Shown in pieces: positions 1 to 64,000 of a stretch of DNA of 64,000 nt (the first letter of the stretch is position 1; every line of letters begins with the position of its first letter). The notes under the pieces were generated by a model. That model saw nothing but the letters and a program-made list of their open reading frames with translations. It was not told where the DNA came from and searched no databases. The position numbers and the translations under genes are program-made. This DNA comes from Mogibacterium sp. (GTDB taxonomy: Bacteria; Bacillota; Clostridia; Peptostreptococcales; Anaerovoracaceae). The stretch covers positions 41,524 through 105,523 of the forward strand of contig JAFWGQ010000065.1 in the NCBI GenBank assembly GCA_017512365.1. Reading direction: 5' to 3'.

Positions 1-1
1 A

Positions 2-1645
2 AAGATGCTGGCTTCAAGGCACGGCAATCTCTGCGTGGTCGGCGATGACGACCAGTGCATATACCAGTGGAGGGGAGCCGATATCCGGAACATCCTGGAC
101 TTCGAGCACGACTTCGGCGATGTATTCACGGTGAGGCTCGAGCAGAACTACAGATCTGACGGCAATATACTCAAGCTGGCCAATTCCGTCATAAAGAACA
201 ATAAGGAGAGAAAAGCCAAGGCTCTCTGGACCGACAGGGAGGACGGACAGCCCGTCACTTACAGAAGGCTGGCCGACGAGAAGCAGGAGGCGTACTGGAT
301 AGGATGCGAGATAGAGAACCTCAGGGATCAGGGGTACAGCTACAGGGACATGGCGATCCTTTACCGAAAGAACGCTCAGTCCAGGAGCTTTGAAGAGAAG
401 TTCGGCTTCCGCGGCATACCGTACAGGGTTCTCGCCGGACTCAGATATTACGACCGCAAAGAGATCAAGGATGTGATGGCCTATCTGAGGCTGATCGAGA
501 ATCCCGATGATAACGTATCGATGCTCAGGGTCATCAACGAGCCTAAGCGCGGGATCGGAGGCAAGACTCTCGCCGGCATCGAGGAATATGCCAGGGCATA
601 CGGCATGTCGATATTCGGCGCGGTATGCGATCCCGAGCTGAAGGCTTCATTCGGGCCCAGGGTAAGGAAGGCCGTCGAAGAATTCACGTCCATGATAAAA
701 GACCTCAGAGCGGAAGAGGAAAACCTCACTCTGAGCGACATCTACGACAATGTGCTGAACCGCTCGGGCTATCTCAAAGCTCTCGAGGACGCCGGCACAG
801 TCGAGGCTGAGAGCAGGATAGAAAACATCATGGAATTCAAATCCGTCATAGCCGAGTTCGAGAAGGGGCTGGCTGACGGAAGCGTCGAGGCGATGCAGGA
901 AGAGATCGAAAGGGAGAGGCTCGAGCTCATGGGGGAAGGCGCTGAAGCGGGACAGCAGACCGAGCTTTCGGCGTTCCTCGAGCAGATAACCCTGATGTCC
1001 GATATAGATAATCACGATGAGGACGAGGACGCTGTAGTGCTGATGACGCTTCATTCCGCCAAGGGCCTCGAGTTCCCGGTCGTCTTCATTCCGGGCATGG
1101 AAAACGGCATGTTCCCGGGAGCGGGAGCCTTCGACGAGGACCACAGCATGGAGGAAGAGCGGAGGCTCTGCTATGTGGGGATCACGAGAGCCAGGAAGAA
1201 GCTATACCTCACCGGAGCGCAGGTAAGGACGGTATACGGCAGGACCGACTACCAGACCGAGTCGAGGTTCCTGAGCGAGATGGACAGGAAGTGCATGGAC
1301 GGCGACGAGACCATCGACGAAAAGGTCAGGACGGGGACCGGACTTCGCGGCGAAGGCTCGTACACCGGGGAGTACTTCTTCGGAGGCAGGAGCCACGGCA
1401 CTGCGGACGGGTATTACGGAGATCCCGCGCCAAAGCCGTTCGACAGCCTTGCGGCAGCGAGGAGGCAGACCGCGAACAAGGCCGGGACAGTGCAGGAATT
1501 CGCCAACGGCGATACAGTAAGACACCCTAAATTCGGAGAGGGCATGGTGATAACGCAGGACGAAAAGACCATGACCGTGATATTCGATGACTTCGGAGAG
1601 AAGAAGCTCGGCAAGGGCTTCGTAAAGATGGAGAAAGTCGATTAG
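2..1645 (+). CDS. pcrA: ATP-dependent DNA helicase PcrA/UvrD (C-terminal part; 5' end outside the window)
   Basis: Superfamily 1A 3'-5' helicase of DNA repair and replication restart. The reading frame is open to the window edge, so the Walker A part lies upstream. Counting from the first visible Met, helicase motif III (VVGDDDQCIYQWRGAD) is at residues 11-26, motif IV (LEQNYRS) near 45, motif V (TLHSAKGLEFPVVF) near 347 and motif VI (CYVGITRARKKLYL) near 389. The last 55 residues form the small Tudor-like C-terminal domain with a HPKFGEG motif, which is typical of Gram-positive PcrA. ligA follows after 30 bases; pcrA-ligA is a common gene pair in Firmicutes. The family call is secure; PcrA is preferred to UvrD because of the C-terminal domain and the neighbour. 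Confidence 0.95.
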   Translation, partial: KMLASRHGNLCVVGDDDQCIYQWRGADIRNILDFEHDFGDVFTVRLEQNYRSDGNILKLANSVIKNNKERKAKALWTDREDGQPVTYRRLADEKQEAYWIGCEIENLRDQGYSYRDMAILYRKNAQSRSFEEKFGFRGIPYRVLAGLRYYDRKEIKDVMAYLRLIENPDDNVSMLRVINEPKRGIGGKTLAGIEEYARAYGMSIFGAVCDPELKASFGPRVRKAVEEFTSMIKDLRAEEENLTLSDIYDNVLNRSGYLKALEDAGTVEAESRIENIMEFKSVIAEFEKGLADGSVEAMQEEIERERLELMGEGAEAGQQTELSAFLEQITLMSDIDNHDEDEDAVVLMTLHSAKGLEFPVVFIPGMENGMFPGAGAFDEDHSMEEERRLCYVGITRARKKLYLTGAQVRTVYGRTDYQTESRFLSEMDRKCMDGDETIDEKVRTGTGLRGEGSYTGEYFFGGRSHGTADGYYGDPAPKPFDSLAAARRQTANKAGTVQEFANGDTVRHPKFGEGMVITQDEKTMTVIFDDFGEKKLGKGFVKMEKVD

Positions 1646-1675
1646 AAGTATAGCGGACATACGATCCCGAAACAA

Positions 1676-3646
1676 ATGAAGACTATGAACAACGAAGAGA
1701 AAAGAAAAAGGACAGACGAACTTGTCAGCCGCCTCAATGAGGCGTCGCGCGCCTATTATACGGACGGCGCCGAGATCATCACAAATTATGAGTACGACGC
1801 GATGTACGACGAGCTCCTGGCCCTCGAGGACGAGACCGGATATATCCGTGACGACAGCCCGTCGGTCAATGTAGGCTACGAGACGGCGGCGGGGCTTCCG
1901 AAGATCGTGCATGAGTCGAAGATGCTTTCACTCAACAAGACAAAGGACAGGGATGAGCTGAAGGCCTGGCTCGGCGATCAGAAGGGTCTTCTCTCCTGGA
2001 AGCTCGACGGACTTACAGTGGGTCTGACCTATGAGAACGGAAGGCTCGTACAGGGAGTCACGAGAGGCAACGGCGTCGAAGGCGAGGTGATCACGGCCAA
2101 CGTGCTCGTCTGCCGCAATGTGCCGAAGACTATCCCTCACAGGGGAAGGACGGTCCTCAGGGGAGAAGCCGTAATAAGATATTCGGACTTTGAAAAGATA
2201 AACGAGGCTATAGAGGACGCTGACGCTAAGTACAAGAACCCGCGTAATCTGTGCAGCGGGAGCATACGTCAGCTCGATCCGAAGATAACTGCGGAGCGTA
2301 ATGTAAGCTTTTATGCCTTCGCTCTCATCAGGGCTGAGGGCACAGACTTCAGGAGCAGGCAGGATCAGATGGAATGGATGAAGCAGCAGGGCTTTGACGA
2401 GGTCGACTATGTCACGGTCGATGCGGAGTCTCTCTCCGCTGCGATAGACCGCTACGAGGCGGCCATCCCGGACTTCGACATTCCATCGGACGGGCTCGTG
2501 CTGACCCTGGATGATCTTGAGTATTCGGCGACTCTGGGAGAGACCGCAAAGTATCCCAAAGACTCCATAGCCTTCAAGTGGCGCGACCAGCAGGCTGAGA
2601 CGGTTCTGCGCGAGATAGAATGGAGCCCGTCGAGGACAGGACTCCTCAATCCGGTTGCCATATTCGATCCTGTCGAGCTCGAGGGAACGACAGTGTCGAG
2701 GGCCTCGGTGCACAACATTAATATCATGGAGGATCTTGAGCTCGGCATCGGGGATACCGTGCAGGTGTACAAGGCCAATATGATAATCCCGCAGCTTGCG
2801 GGCAATCTCACAAGGAGCGGCAATATGGAGATACCTGCCAGCTGCCCGGTCTGCGGAGGGCCGACTCTTGTGAAGGATGAAGAGGGAACGAAGACGCTCC
2901 ACTGCACTGATCCGGACTGTCTCGCCAAGCACGTCAAGAAGTTCTCGCATTTCGTGTCGAGAGACGCGCTGAACATAGAGGGACTTTCAGAATCGGGACT
3001 TCTCAAGCTGATCGGCATAGGAGCGATAAAGACCTTCCCGGATCTGTTCAGGCTCGACAGGCACGAAGATGAGATAGTTTCTATGGAAGGCTTCGGCAAA
3101 AAGTCGTATGATAATCTCATAGAGTCGGCGAAGAGGGCTTCGCGCACCACACCGGCGAGGCTTTTGTACGGTCTCGGAGTGCCGGGCATAGGAGTGCAGA
3201 ACTCGAACATCATATGCAGAGCCTGCCGCAACAACTGGGCTGAGATACAGGCCCTCGATGAGGAGGCGCTCAAAGACATCGACAGAGTAGGAGATGTCAT
3301 GGCAAGGGACTACGCGGCTTACTTCGCTGATGAGGAAAACGCGGCTGTCGTGGCAGAACTGCTCGGACTTCTGACGCTCGATGAGAGCTTTGAGGCGGCG
3401 GGAACTTCCCTTGAAGGGAAGACCTTCGTCATAACCGGGAGCCTGGAGCATTACGCGAACCGCAAGGATCTCAAGGCGGAGATCGAGGCTGAGGGCGGCA
3501 AGGTCGCAGGCTCTGTATCCGCAAAAACGGATTATCTCATAACCAACGACCCGAACTCAGGAACAGCGAAAAACAGGACGGCGCGCGAACTCGGAGTCGC
3601 GATCATCACAGAGGCAGAGATACGCAGAATGCTGGGAGCGGACTAG
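1676..3646 (+). CDS. ligA: NAD+-dependent DNA ligase LigA
   Basis: Seals nicks in DNA using NAD+ during replication and repair. The 656-residue length fits the family (about 670). The adenylation domain contains the active-site lysine in WKLDG near residue 109, followed by the OB fold (RDQQAETVL and TGLLNPVA region). A four-Cys zinc finger (CPVCGG, then CTDPDC) lies near 390-412, helix-hairpin-helix repeats near 420-570 and a C-terminal BRCT domain near 580-656 (GKTFVITGSL). The usual KIDG is KLDG here, a conservative change. No strong ribosome binding site is visible before ATG 1676 or the alternative ATG at 1685, so the exact start is uncertain by three codons. It is probably cotranscribed with pcrA. 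Confidence 0.96.
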   Translation: MKTMNNEEKRKRTDELVSRLNEASRAYYTDGAEIITNYEYDAMYDELLALEDETGYIRDDSPSVNVGYETAAGLPKIVHESKMLSLNKTKDRDELKAWLGDQKGLLSWKLDGLTVGLTYENGRLVQGVTRGNGVEGEVITANVLVCRNVPKTIPHRGRTVLRGEAVIRYSDFEKINEAIEDADAKYKNPRNLCSGSIRQLDPKITAERNVSFYAFALIRAEGTDFRSRQDQMEWMKQQGFDEVDYVTVDAESLSAAIDRYEAAIPDFDIPSDGLVLTLDDLEYSATLGETAKYPKDSIAFKWRDQQAETVLREIEWSPSRTGLLNPVAIFDPVELEGTTVSRASVHNINIMEDLELGIGDTVQVYKANMIIPQLAGNLTRSGNMEIPASCPVCGGPTLVKDEEGTKTLHCTDPDCLAKHVKKFSHFVSRDALNIEGLSESGLLKLIGIGAIKTFPDLFRLDRHEDEIVSMEGFGKKSYDNLIESAKRASRTTPARLLYGLGVPGIGVQNSNIICRACRNNWAEIQALDEEALKDIDRVGDVMARDYAAYFADEENAAVVAELLGLLTLDESFEAAGTSLEGKTFVITGSLEHYANRKDLKAEIEAEGGKVAGSVSAKTDYLITNDPNSGTAKNRTARELGVAIITEAEIRRMLGAD

Positions 3647-3658
3647 GAGATTTTTCAA

Positions 3659-3702
3659 AAAAGATAAATATATTGGATGCGTTTTTTGTATATTTATCTT
3701 TT
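3659..3702 (+). terminator. AT-rich 14-bp inverted repeat after ligA
   Basis: AAAAGATAAATATA at 3659-3672 is perfectly complementary to 3689-3702, with a 16-base loop. The 3' arm ends in TTTT, and the hairpin starts 13 bases after the ligA stop. It could be a weak intrinsic terminator or an operator. The same 14-mer recurs exactly at 3805-3818. Confidence 0.5.
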
Positions 3703-3804
3703 GCTGTTTAGGCCATGGATTTGAGTTGACGATAAACTTAGATCTGAAGGTTATTGTCAATCAAAACTGATGACGAAAGCGTAATCAATTAGTGATGAAC
3801 GGGG

Positions 3805-3849
3805 AAAAGATAAATATAGAGATGCTCACTGCTTGATTTTTTATCTTTT
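3805..3849 (+). promoter_or_regulatory. Second AT-rich inverted repeat in the mgtE leader
   Basis: AAAAGATAAATATA (3805-3818) repeats the left arm of the hairpin at 3659. Its first ten bases pair with TTTATCTTTT at 3840-3849. It lies about 70 bases before the mgtE start. It may be an attenuator or an operator. The leader shows none of the M-box (ykoK) riboswitch motifs that often control mgtE. Confidence 0.35.
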
Positions 3850-3920
3850 TATGAAAAACTCCGTTATAAAAACATATGATAAATACTGACGACAGAGGAT
3901 ACGGAAAGGAGGACAGACCG

Positions 3921-5318
3921 ATGGAGAACGTGAATATGGTCCCTGACATGGACAAGGTTTATGATGAGTCCTTCATCAGGATAGTCGAGCTTCTCGAATC
4001 CAAGAAATACTTCCAGGCAAGGGATGAACTCCTTAAACACAACGAAGTGGAGATAGCCGAGCTGCTGGTGGATATCAGGCGTGAATTCGACCTTCAGAGG
4101 ATGGTCGTCCTCTTCAGAGCGCTTCCGAAAGACATCAGCGTCGATGTGTTTGCCGAGCTCAGCATAGACGATCAGATCGATATCATAAACATCATCACCG
4201 ATCCCGAGGTCAAATACATAATCGACGAACTCGACTTCGATGACATGATCGACGTGCTCGAAGAGCTGCCGTCGAACATCGTAGACAAGATACTTGAAAA
4301 AACGCCTAAGGGCGAGCGCCGCCTGATAAACACCTTCCTCAAGTACAAGGATGATTCAGCCGGCTCGCTGATGACGCCGGAGTACATAAACCTCAAAAAG
4401 AACGACACGGTCGCCGAGGCTCTGGCGCATATAAGGGACGTGGGACTCGACTCCGAGACGATATATACATGCTATGTGCTCGACAGGGGCCGCAAGCTGA
4501 TAGGCGTAGTATCCCTCAAGTCCCTGGTCATAGCTCCTCCTACGGATATCGTGGCCGACCTGATGCATGAAGACCCTGTGGTCGCTCACGTGGATGACGA
4601 CCAGGAGGAGGTAATGGACCTCTTCACCAGGTACGGCTATCTGGCCATACCGGTGGTGGACAATGAATTCAGACTTGTCGGTATCGTTACCGTAGACGAC
4701 ATCCTCGAGGTCATCGAAGAAGAGACCACAGAGGATATCGAGCGTATGGGCGGCGTTATCGACTCAAGTGAAAAGGAATACCTGGACATGACGATCTGGC
4801 AGCATGTAAAGGCCAGACTGCCGTGGCTGTTCCTTCTGATGTGCTCATATTTCATCACGGGCGGCATTCTGCGGAACTTCGAACACGCCATGTCGGCAGT
4901 CATAGAGCTGGTCATATACATGCCGATGCTGATGGGTACCGGAGGAAACTCGGGCTCGCAGTCTTCGACGCTTATCATCCGCGGTATGGCGACGGGCGAA
5001 CTTGAACTGAGAGATTTCCTGAAGGTCATGTGGAAGGAGATAAGAGTCGGCGTCATCGTCGGTATCTGTCTCAGCGTGCTCAACTACTTCAGGATAGTCT
5101 ATCTCGACCACAATCCGCCTATGGTAGCGGTCACCGTATGCGTATCTATGATACTCATCGTAATGATCGCCAAGCTGATCGGCTCGATGCTGCCTATGCT
5201 GGCAAAGAAGATAGGCATCGACCCTGCCCTGATGGCGGGCCCTATGATGGCGTCGATAACCGACATGATATCCCTCTGCACGTACTTCATCATGGCGGGG
5301 CTCTTCCTGCATATATAG
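3921..5318 (+). CDS. mgtE: Magnesium transporter MgtE
   Basis: Mg2+-gated magnesium channel of the inner membrane. The start is set at 3921 because AAAGGAGG at 3905-3912 precedes it by 8 bases; an in-frame ATG at 3876 would add 15 residues but has no such site. The 465-residue protein has the MgtE N domain (about 25-135), a CBS pair (about 140-265, with acidic linker residues) and about five membrane segments from 285 to the end. It carries the conserved GTGGNSGSQSS pore region, NxGxQ-like, and ends with the DPALMAGPMMASITD signature. The upstream gap holds two related AT-rich dyads. An FNT-type channel follows after 11 bases and may be cotranscribed. Confidence 0.95.
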   Translation: MENVNMVPDMDKVYDESFIRIVELLESKKYFQARDELLKHNEVEIAELLVDIRREFDLQRMVVLFRALPKDISVDVFAELSIDDQIDIINIITDPEVKYIIDELDFDDMIDVLEELPSNIVDKILEKTPKGERRLINTFLKYKDDSAGSLMTPEYINLKKNDTVAEALAHIRDVGLDSETIYTCYVLDRGRKLIGVVSLKSLVIAPPTDIVADLMHEDPVVAHVDDDQEEVMDLFTRYGYLAIPVVDNEFRLVGIVTVDDILEVIEEETTEDIERMGGVIDSSEKEYLDMTIWQHVKARLPWLFLLMCSYFITGGILRNFEHAMSAVIELVIYMPMLMGTGGNSGSQSSTLIIRGMATGELELRDFLKVMWKEIRVGVIVGICLSVLNYFRIVYLDHNPPMVAVTVCVSMILIVMIAKLIGSMLPMLAKKIGIDPALMAGPMMASITDMISLCTYFIMAGLFLHI

Positions 5319-5329
5319 AAAGGCACTGA

Positions 5330-6097
5330 ATGTTCAGCGAAGACTACACAGCAGCAGCGAATGCAGCAGCCGCGAAGGCCGCTCTTCTGAAGAAGAACCC
5401 GGGCGGCTATTTTATGCTGTCGATGCTGGCGGGCATGTTCGTCGGTTTCGGAGTGCTGCTCGTCTTTACCCTGAGCGGCGCAATGGCAGGTTCGCCGTAT
5501 ACGAAGCTCGTAATGGGCTGCACGTTCGGCGTCGCGCTGTCGCTTGTTGTCACGGCAGGTGCAGAGCTGTTTACGGGAAACAACATGGTCATGACGGCAG
5601 GCATGTTCAGAAAGACTGTTACTGCGGCCGACACATTGAAGATCTGGGCCGTGTGCTGGCTCGGAAATCTTGCCGGCAGCGTGCTTCTTGCCGTTATCTA
5701 CAGCGCGACAGGGTTGTACAGCGGTGCTGTGCTCGAAGCCATGACGACTGCCGCGGCGGCAAAGATGACTGCGGGATTCGTTCCTCTTCTCGCAAGAGGG
5801 ATACTCTGCAACACGCTCGTCTGTCTGGCGGTATGGTGCGGATTCAGATGCAGAACGGAGGCCGGAAAGCTCATCATGGTGTTCTGGTGCATCCTCGCGT
5901 TCTTTGCCACCGGCTTTGAGCACAGCGTGGCCAACATGACTCTGCTGACTCTGGCGCTGATCAGCAACGGGGGCAACCCGGCGATCACGATGGGAGGCTA
6001 CTGGTTCAACCTTCTGACCGTGACAGCGGGCAACATGATCGGAGCGGTGCTTCTCGTGGCACTGCCGTACCACGCGGCATCGAGGGAAATAAGATAA
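5330..6097 (+). CDS. Formate/nitrite transporter (FNT) family channel
   Basis: Pentameric membrane channel for small monovalent anions such as formate, nitrite or hydrosulfide. The 255-residue protein has six membrane segments. Conserved FNT features include the GxxFG-like start, the GAELFTGNN segment after the second helix and the FEHSVANM segment before the last helices. Substrate cannot be told from sequence; formate or hydrosulfide would suit an anaerobe. It starts at ATG 5330 behind AAAGG and lies between mgtE and a LysR regulator, with 11- and 16-base gaps. Confidence 0.9.
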   Translation: MFSEDYTAAANAAAAKAALLKKNPGGYFMLSMLAGMFVGFGVLLVFTLSGAMAGSPYTKLVMGCTFGVALSLVVTAGAELFTGNNMVMTAGMFRKTVTAADTLKIWAVCWLGNLAGSVLLAVIYSATGLYSGAVLEAMTTAAAAKMTAGFVPLLARGILCNTLVCLAVWCGFRCRTEAGKLIMVFWCILAFFATGFEHSVANMTLLTLALISNGGNPAITMGGYWFNLLTVTAGNMIGAVLLVALPYHAASREIR

Positions 6098-6113
6098 TAA
6101 AAGAGGCAGAGAT

Positions 6114-6992
6114 TTGGAAACAGCAAGACTGAGAGCATTCATAGAAGCTGCTGAGAAGGGCAGCATAAAGGCGGCGGCTGATTCGCTCGGCTATACTCCG
6201 TCCGCTATAAGCCAGCTTGTAACGGCGCTCGAGAAAGAACTTGGGCTTGTGCTTTTCAGGCGCTCGCGCAAGGGAGTATCGCTGACGGAGGAGGGCGATG
6301 AGCTCATTCCCCTGGTAAGATCGTATCTTGCGCACGAGGAAGAGATATACAGGCTCGCTTCAGAGCTGAACGGCGTAACGACAGGGCATCTGAAGATCGC
6401 CACATATCCCAGCGTCGCTACTACATGGCTTCCCGAGATAGTGAGACGGTTCAAGAGCGACTATCCGGGAATACAGATAAGTATTATGGAAAGTATCCGC
6501 TCTGACATATTCAACCACTTCGAGCAGAACGAGGCGGACATAGCCTTTCTTGCGTACGCCGAGCCTATGCCTTATGACTGGATCCCGCTCGCGGAAGAGA
6601 ACGTCATAGCGGCTCTTCCTGAGGACCATGAGCTGGCATCAGCTAAAAAGTTTCCTGTAAAGGAATGCGAGAACAACGATTTCATTCTCGGATCGTGGGG
6701 CCGTGAGATGGAGATTCTCGAGATACTCGAGAGAAACGATGTCCATCCTGACATAAAGTACACGACGTACGATACTCCGGCCACTCTTGCGATGGTACGG
6801 ATGGGCCTCGGCGTAAGTCTGGTGAATGAACTGTCCGCGCAGTTCTGGAACGAGCACCTTGTGAAGATGCCGCTCGATCCGCCGCAGACGATCACATTCG
6901 GGGTGGCGATCCCCGACAGCGACCACATGACGGGTGCAGCGAGAAAGTTCCTCAGTTATACGACAAACTATTTCGAAGAAAAAAGGAGATAA
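6114..6992 (+). CDS. LysR-family transcriptional regulator
   Basis: DNA-binding regulator of 292 residues with an N-terminal winged helix-turn-helix (about 1-60, GSIKAAADSLGYTPSAISQ) and a LysR substrate-binding domain (about 88-290). The start codon is TTG at 6114. It follows the FNT gene by 16 bases in the same direction, unlike the divergent arrangement typical of LysR regulators, so it may regulate its own operon or act elsewhere. The effector is unknown. A bidirectional terminator follows directly. Confidence 0.9.
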   Translation: METARLRAFIEAAEKGSIKAAADSLGYTPSAISQLVTALEKELGLVLFRRSRKGVSLTEEGDELIPLVRSYLAHEEEIYRLASELNGVTTGHLKIATYPSVATTWLPEIVRRFKSDYPGIQISIMESIRSDIFNHFEQNEADIAFLAYAEPMPYDWIPLAEENVIAALPEDHELASAKKFPVKECENNDFILGSWGREMEILEILERNDVHPDIKYTTYDTPATLAMVRMGLGVSLVNELSAQFWNEHLVKMPLDPPQTITFGVAIPDSDHMTGAARKFLSYTTNYFEEKRR

Positions 6993-6994
6993 GT

Positions 6995-7028
6995 GAAAAG
7001 CGCCTCCCTGTGCATGAAGGCGCTTTTC
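6995..7028. terminator. Bidirectional intrinsic terminator between the LysR gene and the minus-strand peptide gene
   Basis: GAAAAGCGCCT (6995-7005) pairs perfectly with AGGCGCTTTTC (7018-7028) around a 12-base loop. The T-rich arm on each strand allows termination from both directions. It separates the LysR transcript from the convergent small gene at 7060-7143. Confidence 0.85.
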
Positions 7029-7059
7029 TTATTGGAGTACTTATGATTCAGCAGCCAGG

Positions 7060-7143
7060 TTACTTGTGGCTGTATTTCTGATAAAACTTTATCTTAGCTC
7101 CGAGAACTCCCAGAAATGCTGCTGCTACGATTACGTTGATCAT
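7060..7143 (-). CDS. 27-residue single-pass membrane peptide (unrecognised)
   Basis: A short minus-strand gene. On that strand AAAGGAGGT lies 6 bases before ATG 7143, an excellent ribosome binding site. The peptide begins MINVIVAAAFLGVLGAK, a hydrophobic helix of about 17 residues, and ends in a basic, aromatic tail (KIKFYQKYSHK). A promoter (7232-7260) and a terminator (6995-7028) make it an independent transcript. I do not recognise a family. Size and shape resemble small membrane regulators of the KdpF kind or type I toxins, but no antisense RNA was identified. The signals are strong enough to call it a gene; the function is unknown. Confidence 0.7.
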   Translation of the reverse strand: MINVIVAAAFLGVLGAKIKFYQKYSHK

Positions 7144-7231
7144 GACGGCACCTCCTTTACCTTGATTCTTTCGCCCGACTGATGCTCTTTTGATATTTTC
7201 GACAGATAGTGTGTATCTGTTTTGCAACTAC

Positions 7232-7260
7232 ATAATACAAGCCGCATACAATTAAGTAAA
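7232..7260 (-). promoter_or_regulatory. SigmaA-type promoter of the small membrane peptide
   Basis: Read on the minus strand: TTTACT (7260-7255), a 17-base spacer, then TATTAT (7237-7232). The -10 matches consensus 5 of 6 and the -35 4 of 6. The start codon is about 88 bases downstream. Confidence 0.6.
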
Positions 7261-7328
7261 GTTAATAATATTCGCGCACCCCATAAGTTGTACTTAATTA
7301 GCAACAATTTCTGAAAAAATGTTAATAT

Positions 7329-7505
7329 AACAGACGCCGGATGTCCCCGTCTTAATGTGCGTATAGGAGGCGGGTTCCATATTCGATCGTCAGTGGCGGG
7401 TCGCAATTCCCCGACTGACGATCTCATGAGCTGAAGCTCCCGGCGTCTGTTGACGGCGTCGCTCGCTCCAACCAAGCGAGCCTGATGGAGCTTCGCTCCT
7501 GGTTG
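7329..7505 (+). ncRNA. Structured leader RNA, candidate riboswitch upstream of the DUF2284-corrinoid operon
   Basis: A 12-bp perfect outer stem (AACAGACGCCGG 7329-7340 with 7440-7451) encloses at least three elements. These are a short CCCG/CGGG stem in 7341-7384, a strong hairpin (GATCGTCAGT 7385-7394 with 7414-7423, extended by CGGG/CCCG) and a GAGC-TGAA-GCTC hairpin (7428-7439). Downstream a 7-bp hairpin (GCTCGCT 7461-7467 with 7475-7481) exposes loop CCAACCA. Six bases of this loop are complementary to TGGTTG at 7500-7505, across another hairpin (7487-7499), so a pseudoknot or an alternative fold is possible. The next gene's ribosome binding site is at 7524-7530. No Rfam class was recognised. 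A DNA-level inverted-repeat element is the main alternative. No clear promoter was found. Confidence 0.55.
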
Positions 7506-7536
7506 AAGGCTGTATTGAGCGGATGAGGAGGATCGA

Positions 7537-8097
7537 ATGATAACTGCCGGAGGGCATGTACCGGACATGACGGAAATGATGATCCTGGCAAAGGAGGCGG
7601 GGCTCACGCATGCCGCGGCTCTTGACATGGATGCCCTCGAGTTCAGGGAGGATGTCCGCGCGATGTGCAGAAGCGACCGATGCAATAATTACGGAAAGAG
7701 CTGGAGCTGTCCCCCGGCGACGGGCAGCACCGGCCGGGCAAAGGAACGCATCAGCGGATATCACAGAGGGATAATTGTCCAGACCTGCGGAGATATCTCG
7801 GGAAGCTTCGACATCGAGGGCACAAAGCGGGTGATGCTGATGCATAAGAAGAATTTTGACACATTTGTAAGGCAGGTGAGGATGTTTTTTCCGGACTGCC
7901 TGCCGATGGGAGCCGGAGCCTGCAGCAGATGCAGGAGCTGCACTTATCCCGACCGGCCGTGCAGGCATCCCGACAGGATGTATCCTTCGATGGAAGCGTA
8001 CGGACTGCTGGTGAGCGATGTGGCGGCAAGGTCCGGTCTGGGATATAACTACGGTGAAAACACGATGAGCTTTACTTCGTGCATACTGATCGACTGA
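7537..8097 (+). CDS. DUF2284 Cys-rich metal-binding protein
   Basis: A 186-residue soluble protein with the Cys pattern of the DUF2284 family: CRSDRCNNYGKSWSCPP near 47-63 and a second cluster (CSRCRSC then PCRHP) near 130-147. The pattern suggests a metal or iron-sulfur site. The biochemical role of the family is not established. The start at 7537 has GAGGAGG 6 bases upstream. It is the first gene of an operon with a methyltransferase-corrinoid fusion (10 bases downstream) and a homocysteine methyltransferase, and it lies directly behind the structured leader at 7329-7505. A role in corrinoid or redox handling is inferred from context only. Confidence 0.8.
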   Translation: MITAGGHVPDMTEMMILAKEAGLTHAAALDMDALEFREDVRAMCRSDRCNNYGKSWSCPPATGSTGRAKERISGYHRGIIVQTCGDISGSFDIEGTKRVMLMHKKNFDTFVRQVRMFFPDCLPMGAGACSRCRSCTYPDRPCRHPDRMYPSMEAYGLLVSDVAARSGLGYNYGENTMSFTSCILID

Positions 8098-8107
8098 AGG
8101 AGTTGTC

Positions 8108-9865
8108 ATGACAGCAAAAGAGATATTTCTTGAATTACTGAAGCCGGACGGAAGACCTGAGAGACAGCTTGTGCAGTACGAGGCCCTCCAGATGGCTCTC
8201 GGAGACCCTGCCGGGGGATTCCTCCATAAGGGCAGAAGACCCGGGGCGACCATCACAGACCTGTGGGGGACAGTCATCGAGTGGCCGGAGGATGCTCCGG
8301 GATCGATGCCGCTCGTGACGGAGGAGAACAAAGTAATAAAGGACATAACGAGGTGGAGAGACTACGTCCATGCGCCGGATGTCGTTGCCGGAAGCAGCGA
8401 CCCTGAGGCCTGGAAGGAGTTTCGCGAAAAGCAGCGCGCGAAAGCCAGCGGCGAGCGCCTGGTGGCGGGCTTCATGGGCACCGGCATATTCGAGCAGTGC
8501 CACTTTCTGATGCCTTTCCAGGAGGTCCTGACGGCTCTCTATGATCATCCGCGCGAGATGCACGAGCTCATAGAATACATCACGGAGTTCAGGCTCGCGT
8601 ATGTGAAACAGATCATAGACGGCCTGCAGCCGGATGTGATCTTCTCTCATGACGACTGGGGCACCAAGGATGCTCTGTTCATGAAGCCTGAGATGTGGCG
8701 CGAATTCTTCAAAGAGCCTTACCGCAGGTTCTACGGGTATATAAGGGAGCGCGGGGTCATCGCCATACACCACGCGGATTCATATCTGGTCCCGATCGTG
8801 GAGGACATGGCTGAGATAGGCATACAGGTCTGGCAGGGCGTGCTGCCAGAGAACGACATACCGGCCCTTCAGGAACGTCTCGGCGGACGCATGGTGCTGA
8901 TGGGAGGCATAGGAGCCGCGATCGACAGGGAGGATGCAGGCGAAGAGGAGGTCCGCGCCTACGTGCATGACGCTCTTCACAGATACTGCCCGGGCGGACA
9001 CTTCATCCCTTCGATAACTTACGGACTAGCGGGGACAGTGTATAAACACGTGGACCCGTGGATAAACGATGAGATAAGAAAATACAACAAGGGATATCAT
9101 CTGCCGTCATACTCGGCACGTTCTGCCGCGAGACTCGATCCCGTCAGGCTGGACACGGCGCGGGAGAAGGATAAGCAGGACAGAGCGGCAGGAGGACAGG
9201 CGGAGTGTCCGAAAGGGGATGTATCGCTTCTCGAAGAGATTTCAGCGGCGCTCCGGGACGGATCCGTATCCGGGACCGTTGAAGCCGTGAAGGCCGCGCT
9301 GTACAGAGGCGTCGACGCTCAGGATGTGCTCGCGGGCGGACTCATAAGAGGCATGAACGAGCTCGGAGAGGACTTCTCGAAGGGCGAGGTCTTCGTGCCG
9401 GAGATGCTGAGGGCCGCGAACTGCATGTCCGCGGCGACCGAGATACTTAAGCCTCTGATCGCGGGAGAAAAGAGCAAAGCCGCAGGCAGGGTCTGCCTCG
9501 GGACGGTCAGGGGAGACCTCCACGACATAGGAAAGAACCTTGTAAAGATAATGATGGAAGGCGCCGGTCTCGAGGTGATAGACCTCGGATGCGATGTCGG
9601 CGCGGAGGATTTCGTGCAGGCGGCCATAGACAACGGCTGCGGCATGATCGCGTGCTCGACGCTGCTTACCACGAGCATGCACGAGATAGAGAGGGTCGTA
9701 AAGACCGCCGAAGAAAAAGGGATACGTGAAAGGGTGAAGATACTCATAGGCGGCGCGCCTGTCACGCAGGAATTCTGCGAACAGGCCGGCGCTGACAGGT
9801 ATACGCCGGACGCGGCCGCCGCCGCGCGCGCCGCCGTACAGATGCTTTCAGAGGAGGTGAGCTGA
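8108..9865 (+). CDS. UroD-type methyltransferase fused to a corrinoid-binding domain (CmuA-like architecture)
   Basis: A 585-residue two-domain protein. Residues 1 to about 345 form a uroporphyrinogen decarboxylase-like TIM barrel of the corrinoid methyltransferase superfamily. Residues about 375-585 form a methionine synthase-type helical cap plus B12-binding fold with GDLHDIGKNLVKI, where His is the lower cobalt ligand, and a later ACSTLLTTS loop. The order matches chloromethane methyltransferase CmuA, so methyl transfer from an unknown donor to its own corrinoid is likely. Oddity: the usual zinc motif HxCG is replaced by IHHADS near residue 225, so metal binding may differ. AGGAG precedes ATG 8108. 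The homocysteine methyltransferase next door is a plausible methyl acceptor enzyme. Confidence 0.85.
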   Translation: MTAKEIFLELLKPDGRPERQLVQYEALQMALGDPAGGFLHKGRRPGATITDLWGTVIEWPEDAPGSMPLVTEENKVIKDITRWRDYVHAPDVVAGSSDPEAWKEFREKQRAKASGERLVAGFMGTGIFEQCHFLMPFQEVLTALYDHPREMHELIEYITEFRLAYVKQIIDGLQPDVIFSHDDWGTKDALFMKPEMWREFFKEPYRRFYGYIRERGVIAIHHADSYLVPIVEDMAEIGIQVWQGVLPENDIPALQERLGGRMVLMGGIGAAIDREDAGEEEVRAYVHDALHRYCPGGHFIPSITYGLAGTVYKHVDPWINDEIRKYNKGYHLPSYSARSAARLDPVRLDTAREKDKQDRAAGGQAECPKGDVSLLEEISAALRDGSVSGTVEAVKAALYRGVDAQDVLAGGLIRGMNELGEDFSKGEVFVPEMLRAANCMSAATEILKPLIAGEKSKAAGRVCLGTVRGDLHDIGKNLVKIMMEGAGLEVIDLGCDVGAEDFVQAAIDNGCGMIACSTLLTTSMHEIERVVKTAEEKGIRERVKILIGGAPVTQEFCEQAGADRYTPDAAAAARAAVQMLSEEVS

Positions 9866-9866
9866 C

Positions 9867-11087
9867 ATGGAACTGTACTTTCCGCTCATTCTTGACGGAG
9901 CAAACGGAACTGAGCTCCAGAACAGAGGCTTTGACGGAAGCGTCTGCACCGAGGCCTGGGTGCTCGATCATCCCGATGTGATGAGAAAACTCCAGGAGGA
10001 TTATGTCGCCGCCGGAAGCGATATAGTCTATGCGCCGACCTTCGGAGCCAACAGAGTCAAGCTCGAAGAAAACGGCATATTCAATCAGGTCGGAGACTTC
10101 AACAGAAGACTGATCGCGATCTCAAAGGAGGCCGTCGCCGGGAGCGATGCCCTTGTCGCGGGCGACATAGCCACGACAGGAAAGTTCCTCGCGCCTGTAG
10201 GCGACGTCTCCTTTGATGATCTCTACGACATATACCGGGAGCAGGCCGAAGTCATGGAAGAGGCCGGGGTCGACATGTACGCGATAGAGACCATCATGAC
10301 TGTCCCGGACGCCAGGGCAGCTCTGCTCGCTGTGAAGGATGTGAGCGACAAGCCTGTCCTCGTCTCTTTCACATGCGATGAGAACGGACGCACACTGACC
10401 GGCACGGACGTAAGAGCTGCCATGATCATAATGCAGGGCATGGGCATAGACGCCTTCGGACTGAACTGCAGCACGGGACCGGATGAGATGCTCGAACAGG
10501 CGAAGCGACTCAGGGACATAGCCGAGGTGCCGGTCGCGATCAAGCCGAACGCCGGCCTTCCGAAGACCGTAGACGGCAGGACTGTGTACGACTGTCCGCC
10601 TGAGGAGTTCGCAAAACACACAAAAGAATTTGCGGAGCTGGGAGCCTGCATGTTCGGAGGATGCTGCGGTACAGGTCCTAAACACATAGCCGCCCTGAAG
10701 CCTGCTCTTGAGAGCTTCAGGCTCAGAAAACCTGAGCCGGAGCACAGAGGCAAAATCGTCTGCGCCACCGAAAAGGACGCTTTCATACTCGACCCGGGCA
10801 TCGAAGCGGGGAATGTCATAGACTGCGGCCCGGATCTCGGGGAGCGGATAAGAAAAGCGAACAGGAGCGAAGCGGAAGTGATCGCTGTCAGGATAAAGGA
10901 AGCGGCGGACCTCGATGAATTCGAGATGGCGCAGTACGAGGTCAGAAAGCCGCTGTGCATAGTCTGCGATGACGCGGCGCTTCTTGACGAGGCGCTGAGA
11001 CTTTATCAGGGCAGGGCTCTTTACGCCGGGGACCTTTCCGATGAGGAACTAGTACCGCTGGCAAAGAGATACGGCCTGATCTTCTGA
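9867..11087 (+). CDS. Homocysteine S-methyltransferase family protein
   Basis: A 406-residue protein. Its first 290 residues match the homocysteine-binding barrel of MetH/MmuM: LDGANGTELQ at the N-terminus, FGANRVKL, the first zinc Cys in NCSTGP near 205 and the two Cys of GGCCGTGP near 268. The remaining 110 residues are not clearly assigned. It starts one base after the preceding stop with AGGAGGTGAG upstream, so translation is coupled to the corrinoid fusion. In MetH the same barrel receives methyl from methylcobalamin; here the corrinoid domain is in the adjacent gene, so methionine formation from a non-folate methyl donor is a reasonable inference. Confidence 0.88.
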   Translation: MELYFPLILDGANGTELQNRGFDGSVCTEAWVLDHPDVMRKLQEDYVAAGSDIVYAPTFGANRVKLEENGIFNQVGDFNRRLIAISKEAVAGSDALVAGDIATTGKFLAPVGDVSFDDLYDIYREQAEVMEEAGVDMYAIETIMTVPDARAALLAVKDVSDKPVLVSFTCDENGRTLTGTDVRAAMIIMQGMGIDAFGLNCSTGPDEMLEQAKRLRDIAEVPVAIKPNAGLPKTVDGRTVYDCPPEEFAKHTKEFAELGACMFGGCCGTGPKHIAALKPALESFRLRKPEPEHRGKIVCATEKDAFILDPGIEAGNVIDCGPDLGERIRKANRSEAEVIAVRIKEAADLDEFEMAQYEVRKPLCIVCDDAALLDEALRLYQGRALYAGDLSDEELVPLAKRYGLIF

Positions 11088-11139
11088 TCAGATCAATGAA
11101 CTTCTGAGTATTCAGATTTTCTATAGGATACCGGCGCCC

Positions 11140-11168
11140 TTGATACCTCAAATCCGCGGTGTTACAAT
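11140..11168 (+). promoter_or_regulatory. SigmaA promoter of the riboswitch-controlled CbiK unit
   Basis: TTGATA at 11140-11145, a 17-base spacer, then TACAAT at 11163-11168. Each hexamer matches consensus 5 of 6. The predicted transcript begins about 30 bases before the aptamer. Confidence 0.75.
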
Positions 11169-11203
11169 GGTTCTGCACTGCAAAACATGAATAAGATGAA
11201 GTT

Positions 11204-11366
11204 TACGGTGCCCCGATGATCCGGGGAGAATAGGGAAGCGGGTGAGAATCCCGCGCGATCCCGTCACTGTGACAGAGCGTGCCGTTCCGGAATGCCACTG
11301 GGCATAACAGAAAGCCCGGGAAGGCGGAACAGCATGTCAGGCTCTTAAGCCAGGAGACCTGCCGTA
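11204..11366 (+). promoter_or_regulatory. Cobalamin (AdoCbl-type) riboswitch aptamer
   Basis: It contains the classical ordered motifs: ACGGTGCC at the P1 strand, AATAGGGAAGCGGGTGAGAA, CCCGTCACTGTGAC, the B12 box GCCACTG at 11294-11300, CCCGGGAAGGC, then the AGGCTCTTAAGCCAGGAGACCTGCCGT ending split across 11339-11365. P1 closes between 11204-11208 and 11362-11366. An intrinsic terminator follows at 11489-11518, so control is probably transcriptional: cobalamin binding should switch off the genes at 11560-13691. The stretch 11088-11139 before the promoter holds nothing recognisable. Confidence 0.96.
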
Positions 11367-11488
11367 GCTTTGTACATGAGACAGTCATCATCAGACCCGC
11401 AGTGCCATGGGTGATGAGGACGGTCTCCGGACCACGGGGAATTGGTCGTACAGTATTACAGGGAGTGATGCTCCCCGTTTTCTGACGT

Positions 11489-11518
11489 CCTTTTGCCGTG
11501 AACGACAAAGGGCTTTTT
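11489..11518 (+). terminator. Riboswitch expression-platform terminator
   Basis: CCTTTTG (11489-11495) pairs with CAAAGGG (11506-11512, one T-G pair), followed by CTTTTTATTTAT. Another stem-loop (GGGAG with CTCCC, 11461-11475, then TTTT) lies just upstream and may be the competing antiterminator or a second terminator. Confidence 0.7.
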
Positions 11519-11559
11519 ATTTATGCCCGGTTCATATCAAGTTAAAGGAGAATGAAAAA

Positions 11560-12783
11560 ATGAAGAAGAAATTGCTTGCTGTGTTATTGGGACTGGCGAT
11601 GGTGCTGTCGTTCTCGCTCCTTACAGGATGCGGTTCGGGCGACAGCGGGGAGACAAAGACCGCTGATGATCCTGCCGCTGAGTGCGCGAAGCTCATAGAT
11701 GAGATCTACGTGCAGGAGTGGACGGACGACACCTATGAGAAGTGCGAGGCCGCAAAAGCAGCCTGGGACGCTCTGACAGATGAGCAAAAGGAGCAGGTCG
11801 AAGGAGAAGAGGCAAGCTCTGACTACTTCGGACTGGATACGGGAGACGCCTCAAAGGACGATCCGCTCAATCAGGACGAGATCGGAGAAAACGAGCTTCT
11901 GGTGGTGAGCTTCGGAACATCCTTCAACGACAGCCGTACTGAAGACATAGGAGGCATCGAGAAGGCTCTCCAGGAGAGCAATCCAGACTGGTCTGTCAGA
12001 AGAGCGTTTACTGCACAGATCATAATCAACCACATATACGCGCGCGACGGAGAAAAGATCGACAATGTCGACCAGGCCCTCCGGAGAGCTGTCGACAACG
12101 GAGTAAAGAAGCTTGTCGTACAGCCGACGCACCTGATGCACGGCGCCGAGTATGATGAACTCGTCGGGACACTCGATAAATACAGGGACAAATTCGAATC
12201 CGTCAAGGTCGCCGAGCCGCTGCTCGGAGCTGTAGGGGAAGACGCAGCAGTAGTCAACGCTGACAAGGAAGCGGCCGCACAGGCGGTAGTTGCTGAAGCT
12301 GTAGCAAAAAGCGATTACGATTCGCTCGAGGCTGCTGAAGCTGACGGCGCCGCGATCGTTCTTCTCGGACACGGTACTTCACACCAGGCGGCTGTGACAT
12401 ATGACCAGATGCAGGAGCAGATGAAGCAGCTCGGATACAAAAACGTATTTATCGGGACAGTCGAAGGCAAGCCTGAAGATACAGCATTCCCTGCAGTCAA
12501 GAAAGCGCTTGAGGACGCCGGATACACAAAGGTCATCCTGAGGCCTCTGATGGTAGTAGCCGGAGACCACGCCAATAACGACATGGCAGGTGATGAGGAA
12601 GGCACATGGTACTACGGCTTCGTCAACGGAGGCGAATTTGAGGTCGAAGGCGCTGACGAGGCAGTGGATACAGGCAAGGGCCTCGGTGCTGACAACGTGA
12701 AATGCCAGATCGAGGGACTCGGAAGGATAGCGGATATCCAGAAGATCTACCTGGCCCACACGGCTGATGCCATGAACGAATAA
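11560..12783 (+). CDS. cbiK: Lipoprotein form of sirohydrochlorin cobaltochelatase CbiK
   Basis: CbiK inserts Co2+ into sirohydrochlorin in the anaerobic cobalamin route. The start is set at ATG 11560, with AAAGGAG upstream. The signal peptide MKKKLLAVLLGLAMVLSF ends in a LLTGC lipobox, so Cys24 should be lipidated and the protein should sit outside the membrane. Residues about 30-80 contain an AAKAAWDALTDEQKEQV helix typical of cell-surface repeat modules. The chelatase domain follows from about 105 (LLVVSFGTSFND) with HLMHG near 196, ILLGHGTSH near 267 and VAGDHANND near 335; the His residues are candidate metal ligands. A chelatase outside the cell is unusual, because its substrate is made in the cytoplasm. 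It is controlled by the riboswitch above. Confidence 0.88.
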   Translation: MKKKLLAVLLGLAMVLSFSLLTGCGSGDSGETKTADDPAAECAKLIDEIYVQEWTDDTYEKCEAAKAAWDALTDEQKEQVEGEEASSDYFGLDTGDASKDDPLNQDEIGENELLVVSFGTSFNDSRTEDIGGIEKALQESNPDWSVRRAFTAQIIINHIYARDGEKIDNVDQALRRAVDNGVKKLVVQPTHLMHGAEYDELVGTLDKYRDKFESVKVAEPLLGAVGEDAAVVNADKEAAAQAVVAEAVAKSDYDSLEAAEADGAAIVLLGHGTSHQAAVTYDQMQEQMKQLGYKNVFIGTVEGKPEDTAFPAVKKALEDAGYTKVILRPLMVVAGDHANNDMAGDEEGTWYYGFVNGGEFEVEGADEAVDTGKGLGADNVKCQIEGLGRIADIQKIYLAHTADAMNE

Positions 12784-12809
12784 GCTGAACGATTTGCAGA
12801 CTGATCAGG

Positions 12810-13691
12810 ATGATCAATAAAGAAATAAAAACAGATATGAAAAGAACAAAAAAGATACTGATATGTTTAATGATGGCGGCTCTCATGATGATGCCGGCTG
12901 CCTGCGGAAGTAAAAAAGGAACAGCTGAGCCGACGCCTGACCCGGGCATCGCCGACGGGACATACATCGCGGACTTCACAACGGACAACTCGATGTTCCA
13001 CGTCAATGACGCTTACAAGGACAAGGGAGTCCTTACCGTAAAGGACGGAAAGATGACGATACATGTCAGCCTGCAGTCCAAAAAGATAATCAATCTCTTC
13101 CCGGGGACGGCCGAGGACGCTCAGAAGGACGGAGCAGAGCTGCTCGAGCCGACTACGGACAAGGTCACTTACAGCGACGGCTACGAAGAGGAGGTCTACG
13201 GCTTCGATGTACCGGTGCCGGCTCTCGATGAGGAGTTCGACCTGGCTCTGCTCGGGACCAAAGGCAAGTGGTATGATCATAAGGTCATCGTGTCCGGTCC
13301 GGTGGAGGGCGATGACATAAATGCGGTCATCGGGGAAAGTTCAGACAAAGAAGCTGTGACAGCGAAGGACCTGGAACTCTCGGAAGGCGAACACAGCGCT
13401 GAAGTAACGCTTGAAGGCGGCACCGGTAAAGCGACGGTCGACAGTCCGGCGGTGATACGGATAAACGGGGACGAGTGCACAGCGGTCATCACATGGAGCA
13501 GTCCTCACTACGATTACATGATCGTGGACGGACAGAGATACGAGCCTGTCAATACGGAAGGCAACTCGGTATTCGAGATACCGATCCCGTATTTCGACAG
13601 TCCGTTCGATGTGATCGCCGATACTACGGCGATGAGCGAACCGCATGAGATCGAGTATAAGCTTACATTCGATTCCTCTACAGTAAAATAA
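12810..13691 (+). CDS. Lipoprotein with two NEAT-like repeat domains (tentative)
   Basis: A 293-residue secreted lipoprotein: basic start, hydrophobic core and PAAC lipobox (Cys32 from this start). An in-frame ATG at 12837 would give a more typical signal peptide; neither start has a strong ribosome binding site. The mature protein contains two related beta-rich segments (about 45-155 and 170-285). Each starts with a DG- or EG-type phrase and includes Y-D/S-Y-x-x-x-D-G patterns reminiscent of heme-binding NEAT domains. That resemblance is my judgement and is weak. It follows lipoprotein CbiK by 26 bases within the riboswitch-controlled unit and precedes a BtuFCD importer, so a role in capturing tetrapyrrole, corrinoid or cobalt at the surface is possible. 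Confidence 0.6.
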   Translation: MINKEIKTDMKRTKKILICLMMAALMMMPAACGSKKGTAEPTPDPGIADGTYIADFTTDNSMFHVNDAYKDKGVLTVKDGKMTIHVSLQSKKIINLFPGTAEDAQKDGAELLEPTTDKVTYSDGYEEEVYGFDVPVPALDEEFDLALLGTKGKWYDHKVIVSGPVEGDDINAVIGESSDKEAVTAKDLELSEGEHSAEVTLEGGTGKATVDSPAVIRINGDECTAVITWSSPHYDYMIVDGQRYEPVNTEGNSVFEIPIPYFDSPFDVIADTTAMSEPHEIEYKLTFDSSTVK

Positions 13692-13747
13692 AAGAAGCGA
13701 CCGGGGGGATGAGAATCGACCGGTGAACAGGAGAATTGAGCGGAAAA

Positions 13748-13784
13748 CAGAGCCTGCCCGCAGAGACAGGCTCTGCGCTTTTTT
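13748..13784 (+). terminator. Intrinsic terminator ending the cbiK transcript
   Basis: CAGAGCCTG (13748-13756) pairs with CAGGCTCTG (13767-13775) around a 10-base loop. The run TTTTTT at 13779-13784 follows. It separates the riboswitch unit from the 20-gene operon that starts at 13900. Confidence 0.9.
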
Positions 13785-13791
13785 AGAGTGT

Positions 13792-13965
13792 TTGTGTATT
13801 ATCCGTCTGATATGCAGATCTCATACACAATTTTTGCTTATTATTGTGTATGGATCAGCCGGATCCGGGAAATAATACACAAAAAGGAGGAACTCTGGGA
13901 TGTTTTCAGAAGAAAAACAGGCAGATTTGTGTATGGATCCCGGAAATCGCTTCGGGTTTACACAA
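13792..13965 (+). promoter_or_regulatory. Array of three long inverted repeats (six phased half-sites) before and inside the cobalamin operon
   Basis: TTGTGTAT at 13792-13799, 13844-13851 and 13927-13934 is each followed, after exactly 23 bases, by ATACACAA (13823-13830, 13875-13882) or TTACACAA (13958-13965, one mismatch). Half-site centres are 31, 21, 31, 52 and 31 bp apart, close to whole helical turns, so all six face the same side of DNA. The third repeat lies inside the first codons of the binding-protein gene. The pattern fits cooperative binding of a dimeric regulator and possibly looping. The regulator is not identified, and no clear sigmaA promoter was recognised in the stretch. Confidence 0.75.
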
Positions 13966-15102
13966 GCTGCGTGTATCGTCATACTGCTTCTTGCTCTGGC
14001 CCTTTCCGGGTGCGGCGGCAGTGCGAAAAATACGGGCAGCGCATTCGATGATCATCACAAGGGCTCGATGGAGCTGAAATACGCGGATCAGTTTCGCGTA
14101 GATTATTACGATGACGGCATAAGCGTGGTCAGGGTGGAAGACGGACTTGACTATCTGGTCACTGACGGCTCCGGAGAACTTCCGGACTGGCTGTCCGAAG
14201 AAGACATAAAGGGCATGACTGTCATAAATGCGCCTGCGCGCAAAGTCTATAATGCGGCGTCATCCGCGATGGATCTCATCGACGCTGCAGGAGCGATCGA
14301 CTCGGTCGTAATGACGAGCACTCAGGAGAGCGACTGGAGCATAGACAGGATCAGAAAACTTGTAGGGGACGGGACGATCCGCTACATCGGCAAGTACCGC
14401 TCACCGGACTATGAAGCACTTGTCGAGGATGATGTCGATCTTGCGATCGAGTCCACCATGATATATCACAATCCTCAGGTCAAGGAAGCGATAGAGGAGC
14501 TGGGGATCCCGGTCCTTGTGGAGCGCTCGAGCTATGAATCCGAACCGCTCGGCAGAGTGGAATGGATAAAGCTCTACGGACTGCTTTTCGGTAAGGAAGA
14601 TGAAGCGCAGGCGTTCTTTGATGAGTCGGAGGCAAAGCTGAAGGCCATAGACACAGATGCAGTGAAGGACTCTCCTTCGGTGGCTTTCTTTTCGGTGAAT
14701 TCGAACGGTTCGGTCGTCGTGAGAAAGCCGGGCGACTACGTCACGAAGATGATGGAAACGGCCGGAGGGACATACGCTCTTGACGGCATAACAGATGACG
14801 AAGACAATGCGCTTTCCACCATGAACATGCAGATGGAGGCGTTCTATGACAAAGCTGTCGATGCTGATATACTCATCTATAACAGCACGATCGAAGGCGG
14901 ACTCGGAAGCATAAGCGATCTGACGGCTCTTTCGGACGGATTCAATGACTTTGCCGCGGTGAAGAACGGGAACGTATGGTGTACGGACGCCAGCACATTC
15001 CAGAAGACGACCGGAGCGGCGGACATGATAACAGAGATGAACCGCATATTTGCCGGTGCCGCTGATGACAGCGGGATGGAGTATTTCCATAAACTGAGAT
15101 AA
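13900..15102 (+). CDS. ABC transporter substrate-binding lipoprotein (BtuF/FepB family)
   Basis: A 400-residue extracellular receptor lipoprotein, first gene of the 20-gene operon. AAAAGGAGG precedes ATG 13900. The lipobox (ALSGC) Cys is residue 38, so about a dozen residues precede a normal signal peptide; an internal ATG at 13933 would give a typical length, but the ribosome binding site favours 13900. The coding sequence of residues 10-22 contains the third inverted repeat of the operator array. The mature part is a two-lobed class III binding protein with a NAPARKVYNA start and an NSTIEGG segment. Followed at 6 bases by a permease. Location suggests cobamide or precursor uptake; heme or siderophore cannot be excluded. 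Confidence 0.85.
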   Translation: MFSEEKQADLCMDPGNRFGFTQAACIVILLLALALSGCGGSAKNTGSAFDDHHKGSMELKYADQFRVDYYDDGISVVRVEDGLDYLVTDGSGELPDWLSEEDIKGMTVINAPARKVYNAASSAMDLIDAAGAIDSVVMTSTQESDWSIDRIRKLVGDGTIRYIGKYRSPDYEALVEDDVDLAIESTMIYHNPQVKEAIEELGIPVLVERSSYESEPLGRVEWIKLYGLLFGKEDEAQAFFDESEAKLKAIDTDAVKDSPSVAFFSVNSNGSVVVRKPGDYVTKMMETAGGTYALDGITDDEDNALSTMNMQMEAFYDKAVDADILIYNSTIEGGLGSISDLTALSDGFNDFAAVKNGNVWCTDASTFQKTTGAADMITEMNRIFAGAADDSGMEYFHKLR

Positions 15103-15108
15103 GCTGAA

Positions 15109-16110
15109 ATGAAAAGAAGAGTATTTGTCACATACATGGTGCTGGCTGTGATCCTCATCGTGCTGGTGCTGCTGAACATGCTCCTCGGGAGCTCGTCCCT
15201 GACGGCCGGGGAGGCGCTTCGCATACTCTTTGCGCATGACACTGCCGGAAAGTTCGGCAGGATAGTATGGGACATCCGCATGCCCAGGATACTGGCCGCC
15301 CTCTTCCTCGGCGGGGCTCTTTCGGTGTCGGGATTCCTGCTGCAGACCTTCTTTGCAAACCCCATTGCCGGCCCGTACATACTCGGCATCTCGTCGGGGT
15401 CGAAGCTCGTGGTGGCCTGCGCGATGGTTTTCGGCATGTCGCGCGGCATCATGCTCCACTCGATCACCATGATAATCTCGGCTTTCATCGGAGCCGTTGC
15501 TGTCACGGGAGCCATACTGCTCATATCCGGAAAGGTGAGGAGCATGGCAGTGCTCATAGTCTGCGGAGTCATGGTCGGCTATATCTGCTCGGCAGTGACG
15601 GAATTCCTCGTGACCTTCGCCGATGATTCAAACATAGTGAATCTGCATAACTGGTCGATGGGAAGCTTCTCGGCAGTGAGCTGGGACAATATCAGAGCGA
15701 TCATAATAGTCGTGATGACCGCCGTGGTATTCTCCTTCATGCTGTCCAAGCCTATGAGCGCTTTTCAGATGGGAGAGCAGTACGTGATGAGCATGGGCGT
15801 GGACATAAAAGCTTTCAGGACAGGGCTCATAGTGCTTTCGAGCGTGCTCTCGGCGACAGTCACAGCGTTCGCAGGCCCGATATCATTTGTCGGCATAGCA
15901 GTGCCGCATATCATAAGGTCTGTGACGGCGACATCCAGGCCCATAGTCATGATACCGCAGTGCTTCCTCGGGGGCGCTGTGTTCTGCCTCTTCTGCGACC
16001 TGCTCGCGAGGAATCTCTTTGCTCCGACGGAGATAAGCATCAGCACCATGACGGCCGTATTCGGAGCTCCGGTGGTGATCGTGATGCTTATCGGAAAGAA
16101 GTCGAGGTGA
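15109..16110 (+). CDS. FecCD/BtuC-type ABC transporter permease
   Basis: A 333-residue inner-membrane permease with about ten hydrophobic segments. It has family signatures: DIRMPRILAALFLGGALSVSG near 53-73, ANPIAGPYILGISSG near 84-98 and the GPISFVGIAVPHIIR coupling segment near 260-274. It works with the binding protein upstream and the ATPase that begins 3 bases after its stop. The family moves vitamin B12, heme and ferric siderophores; cobamides are most likely here because the rest of the operon makes cobalamin. Confidence 0.92.
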   Translation: MKRRVFVTYMVLAVILIVLVLLNMLLGSSSLTAGEALRILFAHDTAGKFGRIVWDIRMPRILAALFLGGALSVSGFLLQTFFANPIAGPYILGISSGSKLVVACAMVFGMSRGIMLHSITMIISAFIGAVAVTGAILLISGKVRSMAVLIVCGVMVGYICSAVTEFLVTFADDSNIVNLHNWSMGSFSAVSWDNIRAIIIVVMTAVVFSFMLSKPMSAFQMGEQYVMSMGVDIKAFRTGLIVLSSVLSATVTAFAGPISFVGIAVPHIIRSVTATSRPIVMIPQCFLGGAVFCLFCDLLARNLFAPTEISISTMTAVFGAPVVIVMLIGKKSR

Positions 16111-16113
16111 CGC

Positions 16114-16908
16114 ATGGACAGAAGCAGTGAGATCATCAGAACAGAGCATCTGGACTCGGGGTACGGACGCAGGGTCGTAGTTGCGGATGCTGAGATATCC
16201 GTGAAACGGGGAGAGATACTCGTACTCATCGGACCCAACGGCGCAGGAAAATCGACGGTACTCAGGACCGTAGCGGGACAGCTGGAGGCCATCGCGGGAA
16301 CGGTGTACATAGACGGAAGAGAGCGGTCTTCTCTTCAGGCTTCTGAGATCGCAAGGAAGCAGGCGGTCATGCTCACGGACAGGAAGCCGGCTGAGCGAAT
16401 GACATGCGAAGAGGTCGTATCGCTCGGGAGGTATCCGTACACCGGAAGGCTCGGGATCCTTTCAGAAGAGGATAAGCGCATAGTCAGGGACACGATGGAG
16501 CTCGTCCGCATCGGCGGACTTGCCGACAGGGAGTACGATGCGATAAGCGACGGACAGAGGCAGCGGGTATTGCTCGCCAGGGCAATATGTCAGGAGCCTG
16601 AGATAATGATACTCGACGAGCCGACATCGTATCTCGACATACGTCACAAGCTCGAATTCATAGACCTGCTGAAGTCGCTGGTCAGAGACAGAAAGATAGG
16701 AGTCATCATGTCGATGCACGAGCTCGAGCTCGCATACATAACTGCGGATGATCTTCTGTGCATCGATTCTGAAGGCGGCATATGCATGTCCGGCAAGCCG
16801 GACGAAGTATTCAGCGACAGCAGGCTCAGCTCTCTCTACGGACTCGAAGAGGGCAGGCTGAGCAGGCTTTACTCGGATTTTCTCGGAGGACTTGGATCGG
16901 ATGGCTAA
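16114..16908 (+). CDS. ABC transporter ATP-binding protein (BtuD/FecE type)
   Basis: A 264-residue ATPase that powers the permease before it. It has Walker [10 protein letters not shown] near 38-46, the ABC signature in a slightly altered form (ISDGQRQRV instead of LSGGQ), Walker [13 protein letters not shown] near 164-175 and the H-loop His in MSMHEL near 206. It overlaps the following cbiP start by 8 bases, so the importer and the biosynthesis genes are translationally linked. Confidence 0.93.
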
Positions 16909-18394
16909 AGTCATAATGGTGCAGGGCACGATGTCCAATGCAGGCAAGAGCCTTATTGCAGCCGGACTGTGCCGCATATTCAGACAGGACGGATACAGGG
17001 CGGCCCCGTTCAAATCGCAGAACATGGCCCTCAATTCCTTCGCGACGAAGGAAGGTCTTGAGATGAGCAGGGCGCAGGCGGTGCAGGCTGAAGCTGCGGG
17101 CATCGAACCGCTGGTATGCATGAATCCGGTGCTGCTGAAGCCGACCGATGATCAGGGCTCGCAGGTGATAGTGAACGGAAAGTCCATCGGCAGCATGAAG
17201 GCCCGCGACTACTTCAGATTCAAGACCGAACTGATCCCCGTCATAAAAGAAGCCTTCAGAAAGCTTGAGGACAGCTTCGACATAATAGTCATAGAAGGCG
17301 CGGGCTCGCCTGCAGAGATCAACCTCAGAGAGAACGACATAGTCAACATGGGTCTCGCGGAGATGGTGGACGCTCCGGTGATACTCGTCGGGGACATAGA
17401 CAGGGGCGGCGTTTTCGCCCAGCTCCTCGGCACGCTGATGCTCCTTGAGGATGACGAAAAGGAAAGAGTGAAGGGCCTCATCATAAACAAGTTCAGGGGA
17501 GACGCCTCGCTTCTGGACAGCGGCATAGAGATGCTCGAAGAAAAATGCGGGGTCCCGGTCGTCGGCACTGTCCCTTATGCAGACTTAAAGATCGAGGATG
17601 AGGATTCGCTCTCGGAGAGGCTCGCGGCGGACAAAAGGGGCCTCGTGGACATAGCCGTAGTGAGGCTCCCGAAGATATCAAACTTCACTGACTTCGATGT
17701 GTTCGGGCAGTATCCCGACGTTTCGGTGAGATATGTCAGCGAAGCTGAAGAGCTGCGGGGCGCCGATATGATCGTGATCCCCGGTTCGAAGAGCACGATC
17801 GCTGATCTTGAGTGGATGCGCGGACAGGGCCTTGCGGATGAGATCATAAGACTGAGCGGAGAAGGCGTGCCGGTGTTCGGCATATGCGGAGGCTACCAGA
17901 TGCTCGGAACGAAAGTGTCCGACCCGGAGGGAGTCGAAGGCGGAGGAGAAGCGGGAGGACTCGGACTGCTGCCTGTGTCGACTGTGCTTTCGGGAGTCAA
18001 GAAGACAGAGCAGTTCCGGGGGGCTTTCTGTGACGCTGAAGGGATCTTTTCCGGTCTTTCGGGCCTCGGGATAGAAGGCTATGAGATACACGCCGGAAGG
18101 ACATGTCGTGACGGCGATCCGGGACGGTCTGTTTCCGGGTTTACATCCGGGGATACGGGAGCATGCTGCGGAAACATATACGGCACATACATACACGGCA
18201 TATTCGACAGCAACGGGATAGCAGGAACTGTGGTGAAGGCTCTGGCGGACAGGAAGGGCGCGGCGCTTTCTGCCTGTGATGAGCTGAGCCGCAGGGAATT
18301 CAGGGAAATGGAATACGACAGACTGGCGGACATGCTGAGAGAACATCTCGACATGGACCGCATCTACTCCATGCTGAGGGAGGCTGCATTTTGA
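16901..18394 (+). CDS. cbiP: Cobyric acid synthase CbiP/CobQ
   Basis: Glutamine-dependent amidation of the b, d, e and g side chains of adenosylcobyrinate diamide. The protein of about 497 residues has an N-terminal dethiobiotin synthetase-like ATP domain ([11 protein letters not shown] at the start, [10 protein letters not shown] near 168) and a C-terminal class I amidotransferase domain with the nucleophile in [10 protein letters not shown] and the catalytic His in YIHGIFD. ATG 16901 with GGAGGA upstream is preferred to an in-frame TTG at 16892. The gene overlaps its neighbours at both ends. Confidence 0.96.
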
Positions 18395-19473
18395 CAAGCA
18401 AAGACGCTTTCGACAAAAATACGTATGAAGAGATACTCCGCAGATGGGACAGGATCGCCAAGCCTCTCGGCAGCCTCGGGCGCTTCGAGGAGATGATCGC
18501 ACGCATCGGAGCCGTGCAGGGCACAGCGGATGTGGACATATCGAAGCGCGCCGTCATCATGATGTGCGCCGATAACGGCATCGTGGAGGAAGGCATAAGC
18601 CAGTCCGGCCAGGAGGTCACACGCTCCGTGGCGGAGTGGATGGGACGCGGCGAGAGCTCGGTCTGCCGTCTGGCGGCTGTCTGCAAAGCGGATACCGTCC
18701 CTGTCGATGCGGGGATAAACATGGAAGGCTCGCCTCGCGGCGTGGCTGAGCGCAAGGTGATGAAGGGCACGAGAAACTTCAGAAAAGAGCCTGCCATGAC
18801 CGAGGATGAGTGCATGCAGGCGATAAACGCCGGTATAGATACGGTATGCGAATGCAGCATGGAGGGATACAGGCTGCTCGCGGCCGGAGAGATGGGCATA
18901 GGAAACACCACGACGAGCGCGGCCCTGGCGGCTGCTCTGCTCGGCCTCGATGTCGATGAGGTGACCGGAAGGGGAGCCGGACTGAGCGACGACGGACTGA
19001 AGCGCAAGAAGGAGATAATAAGGGAAGCTCTCGACAGATACCACCCTGACGGTGCGGACGTGAGGAGCCCTGAATATGCGATGGAGATGCTCTCCGCTGT
19101 TGGAGGCCTGGATATAGCCGGGATGGCGGGAGTGTTCATCGGAGGAGCCATTTACCGCATACCGGTGGTAATAGACGGTTTCATAAGCGCGGTCGCGGCT
19201 CTGGTCGCCGAAAGGCTGGCGCCGGGGTGCCGCAGCTGCATGCTTGCATCGCACTGCGGCAGGGAGCCCGGCATGAAGAAGGTGCTGGATGAGCTGGGGC
19301 TTGAGCCTGTCATAGATGCCGGGCTCGCCCTCGGAGAGGGCACCGGCGCCATGATGCTCTTCCCGCTGCTCGATGCCGCCCTTGCGCTGTACAGGGACGG
19401 CCTTGTCTTCGATGACACGGAAGTGGAGCAATATGAGCGCTTCGAGACAAAAGAAGGGAGCGCAGCAGAATGA
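18391..19473 (+). CDS. cobT: Nicotinate-nucleotide--dimethylbenzimidazole phosphoribosyltransferase CobT
   Basis: Activates the lower-ligand base by attaching ribose phosphate from nicotinate mononucleotide (alpha-ribazole phosphate formation). The 360-residue length is typical. Visible motifs are [11 protein letters not shown] near 24, the [14 protein letters not shown] segment near 164 and the catalytic Glu region LALGEGTGA near 316. The start codon is TTG at 18391, overlapping the cbiP stop in TTGA. No bza genes for dimethylbenzimidazole synthesis are in this window, so the natural base is unknown. Confidence 0.95.
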
Positions 19474-19973
19474 CCGTTCTCATCATAGGTTATCCGGAAA
19501 GCGGCAAGTCTGAGCTTGCCGAGAACATGGTCATGGAGATGGCTTCCCCGGGAGAACGCGTGTATCTGGCGACCATGATCCCCTGCGGCGATGAAGGCGC
19601 CGCCAGGGTAGAAAGACACAGGAAGATGCGTGAGGGCAAGGGCTTCGAAACGATAGAAGCTCCCTTTGACGTCGCATCCTCTGTCGAAGAAAATGGAGGC
19701 TGCGCAGACAGGACCGTGCTCCTGGAATGCCTCTCCAACCTCGCCGCGAACGAGCTGTTCGAAAGGCATGTGAGCGCGGATGCCGCGGCGGACAGGATAA
19801 GCTCAGACATCGCGAGGCTGAAGGGATTCGTCCGCGATCTCGTGATCGTCAGCAACCATTATGAGATAAAAGCAGATTTCGATGAAGAGACAGTGATGTA
19901 CGCGAAGATGCTCGATACACTGAACGACAGGATCAGCGCCGTCGCGGACAAAGTGATAAGGATAGAGCCGTAA
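19470..19973 (+). CDS. cobU: Adenosylcobinamide kinase/guanylyltransferase CobU
   Basis: Phosphorylates adenosylcobinamide and converts it to the GDP form for nucleotide-loop assembly. The 167-residue protein carries the P-loop as GYPESGKSE near 7-15; in most CobU proteins the loop reads GGxRSGKS, so Arg is replaced here. ERHRKMR near 49 holds the candidate guanylylated His, and LLECLSNL near 85 follows. It overlaps cobT in ATGA and precedes cobS by 6 bases. The family call rests on motifs plus the cobT-cobU-cobS-cobC order. Confidence 0.9.
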   Translation: MTVLIIGYPESGKSELAENMVMEMASPGERVYLATMIPCGDEGAARVERHRKMREGKGFETIEAPFDVASSVEENGGCADRTVLLECLSNLAANELFERHVSADAAADRISSDIARLKGFVRDLVIVSNHYEIKADFDEETVMYAKMLDTLNDRISAVADKVIRIEP

Positions 19974-19979
19974 CAGAAC

Positions 19980-20768
19980 ATGAAAGTACTAAGGAGCACA
20001 GCAGTCGCGTTCGCGCAGTATTCGAGGATACCGGTGCCGCGCTTCGAGTGGAGAGAAGAGGACATGAGATACAGCCTGTCGGCCTTCCCTCTGGTCGGAG
20101 CGGTGACCGGTGCGCTTTTCTGCGCGGTCTTCGTGCTGTGCCGGCGCTTTGCGCTTCCCGATACGGCGGCCGCTCTCCTGCTGACCGCGGTCCCGCTTCT
20201 GGTAACAGGGGGCTTCCATGTCGACGGTTTCATGGATACCGCGGATGCCCTGAGTTCATACAGGACAAAGGAAGAAAAACTCGCGATACTCAAGGACCCT
20301 CACATCGGAGCCTTCGCGGTCATAAGACTGGCGATATGCGGCCTTGTATTCATCGCCTCGCTCATCACTCTGCTGGCATCGGAGGCAGCGCCCGGACTGA
20401 TCATGGTCATGGCCGCGGCCTTCGTTCTCGCAAGGAGCCTCAGTGCGGTATCCGTACTGACATTCAGGTCCGCGAAGAACGAGGGCATGCTTTACTATGA
20501 GGCATCATCCGCAGTCGAAGGACGGGGCGTGAATCTGACGTTCAGCTTCATATGGGCGGCGCTCTCTTCAGCGCTGATGGTATATTACGGAAAAACCGCA
20601 GGCATCGCCGGGATCGCTGCCGCGGTCCTGAGCTTTGTATGGTATAAATATAAGAGCTATAAGGAGTTCGGCGGCATCACCGGAGATACCGCCGGATACT
20701 TCGTCGTTATATGCGAGACGGCGGCCGCCGCGGCTGCGGCACTGACCGCTGTTCTCGTTGCGGTATAG
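19980..20768 (+). CDS. cobS: Adenosylcobinamide-GDP ribazoletransferase CobS (cobalamin synthase)
   Basis: Integral membrane enzyme that joins adenosylcobinamide-GDP and alpha-ribazole (phosphate). The 262-residue protein has the CobS start pattern (AFAQYSRIPVP near 9-19), the GGFHVDGFMDTADALSSY signature near 79-96 with Mg2+-binding Asp residues, KDPHIGAFAVI near 103, and about six membrane segments. The ribosome binding site is weak; cotranscription with cobU and cobC is likely. Confidence 0.95.
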   Translation: MKVLRSTAVAFAQYSRIPVPRFEWREEDMRYSLSAFPLVGAVTGALFCAVFVLCRRFALPDTAAALLLTAVPLLVTGGFHVDGFMDTADALSSYRTKEEKLAILKDPHIGAFAVIRLAICGLVFIASLITLLASEAAPGLIMVMAAAFVLARSLSAVSVLTFRSAKNEGMLYYEASSAVEGRGVNLTFSFIWAALSSALMVYYGKTAGIAGIAAAVLSFVWYKYKSYKEFGGITGDTAGYFVVICETAAAAAAALTAVLVAV

Positions 20769-20783
20769 GGAGGAGACACAAAG

Positions 20784-21440
20784 ATGCGCTGCTATCTTAT
20801 TAGACACGGAATGACAGAAGGAAACACAAAACGCTGTTTCAACGGCTGCAGGACCGATGAGCCGCTGACCGCAGAAGGCAGGGATGCCCTCAAGACGATA
20901 GAAGGCATCCCTGACGGAGCCGTGCTTTTCTCAAGCCCGATGAAGAGGGCTCTGGAGACCGCCGCGATCATGTTCCCTGACAAAGAGCCTGTGATCATAG
21001 ATGATCTCAGAGAGATGGATTTCGGGATATTCGAGGGGAAGAACCACAGCATGCTCGACGGAGACCCGGAATACCAGGCATGGCTCGACAGCGGCGGGCG
21101 CATGAGAGTACCCGGCGGCGAGAGCATCGCGGACGTGGTCGAAAGAAGCGGCAAGGCGCTTGCCCGTGCCGTATCGGAGGCGGAAAAGAGAGGTGCGGAC
21201 ACCATCTGCATAGTAGCTCACGGAGGACTGTTCATGGCCCTGATGAGCAGCCTGACAGGCGAGGACGCGCTGAAATTCAATCCGCCCAACGGAGCGGGGT
21301 TTATCGTAGAACTGGAGACTGATGATGCGGGAAATGTCACTTCTGCAACTTCATATGATCGCTTTCTCGGCGGGCTTCGTGATGGATCTTCTGGCTGGAG
21401 ATCCCCGGAATATACCCCACCCGGTAGTCTGGATCGGTAA
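20784..21440 (+). CDS. cobC: Histidine phosphatase family protein, probable alpha-ribazole phosphatase CobC
   Basis: A 218-residue phosphoglycerate mutase-like phosphatase with the catalytic RHGMTEGN motif at residues 7-14, FSSPMKRALETA near 51, the acidic EMDFGIFEG segment and the second catalytic His in IVAHGGLFM near 146. Position among cobU, cobS and cbiB makes removal of the 5'-phosphate from alpha-ribazole phosphate the likely role. GGAGG precedes ATG 20784. Its last 35-40 codons overlap the start of cbiB in another frame, an unusually long overlap. Confidence 0.88.
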   Translation: MRCYLIRHGMTEGNTKRCFNGCRTDEPLTAEGRDALKTIEGIPDGAVLFSSPMKRALETAAIMFPDKEPVIIDDLREMDFGIFEGKNHSMLDGDPEYQAWLDSGGRMRVPGGESIADVVERSGKALARAVSEAEKRGADTICIVAHGGLFMALMSSLTGEDALKFNPPNGAGFIVELETDDAGNVTSATSYDRFLGGLRDGSSGWRSPEYTPPGSLDR

Positions 21441-22344
21441 GCTGATCGCCCTGCTCGACAGGAAGCTCCTCGGAAATATACCGGAGGACAGGACCGACCC
21501 GGACAAAAGAGACAGAAAGGCTGAGCGTTGCAGAGGCCTCATCCTCGTCCTGATCGTGATCGCGGTCACGGCTGCGCTGACTGCCGCGCTGATGTATGCG
21601 TCGTACAGTATCTCAACTCTTGCGGGAGTCATCGTCGAAGCTGTACTCACCTGCTATATGCTGGCTCAGACGAGCCTGAGAAGGGAGAGCATGAAGGTAT
21701 ACCGCGAGCTGGAGGAGGGCAGCCTCGAAGGAGCGAGGAAGGCCGTCTCGATGATAGTGGGACGCGACACGCAGTTCCTCGATGCGGAGGGAGTCACGAA
21801 GGCTGCGGTCGAGACAGTGGCCGAGAACTTCTCCGACGGGGTCATCGCTCCGATGCTGTACGCCGCTGTCGGAGGCCCGGTGCTCGGGATGACATACAAG
21901 GCGGTCAATACCATGGACTCCATGATCGGATACAGAAACGACAGATACATGTGGTTCGGGACCGCTGCTGCAAGGCTCGATGACGCCGCAAACTATATCC
22001 CCTCGAGGATAAGCGCGTTGCTTCTGATCGCATGCAGCGCTCTCTGCGGAAGGGACTTTGACCCGAAAAGGGCCTTACGCATATGGAAGCGCGACAGATA
22101 TAAACACAAGAGCCCGAATGCTGCCCAGACCGAAAGCGCTGCAGCGGGTGCGCTCGGCATACAGCTTGCCGGGAATGCGCAGTACTTTGGTAAGACAGTA
22201 AAAAAACCTTACATAGGAGATAAGACCAGGGAAGTTGAAGCCGAAGACATAGTGAGGATGAACAGGCTCATGAGCATATCCTCGTTTGCCGGCTTTGCCC
22301 TGTGCGTCCTGGCGATGGGCGCGGCGCTTATCGCCGGCAGATAA
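21325..22344 (+). CDS. cbiB: Adenosylcobinamide-phosphate synthase CbiB
   Basis: Membrane enzyme that attaches aminopropanol (phosphate) to adenosylcobyric acid. It has the signature LLAGDPRNIPHPVVWIGKLI near 22-41 and the later ETVAENFSDGVIAPMLY near 166-182 and YKAVNTMDSM near 194. There are four to five hydrophobic segments. The start is ambiguous (ATG at 21322, 21325 or 21337); GGAG 7 bases before 21325 favours that one. Any of these starts leaves about 100 or more bases overlapping cobC. Confidence 0.94.
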   Translation: MREMSLLQLHMIAFSAGFVMDLLAGDPRNIPHPVVWIGKLIALLDRKLLGNIPEDRTDPDKRDRKAERCRGLILVLIVIAVTAALTAALMYASYSISTLAGVIVEAVLTCYMLAQTSLRRESMKVYRELEEGSLEGARKAVSMIVGRDTQFLDAEGVTKAAVETVAENFSDGVIAPMLYAAVGGPVLGMTYKAVNTMDSMIGYRNDRYMWFGTAAARLDDAANYIPSRISALLLIACSALCGRDFDPKRALRIWKRDRYKHKSPNAAQTESAAAGALGIQLAGNAQYFGKTVKKPYIGDKTREVEAEDIVRMNRLMSISSFAGFALCVLAMGAALIAGR

Positions 22345-22349
22345 ATCAA

Positions 22350-23405
22350 ATGGGTGATGAGAACAAAGACATCGTGAATGAGGCTGTCCACGGAGGCGAT
22401 GTGTACCGCAATGAGGTCAGGCTGGACTTTTCGGCCAACCTGAACCCTCTTGAGATGCCCGCTTCGGTAGCTGAGGCGATGATGACCGGCCTCGAAGAGA
22501 TACATCAGTATCCGGATCCGCAGCAGCAGAAACTCCGTGAGGGCATAGCTTCATTTGAAGGAACCGGTCCTGACCATATCATCTGCGGAAACGGGGCCTC
22601 TGAACTCATAATGGCGGCGGTCCACGCGCTGAAGCCGAAAAAGGCTCTTGTAACGGCGCCGTGCTATGCAGGTTATGCCGCGGCGCTAAGGGCAGAGGAC
22701 GCCGTCATAGAGGAGCATCACCTCAGAGAGGAAGATGATTTCGCCGTTGACGAAGGGATCCTCGGGAAGATCACTTCCGATACGGACATCGTCTTCGCCG
22801 CCGATCCCAACAATCCGAACGGAAGCCTTCTGGATCCGGAACTGAAAAAACAGATCGCGGTCAAATGTGACAGATGCGGGGCGGTCACGGTGTTCGACGA
22901 GTGCTTCATGCCGCTGACCGGAGAATGGACAGAGCGAAAAGCGGTCACAGACAACGCTCTTCATCTAAGAGCGTTCACGAAGACCTTCGCGATCCCCGGC
23001 ATCAGGCTGGGCTACATGATATCCACCGATACAGAACTTCTGAAAAGCATCGGAAAGCATCTTCCGGAGTGGAACGTCTCGCGTATCGCGGAGCGGACCG
23101 GAGAGGCGGCATCAGAGGTGCTTGCCGAAACTGATTACATCGAAAGATCTGTAAGGATGATAGAGAAAGAAAGAGCGTATCTCAGCAAAGAACTTGCCGG
23201 ATGCGGGATCAGGGTGTACCCGGGTGACGCGAATTACCTCCTTATAAAGAGCGTCCCCGATCTGTACGACAGGCTTCTTGCGAAAGGGATCCTGATAAGG
23301 CGCTGCGCGAATTTCAGCGGCCTTGACGAGACATATTTCAGGATAGCCGTAAGGCGGCGCGAAGAAAACGAAACACTGATAAAAACGATAGGAGAGATCC
23401 TGTGA
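22350..23405 (+). CDS. cobD: PLP-dependent aminotransferase/L-threonine-O-3-phosphate decarboxylase (CobD type)
   Basis: A fold-type I PLP enzyme of about 351 residues of the HisC/CobD group. It starts VHGGDVYRNEVRLDFSANLNP, the CobD-like opening, has NPNGSLL near 150, DECFMPLTGE near 185 and the PLP lysine in FTKTFAIPGIRLGY near 210. Between cbiB and cbiC, the likely reaction is decarboxylation of threonine phosphate to aminopropanol phosphate, the substrate of CbiB. A histidinol-phosphate aminotransferase activity cannot be excluded from sequence. ATG 22350 has only a weak ribosome binding site 5 bases after the cbiB stop. Confidence 0.88.
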   Translation: MGDENKDIVNEAVHGGDVYRNEVRLDFSANLNPLEMPASVAEAMMTGLEEIHQYPDPQQQKLREGIASFEGTGPDHIICGNGASELIMAAVHALKPKKALVTAPCYAGYAAALRAEDAVIEEHHLREEDDFAVDEGILGKITSDTDIVFAADPNNPNGSLLDPELKKQIAVKCDRCGAVTVFDECFMPLTGEWTERKAVTDNALHLRAFTKTFAIPGIRLGYMISTDTELLKSIGKHLPEWNVSRIAERTGEAASEVLAETDYIERSVRMIEKERAYLSKELAGCGIRVYPGDANYLLIKSVPDLYDRLLAKGILIRRCANFSGLDETYFRIAVRRREENETLIKTIGEIL

Positions 23406-24040
23406 CCGAACACGTAAAACCGCAGGACATAGAAGCGAGGAGCTTTGAGATAATAAAGGCGGAGCTGGATGCCATGGGCATAAGCCTGGATCCGGAGAAG
23501 GATCCGGTCATAAGAAGGGCGATACACACATCGGCCGATTTCGATTACGCCGAAACGCTCTGCTTTTCGCCTGACGCCGTGCGCATCGCAAAGGACCTCA
23601 TGCGCTCGGGAGCGGATGTGGTCAGCGATACCAACATGGCGCTCACCGGCATAAACAAAAGGAAGCTGGCAGCACACGGCGGAAGCGCCCGCTGCTACAT
23701 GGCGGATGAGGATGTCGCTGCCGAAGCAAATGATCGGGGCATCACGCGAGCATCGGTCAGCATGGAGCATGCAGCCCGCGATGCGAAGGAGTCCGGCCGC
23801 AAGACGGTCTTCGCGATAGGAAACGCTCCTACCGCCCTGATGACTCTCAGGGAGATGCACGATAAGGGCGTATATACCCCGGACTTCGTGATCGGAGTCC
23901 CTGTCGGCTTTGTGAATGTGGTCGAAGCAAAGGAGCTCATACTCGAAACAGATATACCCTGCATAGTCAACAGGGGACGAAAGGGCGGGAGCAACGTGGC
24001 GGCGGCCATAGTCAACGCCATACTGTACTCGATGGGATAG
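23402..24040 (+). CDS. cbiC: Cobalt-precorrin-8 methylmutase CbiC
   Basis: Moves the C-11 methyl group to C-12 to form cobyrinic acid. The 212-residue protein carries the family motif RRAIHTSADFDYAE near 38-51 with the catalytic His, DTNMALTGI near 80 and FAIGNAPTAL near 139. The start is GTG 23402, overlapping the stop of cobD by 4 bases. cbiD begins directly after its stop. Confidence 0.95.
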   Translation: MTEHVKPQDIEARSFEIIKAELDAMGISLDPEKDPVIRRAIHTSADFDYAETLCFSPDAVRIAKDLMRSGADVVSDTNMALTGINKRKLAAHGGSARCYMADEDVAAEANDRGITRASVSMEHAARDAKESGRKTVFAIGNAPTALMTLREMHDKGVYTPDFVIGVPVGFVNVVEAKELILETDIPCIVNRGRKGGSNVAAAIVNAILYSMG

Positions 24041-25168
24041 ATGATGGAAAAGAAGCTCAGGAGCGGATTCACAACAGGAAGCTGCGCCGCAGCCGCATCG
24101 AAGGCTGCCGCGTGGATGCTGCTGACAGGAGAAGAAAAGGACAGCATTCGCATCTTCACTCCTTCCGGCAGGGCATTTGATGCGGAGATACTGGATACAC
24201 AGAGAGGCAGAGACAGCGTGAAGTGCGCCGTGAGAAAGGACGGCGGCGATGATCCCGACGTCACGACCGGAGCCCTGATATATGCAGACGTCAGGATGTC
24301 AGACTCCGGAGGCGTCAGGGTAGACGGAGGGGAAGGCGTCGGACGGGTCACGCGCCCGGGACTCGATCAGCCGCCGGGTGAAGCGGCGATCAACTCCGTG
24401 CCGCGCTCCATGATAAGACAGGAACTGGACGATGTTGCCGAAGCCTGCTCGTATGACGGCGGCTTTGATGTGATCATCTCGGTGCCCGGGGGCGGGGAGA
24501 TCGCTTCCCGCACATTCAATCCGAGGCTGGGCATCGAAGGAGGCATATCCATCATAGGCACTTCCGGCATAGTCGAACCGATGAGCGAGCAGGCCATACT
24601 GGACACCATAAAAGTCGAGCTCAGACAGAAAAAGGCCGAGGGCTGTACGACCGCCTTCGTGTCTCCGGGCAACTACGGCCTGGACTTCATGAGGGAGGAA
24701 TACGGCATCGACCTTGACCGCAGCGTGAAGTGCAGCAACTTCATCGGCCTGACGGTAGACATGGTGAGGGAGCTCGGATTCAGCGGCATGCTCCTCACAG
24801 GCCACGCAGGCAAGCTCGTCAAGGTCGCGGGAGGGATAATGAACACCCACTCGCGAGAAGCCGACTGCCGAATGGAGATCATCGCCTCGGCAGCGGCCAG
24901 GGAGGGCGCGCCGTCTGAGCTCATACGGAGCATCCTGGATTCGCTGACGACGGAGGAGGCCTTCGCGAAACTGAAGGGGGCTGATCCTGAACTGGCAGAC
25001 CGGACCGCGGCAGATCTGGTGGAACGCATCATATCTTCTCTCAGAAGGAGAGCCGGAGGAGAGCTGGATATCGAATGCATCATGTACACAAAGGAGAACG
25101 GCCTCGTCGCGTCGTCAGAAGGCGCCGGGGCGATGATAAAAGCAAACAGGGAGAACTGGAATGGATAG
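24041..25168 (+). CDS. cbiD: Cobalt-precorrin-5B C1-methyltransferase CbiD
   Basis: Methylates C-1 of the corrin ring. The 375-residue protein begins with the CbiD pattern RSGFTTGSCAAAASKAA at about 5-21 and contains GVGRVTRPGLDQPPGEAAIN near 106-125, IGTSGIVEPMS near 172 and LLTGHAGKLVKVAGGIMNTH near 252-271. It overlaps cbiF by 8 bases. It is specific to the anaerobic route. Confidence 0.96.
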   Translation: MMEKKLRSGFTTGSCAAAASKAAAWMLLTGEEKDSIRIFTPSGRAFDAEILDTQRGRDSVKCAVRKDGGDDPDVTTGALIYADVRMSDSGGVRVDGGEGVGRVTRPGLDQPPGEAAINSVPRSMIRQELDDVAEACSYDGGFDVIISVPGGGEIASRTFNPRLGIEGGISIIGTSGIVEPMSEQAILDTIKVELRQKKAEGCTTAFVSPGNYGLDFMREEYGIDLDRSVKCSNFIGLTVDMVRELGFSGMLLTGHAGKLVKVAGGIMNTHSREADCRMEIIASAAAREGAPSELIRSILDSLTTEEAFAKLKGADPELADRTAADLVERIISSLRRRAGGELDIECIMYTKENGLVASSEGAGAMIKANRENWNG

Positions 25169-25931
25169 GACGCAGGTATACTTCGTGGGCGCGGGCCCGG
25201 GGGCGGCGGACCTCATAACTTTAAGAGGGGCGAGGCTCATAAACGAAGCCGATGTGATCATATACGCCGGCTCTCTTGTGAACCCGCAGCTTCTGAATTA
25301 CGCTAATGAGTATGCTGAGATCCATAACAGCGCGCTTCTGACTCTTGAGGAAGTCCTGGATATAACGAAGCAGGCGGTGTCGGAGGGAAAGACTGTCTGC
25401 AGGCTGCATACGGGCGATCCGAGCCTGTACGGAGCGGTGCGCGAGCAGATGGACGCGCTCGATGAGCTGGGCATCAGCTATGAGACATGTCCCGGCGTTT
25501 CCGCAGCCTTCGGGGCGGCGGCGTCTCTCGATCTCGAATACACTCTTCCGGGTCTCTCGCAGACCCTCATCATAACGAGGATGGAGGGGCGCACGGCTGT
25601 CCCCGAAAAGGAGAGCATAGAAAGCTGGGCGGCGCACGGATCGACCATGGCGATATACCTCAGCGCGGGCATGCTCCCTGAGCTTTCCGCAAGGCTGATC
25701 GCGGGAGGATACAGAGGGGATACGCCTGCAGCCATAGTGTATAAGGCGACCTGGCCTGATGAGGAGGCTTACCGCTGCACTATAGCTGATCTCGCGGCGA
25801 CTGCTGAGGAGCACGGGATAACGAAGACCGCGATCATACTCGTGGGCGATGTCATCGCAGGGAGCGGGTATGGAAAGTCAAAGCTCTACGACAAGACTTT
25901 TTCGACGGAGTTCCGCAGGGCGAAGGAATGA
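25161..25931 (+). CDS. cbiF: Cobalt-precorrin-4 C11-methyltransferase CbiF
   Basis: SAM-dependent tetrapyrrole methyltransferase of 256 residues. It has VYFVGAGPGAADLITLRG at the N-terminus, the YAGSLV segment near 35, LHTGDPSLYGA near 82 and CPGVSAAFGAAA near 110. These motifs distinguish CbiF/CobM from CbiL and CbiH. It lies between cbiD and cbiG with short overlaps at both ends. Confidence 0.95.
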   Translation: MDRTQVYFVGAGPGAADLITLRGARLINEADVIIYAGSLVNPQLLNYANEYAEIHNSALLTLEEVLDITKQAVSEGKTVCRLHTGDPSLYGAVREQMDALDELGISYETCPGVSAAFGAAASLDLEYTLPGLSQTLIITRMEGRTAVPEKESIESWAAHGSTMAIYLSAGMLPELSARLIAGGYRGDTPAAIVYKATWPDEEAYRCTIADLAATAEEHGITKTAIILVGDVIAGSGYGKSKLYDKTFSTEFRRAKE

Positions 25932-26884
25932 TAATAAACATATTCAGTTTTACGGATAAGGGAAAGGAACTGGCTGATACGCTCTGCCGTGCTCTTGACA
26001 TGCACGATGCGAGACTTGTCCCGAAGTCAGCGTCACGCGAAGAGATATGCGAAGCTGCCTTCAGAAACAGAGAGGCGCTCGTATTCATCGGAGCGGCCGG
26101 GATCGCTGTGCGCTTCGTCGCTCCTTTCGTCCGCGACAAGCTTGAGGACCCGCCTGTGCTTGTGATGGATGAGTTCGGGCAGCATGTCATACCTCTTCTC
26201 TCCGGCCACATCGGAGGCGCGAACGCGCTCGCTCTTGAGATCGCGGAGGCCGTCGGAGCATATCCGGTGATAACGACGGCGACCGACCTGAACGGGTCTT
26301 TCCCTGCAGATCTGTTCGCGAAAGAGAACGGACTCGCCGCAGCGAACAGGGAGGGGATCGCAAAGGTCTCTTCATCCGCGCTTGAGGGAAGGCCGGTGAC
26401 GATATGCATAAAGGATTATCCGCCGGCAGGACATGTCGATGTGCTGATCGCGGACAGGGAAGACGCGGCCGCGCTGAAGGACCCGGCCTCGCTGGTGCTC
26501 TGTCCGAAGAGCTATGCGGTCGGCATGGGCTGCCGCAGAGGAAAACCATATGAGGAACTGAGGGAGTTTGCGGAGCGCGTGCTTTCGGAAAACGGCATAG
26601 AGCTGAAGTACGCGGGATGCATCGCGAGCATAGACATCAAAAAGGATGAAGAGGGTCTACGCCGTCTGTCTCAGGCGTGGAGGATGCCTCTGATAACATT
26701 CGACGCTGAACTTCTTTCAAAGGCGGAAGGAGATTTCAGCCATTCGGACACAGTGCTCGAAAAAACCGGAGTGGACAATGTCTGCGAACGCGCGGCTGTT
26801 CTCGCCGCCGGCAGAGGTTCGCGTCTGGCGGTAAAAAAGACAGCGGAAAATGGTATGACCATTGCGGTCGCTGAGAGGATATAA
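25928..26884 (+). CDS. cbiG: Cobalt-precorrin-5A hydrolase CbiG
   Basis: Opens the ring-A lactone and releases the C-20 fragment as acetaldehyde. The 318-residue protein has the CbiG N-terminal part (FIGAAGIAVR near 50), the central LLSGHIGGANALA segment near 94 and the CbiG C-terminal domain (AVGMGCRRGKPYEEL near 197, CIASIDIKKDEEG near 228). The gene overlaps both neighbours by 1-4 bases. Confidence 0.95.
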   Translation: MIINIFSFTDKGKELADTLCRALDMHDARLVPKSASREEICEAAFRNREALVFIGAAGIAVRFVAPFVRDKLEDPPVLVMDEFGQHVIPLLSGHIGGANALALEIAEAVGAYPVITTATDLNGSFPADLFAKENGLAAANREGIAKVSSSALEGRPVTICIKDYPPAGHVDVLIADREDAAALKDPASLVLCPKSYAVGMGCRRGKPYEELREFAERVLSENGIELKYAGCIASIDIKKDEEGLRRLSQAWRMPLITFDAELLSKAEGDFSHSDTVLEKTGVDNVCERAAVLAAGRGSRLAVKKTAENGMTIAVAERI

Positions 26885-27630
26885 TGGACAAAGGCAGGAT
26901 AAAGATAGTCGGCATGGGGCCGGGCAGGGAGGACATGATGACGCAGCAGGCGCTCGCAGCCCTCGACGCTGCGGACGTCATCGTCGGATACACGGTATAC
27001 CTCGGACTGCTCGGGGAGAGGTTCAGCGAGAAGGAGAAGCTCGCGACCCCCATGAAACAGGAGGCGGAGCGCTGCAGACTCGCCTTCGGAGAGGCCGTGA
27101 AGGGAAAAGACGTCGCAATGGTATGCAGCGGCGATGCCGGCATCTACGGCATGGCGTCGCTGATGTTCGGGATAAAGGAAGAGCTCGGAGAGGAAGCTTC
27201 GGACATCGATATGGAAGTCATCCCCGGAATCACCGCGGCATCGAGCGGGGCAGCTGTGCTGGGAGCGCCTCTCAACCACGACTTCTGTGTCATAAGCCTG
27301 TCGGACCTCCTGACTCCGTGGGAGCTCATAGAAAAAAGGCTGAGAGCCGCGGCGGAGGGAGACTTCGCGATCGCGATATATAATCCGTCCAGCAAAAAAC
27401 GCAGGGACCGCCTCCGTAGAGCTTGTGATATACTTCTCGAAACGATAGAAGGGGAAAGACCGTGCGGTTATGTCAGGAGCATCGGAAGAGACGGAGAGGA
27501 ATACCGCACCTGCACCCTGGCAGAACTCAGGGATGAACAGGTGGACATGTTCACCACAGTATTCATAGGTAATTCACAGAGCCGGCTCATTGACGGACGG
27601 CTGGTGACACCGAGAGGCTACAGGATATAA
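26884..27630 (+). CDS. cbiH: Cobalt-precorrin-3B C17-methyltransferase CbiH
   Basis: SAM-dependent ring-contraction methyltransferase of 248 residues. The start IKIVGMGPGREDMMT, the GYTVYL segment near 35, MVCSGDAGIYGMA near 80 and EVIPGITAASSGAAVLGAP near 112-130 are CbiH/CobJ-specific, as is the SLSDLLTPWE motif near 139. It shares one base with the stop of cbiG. The related enzyme CbiL (C20-methyltransferase) is not found in the window. Confidence 0.95.
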   Translation: MDKGRIKIVGMGPGREDMMTQQALAALDAADVIVGYTVYLGLLGERFSEKEKLATPMKQEAERCRLAFGEAVKGKDVAMVCSGDAGIYGMASLMFGIKEELGEEASDIDMEVIPGITAASSGAAVLGAPLNHDFCVISLSDLLTPWELIEKRLRAAAEGDFAIAIYNPSSKKRRDRLRRACDILLETIEGERPCGYVRSIGRDGEEYRTCTLAELRDEQVDMFTTVFIGNSQSRLIDGRLVTPRGYRI

Positions 27631-27647
27631 AAAAGCAAGGAGAACAC

Positions 27648-29780
27648 ATGATGAGACCTATCATTTTTTCAGGAACGACTGAAGGAAGACAGATGTCGGA
27701 GAGGCTTTCCGCTGCCGGCATAGATCACATAGTATGTGTGGCGACTGAGTACGGAGAGCTTGTAATGCAAAGGACTCCGCACGCCGATATCAGACAGGGC
27801 AGGCTCGATGCGGAGGGGATGAAGAAGCTGTTCAGCGCAGAGGCATCCTCGGTATTTGATGCCACACATCCTTATGCGGCTGAGGTATCTGAGAACATAC
27901 GAGAGGCGTGCGGCAGCACCCATAAGGGATACGTGAGGATACTCAGGGCTGAGCCGGGACCTGAAATGATCGAAGGCAACCGGATATTTGCGGATGCGGC
28001 CTCATGCGCGAAGGCGCTGAAGGATACGGCGGGGAATATACTGCTCACGACCGGAAGCAGGGACATAGCCGTCTACGCGGCCGATCCCGGAGTCAGATCC
28101 AGGCTGTTTGCGAGGATCATTCCGTCCGAGGAAAGCATAAGGTTTTGCAGCGCTGCTGACATCAGCGGAAGACAGGTGATAGCGATGCAGGGCCCGTTCA
28201 GCTGTGAGATGAACAAGGCGCTGATCATGCAGTACGGCATAAAGCTGCTCGTCACAAAGGCGAGCGGAACGGAGGGCGGTTTCCAGGAGAAGATAAGCGC
28301 TGCCCGCGAATGCGGCATCCCCGTCTTCATAATAGGAAAACCGGTCGAAGAGCAGGGAATGACGGCGAGCGAGGCTCTGGAAGTCTTCTTTGAGATAAAG
28401 CCGGTGACACAGGTGGATCTCATCGGAACGGGGCCGGGCAGAGAATCACTCATGACTGAAGAAGCGCGCGAAGCGGTCAGAAAGGCGGACATCATATTCG
28501 GCGCGGAGAGGATGATCGCGTCCTATCCGGGAAAAGAAGCATATCCGTACTATTTTGCCCGCGACATGATACCCGTGCTGGAAGAACGCCGGCCGGAAAG
28601 AATAGCGGTGCTGTTCTCGGGTGATACGGGATTCTGCAGCGGAGCAGCGAAAACGGGTCCTGAACTTGCAGCGTGGTTTGAAGAAAGCGGATCCGCGTAC
28701 GTGATAAGGCAGCATCCGGGGATATCTTCATTTGCCTATCTCGCGGCGGTCACGGGAGAGCCATACACGAACGCCGGCCTGTGCAGCATGCACGGAAGGA
28801 CGGGCGATGAGAAGAATGAAAAGGAAGTGATACGTGCGATAAGGGAACACGGAAGAACGTATCTCCTCCTTTCCGGAGAAGAGGATGTGAAGAGGCTGGG
28901 AAGCCTGCTCACTGAGAACGGACTCGGGGAATGCATGGTGGTACTGGGATATAAGCTTGCAGGCCCGGAAGAAAGGATAGAGTTGCTGAGACCTGAAGAG
29001 TGTCTGTATGTGTCTGAGAAAGGACTGTATACCGCTCTCGTCCTGAACGAGGATCCTGCAGAACCGGCTGAGCCGGCGGTAAAAGAAGAACCTGCAGCGG
29101 AAGACATGCATGCGGCAGAAGACACGCCTGCAGCAGAAGACACGCCTGCAGCGGAAGAGATACAGGCGGCAGAAGCGGATGAAGTTCCGGGAGAAAGGTT
29201 CCTGATGCCTGTCATAGCCGATGATGAATTCATGAGGGCGAAGGTCCCGATGACCAAAGAGAACATAAGGCATCTCAGTATCATAAAACTCGGACTGAAA
29301 GAGGGATCGGTCCTCTATGACATAGGAAGCGGCACCGGCACGATAGCGTGCGAGGCCGCGATGCAGAGCGGCGGTCTGAAGGTATACGCCATAGAAATGA
29401 GGAAGGCTGCCTGCGACCTCATTGAAAAGAACGCGGACAAATTCGGCCTTGCAAACATAGAGGTCGTTAACGGAAGGGCGCCGGAGGCATTCGGCGGGCT
29501 CGAGGCGCCGACGCACGCCTTCATAGGCGGCAGCTCGGGAGAACTGAAGGACATACTGGATATCCTCGCCGAGGCCCCGCAGGGCGTACGCGTCGTGATA
29601 AACGCCGTGAGCCTTGAGACCATGGCTGAGATAAAGAACATCCCTGCTGACTACGGAGTCACGGATCTCAGCATCGAACAGATATCGGTCAACAGATCGA
29701 GAGAACTCGGCAATTACCATCTGATGACAGCAGAAAATCCGGTCCTGATAGCAGCCTTCACTCTGGGTGGAAAAGAATGA
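27648..29780 (+). CDS. cbiJET: Triple fusion CbiJ-CbiE-CbiT (precorrin-6A reductase and precorrin-6Y/7 C5,15-methyltransferase)
   Basis: A 710-residue protein with three enzyme domains. Residues 1-250 match CbiJ, cobalt-precorrin-6A reductase (FSGTTEGRQMSERL, VFDATHPYA near 69, AMQGPFSCEMN near 182). Residues about 255-460 match CbiE, the C5-methyltransferase (VDLIGTGPGRESLM, LFSGDTGF). Residues about 517-705 match CbiT, the C15-methyltransferase/decarboxylase (VPMTKENIRH, YDIGSGTGTIA, FIGGSSGE). An acidic Ala/Pro/Glu linker between CbiE and CbiT is encoded by about four imperfect 18-bp tandem repeats (29101-29172). CbiE-CbiT fusion is well known as CobL; addition of CbiJ is less common. It overlaps cbiA in ATGA. 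Confidence 0.93.
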   Translation: MMRPIIFSGTTEGRQMSERLSAAGIDHIVCVATEYGELVMQRTPHADIRQGRLDAEGMKKLFSAEASSVFDATHPYAAEVSENIREACGSTHKGYVRILRAEPGPEMIEGNRIFADAASCAKALKDTAGNILLTTGSRDIAVYAADPGVRSRLFARIIPSEESIRFCSAADISGRQVIAMQGPFSCEMNKALIMQYGIKLLVTKASGTEGGFQEKISAARECGIPVFIIGKPVEEQGMTASEALEVFFEIKPVTQVDLIGTGPGRESLMTEEAREAVRKADIIFGAERMIASYPGKEAYPYYFARDMIPVLEERRPERIAVLFSGDTGFCSGAAKTGPELAAWFEESGSAYVIRQHPGISSFAYLAAVTGEPYTNAGLCSMHGRTGDEKNEKEVIRAIREHGRTYLLLSGEEDVKRLGSLLTENGLGECMVVLGYKLAGPEERIELLRPEECLYVSEKGLYTALVLNEDPAEPAEPAVKEEPAAEDMHAAEDTPAAEDTPAAEEIQAAEADEVPGERFLMPVIADDEFMRAKVPMTKENIRHLSIIKLGLKEGSVLYDIGSGTGTIACEAAMQSGGLKVYAIEMRKAACDLIEKNADKFGLANIEVVNGRAPEAFGGLEAPTHAFIGGSSGELKDILDILAEAPQGVRVVINAVSLETMAEIKNIPADYGVTDLSIEQISVNRSRELGNYHLMTAENPVLIAAFTLGGKE
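29101..29172 (+). repeat. 18-bp tandem repeat encoding the CbiE-CbiT linker
   Basis: Four units of 18 bp (GAAGACACGCCTGCAGCA type) start at 29101, 29119, 29137 and 29155, with a partial unit before. The two central units differ at one base only. They encode repeats of EDTPAA. Because the unit length is a multiple of three, copy number can vary by slippage without breaking the frame. Confidence 0.85.
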
Positions 29781-31183
29781 GACTCCCGAGAGTGATGACG
29801 GCCGCTGTCAGCAGCGGGAGCGGAAAGACTATCCTGACCTGCGGCATGCTCGAAGCTCTGAAAAGGCGCGGGACCGATGTGAGATCCTTCAAATGCGGTC
29901 CTGACTATATCGACCCGATGTTCCACCGAAGGGTGACAGGCGCGCCGTGCGGAAATATCGACACGTTCTTTTCCTCCGCTGAAGAGATACGCGGCATGCT
30001 GTGCCGCAGCGCCTGCGAGGCAGCGGTCATCGAGGGCGTGATGGGCATATATGACGGCGCGGCCGGCCTGCAGGGCAGGGGGTCATGCTATGACGCCGCA
30101 GCCGCCTCGGGAACACCGGTCCTTCTTATCGCTGATGTGAAGGGAATGGGCCTGACCATGCTGTCAGTCATAAAGGGGATACTCTCAGATGACCGTGAAA
30201 ATCTGATTCGCGGGATCATTCTCAACAGGATCACGCCGATATATCTTGAGACTATAAGGCCTCAGCTGGATGAGATGCTCAGCTGCATGTCCGCAGACAG
30301 AAACGCGGACGTAAAACTGCTCGGCGGCATCCCCGGTTCAAAGGCCATACAGCTTGAGAGCAGACATCTCGGGCTCAGCATGCCCTTCGAAACAGATGAT
30401 CTGGAAGAGCAGCTGAAGGCCGCGGCTGATCTCATCGAAGAGCATCTGGACATGGATGCCCTGCTTGAGATAATGGAGCAGGCGGAAGAACTTCCGGATG
30501 CGACGGCTGAGCCGCGGAAGGAAAGCGACTGCGGCCTTGTCCTGGCGGTCGCCCGCGATGAAGCCTTCTGCTTCTGTTACGAAGAGAATCTTCGCATTAT
30601 GGAGGAAGCCGGGATAAGCATAAGGGAATTCTCGCCTGTGCATGACGCGCGCGTACCCCAAGATGCGGACGGACTGCTCCTCGGCGGGGGCTACCCCGAA
30701 CTATACGCGGAGGAACTCAGCGGCAATACATCCATGCTCTCGTCCGTGAGAGAGGCGATCGACGACGGCATGCCGAGCCTTGCCGAATGCGGAGGCTTCA
30801 TGTACCTGCTGGAGTCGCTCGAGGACATGCAGGGCAGACCGCATGAGATGGCAGGCGCGCTCGAAGGCGGCTCGCATTATACGGGAAAACTCAGCCGCTT
30901 CGGATATGTGACGCTCAGAGAAAAGAAACATCTCTGCGCCGCGGATACGCTCATCACGGGCCTGGAAGTAAAGGGTCATGAATTCCATTACTTCGATTCA
31001 GACAACAACGGGAGCAACGCCGTCGCCGAAAAGCCAGGCAGCGGCAGGACATGGGAATGCATGCACGCTGACCGGGATCATTTATGGGGATACCCTCATC
31101 TCTGGTATCCTTCGTGCCCGGAGCTGGTCAGAAGATTTGCGGCTGCGATGGAGGAATACAGAAGGAAGAAACAGGATGGATAA
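29777..31183 (+). CDS. cbiA: Cobyrinate a,c-diamide synthase CbiA
   Basis: ATP- and glutamine-dependent amidation of the a and c side chains. The 468-residue protein has the N-terminal P-loop-like AAVSSGSGKTILTCGML near 8-24, FKCGPDYIDPMFH near 36 and a C-terminal class I amidotransferase domain with GLLLGGGYPELYAEEL near 298 and the nucleophile in LAECGGFMYL near 335. The final HLWGYPHLWYPSCPEL carries the His region. It overlaps cbiJET in ATGA and the next gene by 8 bases. Confidence 0.95.
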   Translation: MRLPRVMTAAVSSGSGKTILTCGMLEALKRRGTDVRSFKCGPDYIDPMFHRRVTGAPCGNIDTFFSSAEEIRGMLCRSACEAAVIEGVMGIYDGAAGLQGRGSCYDAAAASGTPVLLIADVKGMGLTMLSVIKGILSDDRENLIRGIILNRITPIYLETIRPQLDEMLSCMSADRNADVKLLGGIPGSKAIQLESRHLGLSMPFETDDLEEQLKAAADLIEEHLDMDALLEIMEQAEELPDATAEPRKESDCGLVLAVARDEAFCFCYEENLRIMEEAGISIREFSPVHDARVPQDADGLLLGGGYPELYAEELSGNTSMLSSVREAIDDGMPSLAECGGFMYLLESLEDMQGRPHEMAGALEGGSHYTGKLSRFGYVTLREKKHLCAADTLITGLEVKGHEFHYFDSDNNGSNAVAEKPGSGRTWECMHADRDHLWGYPHLWYPSCPELVRRFAAAMEEYRRKKQDG

Positions 31184-31430
31184 TTCGGACAGGTTCTTTG
31201 CGAATACGGAATGCAGGTTCTATCCCTGCCACAGGGGCATTGAGGAGATCAACTGCCTTTTTTGCTACTGCCCGCTCTATCATCTTGAGGACTGCCCGGG
31301 ATCACCCTCGTTCATGGAAAAGGACGGCAGGATGATAAAGGTCTGCACGGACTGCACATTTCCGCACAGGGCGGAGAACTACGATACTGTGGTAGAGACG
31401 CTCAGAAAGGACTTGCGACAGGATGTCTGA
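31176..31430 (+). CDS. Cysteine-rich small domain protein (PF04071-like)
   Basis: An 84-residue protein with the pattern of the cysteine-rich small domain found near cobalamin genes: CRFYPCHRG near 13, CLFCYCPLY near 28 and CTDCTFPH near 58. The Cys and His residues could hold a metal or an iron-sulfur cluster; no function is established for the family. ATG 31176 overlaps the cbiA end by 8 bases and the next gene starts at its stop (TGATG), so it is clearly part of the operon. Confidence 0.85.
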   Translation: MDNSDRFFANTECRFYPCHRGIEEINCLFCYCPLYHLEDCPGSPSFMEKDGRMIKVCTDCTFPHRAENYDTVVETLRKDLRQDV

Positions 31431-32776
31431 TGAAGGATGAAGCTAAACGGGACGAACTGAACAGACTTGCCGGAGAGGTGCTGGACATCTCGAGGAACCG
31501 CCTGCTGGTGAACCTGCGCTACATGGATACAGCGCTGACATTCCACGGGAGGGAGGTTTGCCGCGGAAGCTTCGGAACTGACGGCCGCGTCCTGTTCTAT
31601 GATCCGTCATTCGTGCTCAGGACATATGCTGCGTCGAAAGAGAAACTGGCAGCCGTCTGCCTCCACTCGGTGCTGCACTGCATATTCTGCCATCCGTTTG
31701 CCGGAGCGGATATCGACATGAGAACATGGGACCTGGCCTGCGACATCGCGGCGGAGTCCGTGATCAGCGAGCTCGGTCTGCCGTGCACGAGGACGGACGA
31801 TGAGGGCGAAAAGAGCGGCATGCTCCGCAGGATACGCAGAGAGACCGGATTCCTGACTGCCGAAAAGATATACAGCGCGCTGCGCAAAGGAGAACTCAGC
31901 GAGGCAAAGACGGATGAGGGACTGAAGCGGCTTGAAGAACTCTTCACGGCTGATGACCACTCATACTGGTACAAAGACATCGCGCAGCCTCCGGCTTCGC
32001 AGGCAGTGATGACTGATGAGGCAAAACTCAGTCAGGATGATCTGAGCCTGCATGACGACTGGAAGAAGATCGCTCAGCAGATCGAGATGGAGATAGAGAC
32101 CTTCGCGAAGGTGAAAGGGAGATTCGCTTCATCACTGGTCCAGAACCTCAGGTCCGTGAACCGCGAGAGATATGACTATTCAGATTTTCTCAGAAGGTTC
32201 GCCTCCGTGAACGAGAGCATGAAGGTCTCGGACGATGAATTCGACTATATATATTACAATTACGGGCTCACGCATTATAAAAAGATGCCGCTCATCGAGC
32301 CGCTCGAATACCGCGAGGACAGCAGGATAAGGGACTTCGTCATCGCGATAGACACATCGGGATCCGTGGCCGGAGATGAAGTGCAGTCCTTTCTTCAGAA
32401 GACGTACAGCATACTGAAGAGCCGCGAGTCGTTCCAGACCAGGATCAACGTCCACATCGTGCAGTGCGACGCTCAGATACAGTCCGACGACGTCATCACA
32501 TCAGAGGCTGATATCGAAAGATATATCGATACCATGGAGATAAGGGGCCTCGGAGGCACGGACTTCAGACCGGTGTTCGACTATGTGGACCACCTGATAT
32601 CCGAAGGGGAGTTCAGCGATCTCAGGGGCCTGATATACTTCACTGACGGACTCGGAGTGTATCCGCCGTCGAAGCCGGATTACAGGACGGCCTTCGTATT
32701 CGTCGAGAGCGGATACAACGTGCCGGAAGTGCCGGTGTGGGCGATGAAAGTCGTGCTCCGCCCGGAGGAGCTGTGA
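31430..32776 (+). CDS. VWA-like and putative metallopeptidase domain protein (DUF2201 type)
   Basis: A 448-residue protein. The N-terminal part (about 20-290) resembles the putative metallopeptidase domain; where relatives have HExxH, here the segment is LHSVLHCIFCHPF near 80, so the catalytic Glu is missing and peptidase activity is doubtful. The C-terminal part (about 300-440) is a VWA-like domain with an intact MIDAS start (IDTSGS near 306) and GGTDFRP near 379. It starts at the stop of the Cys-rich gene and precedes a MoxR ATPase by 47 bases. MoxR/VWA pairs act as chaperone-like or metal-chelatase-like machines; the target here is unknown. Confidence 0.83.
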   Translation: MKDEAKRDELNRLAGEVLDISRNRLLVNLRYMDTALTFHGREVCRGSFGTDGRVLFYDPSFVLRTYAASKEKLAAVCLHSVLHCIFCHPFAGADIDMRTWDLACDIAAESVISELGLPCTRTDDEGEKSGMLRRIRRETGFLTAEKIYSALRKGELSEAKTDEGLKRLEELFTADDHSYWYKDIAQPPASQAVMTDEAKLSQDDLSLHDDWKKIAQQIEMEIETFAKVKGRFASSLVQNLRSVNRERYDYSDFLRRFASVNESMKVSDDEFDYIYYNYGLTHYKKMPLIEPLEYREDSRIRDFVIAIDTSGSVAGDEVQSFLQKTYSILKSRESFQTRINVHIVQCDAQIQSDDVITSEADIERYIDTMEIRGLGGTDFRPVFDYVDHLISEGEFSDLRGLIYFTDGLGVYPPSKPDYRTAFVFVESGYNVPEVPVWAMKVVLRPEEL

Positions 32777-32823
32777 TAGAATAACACCGGATAACAGGAC
32801 TCACAACTGCAGAGGAATATCGT

Positions 32824-34326
32824 ATGAACATAAGAAAAGCTAAGGAACAGATCCGAAACGCCATAACCGCCTATCTTACGAAGGACGAGCTCGGCAATTA
32901 TGTCATACCGGTCGAAAAACAGAGGCCGGTCCTCCTGGTCGGTCCGCCGGGGATAGGCAAGACCGCCATCATGGAACAGCTCGCGTCGGAGCTCGGCATA
33001 GGGCTCATCTCCTATTCGATGACCCATCATACGCGCCAGAGCGCCATAGGACTTCCTTTCATAAGCCGCAGGGTATACGGGGGGACGGAGTGTGATGTCA
33101 CAGAATACACCATGAGCGAGATCATCGCCTCGGTGTACGATCTCATGGAGACCACGGGAGTCAGGCAGGGCATACTTTTCCTCGACGAGATCAACTGCGT
33201 TTCGGAGACACTTTCACCGCTCATGATGCAGTTCCTGCAGTACAAGGTCTTCGGAGGCCACAGGCTGCCCGAGGGATGGATAGTCGTCACGGCGGGCAAT
33301 CCGCCTGAGTACAACGACTCTGCCAGGGAGTTCGATATCGTGACCCTCGACAGACTCAAGAAGATGGATGTCGAGCCTGATTTCGAGGCGTGGAAGGAGT
33401 ACGCTGCTGCGGCACACATCCACCCGGCGGTCATGTCCTTCCTCCGGAGCAGGAGAGAGCGCTTCTACCACGTCGAGACGACGGTCAGCGGCAAATCGAT
33501 CGTGACGCCGAGAGGCTGGGAGGATCTGAGCAAGATGCTGCAGCTGTACGAGAAGAACGGCATAGCAGCAGATGAGGATCTTATCGTCCAGTATCTCCAG
33601 AACAGCGCAGCCGCAAAGGAATTCAATACTTATCTCGCCCTGTTCAACAAGTACAGGGAGGAATACCCGGTCGACGCCATACTGGACGGAGATGTCCCTG
33701 AAGGGATGGCGGAAAGAGCAGCGCAGGCCGGCTTCGATGAGGTCTATACCCTCACAGGCCTGCTGCTGAGCAGCGTGAAGGACGATGTGCACGGACGCAT
33801 GGAGGAGAGACGCCTGATCGAGTCGGTCAGGCTGTGTCTCAAGGAGTACAAGGCGGCAGCGTCAGATGAGCTCGGGCCTGATGTCAACATGAGGAGGCTG
33901 ATCGGCCGCATCGAGTCAGGACGCGAATCTGGCCTCAGGGCGCATTCCCTTACCCGAGAAGAGTCGGACCGCATGCTGAGGACAGCTTCATGCCTCCATG
34001 ACATGGCGGCAAAGACTGCTTCCGCATCTGATTATGAAACGGCGTTCGACATCATAAGAGACGCGAGCGCTGAGCTCGTTGCGGACCATAACGAAAAGGC
34101 GGAGGCAACTAAGGGCAGGATGGAAAATCTCTTCAGCTTCGCTGAGTCCTGCTGGGGGGATGAAAAGGAGATGCTGCTGATAGTCACAGAGCTCACGGCC
34201 GATCCCGACTGCGTGTCCTTCATAAGCACCTACGGCTGCGACGGCTACTACAGACACAACAAAAACCTGCTCTTCGATGAGAGGCAGGCAGCCATAGAGC
34301 AGCAGATAGAAAAGCTGGAACTGTGA
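32824..34326 (+). CDS. MoxR-type AAA+ ATPase
   Basis: A 500-residue ATPase with Walker A VGPPGIGKT near 40-48, Walker B GILFLDEINCVSE near 118-130, sensor 1 in VVTAGNPPEYND near 156 and a long helical C-terminal half. This fits the MoxR/AAA_5 group that works with VWA proteins. GAGGA precedes ATG 32824. It is the last gene before the terminator at 34342 and so belongs to the cobalamin operon. CobS/CobT of aerobic cobaltochelatase are a distant AAA+/VWA parallel, but no CobN is present. A role in corrinoid-protein or cobalt handling is inference. Confidence 0.87.
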   Translation: MNIRKAKEQIRNAITAYLTKDELGNYVIPVEKQRPVLLVGPPGIGKTAIMEQLASELGIGLISYSMTHHTRQSAIGLPFISRRVYGGTECDVTEYTMSEIIASVYDLMETTGVRQGILFLDEINCVSETLSPLMMQFLQYKVFGGHRLPEGWIVVTAGNPPEYNDSAREFDIVTLDRLKKMDVEPDFEAWKEYAAAAHIHPAVMSFLRSRRERFYHVETTVSGKSIVTPRGWEDLSKMLQLYEKNGIAADEDLIVQYLQNSAAAKEFNTYLALFNKYREEYPVDAILDGDVPEGMAERAAQAGFDEVYTLTGLLLSSVKDDVHGRMEERRLIESVRLCLKEYKAAASDELGPDVNMRRLIGRIESGRESGLRAHSLTREESDRMLRTASCLHDMAAKTASASDYETAFDIIRDASAELVADHNEKAEATKGRMENLFSFAESCWGDEKEMLLIVTELTADPDCVSFISTYGCDGYYRHNKNLLFDERQAAIEQQIEKLEL

Positions 34327-34341
34327 TAAACCAACCGATGA

Positions 34342-34370
34342 AAATGAGCTGCGATGCAGTTCATTTTTTA
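34342..34370 (+). terminator. Intrinsic terminator ending the 20-gene cobalamin operon
   Basis: AAATGAGCTGC (34342-34352) pairs with GCAGTTCATTT (34356-34366, one G-T pair) around a GAT loop, followed by TTTTA. It lies 16 bases after the MoxR stop. The rest of the gap to 34549 holds a possible -10 (TATAAT at 34477-34482) without a convincing -35. Confidence 0.85.
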
Positions 34371-34549
34371 TACAAAGAAATGCTGAACTATACCCCGATT
34401 CGATACCTGCCGCCGGCTGCAGCGGTTTACAATTCGAAGGGATTCGATAATTCCCGCTGTTTGCATTGATTAAACCTATAATCGTGCCGAGCGTTATTGG
34501 TATATCATTTCGTTGTATGAATACAGCTTTGACACAGGAGAAAAGCACC

Positions 34550-35698
34550 ATGACTTATGAAGAACTGAAAAAAGAAATGGAAAAGTACCCTGAGACCATG
34601 TCTGAAGGGGAGAGGATGCAGAAGTACGCCGCGGGAGAGACCGTCGACCACATCCCGTTCTCGCTGCAGAGCAACGAGGAGGCGATGGCCAACATCTTCG
34701 GCTATACGACCGCTCAGTGGAGAAACGACGTCAAGGTCCACATCGATGTCATCAAAAGAAGAAAAGAGGAATTCAACATCGGCGGACTTGCCTCCGGACT
34801 CAGGCTCAGGACCATGGCCCAGGCCGTAGGCTCCGAGGTATATTTCCCTGAAGTGGGTATCGACCGCGTCCTAAAGCCTGTGCTCACGGACTGGTCGATG
34901 CTGCCTGAGCTCATGAAGGATGATCCGAAGAAGAACCCTGTCTTCCTGGCTGTCCTTCAGAGAGGTATCGACCTCAAGATGGCATTCCCTGAGATGGGGA
35001 TCGCGATGCCGGTAGCCGGGCCGTTCACGAACGCTTCCCTCATAAGGCCGGTCGAGATGATACTCAGAGACACGGTAAGACATCCGGATAAGCTGAATGA
35101 TCTGCTGAAGTGGTGCGTCGACTATACGGTCGCTTACGCAGAGATGTTCGCAGACGAATTCGGCGGCGGAGGATGCACTATCTGCGATCCTATCAGCTGC
35201 GCGGACATCCTCGGAAAGAGGAACTACACGAAGTTCTCTGCGCCTTGGCTCGAATACCTCATCGAAGGACTGACGCAGACCCTCGGAAGGAAGCCGGGTA
35301 TCCACATCTGCGGCAAGACATCCCCTCTCTGGGACGAGATGCTCAAACTCAAAGTCGCGAACTTCAGCGTGGACAACATGGAAGACCTCGCCGCCGCGAG
35401 GGACAAGATGGGCCCTGTCTTCGGACTGGTCGGCAACGTGGCTCCTGTGGACGTTATGCTGAACGGCACGATCGACGATGTCATCGAGACCTGCAGGCAG
35501 TGCATCATCAACGGGGCTGAAGCCGAGAACGGCTACACTCTCGGGACCGGCTGTCAGGTGCCGATCGGAACGCCGCGCGAGAACTTCGACGCATTCATCT
35601 TCGCGGCCAGGAAGTACGGCAGGGGAGCGCGCAAGGGCATGATCCCGCTCGGCATAGCAGAGGAAGCTCTGAACGATGTGGTGATGAACAAGGAATAA
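34550..35698 (+). CDS. UroD-type corrinoid methyltransferase (MtaA/MtbA superfamily)
   Basis: A 382-residue protein with a uroporphyrinogen decarboxylase-like barrel. The zinc motif is intact: IHICGKTS near 249 and a later Cys in LGTGCQVPIGTPREN near 340, as in methylcobamide:CoM methyltransferases. Catalyses methyl transfer between a corrinoid protein and a substrate or acceptor; the direction and partner are not known from sequence. The start is ATG 34550 (AGGAG 9 bases upstream), not the longer frame from 34466. A corrinoid protein follows after 68 bases. Confidence 0.85.
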   Translation: MTYEELKKEMEKYPETMSEGERMQKYAAGETVDHIPFSLQSNEEAMANIFGYTTAQWRNDVKVHIDVIKRRKEEFNIGGLASGLRLRTMAQAVGSEVYFPEVGIDRVLKPVLTDWSMLPELMKDDPKKNPVFLAVLQRGIDLKMAFPEMGIAMPVAGPFTNASLIRPVEMILRDTVRHPDKLNDLLKWCVDYTVAYAEMFADEFGGGGCTICDPISCADILGKRNYTKFSAPWLEYLIEGLTQTLGRKPGIHICGKTSPLWDEMLKLKVANFSVDNMEDLAAARDKMGPVFGLVGNVAPVDVMLNGTIDDVIETCRQCIINGAEAENGYTLGTGCQVPIGTPRENFDAFIFAARKYGRGARKGMIPLGIAEEALNDVVMNKE

Positions 35699-35766
35699 TG
35701 TGTTATCATAGAGCGCGTAGCGTTCAGAAAAAAGACAGAACATAAACTGATAAAGGAGAATATATA

Positions 35767-36423
35767 ATGGCAACCAAAGAAGAACTGCTGCAGAAGATGT
35801 CCGACATGGTATTCGAGATGGAGGACGAGGAGATCGCCGATGTATGCGAGGAGTATATCGAGGCGGGGCACGACGCCCTTGACGGCATACTCCACGGACT
35901 CGTTGACGGCATGAACCGCGCGAGCGAGATGTACGATCAGGAGGAGTACTTCGTCACAGACCTTCTGCTCTGTTCGGACGCGATGTATGCAGGCCTCGAC
36001 GTGCTGAGACCGCACCTTCCTGAGGATGCGTCGATGGGCGAATCGAAGAAGGCCGTCATCGGAGTAGTCGAGGGAGACACCCACGACATAGGCAAGAACC
36101 TCGTCAAGATCATGATGGAGACCGCCGGATTCGAAATGTACGACCTCGGAAGAGACGTGCCGCTCGACAGCTTCGTCGAGAAGGCAAAGGAAGTCGATGC
36201 CGACCTCATCATGATGTCGACTCTGATGACGACTACGATGCCGGGAATGAAGGAAGTCATAAACAAGCTCAAGGAGCAGGGCATCAGAGACAGCGTCAAG
36301 GTCATGGTGGGCGGAAGCCCTATCTCGATGAAGTACGCCGAGGACATCGGAGCCGACGGATATTCGAGAAACGCCGTCGAGGCAGTCGAAGTAGCAAAGA
36401 AGCTCTGCGGAATGGCGGGGTAA
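35767..36423 (+). CDS. Corrinoid protein (MtbC/MtaC-like, methionine synthase B12-binding fold)
   Basis: A 218-residue cobamide carrier that shuttles methyl groups between methyltransferases. It has the N-terminal four-helix cap (about 1-90, with EEYFVTDLLLCSDAMYAGLDVL) and a Rossmann-like B12-binding domain. The ligand motif GDTHDIGKNLVKIMMETAGF is near 104-123 (His lower ligand), MMSTLMTTTMPGM near 150 and VMVGGSPIS near 179. AAAGGAG precedes ATG 35767. It lies between a UroD-type methyltransferase and the RACo-like activator, the usual core of a corrinoid methyltransferase system. Confidence 0.95.
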   Translation: MATKEELLQKMSDMVFEMEDEEIADVCEEYIEAGHDALDGILHGLVDGMNRASEMYDQEEYFVTDLLLCSDAMYAGLDVLRPHLPEDASMGESKKAVIGVVEGDTHDIGKNLVKIMMETAGFEMYDLGRDVPLDSFVEKAKEVDADLIMMSTLMTTTMPGMKEVINKLKEQGIRDSVKVMVGGSPISMKYAEDIGADGYSRNAVEAVEVAKKLCGMAG

Positions 36424-36441
36424 AACGGAGAACAGTCAAAA

Positions 36442-38280
36442 ATGCCAAAACTTACAGTTATGCCGGAGGGAAAGGGATACGATTTTGCCTCCGGCAAAAA
36501 TTTGATGGAAATAATGCTCGAAGCGGGTCTTTTCGTAGATAACGCCTGCGGCGGCAAGGGGCTCTGCGGAAAGTGCAGGGTCAGGATCGCGGAAGGAGAC
36601 GCCGGCGAGGCGGGAGAGACAGAGCGCGGCATACTGAAGGCCGAAGAGCTCGACCGGGGAGTCAGACTTGCCTGCCTCGCCTTCCCTGCGGGAGACATAA
36701 GCATAGAGCTCCTTCAGAAAGACAAAAAGCACGATGTGCTCGCTTCGGGCTACATGCCGGATTTCGAATTTGCGGCAGACATAAAGAAGCAGCATGTCAC
36801 GATCCATAAACCGACTCTTGAGGACCAGACCCCGTTCGAGAACCAGATCCTGGAACAGACCGGCGCTGAAGATATCGTCGGACACGACGGAGCGACCGGA
36901 TACCTCGGCTTCGGCTATACGGCTCTCAGCGGGAACGAGATGCTGCCGGGAGAGTATACGGCTGTGCTGCATGACGGTAAGGTCATCGCTATGGAACCCG
37001 GGGACACGACGGACTCGATGTACGGCGTCGCGATAGACATAGGAACGACCACCGTCGTCTGTTCGCTCGTCGACATGCTCACAGGCGAGGAACTCGGACA
37101 CGCTTCCGAGATCAACGCCCAGAAGTTTTTCGGACTCGATGTCCTGACAAGGATCACCTACGAGATAGAAAACCCCGAGGACGGACGGAGCAAACTGCAG
37201 AAGGCCATAGTCGGATCGATCAACAAGATGGTGAAGTCCATCTGCGATGAACACGGACTGTCTCAGGAACAGGTATACGAGGTGACGGTCGGCGCCAACT
37301 GCACGATGATGCACATGCTCATGGGAGTGGATGCCAGACCTATAGGAAAGGCTCCGTTCGCTCCTGTGTTCGCACGGGCAAAGGACGTGAAGGCTTCGGA
37401 TATCGGGCTCAAAGCCGCACCGGGAGCCAGGCTCTACTGCCTGCCTTCGGTGTCCGCATACATAGGAGCGGACATAGTGGCCGGAGCATACGTCTGCGAC
37501 CTCAGGCATCAGAAGGGCAACGTGATGTTCATAGACATCGGCACCAACGGCGAGATCGTGCTTGCGTCAGACGGAAAACTGATGTCATGCTCGTGCGCTG
37601 CAGGGCCTGCTCTCGAGGGAATGAACATCAGCTCGGGAATGAGAGCTGCCGAAGGGGCCATCGAGGACATCCGTATAGGCGAAGACGGCCTCGAGCTTAA
37701 GATAATAGGCGGCTGCGAGCCTGCCGGCATATGCGGAAGCGGCATACTCACCGTGACCAAGGAACTGCTCAGAACGGGCATAGTGCGCAAGACCGGAGCA
37801 TTCGTCAAGGCTGACAGGTTCGACGCCGATGACTACAGATCGCAGTACATAGAAGTCGATGAAGAGGGCAAGCGATCCTTCAGGATGACAGGAGGGGATG
37901 AGCCTCTGTACATAACCCAGGGCGATATCAGGCAGGTCCAGCTCGCCAAGGGAGCCATACTTTCGGGATTCATGGCGCTGATGAACAAGGCCGGCATAGG
38001 CATGGAGGATCTGGACAGGGTCCTCATCGCTGGCCAGTTCGGCGCTCATCTGCCGGCAGACAGCATCACCGGCACGGGCATACTTCCGTTCGAGGTCGGG
38101 GACCGCATCGAATATGTGGGCAATACTTCCAAGACCGGCGCATACATGGCGCTGATGTCTTCGAAGGTAAAAAGAGAGATGGAGGAGCTCGCGCACGACA
38201 TGGATTACCTTGAGCTCGGCGCTACCGACAACTACGAGAGGCTGCTCTCCGAGTGCCTGATATTCCCTTCATTCAGATAA
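36442..38280 (+). CDS. RACo-like reductive activator of corrinoid proteins ([2Fe-2S] plus DUF4445 ASKHA domain)
   Basis: A 612-residue protein that should rescue inactive Co(II) corrinoid by ATP-driven reduction to Co(I). Residues 1-95 form a plant-type [2Fe-2S] ferredoxin domain (CGGKGLCGKCRV near 34-45, last Cys near 77). Residues about 195-612 form the DUF4445 ASKHA ATPase domain with phosphate loops YGVAIDIGTTTVVCSL near 194 and MFIDIGTNGEIVL near 362, and GICGSGIL near 432. It starts 18 bases after the corrinoid protein and is followed after 13 bases by another methyltransferase. Homologues include the RACo/RamA-type activators of acetogens. Confidence 0.92.
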   Translation: MPKLTVMPEGKGYDFASGKNLMEIMLEAGLFVDNACGGKGLCGKCRVRIAEGDAGEAGETERGILKAEELDRGVRLACLAFPAGDISIELLQKDKKHDVLASGYMPDFEFAADIKKQHVTIHKPTLEDQTPFENQILEQTGAEDIVGHDGATGYLGFGYTALSGNEMLPGEYTAVLHDGKVIAMEPGDTTDSMYGVAIDIGTTTVVCSLVDMLTGEELGHASEINAQKFFGLDVLTRITYEIENPEDGRSKLQKAIVGSINKMVKSICDEHGLSQEQVYEVTVGANCTMMHMLMGVDARPIGKAPFAPVFARAKDVKASDIGLKAAPGARLYCLPSVSAYIGADIVAGAYVCDLRHQKGNVMFIDIGTNGEIVLASDGKLMSCSCAAGPALEGMNISSGMRAAEGAIEDIRIGEDGLELKIIGGCEPAGICGSGILTVTKELLRTGIVRKTGAFVKADRFDADDYRSQYIEVDEEGKRSFRMTGGDEPLYITQGDIRQVQLAKGAILSGFMALMNKAGIGMEDLDRVLIAGQFGAHLPADSITGTGILPFEVGDRIEYVGNTSKTGAYMALMSSKVKREMEELAHDMDYLELGATDNYERLLSECLIFPSFR

Positions 38281-38293
38281 AAAAGGAAAAGCG

Positions 38294-39316
38294 ATGACTA
38301 CAGCAAATGAAAGACTCATAAAGATACTTTCCGGCATGAAGGCCGACAGACCTGCCTGCATCTGCCCGGGCGGCATGATGAACATGGTCACGAAGGCCCT
38401 GCAGGATGTAAGCGGTGTCTATCTGCCTGAGGCTCATACGGACGCGCGCATGATGGCTGACCTTGCGAAGGCCATATACGACAACGACTGCTTCGAGAAC
38501 TACGGAGTGCCTTTCTGTATGACTGTCGAGGCCGAAGCCCTCGGCGCGACCTGCACCATGGGCACGCAGCTCTTCGAACCGCATGTGACGGGATATGCGA
38601 TAGACACGGTCGAGGACTATAAAAAGCTCACGCCGATGGATCTGGACTCGGGCAGGGCGAAGGTGGTCCTGGACGCGATCAGGCTCCTTAAAGAGGAGAC
38701 GGATGGCGTGCCTATAATCGGCAACATCGTCGGGCCTGTCAGCGTGGCAAGCTCTGTATGCGAGCCGACCAGATACTACAAGCAGATGAGGCAGAAGAGA
38801 GAGCTCACTCACGAGTACATGCAGTTCGTGACGGACGACCTCATCAGGTTCGCCCTCGCGATGATCGACGCCGGCGCCGACGTCATAGCGATGTCTGATC
38901 CGAGCGGCACGGGCGAGATACTGGGGCCTAAGTTCTTCGACGAATACGCCGTCACATATATCAACCAGGTGGTAGACGCCGTCCAGGCAAAGGGAGCCAG
39001 GATCATAGTCCATATCTGCGGGCAGATGAAGGCCGTATATGAAAAGGTCGCGAAGATACACAGCGACGCTTTCAGCTTCGATGCCGTCGTATCACTGAGA
39101 GAGGCGAAGAAGAACCTCCCTGAAAAGGTAATAATGGGCAACGTGAGCACCTTCGCGATAGAAAATCAGGACGAAGCCACGGTAGACAAGCTCACAAGAG
39201 CCGCGTACAGCAGCGGATCGGATATAATCTCGCCGGCCTGCGGCCTCGGCATGGGTTCGCCTCTTGCCAACGTGCAGCAGGTGCTCAGGACGGTAAAGAC
39301 TTTTGCGGATGAGTAA
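38294..39316 (+). CDS. UroD-type corrinoid methyltransferase (second copy)
   Basis: A 340-residue protein of the MtaA/MtbA group. Zinc-type motif: RIIVHICGQMKAV near 235-247, with a later Cys in SPACGLGMGSPLANVQ near 314. Its N-terminus (ILSGMKADRPACICPGGMMN) resembles the MtaA family more than the first copy does. It lies downstream of the activator gene in the same operon, with AAAAGG before ATG 38294. A methylcobamide:acceptor role (thiol or folate) is plausible. Confidence 0.86.
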   Translation: MTTANERLIKILSGMKADRPACICPGGMMNMVTKALQDVSGVYLPEAHTDARMMADLAKAIYDNDCFENYGVPFCMTVEAEALGATCTMGTQLFEPHVTGYAIDTVEDYKKLTPMDLDSGRAKVVLDAIRLLKEETDGVPIIGNIVGPVSVASSVCEPTRYYKQMRQKRELTHEYMQFVTDDLIRFALAMIDAGADVIAMSDPSGTGEILGPKFFDEYAVTYINQVVDAVQAKGARIIVHICGQMKAVYEKVAKIHSDAFSFDAVVSLREAKKNLPEKVIMGNVSTFAIENQDEATVDKLTRAAYSSGSDIISPACGLGMGSPLANVQQVLRTVKTFADE

Positions 39317-40052
39317 TGAAGATTTCCTGAAATACGAAGAGGCAGGCAGTGTATCCTCTGTGCCTGAGGGCACGAAGCGCATAGGCGAGCTTGCGTTCGC
39401 CGGAGCCGACGGACTGGAGAGACTGTACATACCGGACTCAGTGACGGAGATTGGCAATTATGCTTTCATGAACTGCTATTCGCTTCGTGAAATAAGACTG
39501 CCGGAGCAGCTTGAACGCACAGGCGCAGGGCTCTTCCAGAACTGCTGGCAGCTCAGGAGCGTGAAGCTGCCGGAGGGTACGAAGACCCTCGGTACGGACA
39601 TGTTCGAGAACTGCCACTCGCTTTCGGAAATATGGCTGCCGCGATCTCTCAGGGATGCGGCGAGGACATCTCTTTCCGGATGCAGGAACCTCAGGACGAT
39701 ACACATAAGCCCGGAGCAGCTGGACATGCTCCCGTCTTCGGCGAGGTATACCGCCGTGCTCACTTATATGGAGGAGCACCCGGATCCGTCCGGAGAGGGC
39801 GCGGACGGGGAAGAGCTGATCTGCAGCTACGCGTCAGAAAGACAGAAGTCGCTTCTCGACCTTGCGGTCAACAGAAGGAGCACGGAAGCGGTGAGATACA
39901 TGCTTTCGCGCGGGCTGGCAGATGAAGAGGCTCTGAGAGAGTATCTTGAAAGATCGGCAGTATCGGGCAGGGTCGAGATAACGGCGCTGCTGCTCGACAG
40001 TCTCAGGGACGCGGAACAGACGGATCCTCTGCTCGAAGACCCGTTTCTTTAG
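39309..40052 (+). CDS. Leucine-rich repeat protein, BspA/LRR_5 type, with no secretion signal
   Basis: A protein of about 247 residues. From about 20 to 135 there are four to five LRR_5 repeats with the pattern L-x-x-I-x-x-P-x-x-v-x-x-I-g-x-x-aF-x-x-C. The C-terminal part (about 175-225) looks like a short ankyrin-type helical pair (DLAVNRRSTEAVRYMLSRG). There is no signal peptide or membrane segment, so it should be cytoplasmic, while most BspA-like proteins are surface proteins. ATG 39309 overlaps the stop of the methyltransferase, so it is part of the operon. Function unknown; protein binding is the obvious guess. Confidence 0.8.
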   Translation: MSNEDFLKYEEAGSVSSVPEGTKRIGELAFAGADGLERLYIPDSVTEIGNYAFMNCYSLREIRLPEQLERTGAGLFQNCWQLRSVKLPEGTKTLGTDMFENCHSLSEIWLPRSLRDAARTSLSGCRNLRTIHISPEQLDMLPSSARYTAVLTYMEEHPDPSGEGADGEELICSYASERQKSLLDLAVNRRSTEAVRYMLSRGLADEEALREYLERSAVSGRVEITALLLDSLRDAEQTDPLLEDPFL

Positions 40053-40078
40053 ACAAAAGGCAGATAAGGCGATAAGCA

Positions 40079-40948
40079 ATGAATGAGATAAGAGAATACA
40101 AATGCACATATTCGAATTCGGTGGGCGTCAGCTCAGAGGTCACGGAAGGCCTCGGACTTGAGTTCCCGGACGCATACATGCACAGCGATACCATGCAGAC
40201 CCTGGCAAAGGCGATAAAGGAGCACGATGGTGCGGACTTCTGCCTGCTGCCGTTCTGCCGCACGGTCGAGGCCGAGGCGATGGGAGCTGTGCTCAACTAT
40301 GGCGATGCCAATACCGGACCGAGGGCAAAGGATCCGATCTGCGAGGGCATCGATGACGTGCTGGCGCTGCCTTCAGTCGATGTGACAAAGGGCAGGATGG
40401 CCGAAGTCCTCAGGGCCTGCGCAGAACTCAAAGCGCAGGGAGAGACAGTGTGCCTCGAGGTCACGGGACCGTTCACCATCCTCAATGCTCTGATGGAGCC
40501 GCGCAAGGTCTTCAAGGCATACCGTAAAGACGCGGAAGGCATGAAGAAGGTGCTCGATAAGCTGAGCGGCGATCTGCTCGCATATATAAAAGCGGGCAAA
40601 GATGCCGGGGTGGATATATTCATCTTTTCCGATTCGGCCGGAGCGCCTGAGCTCCTGGGCCCTAAGTTCACGACTCAGGGGGTGGAGGACTTCTACCATC
40701 CGTTCCTTAAAAAGGTCGAAGCGCTCATGGACGACAGCTGCATCTTCCTGCTCTGCCCTAAATTCACATACGCCGTTATCGATACAGGCTGCGGTGAGTT
40801 CAGGGATCATCAGCTGGACTCCGGGATCGACTTTTTGCAGGCCATGCTGCAGATGAAGGGCAAAGTGAAGATCGCCGGACAGGTCTGCATCAAGAACATC
40901 GGAGTGAAGCTCGCGAACGGAAGGTTCAGAGAGATCGTGCTGAAATAA
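40079..40948 (+). CDS. UroD-type methyltransferase homologue, short and with an altered metal motif
   Basis: A 289-residue protein with a barrel of the same superfamily (CRTVEAEAMGAVLNYGD near 60, VTGPFTILNALMEP near 127, FSDSAGAPELLGPKF near 182). It is 50-90 residues shorter than its neighbours. In place of HICG it has FLLCPKFTYAV near 222, so the zinc His is absent; a later Cys is present in GQVCIKNIG. It may use another metal site or act as a structural or regulatory partner. It lies in the operon between the LRR protein and the DUF1638 gene. Confidence 0.78.
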   Translation: MNEIREYKCTYSNSVGVSSEVTEGLGLEFPDAYMHSDTMQTLAKAIKEHDGADFCLLPFCRTVEAEAMGAVLNYGDANTGPRAKDPICEGIDDVLALPSVDVTKGRMAEVLRACAELKAQGETVCLEVTGPFTILNALMEPRKVFKAYRKDAEGMKKVLDKLSGDLLAYIKAGKDAGVDIFIFSDSAGAPELLGPKFTTQGVEDFYHPFLKKVEALMDDSCIFLLCPKFTYAVIDTGCGEFRDHQLDSGIDFLQAMLQMKGKVKIAGQVCIKNIGVKLANGRFREIVLK

Positions 40949-40960
40949 GGAACAATTATA

Positions 40961-41644
40961 TTGGAACTGACAGGATATAAGAAAATAATACTTATCGCAT
41001 GCTCGATGATCGAGGACGAGATAAACGCCGTCTTCGATCGTTTTGATATGCCGGACATGGAGATCCGCTGGCAGGAGAGGGGTCATCACAACGATCCGGA
41101 CAGGCTGCGCGATGTCGTACAGGCTGAGATAGACAGGGCGGAGAGCGAGGGGGCCGATCTGATCATGCTCGCCTACGGGCTCTGCGGCAACGGGGCTCTC
41201 GGCTGGCACACGGAGAAGGCGGTTCTCGCCATGCCGCGCTTTGACGACTGCATCAACATGATGCTCTGCACCGGCAAAAGAGACAGGCGAAACTATCTCA
41301 GCGCCGGACACATGTATCTGACAGGCGGCTGGACCAGAGATGAGGGAGCGCTGCTCGACATGTTCGAAAGCTATCTGTCGAAGTACGGAAAGCGCAGGGC
41401 GGACAAGCTCATGAAGATGATGCTCGCATCATACAGCAGCGTGACCGTGATCGATACGGGCTGCTACGAGATGGAGCCCGTGATGGAATACGCGGCGGAG
41501 TGCGCGGAGCGCTTCGGACTTGAACGCAATATCGTGGCAGGAGGCAACGAGCCGCTCAGAAAGCTCATTACGGGAGACTGGGATGGGGACATCATAATAA
41601 AAGATCCGGGAGAAACCGTAGAAGAGTGCGATTATTCGTTTTAG
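40961..41644 (+). CDS. DUF1638 domain protein
   Basis: A 227-residue soluble protein of the DUF1638 family: IACSMIEDEI near 11, MLAYGLCGNGALGW near 68, the MPRFDDCINMMLCTGKR segment near 90 and VTVIDTGCYEM near 165. Conserved Cys residues suggest a metal or corrinoid-related site. The family often occurs with corrinoid methyltransferases, but no activity is established as far as I know. The start codon is TTG 40961 with AAGGA upstream, 12 bases after the preceding gene. It ends the operon that began at 34550. Confidence 0.85.
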   Translation: MELTGYKKIILIACSMIEDEINAVFDRFDMPDMEIRWQERGHHNDPDRLRDVVQAEIDRAESEGADLIMLAYGLCGNGALGWHTEKAVLAMPRFDDCINMMLCTGKRDRRNYLSAGHMYLTGGWTRDEGALLDMFESYLSKYGKRRADKLMKMMLASYSSVTVIDTGCYEMEPVMEYAAECAERFGLERNIVAGGNEPLRKLITGDWDGDIIIKDPGETVEECDYSF

Positions 41645-41808
41645 AGATACTTAGGATTACTTGATTTATTGTTAAGAACACCTTAACTATTCCGCGATAA
41701 GAAGTTCACAATGATACCTGATGCACAATAATAAGAACATGTAGTTGTGAAAAGGCACAATTATCAGTTAAACAAATAATTAGTATTCTTTTCAAGAACT
41801 TTATAAAT

Positions 41809-41836
41809 TTTACATCTGTTCATATTGCGGTATAAT
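41809..41836 (+). promoter_or_regulatory. SigmaA-type promoter of the NhaC-family gene
   Basis: TTTACA (41809-41814), a 16-base spacer and TATAAT (41831-41836). CACAAT occurs upstream at 41707, 41724 and 41756, and TTGTG at 41745; these repeated words in the AT-rich leader (41645-41808) may be operator half-sites. Confidence 0.6.
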
Positions 41837-41925
41837 TCACAAGGTTGCGTGAAACATGCAGCCATTTAAATTGTTTAGGTATTTCTGATGGCTTTCAGGC
41901 ATATACAGAAAAGGAGAATAATATA

Positions 41926-43284
41926 ATGAGCAATCAGAAGAAAAGCAACGGCTGGGCGCTCCTGCCGTTCGCAGTATTCATCGTCATCTACCTCGGAGCC
42001 GGGATCATCCTCCAGAACAAGGGCGTAGAAATGGCGTTCTATCAGTTCCCTGCGGTAGTAGCAATGTTCCTTGCAGTTCTCGTAGCATTCGCTATGAACT
42101 ACAAGGCAGGCATCAACGCTAACTTCAGCATCTTTGCAAAAGGAGCAGCCAACGAAGACGTAATGGCGATGCTCATGATCTACCTGCTCGCCGGAGCTTT
42201 CTCTGCAGTAGCGGGAGCCATGGGCGGAGTCGACGCTACAGTCAACCTGGGCGTTTCGATCATCCCTGCATCACTGCTTACAGCAGGACTCTTCGTTATC
42301 GCAGCATTTCTCGCAACAGCAACGGGAACATCGATGGGTACTATCGGAGCTCTCGTTCCTATCGCACTCGGAGTTGTTGACAAGGCAGGACTCAGCCTTC
42401 CGCTCGTCATGGCCGCAGTAGTTTCCGGCGCTATGTTCGGAGATAATCTGTCCATGATCTCGGATACGACTATCGCCGCTACAAGAACTCAGAAGGTAGA
42501 ACTCAAGGACAAGTTCAGGACAAACTTCTGGATCTCGTTGCCTGCAGCAATAGTTACTATCGTACTGCTCATCATCTTCGGCAGACCTGATACAGCCCAG
42601 GCTCTTACAGTTGAACCGTTCTCGTTCATCAAAGTCATCCCTTACCTGCTTGTACTCGTACTTGCGCTCATCGGAATGAACGTATTTGCGGTACTGACTA
42701 TCGGTATCTTTGCAGCAGGAATCATCGGAATGGCATACGGCGATATCACATTCATGGATTTCGCAGTCAAGATCTGGGAAGGTTTCCAGGGCATGATCGA
42801 GGTGTTCCTCCTGTCCATGCTCTGCGGCGGTATTGCTGAGATGGCCAAGCACTACGGCGGCCTTGACTGGCTCATCGAGAAGCTGTCCATGACATTCAAG
42901 GGAAAGAAGTCTGCGCAGGTCGGCCTCTCCGCGCTTGCTGCACTTACTGACATGGCTACAGCCAACAACACTGTTGCCATCATCGTTGACGGACCTATGG
43001 CACGTGAGATCAGTGAAAAGTACGACATCGACCCAAGAAAGACCGCATCCATTCTGGACATGTTCACATGCATCATGCAGGGACTCATCCCTTACGGAGC
43101 TCAGTTCCTCGTAGTTGCAAGCATGTGTGAAGGAAGAGTAAGCCCTCTGGACATCATCCCGAGGAACTGGTACCTCTTCCTCCTCGCCGGATTCGCTATC
43201 CTTTCGTACTTCGTACCTTGGTATGAGAAGATCACGCTCAAGGGCAAGTGGGACTGGAAAAAGAACAAAGTAGTCAACGAGTAA
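41926..43284 (+). CDS. NhaC-family Na+/H+ antiporter-type transporter
   Basis: A 452-residue membrane protein with about eleven hydrophobic segments and NhaC-family motifs: GTSMGTIGALVPIALG near 129, VSGAMFGDNLSMISDTTIAAT near 158 and the later GLIPYGAQFLV near 385. The start is ATG 41926 behind AAAGGAG; the longer frame from 41845 has no such signal. The family exchanges sodium with protons or organic ions. Between methyltransferase genes it may import the methylated substrate or manage sodium energetics. Codon use (many GTA, CTT, CCT, GCA) differs from its neighbours, suggesting high expression or separate origin. Confidence 0.88.
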   Translation: MSNQKKSNGWALLPFAVFIVIYLGAGIILQNKGVEMAFYQFPAVVAMFLAVLVAFAMNYKAGINANFSIFAKGAANEDVMAMLMIYLLAGAFSAVAGAMGGVDATVNLGVSIIPASLLTAGLFVIAAFLATATGTSMGTIGALVPIALGVVDKAGLSLPLVMAAVVSGAMFGDNLSMISDTTIAATRTQKVELKDKFRTNFWISLPAAIVTIVLLIIFGRPDTAQALTVEPFSFIKVIPYLLVLVLALIGMNVFAVLTIGIFAAGIIGMAYGDITFMDFAVKIWEGFQGMIEVFLLSMLCGGIAEMAKHYGGLDWLIEKLSMTFKGKKSAQVGLSALAALTDMATANNTVAIIVDGPMAREISEKYDIDPRKTASILDMFTCIMQGLIPYGAQFLVVASMCEGRVSPLDIIPRNWYLFLLAGFAILSYFVPWYEKITLKGKWDWKKNKVVNE

Positions 43285-43313
43285 TAATCTCCATAGCGTG
43301 AATGGAATCGCGT

Positions 43314-43341
43314 ATGCCGGAACCCCTTGAGGCTCCGGCAT
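43314..43341 (+). promoter_or_regulatory. Hairpin between the antiporter and methyltransferase genes
   Basis: ATGCCGGA (43314-43321) pairs with TCCGGCAT (43334-43341). No T run follows, so it is more likely an mRNA processing or stability element than a terminator. Confidence 0.45.
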
Positions 43342-43369
43342 TGCGTGCGTAAAAGATAAAGAGGACAAA

Positions 43370-44476
43370 ATGGGTATAATCGAAGAATACGGACACGGAC
43401 TGGTGATACCGAAGGACGAGCTTACTGCGATCGAGCGTGACAGACTGCTGAGTGAAGGCAAACCTGTGGACCGCATCATGTGCTGTATCGATACAGGAGA
43501 GACTCTCGCGCCTATGATCGGTCTCAAGGTAAAGGACTATTACTTCTCATCAGAGCACATGCTCGAACTCGAGCAGTATATTTATGACACATTCCGGTCG
43601 GATGGAGCGGGACTCTCAACGACCTTGCGAGGAATGGCCGAAGCCATGGGATCGAAAATCAAATACTTCGATCACAATATTGCTCAGCTCGAGACACCGG
43701 CTCTTGCGAGCCTGGATGAGGTAGACAAGGCAAAACTGGTCGATGTCGATAAGGATGGCAGACTGCCGATCATCCTCAGGGGTCTGAAGATGGTCAAGGA
43801 AAAGCTCGGAGACAAGGTTCCTGTAAGCGGCACTGTCACGGGGCCTCTTACCATCGCGGCTATGGTCGTCGGTACAGAGAACCTGCTTATCGGTATGGTC
43901 AAAAAACCTGATAAGGTCAAGCAGCTGATGGAAGTGATCACGGAGAATAACGAAAGATACATTGCACGCATGCTCGAAATGGGAGTCGGCGTGGGCTTTG
44001 CCGATCCTGTGAGTACTACCTCACTTCTAAGGGTCAAGCAGTATCAGGAGTTCTCGCTTCCTTACTTCCAGCACAATGTCGACTTTATTAAGAAGAACGG
44101 AGGAGGCTGCGGCCTTCACATCTGCGGAGGCTCCAGAAAGCTCTGGGAGCTCCTGAACGATACAGGCATCGGCTGCTTCGGGCTCGACAACATCGAGGAT
44201 CTTGAAGAGGCCAAGAAAGTGCTCGGACCGCATATGGCGATCCAGGGCAACATCCCTCCTGTCGATGTGGTGAGACTCGGTACACCTCAGGACGTGCTCA
44301 GATCGGCAAAGGAATGCATCCGAAAGGCCTGGGATTCCCCGAACGGATTCACGCTGACTTCGGGATGCCAGACTCCTATGGATACTCCGGCAGAGAACCT
44401 GCAGGCAATGATGGATGCAGCGCGCATATTCGGCCGCTATCCAATCGACATTGACCTGCTGAACACAGTAATGTAA
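43370..44476 (+). CDS. UroD-type corrinoid methyltransferase (fourth homologue)
   Basis: A 368-residue protein with an intact zinc motif: CGLHICGGSRKLW near 245-257 and the third ligand Cys in LTSGCQTPMDTPAENL near 325-340. It is closest in pattern to the protein at 34550 (HICG plus GCQxPxxTPxEN). The start ATG 43370 is preceded by AGAGGA. It is expressed with or just after the NhaC-type transporter, so the two may share a substrate. Methyl donor and acceptor are not known. Confidence 0.85.
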   Translation: MGIIEEYGHGLVIPKDELTAIERDRLLSEGKPVDRIMCCIDTGETLAPMIGLKVKDYYFSSEHMLELEQYIYDTFRSDGAGLSTTLRGMAEAMGSKIKYFDHNIAQLETPALASLDEVDKAKLVDVDKDGRLPIILRGLKMVKEKLGDKVPVSGTVTGPLTIAAMVVGTENLLIGMVKKPDKVKQLMEVITENNERYIARMLEMGVGVGFADPVSTTSLLRVKQYQEFSLPYFQHNVDFIKKNGGGCGLHICGGSRKLWELLNDTGIGCFGLDNIEDLEEAKKVLGPHMAIQGNIPPVDVVRLGTPQDVLRSAKECIRKAWDSPNGFTLTSGCQTPMDTPAENLQAMMDAARIFGRYPIDIDLLNTVM

Positions 44477-44507
44477 GAAGAGTCAGCCGGTATTCTACTT
44501 CACACAA

Positions 44508-44550
44508 TCACCTCCGGAGGCGTTATAGATTATTTCTATAGTGCCTCTGT
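44508..44550 (+). promoter_or_regulatory. Long stem-loop in the leader of the 2-hydroxyacyl-CoA dehydratase-type gene
   Basis: GAGGCGTTATAGA pairs with TCTATAGTGCCTC (two G-T pairs) around a five-base loop within this stretch. A second hairpin (GGCAGC with GCTGCC) lies just before the ribosome binding site near 44598-44614. No T run follows the first stem. Together they give the 160-base leader unusual structure. Confidence 0.4.
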
Positions 44551-44636
44551 TGTTTCAGACCGGAAAAAGCAGGATACTTGTAGGGGCCGGTTATATTGGC
44601 AGCATCGGCTGCCGGCAATAAGGAAAGGACAAAAGC

Positions 44637-45785
44637 ATGGAAATCATAAGGGAACTGCCTGCTGTATTCGAGGAATTCGCAGAAGCAAGAAGAAACGCAT
44701 TCGTTAATGTAAAGAACGTTAAGGACCAGGGGATCCCGGTCATCGGAGCGTACTGCACGTACTTTCCGAGGGAGATAGCGCTGGCTGCCGGAGCAGCCTC
44801 GGTCAGCCTCTGCTCGACATCGGGCGAGACCATCCCTTCGGCAGAAAAGGATCTTCCGGCGAATCTCTGCCCGCTGATCAAGTCGAGCTACGGATTTGCG
44901 AAGGACGACAAGTGCCCGTTCTTCTATTTCAGCGATATCGTGGTAGGCGAGAACACCTGCGACGGCAAGAAGAAGATGTACGAGCTCATGAGCGGATTCA
45001 AGGACGTCTTCATCATGGATCTTCCGAATTCGCAGAGCGAAAAGGGACTTGCTCTGTATAAAGAGGAATGTCTCAAGCTCAGGGACTATGTCGAGGAGAA
45101 GTTCGGCGTCAGGATCACCGACGAAAAGATACGCGAGGCCGTAAAGCTCGAGAACGAGATCAGAAGAGCGAAGAAGCGCCTGATCGACGTCATGAAGAAC
45201 GATCCGTGCCCGGTAACAGGCATGGATATGTTCAAGCTCCTCTACGGAAGCGACTTCAAGTTCGACCGCAGTCTCATAGTCGACGAGCTCGATTCGATCA
45301 GGGAGAAGATCGAAAAGGAATATGCAGAGGGCAAGATGCTGAAGAAAAAACCTCGCCTCATCCTGACCGGATGCCCGATAGGCGGGGTCACCGAGAAGGT
45401 CATAAAGGCAGCCGAGGATAACGGAGCGGTCATAGTCGCGATGGAGAACTGCACGGGAGCCAAGCAGTACGACAGGCTGGTCGACGAAAACGCCGAAGAC
45501 ATCTGGGGAGCTCTCGCCGGGAGATATCTCAACATCGGATGCTCCGTTATGACACCTAACCCTAACAGATACGACCTGCTCGGCAGACTGATCGACGAGT
45601 ACAGGGCCGACGGAGTCCTCGAGATGACTCTTCAGGCCTGCCATACATATAACGTAGAGCACAAGTCGATCGAAAGGTTCTGCGCGGAAAAGAGAGTCCC
45701 GTACTTCATGGTCGAGACGGATTACTCGACCGCGGACGAAGGACAACTGAACACGAGGATAGCAGCCTTCATAGAAATGCTCTGA
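44637..45785 (+). CDS. 2-hydroxyacyl-CoA dehydratase D-family/double-cubane cluster protein
   Basis: A 382-residue protein of the HgdB/HgdC-like family (PF06050). It has GAYCTYFPREIALAAGA near 37, CPLIKSSYGF near 82, FYFSDIVVGENTCDGKKKM near 100, LTGCPIGG near 243, VAMENCTG near 265 and a late ACHTYNVEHKSIERF near 335. The Cys set fits the dehydratase subunit and the double-cubane cluster proteins, which act as low-potential reductases. A dehydratase would need a second subunit, which is absent, so the double-cubane type is more likely. It follows a corrinoid methyltransferase, so electron supply to corrinoid reactivation is a tempting guess. A strong terminator follows. Confidence 0.8.
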   Translation: MEIIRELPAVFEEFAEARRNAFVNVKNVKDQGIPVIGAYCTYFPREIALAAGAASVSLCSTSGETIPSAEKDLPANLCPLIKSSYGFAKDDKCPFFYFSDIVVGENTCDGKKKMYELMSGFKDVFIMDLPNSQSEKGLALYKEECLKLRDYVEEKFGVRITDEKIREAVKLENEIRRAKKRLIDVMKNDPCPVTGMDMFKLLYGSDFKFDRSLIVDELDSIREKIEKEYAEGKMLKKKPRLILTGCPIGGVTEKVIKAAEDNGAVIVAMENCTGAKQYDRLVDENAEDIWGALAGRYLNIGCSVMTPNPNRYDLLGRLIDEYRADGVLEMTLQACHTYNVEHKSIERFCAEKRVPYFMVETDYSTADEGQLNTRIAAFIEML

Positions 45786-45805
45786 GTGATCGACAGCTGC
45801 ATGTG

Positions 45806-45851
45806 CTGTGTACCGGTCAGCTTGACGCGGCGATCCGGTACACAGTTTTTT
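45806..45851 (+). terminator. Strong intrinsic terminator
   Basis: CTGTGTACCGG (45806-45816) pairs perfectly with CCGGTACACAG (45835-45845), followed by TTTTTT (45846-45851). It ends the methyltransferase region. Confidence 0.9.
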
Positions 45852-45863
45852 GTATTTTTGTGT

Positions 45864-45936
45864 TTGTATATAAATACAATAAAAAGGAAAATAATTACGA
45901 ATAATTGTTGCATAAATATGCAAAGATTGTTATAGT
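45864..45936 (+). promoter_or_regulatory. Promoter with two ARG boxes for the first amino acid ABC operon
   Basis: TTGTATATAAATACAA (45864-45879) and TTGCATAAATATGCAA (45908-45923) are near-perfect palindromes of the ArgR type, 44 bases apart. The second covers the -35 TTGCAT (45908-45913), which is followed after 17 bases by the -10 TATAGT (45931-45936). The leader also has a hairpin (GACCGC 45955-45960 with GCGGTC 45970-45975). ArgR repression by arginine is predicted. Confidence 0.75.
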
Positions 45937-46009
45937 GATGCACGTGAAGCAATTGACCGCTTTTCTGCGGCGGTCGTATGGTATGAACTACAGAACAGGA
46001 GAAAGAACA

Positions 46010-46819
46010 ATGAAAAAGAAATCACTCGTACTTTTACTCTCACTGGCGATGGTATTCGCATTCGTGCTCAGCGCCTGCGGCGGCGGCGGAGAAAGCGGTG
46101 AAGACACAAGCGGCGGCGGAGACGAAGCTGCGGCGCTGAAGGTCGTTACGGAGGCGACTTTTGCTCCGTTCGAGTACACAGAGGACGGAAACGATGAGAT
46201 CATCGGTTTCGATGTAGACATGATGAACGCCATCGCAGAGGATCAGGGCCTCACGATCGAGTGGGTCAACATGGAATTCGACTCGCTTATCCCGGCTCTT
46301 GAATCCAATCAGGGCGACATAATCTGCGCGGGCATGAACAAGCTCGCCGGTGACCGCGCCGAGAAGGCTGACTTCGGTGAAACATATTTCAAGAGCAATC
46401 TGATGCTTCTCGTTGCAGCAGACAGTGATATCACAGGTCTCGATGCCGTCACTTCGGATATGAAGCTCGCCAGCCAGATCGGTACGACAGGCGGAGACAT
46501 GGTGCAGGAAATGGCGAATGAAGGAAAGATCGCAGAAGGCGTCGTCCTCAATCAGTGGACTGACTGCTACCTGCAGCTGAAGAACGGAGAAGTCCAGGGC
46601 GTCATCGTCGACAAGCCGGTCGGAGCCAACTATCTCATGGAGCACTCTGACATCGCTAAATTCGTTGGAGAAGGCTTCGGAGAAACTGAGGAATTCGCGT
46701 TTGCTGTAAAGAAGGGCAACACCGAACTTCTCGATAAGCTCAATGCAGGTCTCGCCAACATCAAAGAAAACGGCACATACGATGAACTGCTTGAAAAGTA
46801 TAAGATGAAATCGGAGTAA
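46010..46819 (+). CDS. Polar amino acid ABC transporter substrate-binding lipoprotein
   Basis: A 269-residue receptor. The signal peptide MKKKSLVLLLSLAMVFAF ends in LSAC, so Cys23 is lipidated. A Gly/Ser-rich linker precedes a family 3 binding domain: EATFAPFEYTE near 54, GFDVDMMNAIAE near 70, DIICAGMNKLAGDRAEKADF near 103 and IGTTGGDMVQEMA near 160. ATG 46010 with AGGAG upstream is preferred to the longer frame from 45905. The ARG boxes upstream suggest arginine, ornithine, lysine or citrulline as ligand. Confidence 0.93.
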   Translation: MKKKSLVLLLSLAMVFAFVLSACGGGGESGEDTSGGGDEAAALKVVTEATFAPFEYTEDGNDEIIGFDVDMMNAIAEDQGLTIEWVNMEFDSLIPALESNQGDIICAGMNKLAGDRAEKADFGETYFKSNLMLLVAADSDITGLDAVTSDMKLASQIGTTGGDMVQEMANEGKIAEGVVLNQWTDCYLQLKNGEVQGVIVDKPVGANYLMEHSDIAKFVGEGFGETEEFAFAVKKGNTELLDKLNAGLANIKENGTYDELLEKYKMKSE

Positions 46820-46863
46820 AGATCATCTGTATCTGATCAAATAAACAGGCGAAGGGAATAATA

Positions 46864-47547
46864 ATGAGTGTATATATTAAAGGTTTTCTCATCGCCTGCA
46901 AGGGCATACCGGCTACAGTGGCGGTCAGTCTTGTGGCAATAGTTATAGGAGCAGCCTTAGGTCTGCTCCTTGCTCTGTGCTCACAGACTAAAAACAAAGT
47001 CCTTCAGGTGATAGCAAAAGTATATGTCGATGTAGTGAGGGGAACGCCTATGCTGGTGCAGGCCCTCATCATGGCCTACGGCGTGCCGTGGCTGCTCCAG
47101 TCCTGGGGCATCGACTTCAAATGGGACAATTTCGGCGGCATGGCAGTGCCTGCCGTGATCGTATGCGGATGCAACTCAGCGGCATATATGTCAGAGGTAA
47201 TAAGATCCGGCATACAGGCGATCGACAAGGGACAGATGGAAGCAGCCAGGTCTCTCGGAATGAGCCACGGAATGGCGATGAAGCTTATCATAATACCGCA
47301 GGCCGTCCGCGTGATCCTTCCGGCGTTCGCCAACGAGTTCGTAACTCTCATTAAGGAGACCTCCGTACTCGGTTATGTAGGCGTGGTGGAGATCCTGAGG
47401 CGCGGACAGCTGTGGAACTCATCATCATTTGAGACATTCCCTGCATACATAGGTGTGGCTCTTGCATACATGATACTCACTATCCCGCTGTCAAAGATCA
47501 TAAACGGCTATGAACGCAAGATGGCCAGAAGGGAGTCCGCGAGATGA
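46864..47547 (+). CDS. Polar amino acid ABC transporter permease
   Basis: A 227-residue HisM/GlnP-type permease with about five membrane segments, [13 protein letters not shown] near 59 and the EAA loop [28 protein letters not shown] near 128-155. It lies 44 bases after the binding protein and overlaps the ATPase start in ATGA. The homologous receptor-permease-ATPase order is repeated at 48536-51259. Confidence 0.94.
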
Positions 47548-48269
47548 GCATGATAGAAATAAAAGGACTGTATAAAAGCTTCGGAGATCTCGAGGTCCTC
47601 AGGGGCATAGATCAGAACGTTGATGAAGGAGAAGTGCTGTGCATAGTCGGTCCTTCCGGCTCCGGCAAGTCCACGATGCTCAGATGCATCAACCGGCTGG
47701 AAGAACCGACCGGAGGAGAGATATACATCGACGGAGAGCTGATCACCGAGAAAAATCTGGACAGCATGAGGACCAGGATGGGCATGGTGTTCCAGTCCTT
47801 CAACCTCTTTCCTCACAAGTCGGTCATCGAGAATCTCACGATCGGACCGGTCAATGTAAAGAAAGCAGATGAGAAAGCCGCAAAGGAAAAGGGTCTGAAG
47901 CTGCTCGAGCGCGTCGGTCTTGCCGACAAGGCCGATGAGTATCCGAGGAACCTCTCGGGCGGACAGCAGCAGAGGGTGGCCATCGCGAGAGCCCTGGCCA
48001 TGGATCCCGAGGTGATCCTTTTCGACGAGCCTACGTCGGCGCTCGATCCTGAGATGGTCGGAGAGGTTCTTGATGTAATGAAGGACCTCGCGAAGGAGGG
48101 AATGACCATGGTGGTCGTCACGCACGAAATGGGGTTTGCCAAGGAGGTGGCGAACAAGGTGATCTTCATGGACGGAGGAGTCATCGTCGAGCAGGGAACT
48201 CCCGATGAGGTGCTCAACCATCCGAAAGAGCCGAGGACACAGGACTTCCTTTCGAAGGTGCTTGTCTGA
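47544..48269 (+). CDS. Polar amino acid ABC transporter ATP-binding protein (GlnQ/ArtP type)
   Basis: A 241-residue ATPase of standard length. Walker [10 protein letters not shown] is near 36, the Q-loop [14 protein letters not shown] near 82, the signature [19 protein letters not shown] near 137 and Walker [16 protein letters not shown] near 158. It completes the ArgR-controlled importer and is followed directly by a terminator. Confidence 0.95.
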
Positions 48270-48285
48270 AAAGCGAAGGCAGACG

Positions 48286-48321
48286 GGGCATGCAGCTGCG
48301 TGAACTGCATGCCCTGTTTTT
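48286..48321 (+). terminator. Intrinsic terminator of the first amino acid ABC operon
   Basis: GGGCATGCAG (48286-48295) pairs perfectly with CTGCATGCCC (48305-48314), followed by TGTTTTT. Confidence 0.9.
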
Positions 48322-48387
48322 ATGCAGGGATGCGGCCCGGCGCTGTGACGGAGACAGGTCCGGCCATATCTGCTTGCACTGCTGTGT

Positions 48388-48459
48388 TTGTATAAAAATA
48401 CAATAATGGCGAAAAAAATACCGTAAAAGCTTGCATAATTATACAAAAGATAGTATAGT
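48388..48459 (+). promoter_or_regulatory. Promoter with two ARG boxes for the second amino acid ABC operon
   Basis: TTGTATAAAAATACAA (48388-48403) and TTGCATAATTATACAA (48431-48446) lie 43 bases apart, as in the first operon. The -35 TTGCAT (48431-48436) is again inside the second box, with a 17-base spacer and -10 TATAGT (48454-48459). A leader hairpin (ATGCCTGC 48479-48486 with GCGGGCAT 48493-48500) is also shared. The two promoters look like copies of one ancestor. Confidence 0.75.
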
Positions 48460-48535
48460 AATGCATGTCAAGCAAGTGATGCCTGCGATCAGGCGGGCAT
48501 GAACAGGGTATGAACAAAGAACAGGAGAAAGGAAA

Positions 48536-49501
48536 ATGAAAAAGAAAACACTGGTACTTTTACTCACACTCACGATGATCTTCACATTCGCGCTCGGAGC
48601 CTGCGGCAAAAGCGGCGGGGATGAACCGGCGGAAAATGCCGGGACCGAAACTGAGACGGTATCATCGGATGAGACGAACGCGGCAGCATACAACAAGATC
48701 CTCGATGAGCTCAACAGCCAGGCTTCATCTTCTGACGAAGAGATCGTAGTGGCGATGTCGCCTGACTTCGCGCCGATGGAATTTGTCGACCTCTCAAGGA
48801 ACGGCGATGAGCAGTATGTGGGATATGACGTCCTGCTCGCCAAGTACATCGCCAACCACCTCGATAAGAAGCTGGTGATCAAGCCTATGTCGTTCGACGC
48901 GGTCATGACAGCCGTACAGACAGGCAATGCGGACATGGGTATCTCCGGATTCAGCTGGACGGCAGAGCGTGCCGAGAACTACTTCATAACAGACTGGTAT
49001 GAGGCAGGGGAAAACGAGACTGAACAGATCATAATCACTACCAAGGAGAACGAGGGCAAGCTGAAGGAGGCGGCAAACTATGACGGACTCAAGGTCGGAG
49101 CCCAGGGCGGATCGCTTCAGGAACTCCTCGTCAAGGAACAGCTGCCGGGCGCTGAGTGCGTGCTGATGACAGACCTCAACGACCTCTGCACAGCTCTTCT
49201 GACAGGCAAGATCGATGCTCTTGCAGTAGCGCAGGGCAACGGAGAATCCTTCATCTCCGCCAACGACGGCAAGCTCGTGGATACGGAATTCAAGTTCGAG
49301 ATCGATGAGAAGTACAAGAACAACGTAGTCCTCATCAACAAGGACAATACTGAACTCGGCGAGCAGGTCAACGGGATCATCGCTCAGCAGAAGAAAGACG
49401 ACGTAGCTGATTCGTGGTATGAAGCAGCTCAGATGCTCGGAAATATCAAGACGATAGATGAGCTCGGATATGACGATCAGGGCAACAAGCTCACTGAATA
49501 G
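48536..49501 (+). CDS. Polar amino acid ABC transporter substrate-binding lipoprotein (second copy, extended)
   Basis: A 321-residue receptor with a signal peptide nearly identical in shape to the first (MKKKTLVLLLTLTMIFTF, Cys23 in LGAC). A longer acidic linker (about 24-65) precedes the family 3 domain: VVAMSPDFAPMEFVD near 72, YVGYDVLLAKYIANHL near 95 and NADMGISGFSWTAERAENYF near 130. It shares the ARG-box promoter type with the first operon, so a related cationic amino acid is likely. A hairpin separates it from the permease gene. Confidence 0.92.
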   Translation: MKKKTLVLLLTLTMIFTFALGACGKSGGDEPAENAGTETETVSSDETNAAAYNKILDELNSQASSSDEEIVVAMSPDFAPMEFVDLSRNGDEQYVGYDVLLAKYIANHLDKKLVIKPMSFDAVMTAVQTGNADMGISGFSWTAERAENYFITDWYEAGENETEQIIITTKENEGKLKEAANYDGLKVGAQGGSLQELLVKEQLPGAECVLMTDLNDLCTALLTGKIDALAVAQGNGESFISANDGKLVDTEFKFEIDEKYKNNVVLINKDNTELGEQVNGIIAQQKKDDVADSWYEAAQMLGNIKTIDELGYDDQGNKLTE

Positions 49502-49543
49502 TTCCGGCGCAGACAGTCAGATGGATCATATGAAACAGATGCA

Positions 49544-49573
49544 GGGGCTTTCCTGAGGAAAGCCCCTCTCTTT
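49544..49573 (+). terminator. Intra-operon hairpin, probable partial terminator
   Basis: GGGGCTTTCC (about 49544-49553) pairs with GGAAAGCCCC around a TGA loop, followed by TCTCTTTC. The weak T run suggests partial termination, which would give more receptor mRNA than permease mRNA, or a 3' stabiliser of the receptor transcript. Confidence 0.65.
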
Positions 49574-49593
49574 CGGAAAACGGAGGATTGCTT

Positions 49594-50283
49594 ATGACTT
49601 TGGGATCGATACTCCATGACATGTGGGATATCTTCGTAACATACTATATCGGAGAAGGACTTCTCGTGACGGGAGTGGGCTATACGCTGCTTCTGTCGGC
49701 GATAGCGGTACTCTTCGGGACCATACTCGGCTCGCTGCTGGCGGTCGGAAAGATGAGCCGCTTCAGAGTGCTGCAGTATGTGATCACGGCATTTGTAGAG
49801 ATAATGCGCGGAACACCTGCTCTGCTGCAGCTGTACATAGCCTACTTCATCGTCCCTATGATGCTCACCAATCTGAACCCTACGCCTATTGCATGCGTAG
49901 CGATCGGCCTTACCCTCAACTCAGCGGCATATGTATCCGAGATCATCCGCTCGGGCATCAACGCGGTGGACAAAGGCCAGACTGAGGCTGCGAGGGCTCT
50001 CGGGCTTACATCGAAGACGACCATGACAAAGGTTGTAATGCCGCAGGCAGTCAGGAACATCCTGCCGGCTCTGGGCAACGAGTTCATCACGATAATCAAG
50101 GAAACGTCGCTGGCATCGAACTTCTTTGTCGGCGAGCTCATGACGACGTATGCCATCATCAAGGGCGTTACATTCAACACCGTACCGACTCTGATCGACA
50201 TCGGCATCATATACTTCGTGATGACGTTCACGCTTTCAAAGCTGATCGGAGTGGCAGAAAGGAGGATGAAGGCGGGCGCATAG
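49594..50283 (+). CDS. Polar amino acid ABC transporter permease (second copy)
   Basis: A permease of 229 residues with the HisM/GlnP pattern: [17 protein letters not shown] near 70 and [31 protein letters not shown] near 128. ATG 49594 has GGAGG 7 bases upstream and is preferred to the in-frame TTG at 49588. It is followed after 19 bases by its ATPase. Confidence 0.93.
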
Positions 50284-50302
50284 GCACGGCCTGAAGCATA
50301 TT

Positions 50303-51259
50303 ATGGAAAAAAAGATTATGCATGATCAGAACATGCTCGATGTAAAGAACATATACAAGAACTTCGGCAGCCTGAAGGTGCTGAAAGGAGTATCGACCAC
50401 GGTGGACAAGGGCGAGGTGATATCGATCATCGGAGCCTCGGGCTCCGGCAAGTCGACGCTTCTCAGATGCATGAACCTTCTCGAGGAGCCTACCTTCGGG
50501 GAGGTCTGGATAGAGGGAAAACTCATGACGCCCGTGGATCCGTACCTGCACTATGATGTCATCAGAGCTTCGAAAACCTACAAGGGACTTGTCTCGGGCG
50601 GCCTGGAGGACATGGAAGCCGTCATGAAGATCAAGGCGGAGGACCTGCTGATAGAAAAGCACTCTGCCGAAGGCTCTGAATACAAGTCGCTGATGGACAA
50701 GATCTACAGGGACAACCACATCGATACGAATCTGGGCCGCCGTAAGATGAGCATGGTGTTCCAGCAGTTCAATCTCTTCAACAACCTGAACGTGCTCGAC
50801 AATATCATGCTGGCGCCGACAGAGACTGCCAAATACAACAAGGTAAAGGATCTCAATGCCGAAAAGGAAAAGATCGAGGAGCAGGCGATGACTCTTCTGA
50901 AGAGGATAGGCCTTGAAGACAAAGCGAAGGTGTTCCCGTCAAAGCTGTCCGGCGGACAGAAGCAGCGTATCGCCATCGTAAGGTCTCTGGCGATGAATCC
51001 CGATGTCATGCTCTTCGATGAGCCGACATCGGCGCTCGACCCCGAGATGATAGGAGAGGTCCTCGACCTGATGAAGGAGCTTGCCTCCGCAGGCATGACG
51101 ATGGTCGTCGTCACTCACGAGATGGGATTCGCACGGGAGGTCTCGAACCGCGTGCTCTTCATGGACGAAGGATATATCAAGGAGGACGGTGCTCCTGAAA
51201 AGGTCTTCGATGATCCGCAGGACCCGCGTCTGAAAGATTTTCTGAGCAAGGTGCTTTAA
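50303..51259 (+). CDS. Polar amino acid ABC transporter ATP-binding protein with an internal insertion
   Basis: A 318-residue ATPase, about 75 longer than its paralogue at 47544. Walker [10 protein letters not shown] is near 47, the Q-loop [14 protein letters not shown] near 148, the signature [15 protein letters not shown] near 214 and Walker [16 protein letters not shown] near 234. All ATPase motifs are intact. About 60 extra, mostly charged and helical residues lie between the Walker A strand and the Q-loop (about 77-142). The start ATG 50303 lacks a good ribosome binding site. M20 amidohydrolase gene follows after one base. Confidence 0.92.
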
Positions 51260-51260
51260 G

Positions 51261-52712
51261 ATGGACAGGAAAGACATCATAAACTATATCGACGGCAGCG
51301 TCGCAGACGGGATCATCGAGGTCTCACACAGGATATGGGAATATGCCGAGCTGTCTCTGAAGGAGACGAAGTCAGCAGCGCTCTACATTGAAAAACTGAA
51401 AGAACAAGGCTTTGATGTTGAGACCGGACTTGCCGGCATAGGTACCGCTTTCAGCGGGAAGCATGTATCCGGAAACGGCAGGCCTGTCATAGGCATACTG
51501 GGCGAGTTCGACGCTCTCTCCGGTCTGTCGCAGAAGGCTTCATGCACACACAGGGAGGCTCTCGTGCCCGGAGGCAGCGGCCACGGCTGCGGCCACAACA
51601 TGCTGGGCGCAGCGGCATTCGGCGCGGCAGTTGCGGTGAAAAAATATCTCGAAGAGACCGGTCTGGACGGGACCGTGATATTCTACGGCTGCCCGGGCGA
51701 GGAGGGCGGAGCGTCGAAGGCGTTCATGGCCCGTGAGGGGGTGTGGAAGAATCTGGACTGCGCTCTCAGCTGGCATCCGGGATCTGAGAACGAGGTCGTA
51801 ACGGGGACCTGCAACTCCTGCACACAGGTGCTGTATAAGTTCACGGGCGTTGCAGCGCACGCAGCGGCCGATCCCGAGAACGGAAGGTCTGCCCTCGATG
51901 CGGTAGAGCTCATGAATGTAGGAGTGAACTACCTGAGAGAGCACATGAAGAAGGAGTGCAGCATCCATTACGCCATGGTGGACGGAGGAGGACTGTCTCC
52001 GAATGTAGTACAGGAAAAAGCATCCGTACTTTATATGGTAAGATCCGTAAAAGTCGCTGACACGCTCGGGCTTCAGGAAAGAGTGGATAAATGCGCTGAG
52101 GGCGCCGCGCTCATGACGGGCACATCCTTCGAGAGGATATTCGTGGACGGAACTGCCAACACAGTGCCTAACACGACTCTCGAAAAGCTGCTGCACGACA
52201 ATCTCTCGCTCGTTCCGGCGCCGGAATACACAGAAGAGGAAAGGGCCTTTGCGGCTGCGCTCGACGCGACCTGTCCTCAGCAGGGAGCGATACCGGGGCA
52301 CGGTGCGAAGTACGATGCCGGTATCTGCGATATCGTCAGCAGGCTGTCGGATAACGGGAGCAAGTCCCTGAACGATTTTATTATCCCGTTCTATAGCGGA
52401 GATGAGTTCGAGCCCGGGTCGACAGATGTCGGTGACGTGAGCTGGCAGACGCCGACCGCCGTTTTCAACACGGTATGCTTCACGGCGCATTCTCCGGGAC
52501 ATTCGTGGCAGAACGTCTCAGCGGGAGCGTCTTCGATAGGCGACAAGGGCACTGTGTACGCGGCGAAAGTGCTGGCGTGCGCGGCGGCGGACATCTTCAG
52601 CGATCCCACGATCGCCGAAGAGGCGCGCTCTGAGCTGAACGCAAGGCTCGGGGCGGAGGAATACAGCTGCCCGATCCCTCCTGACGCGGAGCCGTATGTC
52701 ATAGAAGAGTAG
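51261..52712 (+). CDS. M20 family amidohydrolase (AbgB/aminobenzoyl-glutamate hydrolase-like)
   Basis: A 483-residue zinc amidohydrolase of the AbgB branch. It has GILGEFDALSGLSQ near 75, GHGCGHNMLGAAA near 110 with metal-binding His residues, GCPGEEGGASKAFM near 145 with the catalytic Glu, and the dimerisation domain CSIHYAMVDGGGLSPNVVQ near 234. The family cleaves amide bonds of acylated or dipeptide-like amino acids. It begins one base after the ATPase, so it likely trims what the transporter brings in, releasing a free amino acid. Substrate unknown. Confidence 0.88.
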   Translation: MDRKDIINYIDGSVADGIIEVSHRIWEYAELSLKETKSAALYIEKLKEQGFDVETGLAGIGTAFSGKHVSGNGRPVIGILGEFDALSGLSQKASCTHREALVPGGSGHGCGHNMLGAAAFGAAVAVKKYLEETGLDGTVIFYGCPGEEGGASKAFMAREGVWKNLDCALSWHPGSENEVVTGTCNSCTQVLYKFTGVAAHAAADPENGRSALDAVELMNVGVNYLREHMKKECSIHYAMVDGGGLSPNVVQEKASVLYMVRSVKVADTLGLQERVDKCAEGAALMTGTSFERIFVDGTANTVPNTTLEKLLHDNLSLVPAPEYTEEERAFAAALDATCPQQGAIPGHGAKYDAGICDIVSRLSDNGSKSLNDFIIPFYSGDEFEPGSTDVGDVSWQTPTAVFNTVCFTAHSPGHSWQNVSAGASSIGDKGTVYAAKVLACAAADIFSDPTIAEEARSELNARLGAEEYSCPIPPDAEPYVIEE

Positions 52713-52735
52713 AAATTACAGGCACGATGGACGGC

Positions 52736-52776
52736 CGCGCGCGGGTGCCGCAGAGCACATCCGCGTGCGACCTTTT
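52736..52776 (+). terminator. Probable intrinsic terminator after the amidohydrolase gene
   Basis: CGCGCGCGG (52736-52744) pairs with CCGCGTGCG (52761-52769, one G-T pair), then ACCTTTTAATTTG. The T run is short, so efficiency may be moderate. A possible -10 (TATACT) lies about 75 bases further on, before ftsE, next to repeated GTATAC words. Confidence 0.6.
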
Positions 52777-52891
52777 AATTTGTTCAGAATCAGGCGCTTT
52801 CCTATGAACGTTCATTAAGTTTCGCTCAATTCAAAAAAGCGGCGGGTATACTATACGCGTATGGGTATACAAAGAAGGAGAATGATTATCC

Positions 52892-53770
52892 ATGATCGTA
52901 TTCAATAACGTAACCAAAAAATACGGCGAGAACGTAGGACTGATCGACGCGTCCGTCCACATCAAGAGCGGGGACTTCGTGTTTCTCGTAGGGCCTTCGG
53001 GTGCCGGCAAGACGACCTTCATCAGGCTCATCCTCAAGGAGATCGATCCCGACAAAGGCAGGATCGTTCTCGCGGGCAGAGACATCACAAGGGTAGGCAG
53101 AAGGGAGATACCTGATATCAGGCAGAAGATCGGCATGGTGTTCCAGGACTTCAGACTGCTCGAAAAAAAGACGGTTTACGAGAACGTCGCATTTGCGATG
53201 GAGGTGCTCCACAAGAGCAGGAAAGAGATCAGGGAGAGAGTGCCGTACGTGCTCGAGCTTGTGGACATCGCCGACAAGGCAAACAGGTATCCGTCCGAGC
53301 TCTCGGCCGGAGAGCAGCAGAGAGTGGGCATCGCGAGGGCTCTTGCAAACAAGCCGAGGATGCTGATATGCGATGAGCCTACCGGAAATCTCGACCCTAT
53401 CACGGCCATGGACATCATGGCTCTTCTCGAACAGATCAATATCAGGGGTACGACCATACTCATGGTCACACACGCCAAGGATATAGTAGATAAGATGAAC
53501 AAGAGAGTCGTCGCCATCGACCACGGACACATCGTCCGCGACGAGGAGGGCAGCTACGGATATGCCAGACAGAACGAAAGTGATGATCTTTATATCCCGG
53601 GCTTTACGGCATTCATGGACAACCCGGTCAAGGCAGCCACGATGCAGCTCGATCCGGACCTTGCCGAAGCCATATTGGGCAAGACGGTAGCCAGGCCGGA
53701 TCCGGTGGAGTATGACGTCGACAGCATGCTCAGCGCTTACCTGGACGGAGGGGAGGATATCTATGAGTAG
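52892..53770 (+). CDS. ftsE: Cell division ATP-binding protein FtsE
   Basis: ATPase that drives FtsX to activate a peptidoglycan hydrolase at the septum. It has Walker A GPSGAGKTT near 36, Q-loop MVFQDFRLLEKKTVYENVAFAM near 83, signature LSAGEQQRVGIARALANKP near 137 (Ser-Ala-Gly form usual for FtsE) and Walker B LICDEPTGNLDP near 160. At 292 residues it has a C-terminal extension of about 60 residues beyond the usual length. ATG 52892 has GGAG 11 bases upstream. ftsX overlaps its end. Confidence 0.95.
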   Translation: MIVFNNVTKKYGENVGLIDASVHIKSGDFVFLVGPSGAGKTTFIRLILKEIDPDKGRIVLAGRDITRVGRREIPDIRQKIGMVFQDFRLLEKKTVYENVAFAMEVLHKSRKEIRERVPYVLELVDIADKANRYPSELSAGEQQRVGIARALANKPRMLICDEPTGNLDPITAMDIMALLEQINIRGTTILMVTHAKDIVDKMNKRVVAIDHGHIVRDEEGSYGYARQNESDDLYIPGFTAFMDNPVKAATMQLDPDLAEAILGKTVARPDPVEYDVDSMLSAYLDGGEDIYE

Positions 53771-54653
53771 ACCCGGATATAACCTCAGACAGGCCTTCTC
53801 CCAGATGGGGCGCAACAAGGGCATGTACTTCACGTCGACGCTCGCCATCACGGCGATGATGCTGATACTCGGGCTCTTCTTCGTGGCATTCGTAAACGTC
53901 AATCTGTTTGCGGCTTCGATCGAAAAGGACTACAACGTTATACAGATATATCTCAAGGAAGGCAATTCCGAAGAGGTGAACAGGGGGATAGAGACGGCTC
54001 TCCGGGAATCACAGGGCGTCGATGAGGTGACATATGTCAGCAAGGATGAGGCTCTGGTCACTCTCAAGCAGAAGTGGGGCGAGAACGCATATCTCCTCGA
54101 GAACCTTCCCGAGAATCCTCTTCCTGAATCGTACATGGTCTATGTAGAGGACAAGGACGCGGCAAACAGCCTCGCCGAGAGCGCGGCCTCCCTGGAGGGA
54201 GTCGAAGATGTCGTCTTCTACCGCGACACCATCGAAAAGCTTGCGCAGGTATCGCACTTCATCGAGATGGGATCGCTGATAGCCATGGCGTTCCTGGTCA
54301 TCGTATCTGTAATAATAGTGGCGAACACGATCAAGCTCACTGTTTTCAACAGGGAGAAGGAGATCGGGATAATGAAATACCTGGGAGCCACCGACTGGTT
54401 CGTCAGAGCTCCGTTCATCTGGGGCGGCGTCATAGTGGGGATGGTATCCGCGTTCATCGCAACAGGACTCACTTACCTGATCTACACCAGAATAGTCAGG
54501 ATAATCGGATCGGATATCGCCAGAATAATGTCCGTAACGGTAGTTCCGGCGGATTTTCTGGTCAAAAATGTGCTTATCATTTTCCTCTGCCTGGGCATCA
54601 GCATAGGCGTATGCGGAAGTATCATATCTATAAAGAAATTCCTTGACAGATAG
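53763..54653 (+). CDS. ftsX: Cell division protein FtsX
   Basis: Membrane partner of FtsE. The 296-residue protein has an N-terminal membrane segment (about 22-45), an extracellular domain (about 50-165, with VTYVSKDEAL and LPESYMVYV) and three further membrane segments. LTVFNREKEIGIMKYLGATDWFVRAPFIWGG near 195-225 is the FtsX cytoplasmic coupling region. It starts 8 bases before the ftsE stop and is followed after 9 bases by a PcsB-like hydrolase, its probable target. Confidence 0.95.
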   Translation: MSRPGYNLRQAFSQMGRNKGMYFTSTLAITAMMLILGLFFVAFVNVNLFAASIEKDYNVIQIYLKEGNSEEVNRGIETALRESQGVDEVTYVSKDEALVTLKQKWGENAYLLENLPENPLPESYMVYVEDKDAANSLAESAASLEGVEDVVFYRDTIEKLAQVSHFIEMGSLIAMAFLVIVSVIIVANTIKLTVFNREKEIGIMKYLGATDWFVRAPFIWGGVIVGMVSAFIATGLTYLIYTRIVRIIGSDIARIMSVTVVPADFLVKNVLIIFLCLGISIGVCGSIISIKKFLDR

Positions 54654-54662
54654 AGGCGGGAT

Positions 54663-55826
54663 ATGACTGGGAACAGAAAGAAAAACATATTCATAGTATT
54701 CTTCCTGATAGCAGCGATGACAGCGGCGGCGTTCGCATCCGCCTTTGCCGTGACGCAGGAGGAAAAGGACAAGGCTCTGCAGGATGCCAAGGATGCAAAG
54801 GAGGCGACCGAGCAGAAGCGCAAGGAGGCGAAGGATGCCGCTAAGAAGGCGGCTGCGGCGACAGCCAATCTGGAGGAAGCCGAGGAGAAGCTTGAGGATC
54901 TCCAGGGTGAGATAACGGCCACGGAGGCACAGATCAGCAACACCATGGCTGAGATCGAAAACACCAGGGCGGAGATGGATGCCAAGGAAGCGGAGATAGC
55001 AGATCAGAACGAGGCGCTCAACAACAGGCTGACGGCGATGTACAAGACAGGCAATTCCGGCTTTGTCGATGTAATACTGAGTTCCGAGAGCGTGGAGGAC
55101 CTTCTGACCAACATCGGCATGGTGCAGAAAATACTGGAAAGCGACCAGAATCTGCTCAGGATGCTGCAGGATGAATACAAAGAGCTTGAAGAGCTGAAGC
55201 AGACGCTCGAGATACAGGAGGCGAATCTTCAGGATCAGCAGATAACCCTTGAAGGTCAAGTGGCGACGACTGAAGAACTCAAGGCCAAGTATCAGAAGGA
55301 AGCCGACGAGATGCATGCTCTTGAGGAGCAGATGGAAGCGGAAGCCAACGATCTGGCGGCCCAGGCTCAGGCCATGCAGGAGGCAGCCGAGGCCATGATA
55401 GTCGAATCCGGAGGACAGGTAGAGGTGCCTGCGGGCGAATACGCATTCCCTATCGCATCCAACTGGGTATGTACGAGCGACTACGGATGGAGGATATGTC
55501 CTTTCCACGGAAGGGAATTCCATAACGGTCTGGACCTTTGTCTTACAAGCGGTACGTACGGAGCGCCTGTATATGCCATTGCGGACGGCGTGGTCACAAG
55601 GGCGTCGTGGTACGGCGGTTACGGAAACTGCATACAGTACGCCTGCGGCGGGGGCATCAGCGTGCTCTGCGGACATCTGAGCGGATATAACTGCAGTTCG
55701 GGACAGTTCGTAAAGAAGGGCACTGTCATAGGCTACATAGGCAGCACCGGCAATTCGACCGGACCTCATCTGCACTTTACGGTGTTCCAGAACGGCGATT
55801 CCATAAATCCGCTGTCACTATACTGA
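54663..55826 (+). CDS. Coiled-coil M23/LytM peptidase (PcsB/EnvC-like FtsEX effector)
   Basis: A 387-residue secreted cell-wall hydrolase. The signal peptide covers about 8-30, then a long Ala/Glu/Lys-rich coiled coil (about 32-250) and a C-terminal LytM domain (about 262-387). Zinc-site residues are visible in FHNGLDL near 289-295 and HLHF near 369-372. SDYGWRICPFHG contains two Cys, and more follow (LCLTS, NCIQYACGGG, VLCGHL), unusual for a secreted peptidase. Location after ftsE-ftsX supports the role of the hydrolase activated by FtsEX at division. Confidence 0.92.
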   Translation: MTGNRKKNIFIVFFLIAAMTAAAFASAFAVTQEEKDKALQDAKDAKEATEQKRKEAKDAAKKAAAATANLEEAEEKLEDLQGEITATEAQISNTMAEIENTRAEMDAKEAEIADQNEALNNRLTAMYKTGNSGFVDVILSSESVEDLLTNIGMVQKILESDQNLLRMLQDEYKELEELKQTLEIQEANLQDQQITLEGQVATTEELKAKYQKEADEMHALEEQMEAEANDLAAQAQAMQEAAEAMIVESGGQVEVPAGEYAFPIASNWVCTSDYGWRICPFHGREFHNGLDLCLTSGTYGAPVYAIADGVVTRASWYGGYGNCIQYACGGGISVLCGHLSGYNCSSGQFVKKGTVIGYIGSTGNSTGPHLHFTVFQNGDSINPLSLY

Positions 55827-55838
55827 TGAAAGGACAAA

Positions 55839-57488
55839 ATGGAGGATCTGCAGCCGAGGATACTCGAAATAATAAGATCCAGAGGCATAGGGGATGAGGA
55901 ACTTGAAGAATTCCTCTCCCCCAGGCCAAGGCTCGCTTATGATCCATTCCTTCTTGCGAACATGCACGAAGGGGTGGATCTGCTGCTTAAAGCGGTCGAT
56001 GAGGGCAAAAGGATAGTCATCTACGGAGACTATGACGTCGATGGTATCACATCGACGGCTCTTTTGATGAAAGTTTTAGGATATCTGACAGACAATGTCA
56101 CATATTACATCCCTTCAAGACTGGATGAGGGCTACGGACTGCACCGCGAATCTATAGACAGGATAGCCGAAGACGGCGGTGAATTCATACTCACCGTCGA
56201 CTGCGGATCCTCATCGAAGGAAGAGACCGCCTATGCGCATTCCCGCGGCATACAGACCCTTGTTACGGACCACCACAACATGAGCGGCGACAGGGCGGAA
56301 GGGATAGTGATAAACCCGAGGCTTCCGGAGGACGGATATCCGTTCAAGGGACTTGCGGGCGTAGGCGTTGCCTACAAGCTGGCTCTCGCAGTGGCAAAGG
56401 AGCGCAGCATACCGGGGCCTCTCATGGCAGAGGTGCTCGAGCTGGTCACCATAGGTACGGTCGCCGACATCATGCCAATGCTCGACGAGAACAGGACCAT
56501 AGTCAAATGCGGCCTGAGGAGCATACATCTCGGATGCCGGAACAAAGGTCTCAGGGAGCTCATAGACAGATCAGCTCTCGATTACCGGAGCCTGAGGTCC
56601 GGTGACATTTCATTCGGGATCGCGCCGAAGATCAATGCTTCGGGCAGGCTGGGCGACGCGTCGCTCGGAGTGAGACTGCTCCTGTCGGATGATGACAGGG
56701 AGATCTCTGAATGCTGCGAGGCGCTGATCGAAGCCAACAGGGAGCGCAGGAGGCTCCAGGACGAGGCGTACGAAAGAGGAGCGGAGATGCTCGATGATGA
56801 GCTTGCGAAGGGAGACTTCGTCATCGTCGAGATAAACGATTCACACGAAGGAGTGCTCGGCATAGTCGCAGGCAAGCTCAGAGAAAAGATCAACAGGCCT
56901 GTCATCGTCATTTCATGCAGCGGGGACAGCTATAAGGGCACCGGCAGATCGATCGAGAGCGTAGATCTCTTTGCCATGCTCGACAAATACAGAGACAGAT
57001 TCAGAAGCTTCGGCGGTCACAGCGCCGCCTGCGGCTTTACGATAGATGCGGACAGGGTCGGACAGCTCAGAGACGATCTGAACAGGGACCTCAGAGAAGC
57101 ATGCAGCCGGGATCCGTCCATGCTCGAGGAAAGATACATCAGCGATGCAGATATCGCGCCGGACGAGATAGACCTCGCGTTTGCCGAGGCTCTCGAGATG
57201 ATCGAGCCGTGCGGCAAGGACAATGAAGTGCCGGTGTTTGCCATGAAGAACGTCAGAATAGAGGGCTGGAGATTCCTCAAGGAGGACCGCAGGATGGCGA
57301 AATTCGTCCTGAATGCGGAAAACGGAAGAAAAATAGACGCGGTGATATTCAGAAATGCCGCCGAAGCATATATAATAACTGAGTCGGGGACTGCCGACAT
57401 ACTGTGCAACATAGAGATCAATGCCTGGAGGGACGAGAGAAAAGCGCAGGCGATAGTACGGAAGGTGCTGCCTGCAGGGACGCTTTGA
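55839..57488 (+). CDS. recJ: Single-stranded-DNA-specific exonuclease RecJ
   Basis: 5'-3' exonuclease of recombination and mismatch repair. The 549-residue protein has the DHH-family motifs: VIYGDYDVDGITSTAL near 60-75, LTVDCGSSS near 117, VTDHHNM near 141-147, then the DHHA1 domain with FGGHSAACGFTI near 388-399, and a C-terminal OB-like part. It is shorter than the Bacillus form (about 790), close to Escherichia RecJ. Followed by ctpA with a TGATG overlap. Confidence 0.94.
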   Translation: MEDLQPRILEIIRSRGIGDEELEEFLSPRPRLAYDPFLLANMHEGVDLLLKAVDEGKRIVIYGDYDVDGITSTALLMKVLGYLTDNVTYYIPSRLDEGYGLHRESIDRIAEDGGEFILTVDCGSSSKEETAYAHSRGIQTLVTDHHNMSGDRAEGIVINPRLPEDGYPFKGLAGVGVAYKLALAVAKERSIPGPLMAEVLELVTIGTVADIMPMLDENRTIVKCGLRSIHLGCRNKGLRELIDRSALDYRSLRSGDISFGIAPKINASGRLGDASLGVRLLLSDDDREISECCEALIEANRERRRLQDEAYERGAEMLDDELAKGDFVIVEINDSHEGVLGIVAGKLREKINRPVIVISCSGDSYKGTGRSIESVDLFAMLDKYRDRFRSFGGHSAACGFTIDADRVGQLRDDLNRDLREACSRDPSMLEERYISDADIAPDEIDLAFAEALEMIEPCGKDNEVPVFAMKNVRIEGWRFLKEDRRMAKFVLNAENGRKIDAVIFRNAAEAYIITESGTADILCNIEINAWRDERKAQAIVRKVLPAGTL

Positions 57489-58750
57489 TGGAAGACGACA
57501 GCAGAAAGACAATGGGACTCAGCCTTTCCGACGCGGACTGCTACGATGTGAACGCGGCGGAGCCTGAAGAAGAGACCAGAGGCACGGAGGCCGTTCCTCC
57601 CGAAAAGGGAAGGGGCCGGAGCTTTGTGCTGCCGTTCATTCTCGGCATGATCTGCTGTGCCCTCGTACTGTTTGCGCTGACCGAGTTTCTCGGACTCGGC
57701 AAATTCGTTACGCGTCAGAAGTACAGGTATTACAGCGACCTTGACAAAAACTACGGCAAGTACGCCGAGATCATGAAGCTCATAGACGAAGATCCTGTCG
57801 CAAAGAGCGATGCGGGCAGGATAAGCGATGATATGCTCAAGGAGATTGTAGCCGCAACGGGCGATCCTTACGCAGCTTATTACACCGCTGAAGAATATGC
57901 CGAATTCGTCAAAAAATATGCCGGAGAATACGTAGGCATAGGGATAGGTGCCGTGCAGGACGGAGATGACATATCCGTCATGGCCGTATTTGAGGACTCA
58001 CCTGCGGCTGAAGCGGGAATCGAATACGGGGACGTGATCACAAAGGTCGACGGAAAGACCCCTGCGGATGTAGACGAGGCGATCGAGATGATATCCGGGG
58101 ATCCGGGCACTCCGGTGACCGTCACGGTCAGGCGCGGTGAAGAGGAGATCGAATTCAGGATGAACCGTGTGAAGATAGACCATAACTCGGTGGAGTACAA
58201 CAAGGTCGACGGCACGGAGGATACGGGATATATCAGGATAGCGTCATTCATAGAAGATACGGACAGGGACTTCAAGGCGGCGGTAAAGGAGCTCAGGAAC
58301 GAAGGCTGCACGAAGTTCATTATCGATCTCAGGAACAACGTGGGAGGCCTTACTGACACCAGTATCGAGATCGCGGACTATCTGCTGCCTGAGTGCAGGA
58401 TAATGTCCGAGAAGACCAAAAGCGGAGCCGAGACGGTATACACTTCAAAGGCAAGCTCTGCCGGCATCGATTATGTGGTCCTGGTGAACGAAGACACTGC
58501 GAGCGCTTCCGAGATACTGACTGCCGCTATACAGGACAACCACGGAGGGACCGTGATCGGGTCAAAGACTTACGGCAAAGGCGTCACTCAGCTCACTCAT
58601 AAGTTCAGCGACGGCTCGGCCGTAAAGCTGACGACGACGGAATACTTCAGACCGAACGGGGGCGCGGTGAATGAAGTCGGCATCACGCCTGACATCGAAG
58701 CCGCCGGCGACGAAGCGATGGATAAGGCGCTGGAGGAGCTCGGGAAGTGA
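57488..58750 (+). CDS. ctpA: Carboxy-terminal processing protease (S41, CtpA type)
   Basis: A 420-residue membrane-anchored serine protease. A cytoplasmic acidic N-terminus (1-45) is followed by one membrane segment (about 48-68), a PDZ domain (about 140-225, YVGIGIGAVQDGDDISVMAVF and TPADVDEAIEMISGDPGTPV) and the S41 catalytic domain. The catalytic Ser is in EDTASASEIL near 337 and the Lys in KTYGKGVTQ near 361, so the dyad is intact. The start ATG 57488 overlaps the recJ stop. It may process cell-wall enzymes such as the neighbouring hydrolase; that is inference. Confidence 0.93.
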   Translation: MEDDSRKTMGLSLSDADCYDVNAAEPEEETRGTEAVPPEKGRGRSFVLPFILGMICCALVLFALTEFLGLGKFVTRQKYRYYSDLDKNYGKYAEIMKLIDEDPVAKSDAGRISDDMLKEIVAATGDPYAAYYTAEEYAEFVKKYAGEYVGIGIGAVQDGDDISVMAVFEDSPAAEAGIEYGDVITKVDGKTPADVDEAIEMISGDPGTPVTVTVRRGEEEIEFRMNRVKIDHNSVEYNKVDGTEDTGYIRIASFIEDTDRDFKAAVKELRNEGCTKFIIDLRNNVGGLTDTSIEIADYLLPECRIMSEKTKSGAETVYTSKASSAGIDYVVLVNEDTASASEILTAAIQDNHGGTVIGSKTYGKGVTQLTHKFSDGSAVKLTTTEYFRPNGGAVNEVGITPDIEAAGDEAMDKALEELGK

Positions 58751-59835
58751 TCGTTTACTACACGCCGGACTTCAGCGGAGGCAGGGACGAAAGCCACAGG
58801 CTTCTCGCTGACGCCATAACGGAATACACCGGAGACAGACAGCGGGCGGATATGCTTGCCGGCAGCATTTACACCGGAAGGAATGGGAAGCCGTACATAG
58901 ACGGCTTCGATTTCTTTTCTATATCCCACACGGAAAATGTATGGGCGGTCCTTTTTTGTGAACGCGAGTGCGGACTCGATATCCAGCTGGCAAAAAAGTG
59001 CAAGGCATCTTCCATAGCGGAGAGGTTCTATCATCCGGACGACGCTGCGGCTCTGGCGGCCATCCGGAGCGAGGATGAGCAAAAGGGCGATGACGGGTTT
59101 TTCCGCCTGTGGGCCAGAAGAGAGGCCCTCGTAAAGGCTGCAGGAGGTTCCATAGCCGGAAGCGATATCCCTTCAGTACTGGAAGACCGCGTCGTGTATG
59201 AAGGGGCGTCATACGGCATACGCGATATCGCGATACCGGACATGCCCGGGCTGTATGCCGCGCTGGCGGTCAGAGGCGGCGAAGCAGACGGAGAAATCGG
59301 ATTCAAGAAGATGGCTGATAAAAAAGACAAACAGAAAAAGACGGCGTTCGAGGCGGCCTGCTCGTATCTCTCGAACCGGATGCATACGACCGCTGAGGTC
59401 AGAAAGCACCTCGAGAGCAGGGAATATGGCGAAGAAGAGATAACAGAGGCCGTCAATGAGCTGATCGGACTGAGATATCTTGATGACTATCTCTACGCGG
59501 CAAGGTATTATGAATATAACAGAGAAAAAAAGCGCGGGGTAAAGAGGGCCGAACGCGAGCTCATGGAAAAGGGGATCGACCGTGAGACCGTGCGCAACGC
59601 GAAGGAGGATTTTCTTTACGAGCAGGGCGTTGACGAATACAGCGACGCTCTTGAGATAGCCCGCGGGGAGGTCTTCACGAAGAAGGATGTATACGGCGAT
59701 GCTGTCATCGTAAAGGAGCTCGATGACAGACTGAGAGCCAGGATAGCGCGCAAGCTGGAATCAAAGGGTTTTTCACGGTCTGACATATACCGCGTGCTGG
59801 ATACGCTCAGAAGAGAGGCGAACGCAGATGACTGA
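58747..59835 (+). CDS. Fusion of 4'-phosphopantetheinyl transferase (Sfp-like) and recombination regulator RecX
   Basis: A 362-residue protein of two unrelated halves. Residues 1 to about 170 match Sfp-type phosphopantetheinyl transferases, which attach CoA-derived arms to carrier proteins: SISHTENVWAVL near 57, CGLDIQ near 74-79 (G-x-D-x motif with Mg2+ Asp) and FRLWARREALVKAAGGS near 118-134. Residues about 189-362 match RecX, a RecA modulator: CSYLSNRMHTTAEVRKHLESREY near 200, YLDDYLYAARY near 240 and RGVKRAERELMEKGI near 260. The frame is continuous. An internal ATG (59311) could start a free RecX but has no ribosome binding site. The start codon is GTG 58747. Confidence 0.88.
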   Translation: MIVYYTPDFSGGRDESHRLLADAITEYTGDRQRADMLAGSIYTGRNGKPYIDGFDFFSISHTENVWAVLFCERECGLDIQLAKKCKASSIAERFYHPDDAAALAAIRSEDEQKGDDGFFRLWARREALVKAAGGSIAGSDIPSVLEDRVVYEGASYGIRDIAIPDMPGLYAALAVRGGEADGEIGFKKMADKKDKQKKTAFEAACSYLSNRMHTTAEVRKHLESREYGEEEITEAVNELIGLRYLDDYLYAARYYEYNREKKRGVKRAERELMEKGIDRETVRNAKEDFLYEQGVDEYSDALEIARGEVFTKKDVYGDAVIVKELDDRLRARIARKLESKGFSRSDIYRVLDTLRREANADD

Positions 59836-60499
59836 CGAGAGATATTCCCGTACGGTAAAGATAACAGGAGAAGACGGACTGAAGCGGCTCAGGGCGGCGT
59901 CGGTGCTTATCGTGGGCATAGGCGGCGTAGGCTCATACGCGGCGGAAGCTATCGCCCGGGCGGGCACAGGCCATGTAAGTCTGATGGACGGAGACAGCGT
60001 GCAGCCGAGCAATCTGAACCGCCAGCTCGTGGCCCTCATGTCCACCATCGGCATGAACAAGGCTGAGGTCATGGCTGCAAGGATAAAGGACATCGATCCT
60101 GCTGCGGATGTCACGGCGCTGCCGAGGTTCTACAGACCGGATGACGGTATGGACCTTGCCGTCTATGACTGGATCATCGACGCGATAGACGATGTAGAGG
60201 CCAAGACAGCGCTCATATGCAGGGCTGCGGAGCTTGGGGTGAACATAGTATCCGCAATGGGAGCGGCAGGCAAGACGAAGACGGACTTTGTCGTGTCGGA
60301 TATTTCTAAGACGCAGGTGTGTCCGCTGGCCAGGGTCATGAGAAAGAGACTGAGGGACAGAGGGGTGGAACACCTTCCGGTGGTGTATTCCTCCGAAAAG
60401 CCCGTCCCGAGAGACGGAGAACTCGGGACGCTCAGTTACGTGCCTGGATCCGCAGGACTCACGCTCGCGGGCTATGTGATCAGGGAGATACTGGAGTGA
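59828..60499 (+). CDS. tcdA: tRNA threonylcarbamoyladenosine dehydratase TcdA
   Basis: ThiF/E1-like enzyme that cyclises t6A37 of tRNA to ct6A using ATP. The 223-residue protein has the nucleotide loop VLIVGIGGVGSYAAEAIARAG near 26-46, the adenylate motif DSVQPSNLNRQLVA near 56-69, NKAEVMAARI near 76 and DAIDDVEAK near 118. It lacks the zinc-binding CxxC pairs typical of MoeB/ThiF, as expected for TcdA. It overlaps both neighbours. Confidence 0.88.
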   Translation: MTDERYSRTVKITGEDGLKRLRAASVLIVGIGGVGSYAAEAIARAGTGHVSLMDGDSVQPSNLNRQLVALMSTIGMNKAEVMAARIKDIDPAADVTALPRFYRPDDGMDLAVYDWIIDAIDDVEAKTALICRAAELGVNIVSAMGAAGKTKTDFVVSDISKTQVCPLARVMRKRLRDRGVEHLPVVYSSEKPVPRDGELGTLSYVPGSAGLTLAGYVIREILE

Positions 60500-61209
60500 A
60501 GATATTCGCGATTGCAGATCTGCATCTGTCGTTCGATGAGAATATAGACAAGCCGATGGACAGATTCGGTCCGGGATGGGAGAACCATACCAAAAGGCTG
60601 AAGGAGAACTGGGAAAGGCTGGTATCCGAAGAGGATATCGTGCTGATCCCGGGCGACATCTCGTGGGCTCTCAGGATCGAAGAGGCGATGGCGGATTTCG
60701 ACTGGATACACAGCCTGCCCGGCACCAAGCTCATATCCAAGGGCAATCACGATCTGTGGTGGAACAGGATAACTTATCTGAACTCACTCTATGACGATAT
60801 TATTTTTCTTCAAAATGATTGCCATGTGGTGGACGGAGAGGATATAGTTATTACGGCGTCCAGAGGCTGGCCTTATCCGGGCTCCGACGAGTATACCGAT
60901 CATGACGAAAAGATATACGCGAGGGAGCTGCACAGGATGAGACTGGGTCTCGAGGCCGCACGCAAAGCCGCACCGGACTCCTGCATAATAGCGTGCCTTC
61001 ACTATCCGCCGAGCAATCCTTCGGGAATTGAGACAGGCTTCACGAGCCTGCTGGAGGAGTACGGCGTCAGAAAGTGCGTATACGGACATCTCCACGGCAT
61101 GCCTGCCTACGAGACGGGCATCAGAGGGAAGATCAGAGGAGTGGAATACATGCTGGTATCGCTCGACTATCTCGGAGCGGTACCGAAACTTATATACGAA
61201 AGCAGATGA
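60496..61209 (+). CDS. Calcineurin-like metallophosphoesterase
   Basis: A 237-residue phosphoesterase with the family metal motifs in order: IADLHLSFDEN (D-x-H) near 6, LIPGDISWAL (G-D) near 52, LISKGNHDLWW (GNHD) near 75, CLHYPP near 166 and YGHLHG (G-H-x-H) near 196. The start codon is GTG 60496, overlapping the tcdA stop by 4 bases. Substrate unknown; the group includes nucleotide and phosphodiester hydrolases. Confidence 0.88.
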   Translation: MKIFAIADLHLSFDENIDKPMDRFGPGWENHTKRLKENWERLVSEEDIVLIPGDISWALRIEEAMADFDWIHSLPGTKLISKGNHDLWWNRITYLNSLYDDIIFLQNDCHVVDGEDIVITASRGWPYPGSDEYTDHDEKIYARELHRMRLGLEAARKAAPDSCIIACLHYPPSNPSGIETGFTSLLEEYGVRKCVYGHLHGMPAYETGIRGKIRGVEYMLVSLDYLGAVPKLIYESR

Positions 61210-61216
61210 TATCGAT

Positions 61217-62584
61217 TTGAGCAGAACGGAAAACAACAGGACAAAGACAAAAAAGAGAGTAAGGATCAAATACAGAAGGGCAGCAATACTCCTATCGCTG
61301 CTCATTCTTGTGATATTCACGGCGGTCAGCGTTATCACGGCATCCGCGGGCGCTGGCTCATCATACGACAGGAGCCTCATGACAGGCATAGGAGATCCGA
61401 ACGCGAAGGCTCCCGACATAAAGGCGCAGTCGGCGGCACTGTATTCCCTGGATCTGGACCGAATGGTATACGAAAAGAACGCTGACTACATGCTGGCGCC
61501 GTACAGCATCACAAAGCTGCTTACCTGCTATCTGGCGCTCGAGAACCTCGATCCGGATGAGGAGGTAACGATATCCAAAACAGCCTGTGTGGAGCTTGAG
61601 GACGGCATGATGATGGAACTCGAGCCGGGAGAGAGGATCAAGGTGATCGATCTTGTCTACGCGGCAATGATGATGTCGGCCAATGACGGAGCAACGGCTC
61701 TCGGCGAGGCGGTATCAGGCGACATAAAGTCTTTTTCCGATCTCATGAACAAGACCGTACAGGAATGGGGCTGCGAGAGCACTCATTTCGTGAATGCCAA
61801 CGGCTGGGACGACAGGGACCACTATACTACCGCCCGCGACATGGCCATCATCGCGAAGAACTGCCTCGGGAATGAAAAGCTTAAAGAGATATCTCTTCAG
61901 AAGAAGTATACGGTTCCGGCCACTAACAAGTCGAAGCCTCTGTTCATGATCAATGCGCTGCTCAAGACGATGAACGCAAACGGACTCATAACCGGAGGAA
62001 AGACGGGCAGCTGGACAGAGGACAAGTGCTCCATCGCCTTTGAGTTCAGGGACGGCAGTATCAGCGGCGTGGTCGTGCTGCTCGAGGATGACCAGAAGAA
62101 CCGGCCTAAAGACGCTGTAAAGCTGATGGCGTTCTCACATAAGGTCACTCCGGGCTTCCGCGTGACGAAAAAAGGAGATGAGGTCTGTGAAGCCTGGGTA
62201 AAACACGGAAAGAAGACCAGAGTAAAGCTGCTCGCCGACAGACAGACGGCGGCGTATCCGAAAACTGAGTCGGAGAAAAGCATAAAGGTAAAGACGAATG
62301 TGAATAAGCTCAAGGCTCCGCTCAGGAAGGGCGACAGAGCCGGCACATACACTGTATATGCGAACGGTCAGGCTGTAAGCAAAGGGCGTCTGCTCGTTGC
62401 GGAGGATGTCGAAAAGGGCCTGCCGCTGTCGTATCTGTACATATCCGATCACAGCAGCCTTCTGCTGGCGGTCGTGATCGCGCTGATCATCATACTCGGA
62501 TGCCTTCTGCAGGCTGCCGACAATAAAAGAGAGATGAAGCGCAGGACCGCGAACCAGAGGCGGGCAAGAGCCGCAAAACACTGA
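61217..62584 (+). CDS. D-alanyl-D-alanine carboxypeptidase (S11 family, DacA-like)
   Basis: Penicillin-binding protein that trims the terminal D-Ala of peptidoglycan peptides. The protein of about 455 residues has an N-terminal membrane anchor (about 22-43), SxxK as SITK near 97-100, SxN as SAN near 154 and KTG as GGKTGS near 258-263: all three active-site motifs are intact. A C-terminal beta domain (about 340-405) and a second membrane segment (about 415-435) follow; many S11 enzymes have an amphipathic anchor there instead. The start is uncertain: TTG 61217 is the best in-frame codon after the previous stop, without a clear ribosome binding site. Confidence 0.88.
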   Translation: MSRTENNRTKTKKRVRIKYRRAAILLSLLILVIFTAVSVITASAGAGSSYDRSLMTGIGDPNAKAPDIKAQSAALYSLDLDRMVYEKNADYMLAPYSITKLLTCYLALENLDPDEEVTISKTACVELEDGMMMELEPGERIKVIDLVYAAMMMSANDGATALGEAVSGDIKSFSDLMNKTVQEWGCESTHFVNANGWDDRDHYTTARDMAIIAKNCLGNEKLKEISLQKKYTVPATNKSKPLFMINALLKTMNANGLITGGKTGSWTEDKCSIAFEFRDGSISGVVVLLEDDQKNRPKDAVKLMAFSHKVTPGFRVTKKGDEVCEAWVKHGKKTRVKLLADRQTAAYPKTESEKSIKVKTNVNKLKAPLRKGDRAGTYTVYANGQAVSKGRLLVAEDVEKGLPLSYLYISDHSSLLLAVVIALIIILGCLLQAADNKREMKRRTANQRRARAAKH

Positions 62585-62595
62585 CGCACAAAGTC

Positions 62596-62624
62596 TTGTA
62601 AACATTGAGAGTGTATGCTATAAT
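62596..62624 (+). promoter_or_regulatory. SigmaA promoter of tRNA-Ser
   Basis: TTGTAA (62596-62601), a 17-base spacer and a perfect TATAAT (62619-62624), ending 12 bases before the tRNA. Confidence 0.85.
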
Positions 62625-62636
62625 CACTCTCGCTGT

Positions 62637-62728
62637 GGAGAGGTACCCAAGAGGTTGAAGGGACTGGCTTCGAATACCAGCAGGCGGGTAACTCCCGTGC
62701 GGGGGTTCAAATCCCCCTCTCTCCGCCA
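62637..62728 (+). tRNA. tRNA-Ser (anticodon CGA)
   Basis: A 92-base tRNA with encoded CCA. The acceptor stem GGAGAGG pairs with TCTCTCC, discriminator G, then CCA. A long variable arm (CAGGCGGGTAACTCCCGTGC region) marks a class II tRNA; the T arm GGGGGTTCAAATCCCCC is canonical. The anticodon loop is TTCGAAT with CGA at 62671-62673 (reads UCG). The pair below the loop is a C-A mismatch. A terminator and then AT-rich sequence follow, consistent with an integration site at this tRNA. Confidence 0.95.
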
Positions 62729-62730
62729 TC

Positions 62731-62773
62731 AAACCCTTGAAATTTCAATGCTTCGAGGGTTTTGTCTTTTTTT
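62731..62773 (+). terminator. Intrinsic terminator of tRNA-Ser
   Basis: AAACCCTTGAA (62731-62741) pairs with TTCGAGGGTTT (62752-62762, one T-G pair), followed by TGTC and TTTTTTT. Confidence 0.88.
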
Positions 62774-63066
62774 GGATTTGGCAGAATCATCCATATTTCC
62801 CTAAATAGCGTCCATGGTGGAAGCGATTCTTTTTCGACTTTTCATGGGACGGATAACACTTCAGTTATACATATTGGCACCAGTTGTTATTATGCCCTGT
62901 AATCACCAAGAACGGATCATACGCTTTTGCTTTTTTCCATTAGTTGATATTAGTTAGTGAAGAACAGAAACAGGTTTGGATTATTTAGGATCACACTACA
63001 TTAAATCTAGAAAAGAGAACAATCAAATTTGAATTTTTACTTATATTTTTATTTACTGCATATATA
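62774..63066. other. AT-rich non-coding stretch, possible left edge of a genomic island
   Basis: From about 62.78 kb the base composition turns AT-rich and ATG-initiated reading frames of useful length are absent on both strands. I see no gene, repeat or insertion sequence in it. With the tRNA on one side and a foreign-looking gene on the other, it may be the end of an integrated element. Confidence 0.4.
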
Positions 63067-63117
63067 TTTTAGTTTTGTTGTAAAAACTAAAATTTTGTGG
63101 TAATATCTAAAATATTA
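63067..63117 (+). promoter_or_regulatory. Promoter region with two dyads before the AlbA_2-type gene
   Basis: TTTTAGTTTT (63067-63076) is a perfect inverted repeat of 63083-63092. TAATAT (63101-63106) is an inverted repeat of ATATTA (63112-63117). A possible promoter, TTGTAA (63078-63083), 17 bases, TAATAT (63101-63106), overlaps both dyads, which suggests repression, perhaps by the downstream protein itself. Confidence 0.45.
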
Positions 63118-63133
63118 AAGGAGGGAAACTCAA

Positions 63134-64000
63134 ATGACAGGTGAGGAGCTCAAAGATCTTCTTAAAACTATACAAAGAACAAAATGCGAAACTCAGACTT
63201 TGGAGCTAAAAAGTGCAAATTTAGATTGCCCCAAAAAACTATTTGATACATTATCCAGTTTTTCCAACCAGGATGATGGCGGTGTTATTGTTTTTGGTAT
63301 CAATGAAGAATTTGGTTATAAAGAGTGCGGAGTATACGATCCGCACGATCTTCAGAAAAAAGTGAATGAACAGTGCCTCCAAATGGAACCAGTAGTACGG
63401 CCATTGCTGACAGTTGTTGAAAAATATGAAAAAATCTTTGTTTCAGCAGAGATACCAGGAATCTATATAGTTGAAAGGCCTTTCTTTTATCGCGGTAAAG
63501 GGCGCTTAAAGGGATCCTATACACGTATTGGCGATAGTGATGAGCCAATGACAGAGTACGAAGTATATAGCTATGAGGCTTTTAGAAGAAAGTATCAAGA
63601 TGATATCAGACCGGTACATAGAGCAACCCTGCGTTCATTGGATCAGCAAAAGCTGGGTGAGTATATAGACAAGCTTAAAGCCGGTAAACCTCATTTATCA
63701 GTGATAGATGAAGAAACTATATATGAGCTGATGAGCATCAAACGTAATGATGAGATTACGCTCATGGCGGTACTGCTCTTCAGTCCATACCCTCAGGCAT
63801 ATTTTCCGCAATTATGCATAACTGCAGTTGTTGTTCCGGGAACAGAGCTAGGCGTTGAAGGCACTGCCGGAGAGCGATTCTTAGATAATCAAAGAATAGA
63901 AGGTTCTATCCCTGAAATGCTGGATGCTGCAATCGCTTTTGTACGGAGAAATATGAGAACGAAAACCATTGTGAATCCGGAAACTGGAAAGAGAGAGGAC
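63134..64000 (+). CDS. AlbA_2/Schlafen-type ATP-binding-domain protein (3' end outside the window)
   Basis: The frame is open from ATG 63134 to the window end (289 codons), with AAAGGAGG at 63118-63125. The N-terminal 150 residues match the AlbA_2 (Schlafen) domain: LELKSANLDCPKKLFDTL near 24, SSFSNQDDGGVIVFGINE near 42-59 and a RGKGRLKGSYTRIGDSDEPMT segment near 119-139. Proteins of this type often have a C-terminal ATPase-like and helix-turn-helix part and occur in mobile islands, phase-defence loci and as regulators. AT-rich codon use differs from the rest of the window. Function cannot be assigned while the end is missing. Confidence 0.85.
   Translation, partial: MTGEELKDLLKTIQRTKCETQTLELKSANLDCPKKLFDTLSSFSNQDDGGVIVFGINEEFGYKECGVYDPHDLQKKVNEQCLQMEPVVRPLLTVVEKYEKIFVSAEIPGIYIVERPFFYRGKGRLKGSYTRIGDSDEPMTEYEVYSYEAFRRKYQDDIRPVHRATLRSLDQQKLGEYIDKLKAGKPHLSVIDEETIYELMSIKRNDEITLMAVLLFSPYPQAYFPQLCITAVVVPGTELGVEGTAGERFLDNQRIEGSIPEMLDAAIAFVRRNMRTKTIVNPETGKRED

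Follow-up and report, generated by a model that had tools for sequence, protein, structure and literature searches.

Solo LTRs and MITEs are regulatory ends left after an element has lost its coding part, and REPINs are thought to be copied by RAYT transposases. In the portions of two reports drawn on here, the REP/REPIN and RAYT (TnpA-REP) system combines a chromosomal enzyme gene, bordered by palindromes of its own type, with dispersed extragenic copies of that type, with several types per genome and co-evolution of enzyme and site (PMC3116915; PMC8266576). Helically phased sites of another kind are bound by Lrp/AsnC proteins, which in the part of the source used here recognize same-face sites at two or three helical turns, Ss-LrpB wrapping about 100 bp (PMC2995911). 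The repeat array at the start of a cobalamin operon in Mogibacterium sp. has features of each of these. We consider it probable, from comparison of sequences, that the array is the solo leader of an undescribed nuclease-like gene whose body has been lost, that a protein of the same family binds and wraps such leaders, and that the operon captured this one.

Within the window, by which we mean the whole 64,000-nucleotide stretch analysed, the pattern TTGTGTAT-N23-ATACACAA occurs twice exactly and once with one mismatch (Table 1). Allowing up to three mismatches, a scan gave four matches against 0.01 expected, a number reached in none of 100 shuffles; the fourth, at 28732, is solitary and carries three mismatches. 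The palindromes are 39 bp long, with 8-bp arms and 23-bp spacers, and their half-sites lie 31, 21, 31, 52 and 31 bp apart. The first gene of the operon encodes a Peripla_BP_2 protein by profile match, and for each of the nine ORFs tested downstream the best NCBIfam match is to an ABC-transport or cobalamin gene, with CobQ, CobT, CbiB and CbiD above the curated cut-offs and the remaining five ORFs below. A simple scan of the stretch from P2 to the start codon gave no sigma-70-like promoter, and the sole cobalamin riboswitch detected in the window precedes the upstream genes. The preliminary description had reported these repeats and spacings, the position of the third repeat inside the first gene, a terminator upstream and an operon without its own riboswitch, all of which we recovered. 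It had also taken the second and third repeats for a duplicate; they are instead palindromes three and four of a standard four-palindrome array, all of which the sister genome carries at its cobalamin locus, including the P1 (L044 2088) that is absent from the window. Elsewhere in the window, positions 7326-7507 hold a 183-bp dispersed repeat that is 94.5% identical to one on contig C49 (L014 2248-2429) and similar to another at L047.

Table 1. Features at and around the array (window coordinates).
Feature	Position	Strand	Remark
Cobalamin riboswitch of preceding genes	11189..11380	+	Context only
Terminator-like hairpin and T run	13748..13786	+	Just upstream of P2; stem 13759-13777
Palindrome P2	13792..13830		Exact; half-sites TTGTGTAT / ATACACAA, 31 bp apart
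Central linker at array dyad	13831..13843		A/T-rich across family (TTTTnnnGAAA type)
Palindrome P3	13844..13882		Exact
GGAGG, probable ribosome-binding site	13886..13890	+	Same place after P3 as in nuclease gene
Putative relic of nuclease codons 1-24	13896..13967	+	Frame from 13896, start codon now TGG
First cobalamin-operon gene	13900..15102	+	Peripla_BP_2, BtuF-like
Palindrome P4	13927..13965		One mismatch; within coding region

The array belongs to a dispersed population. Across the window's genome (G000; 2.46 Mb in 74 contigs), 39 places matched the full pattern at no more than three mismatches, against 6 for the reversed control, and GTGTA-N24-26-TACAC palindromes numbered 75 against 7; 63 of the 68 palindromes fetched have a partner at the array pitch. 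The palindromes of a full array follow one another at 83, 53 and 83 bp, symmetrically about the dyad, which gives half-site spacings of 31/52/31/22/31/52/31. Three half-site classes were seen in this genome, namely TTGTGTAT, GGTGTA(A/T) and TGTGTAC, nearly uniform within an array and combined at three long loci (C31, C40 and C43). The neighbours, as named by reading their translations, are unrelated to one another: rpoC/rpsL (L017), truB/ribF (L039), metG/tatD (L015) and a xanthine-dehydrogenase cluster (L006), with single palindromes before truA (L012) and other genes. The arrays are thus not restricted to cobalamin or cobalt genes. At a broader scale, 6 of 60 genomes had the double-palindrome core, every one of them from this genus and the window's own among them, with none in any control. 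Among 47 genomes of the genus, nine, again including its own, contain at least four palindromes (G025 73, G000 55, G069 33, G008 28, G003 24, G066 8, G021 7, G009 4 and G014 4), and the other 38 contain 0-2, the control giving at most 2.

Some copies form composite arrays of about 0.9 kb (L009 5792-6761, L011 5750-6673 and L010 6790-6905), which are 89-93% alike at C40 and C43 and partly so at C31. They are bordered by inverted, GC-rich repeats of about 110 bp, a copy of which also lies after the stop codon of the nuclease gene described below. A HaeIII-type restriction endonuclease gene (L041 6848-8005; Pfam E 2.8e-26) adjoins a composite array in G025. Palindromes of the TCCGTATCAAA... type occur in tandem every 65 bp at L185 (G014:C2:63383-63549), and similar ones occur singly in G025 (C71), G026, G030 and G033.

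One TGTGTAC array of the window's genome (C43:57249-57504) occupies the 5' end of P0001, an ORF of 283 residues, and its last palindrome falls within the first codons. Homologues of P0001 are present in 42 of the 47 genus genomes (E 1e-5), most of them without dispersed GTGTA arrays, and in 25 of 198 genomes of an order-level sample (E 1e-20); 24 of these 25 belong to the same family, with proteins of about 280 residues, and in the last the match, within a 1240-residue frame, is limited to the nuclease half. The C-terminal half, about 120 residues, matches the PD-(D/E)XK-type PADLOC profile PDC-S68 with an E value of about 1e-24; Pfam and NCBIfam gave no family match above cut-off, and no PDB match was better than E 0.44. 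Across the 28 sequences of alignment A1 (28 of 31 homologue loci, leaving out L120, L143 and L156), E180 and D210 are invariant and E224 nearly so, and the usual ExK lysine is not evident, the motif reading W-E-H-x-G. Profile similarity suggests a PD-(D/E)XK-like C-terminal half and a putative nuclease. No family member scanned matched an HUH (Y1) IS200/IS605-type transposase in Pfam or NCBIfam. An arm-type (AP2-like) N-terminal half was a mere impression that profile searches did not support. A viral or plasmid family was considered and rejected: the viral_contigs search gave no relatives for A1 (23 stretches matched a pattern) and two nuclease-domain matches for A2, the phage search gave three records for P0001, and the plasmid search gave six for L134, covering 34-48% of it.

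Arrays are a recurrent feature of the start of these genes. Measured from the start codon, the palindromes of close homologues lie near -186, -103, -51 and +32, with some places empty in some genes, and the half-site word differs between genes: GGTGTA (G003:C15, G069), GGTGTG (G023, G003:C14), GATGTA (G014, G018), TGTGTA (G021), TCCGTA/TCAGTA (G068) and TTTGTAG/GTTGTAG (G063). Because P4 is coding, the protein residues change with the word (VY..YT, VW..HT, MY..YI). At least two related 31-bp palindromes were found in 12 of 30 windows upstream of family genes against 1 of 105 controls, a count that covers 30 of the 31 loci (the upstream sequence of L120 being too short), includes one gene twice (L121/L156) and used a filter that dropped GGTGTG. 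In 52 upstream and 196 control windows (24 of 28 new loci; L120, L143 and L156 left out), inverted 7-mers were most enriched at 30-32 bp, with 30 against 23 (0.58 against 0.12 per window); further enrichment was seen at 21-23, 33-38 and 51-53 bp and, to a smaller degree, at 12-14 and 24-29 bp, so that remoter family members would use other spacings or none. At one locus, L160 4101-5620 (G003:C15), a four-palindrome array stands both before and after the nuclease gene.

Compared with these leaders, the array of the cobalamin operon is in register throughout. Measured from the inferred ancestral start at 13896, its TGTGTA words begin at -103 (P2), -51 (P3) and +32 (P4); in the intact genes L115, L117, L119 and L123 the P2 equivalent begins at -102 to -105 and the P3 equivalent at -50 or -51, and P4 of intact nuclease genes is likewise at +32, spanning about codons 12-23; the three positions of the window's array are those of L117. 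By palindrome position the window's array therefore fits among nuclease-gene leaders. Over codons 1-24, 41 of 72 nucleotides agree with the nuclease gene, more than at any other position in the window (mean 18.3), and outside the half-sites 25 of 53 agree, which 0.13% of window positions reach. In the nuclease frame, 13896-13967 translates as WDVFRRKTGRFVYGSRKSLRVYTS against MDIFRDQIDRIVYEQKKLLEVYTN of the nuclease, and 13896-13970 as WDVFRRKTGRFVYGSRKSLRVYTSC against MDIFRDQIDRIVYEQKKLLEVYTNE, ungapped; the array at the same place in the sister genome reads DDVFKKIFDEIVYEKKKSPGPYTG. Between G000 and G025 the half-site cores of the array are identical at 36 of 36 positions and its spacers at 45 of 75 (p 7e-7), with coding sequence 89% identical. 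The N-terminal codons of the nuclease thus appear to be present at P4 as a relic whose register is strong and which the sister genome also shows, with a tblastn E value of 0.018 that is weak as a single match. With the ancestral start now TGG and the BtuF-like ORF starting 4 nt later in another frame, the unusual N-terminal extension of the first gene, to which the preliminary description had drawn attention, is explained: on the evidence of the reading frames, it is the nuclease relic read in another frame.

Similar relics of the first nuclease codons lie at other solo arrays. In G068 they reach 80% over residues 1-40 (L181, C1) and 79% over residues 3-35 (L182, C31), and in G021 69% over residues 1-26 (L180, C45); in the window's own genome the values are 64% (L005, C20), 61% (L017, C67) and 56% at a lone palindrome (L038, C40). 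When the outer palindromes of the window and 54 loci were read outward, 6 of 61 non-gene readings scored at least 15 against 2 of 248 controls (Fisher p 0.001). These six include the window and its sister-species orthologue, leaving five that are independent, and the remaining 55 of 61 showed no relic above the cut-off.

In several genomes the half-site word of the dispersed arrays also follows the resident gene. GGTGTG palindromes occur in 3 of the 47 genomes (14 in G003, 4 in G023 and 1 in G008), and genes with GGTGTG leaders were seen in G003 and G023; 11 of the 14 in G003 lie away from the gene, and 3 of the 4 in G023 lie at it. TCMGTA palindromes number 10 in G068, 7 of them away from its TCCGTA/TCAGTA-leader gene, and 0-3 elsewhere except in G014, whose 5 recur at 65-bp intervals and seem to be of another family. 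For GATGTA, G014 and G018 have 3 palindromes each and the other genomes 0-2, counts that alone prove little. One pair of genes has an array between them in G009, G014 and G018: its half-sites are GGTGTA throughout in G009, and GGTGTA and GATGTA are mixed in G014 and G018, which have GATGTA-leader genes. At a hydroxyacyl-dehydratase locus, the array of G066 has GGTGTA half-sites, and that of G003, a genome with both gene types, combines GGTGTG with GGTGTA. To judge from such pairs, half-sites at shared places look as if they have changed in place, one by one. A resident gene accompanied by dispersed palindromes of its own type, the arrangement of REPIN/RAYT systems, was found in G003 and G068, not in G008 or G025. 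No homologue was detected in G008 (28 palindromes) at E 1e-5 or 0.01, and G025 (73 palindromes) and G066 (8) have remote homologues only; in the window's genome, which contains GGTGTA arrays, we found a single homologue, whose half-sites are TGTGTAC, and no gene led by GGTGTA. The missing genes may have fallen into repeat-associated gaps of the assemblies, or those classes may be recognised by a different protein. A DnaA-box or NikR-like half-site was set aside, the word changing between classes.

The DNA between the half-sites carries a signal of its own. Averaged over 75 half-arrays, A/T peaks recur about every ten bases outward from the dyad, and a strong A run adjoins the innermost half-sites. 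With half-sites masked and copies thinned to 38 with less than 40% spacer identity, the best A/T period was 10.4 bp with an amplitude of 0.078, against a null mean of 0.0145 (sd 0.0047; maximum of 500, 0.033), the null having been scanned over 9.5-11.5 bp only and the data over 5-20 bp. Since the median spacer identity over all copy pairs is 0.29 against 0.25 expected at random, shared ancestry alone is an unlikely cause of this period. The arrays look like wrapped DNA.

These observations enabled us to propose a model for the array and its protein. The solo leader would consist of a phased operator array, a ribosome-binding site and the first 24 or so codons of the nuclease-like gene, and would have been left before the BtuF-like gene in the common ancestor of the species and its sister, after loss of the gene body. 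A domain of the nuclease-family protein may read the half-site, a dimer binding each palindrome through half-sites three helical turns apart, and four dimers on one face of the DNA could then engage the region around the dyad and wrap about 260 bp of it. At the protein's own gene this wrap would cover the ribosome-binding and start region, resulting in repression and hence autoregulation. The same protein would occupy solo leaders elsewhere, where half-sites would stay under selection and follow its changes in specificity. In this model, the cobalamin operon took over the start signals of the leader, namely its ribosome-binding site and perhaps its promoter; the array may therefore still affect the operon, whose expression is probably coupled to the nuclease-family protein and not to B12. 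As it resembles a leftover nuclease-gene start and is one of many dispersed arrays, the array is probably not a B12 switch, and the repeats are probably part of an unrecognised gene-plus-array system in these rumen bacteria. A more speculative extension, which we put at slightly under an even chance, is that these are selfish nuclease genes that wrap their own start in a nucleosome-like fashion over about 260 bp, leave wrapped solo leaders in the chromosome, drag the half-sites along in trans and have leaders captured by host operons. That such a combination of gene and site population would be unlike REPIN/RAYT, restriction-modification and homing genes is put forward equally tentatively; we found no account of such a gene-plus-array system in open-licence PMC full text.

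The most serious alternative is that the nuclease actively copies the arrays as non-autonomous mobile units, in which case they would not be remnants of lost genes. Many copies, the close identity of the composite copies at C40 and C43, the gene with arrays on both sides in G003:C15 and the absence of the palindrome from 59 of the 60 loci around first-gene relatives would all suit active copying. We nevertheless regard it as unlikely, since the spacers of the copies are nearly unrelated, and some arrays occupy the same place in different species with half-sites that differ there. Less likely again, and in our view improbable, is that an ordinary transcription factor or nucleoid protein, with Lrp-like wrapping and a broad regulon that happens to include the nuclease genes, uses the arrays as its operators. 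Lrp proteins, according to the section of the source used here, wrap DNA and recognize sites separated by two or three turns (PMC2995911), which agrees with the 31-bp spacing and the wrapping signature, and the arrays of G008 and G025 lack a close nuclease homologue. However, half-sites differ between paralogues of one genome and follow the gene (GGTGTA against GGTGTG in G003), nuclease codons lie at solo arrays, and the arrays are missing or nearly so in 38 of 47 congeners.

A dedicated regulator of the cobalamin operon, as the preliminary description had envisaged, now seems very improbable. The array covers the start of an operon without a riboswitch of its own and is conserved in the sister species. 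That description was right in seeing a real, helically phased site of protein-binding type, unfamiliar and overlapping the first gene. Its dedication to cobalamin is largely refuted by the dispersed copies, and a B12-specific operator was rejected as arrays of the same geometry stand beside unrelated genes. The genome-wide search that it proposed did find scattered copies beside unrelated genes, the result that it had named as refuting; the copies are nevertheless not meaningless, being leader arrays of a nuclease-like gene family and their relics, with conserved half-sites. The leaders of relatives also spoke against a dedicated regulator, as a GTGTA-N24-27-TACAC palindrome was found at only one of 60 loci fetched around first-gene relatives (L055; sister species, RUG13917), in the same position as in G025. 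In three other species a different repeat array, with CATAC/GTATG words and a period of about 74 bp by eye, occupies the same spot before the BtuF-like gene (L057 4700-4950, L061 4690-4930 and L062 4720-4900). Finally, that the arrays act as RNA hairpins (attenuators or mRNA stabilisers) is hardly credible: the arms are complementary and some central linkers could potentially close a hairpin, but an Rfam scan of the window and eight loci gave no match at the arrays, and 23-nt loops, helical-turn spacing and the 10.4-bp A/T period point to double-stranded DNA.

The reading of the array as a solo nuclease-gene leader links an orphan gene family to a DNA code composed of a half-site word, the 31/52/31/22/31/52/31 spacing and 10.4-bp A/T phasing, and offers a natural series of protein and site pairs with changed specificity. 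It also offers bacterial DNA whose sequence seems adapted to wrapping, and a metabolic operon that has acquired the start of a different gene as its own. Should the protein turn out to have nuclease activity, one would have to ask directly why cells retain tens of its binding arrays.

Set against the described systems, the closest likeness is to REPIN/RAYT, which in the parts of the reports cited above also pairs an enzyme gene that has its own palindrome type with a dispersed population of that type. The difference lies in both partners: RAYT/TnpA-REP proteins are HUH enzymes acting on single-stranded, folded REPs, which are palindromes of 20-40 bp, whereas the protein here is PD-(D/E)XK-like, and its sites are 31-bp-spaced half-sites in phased arrays, with unconserved spacers and an overlap with the first codons of the gene. 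The arrays share with Lrp/AsnC operators, as far as these are covered in the source used, the helical phasing of same-face sites and DNA wrapping, which here is suggested by sequence; they differ in being inverted pairs of one word about a dyad, spanning about 260 bp, and in their link to a nuclease-like family and not to Lrp. PDC-S68 and other PADLOC PD-(D/E)XK defence candidates match the C-terminal 120 or so residues, but profiles of this kind are about 1200 residues long, whereas the protein here has about 280 residues, another N-terminal half and a leader array. As with solo LTRs and MITEs, a regulatory end is what appears to be left over; unlike them, it does not derive from a retroelement, and its half-sites appear to stay under selection.
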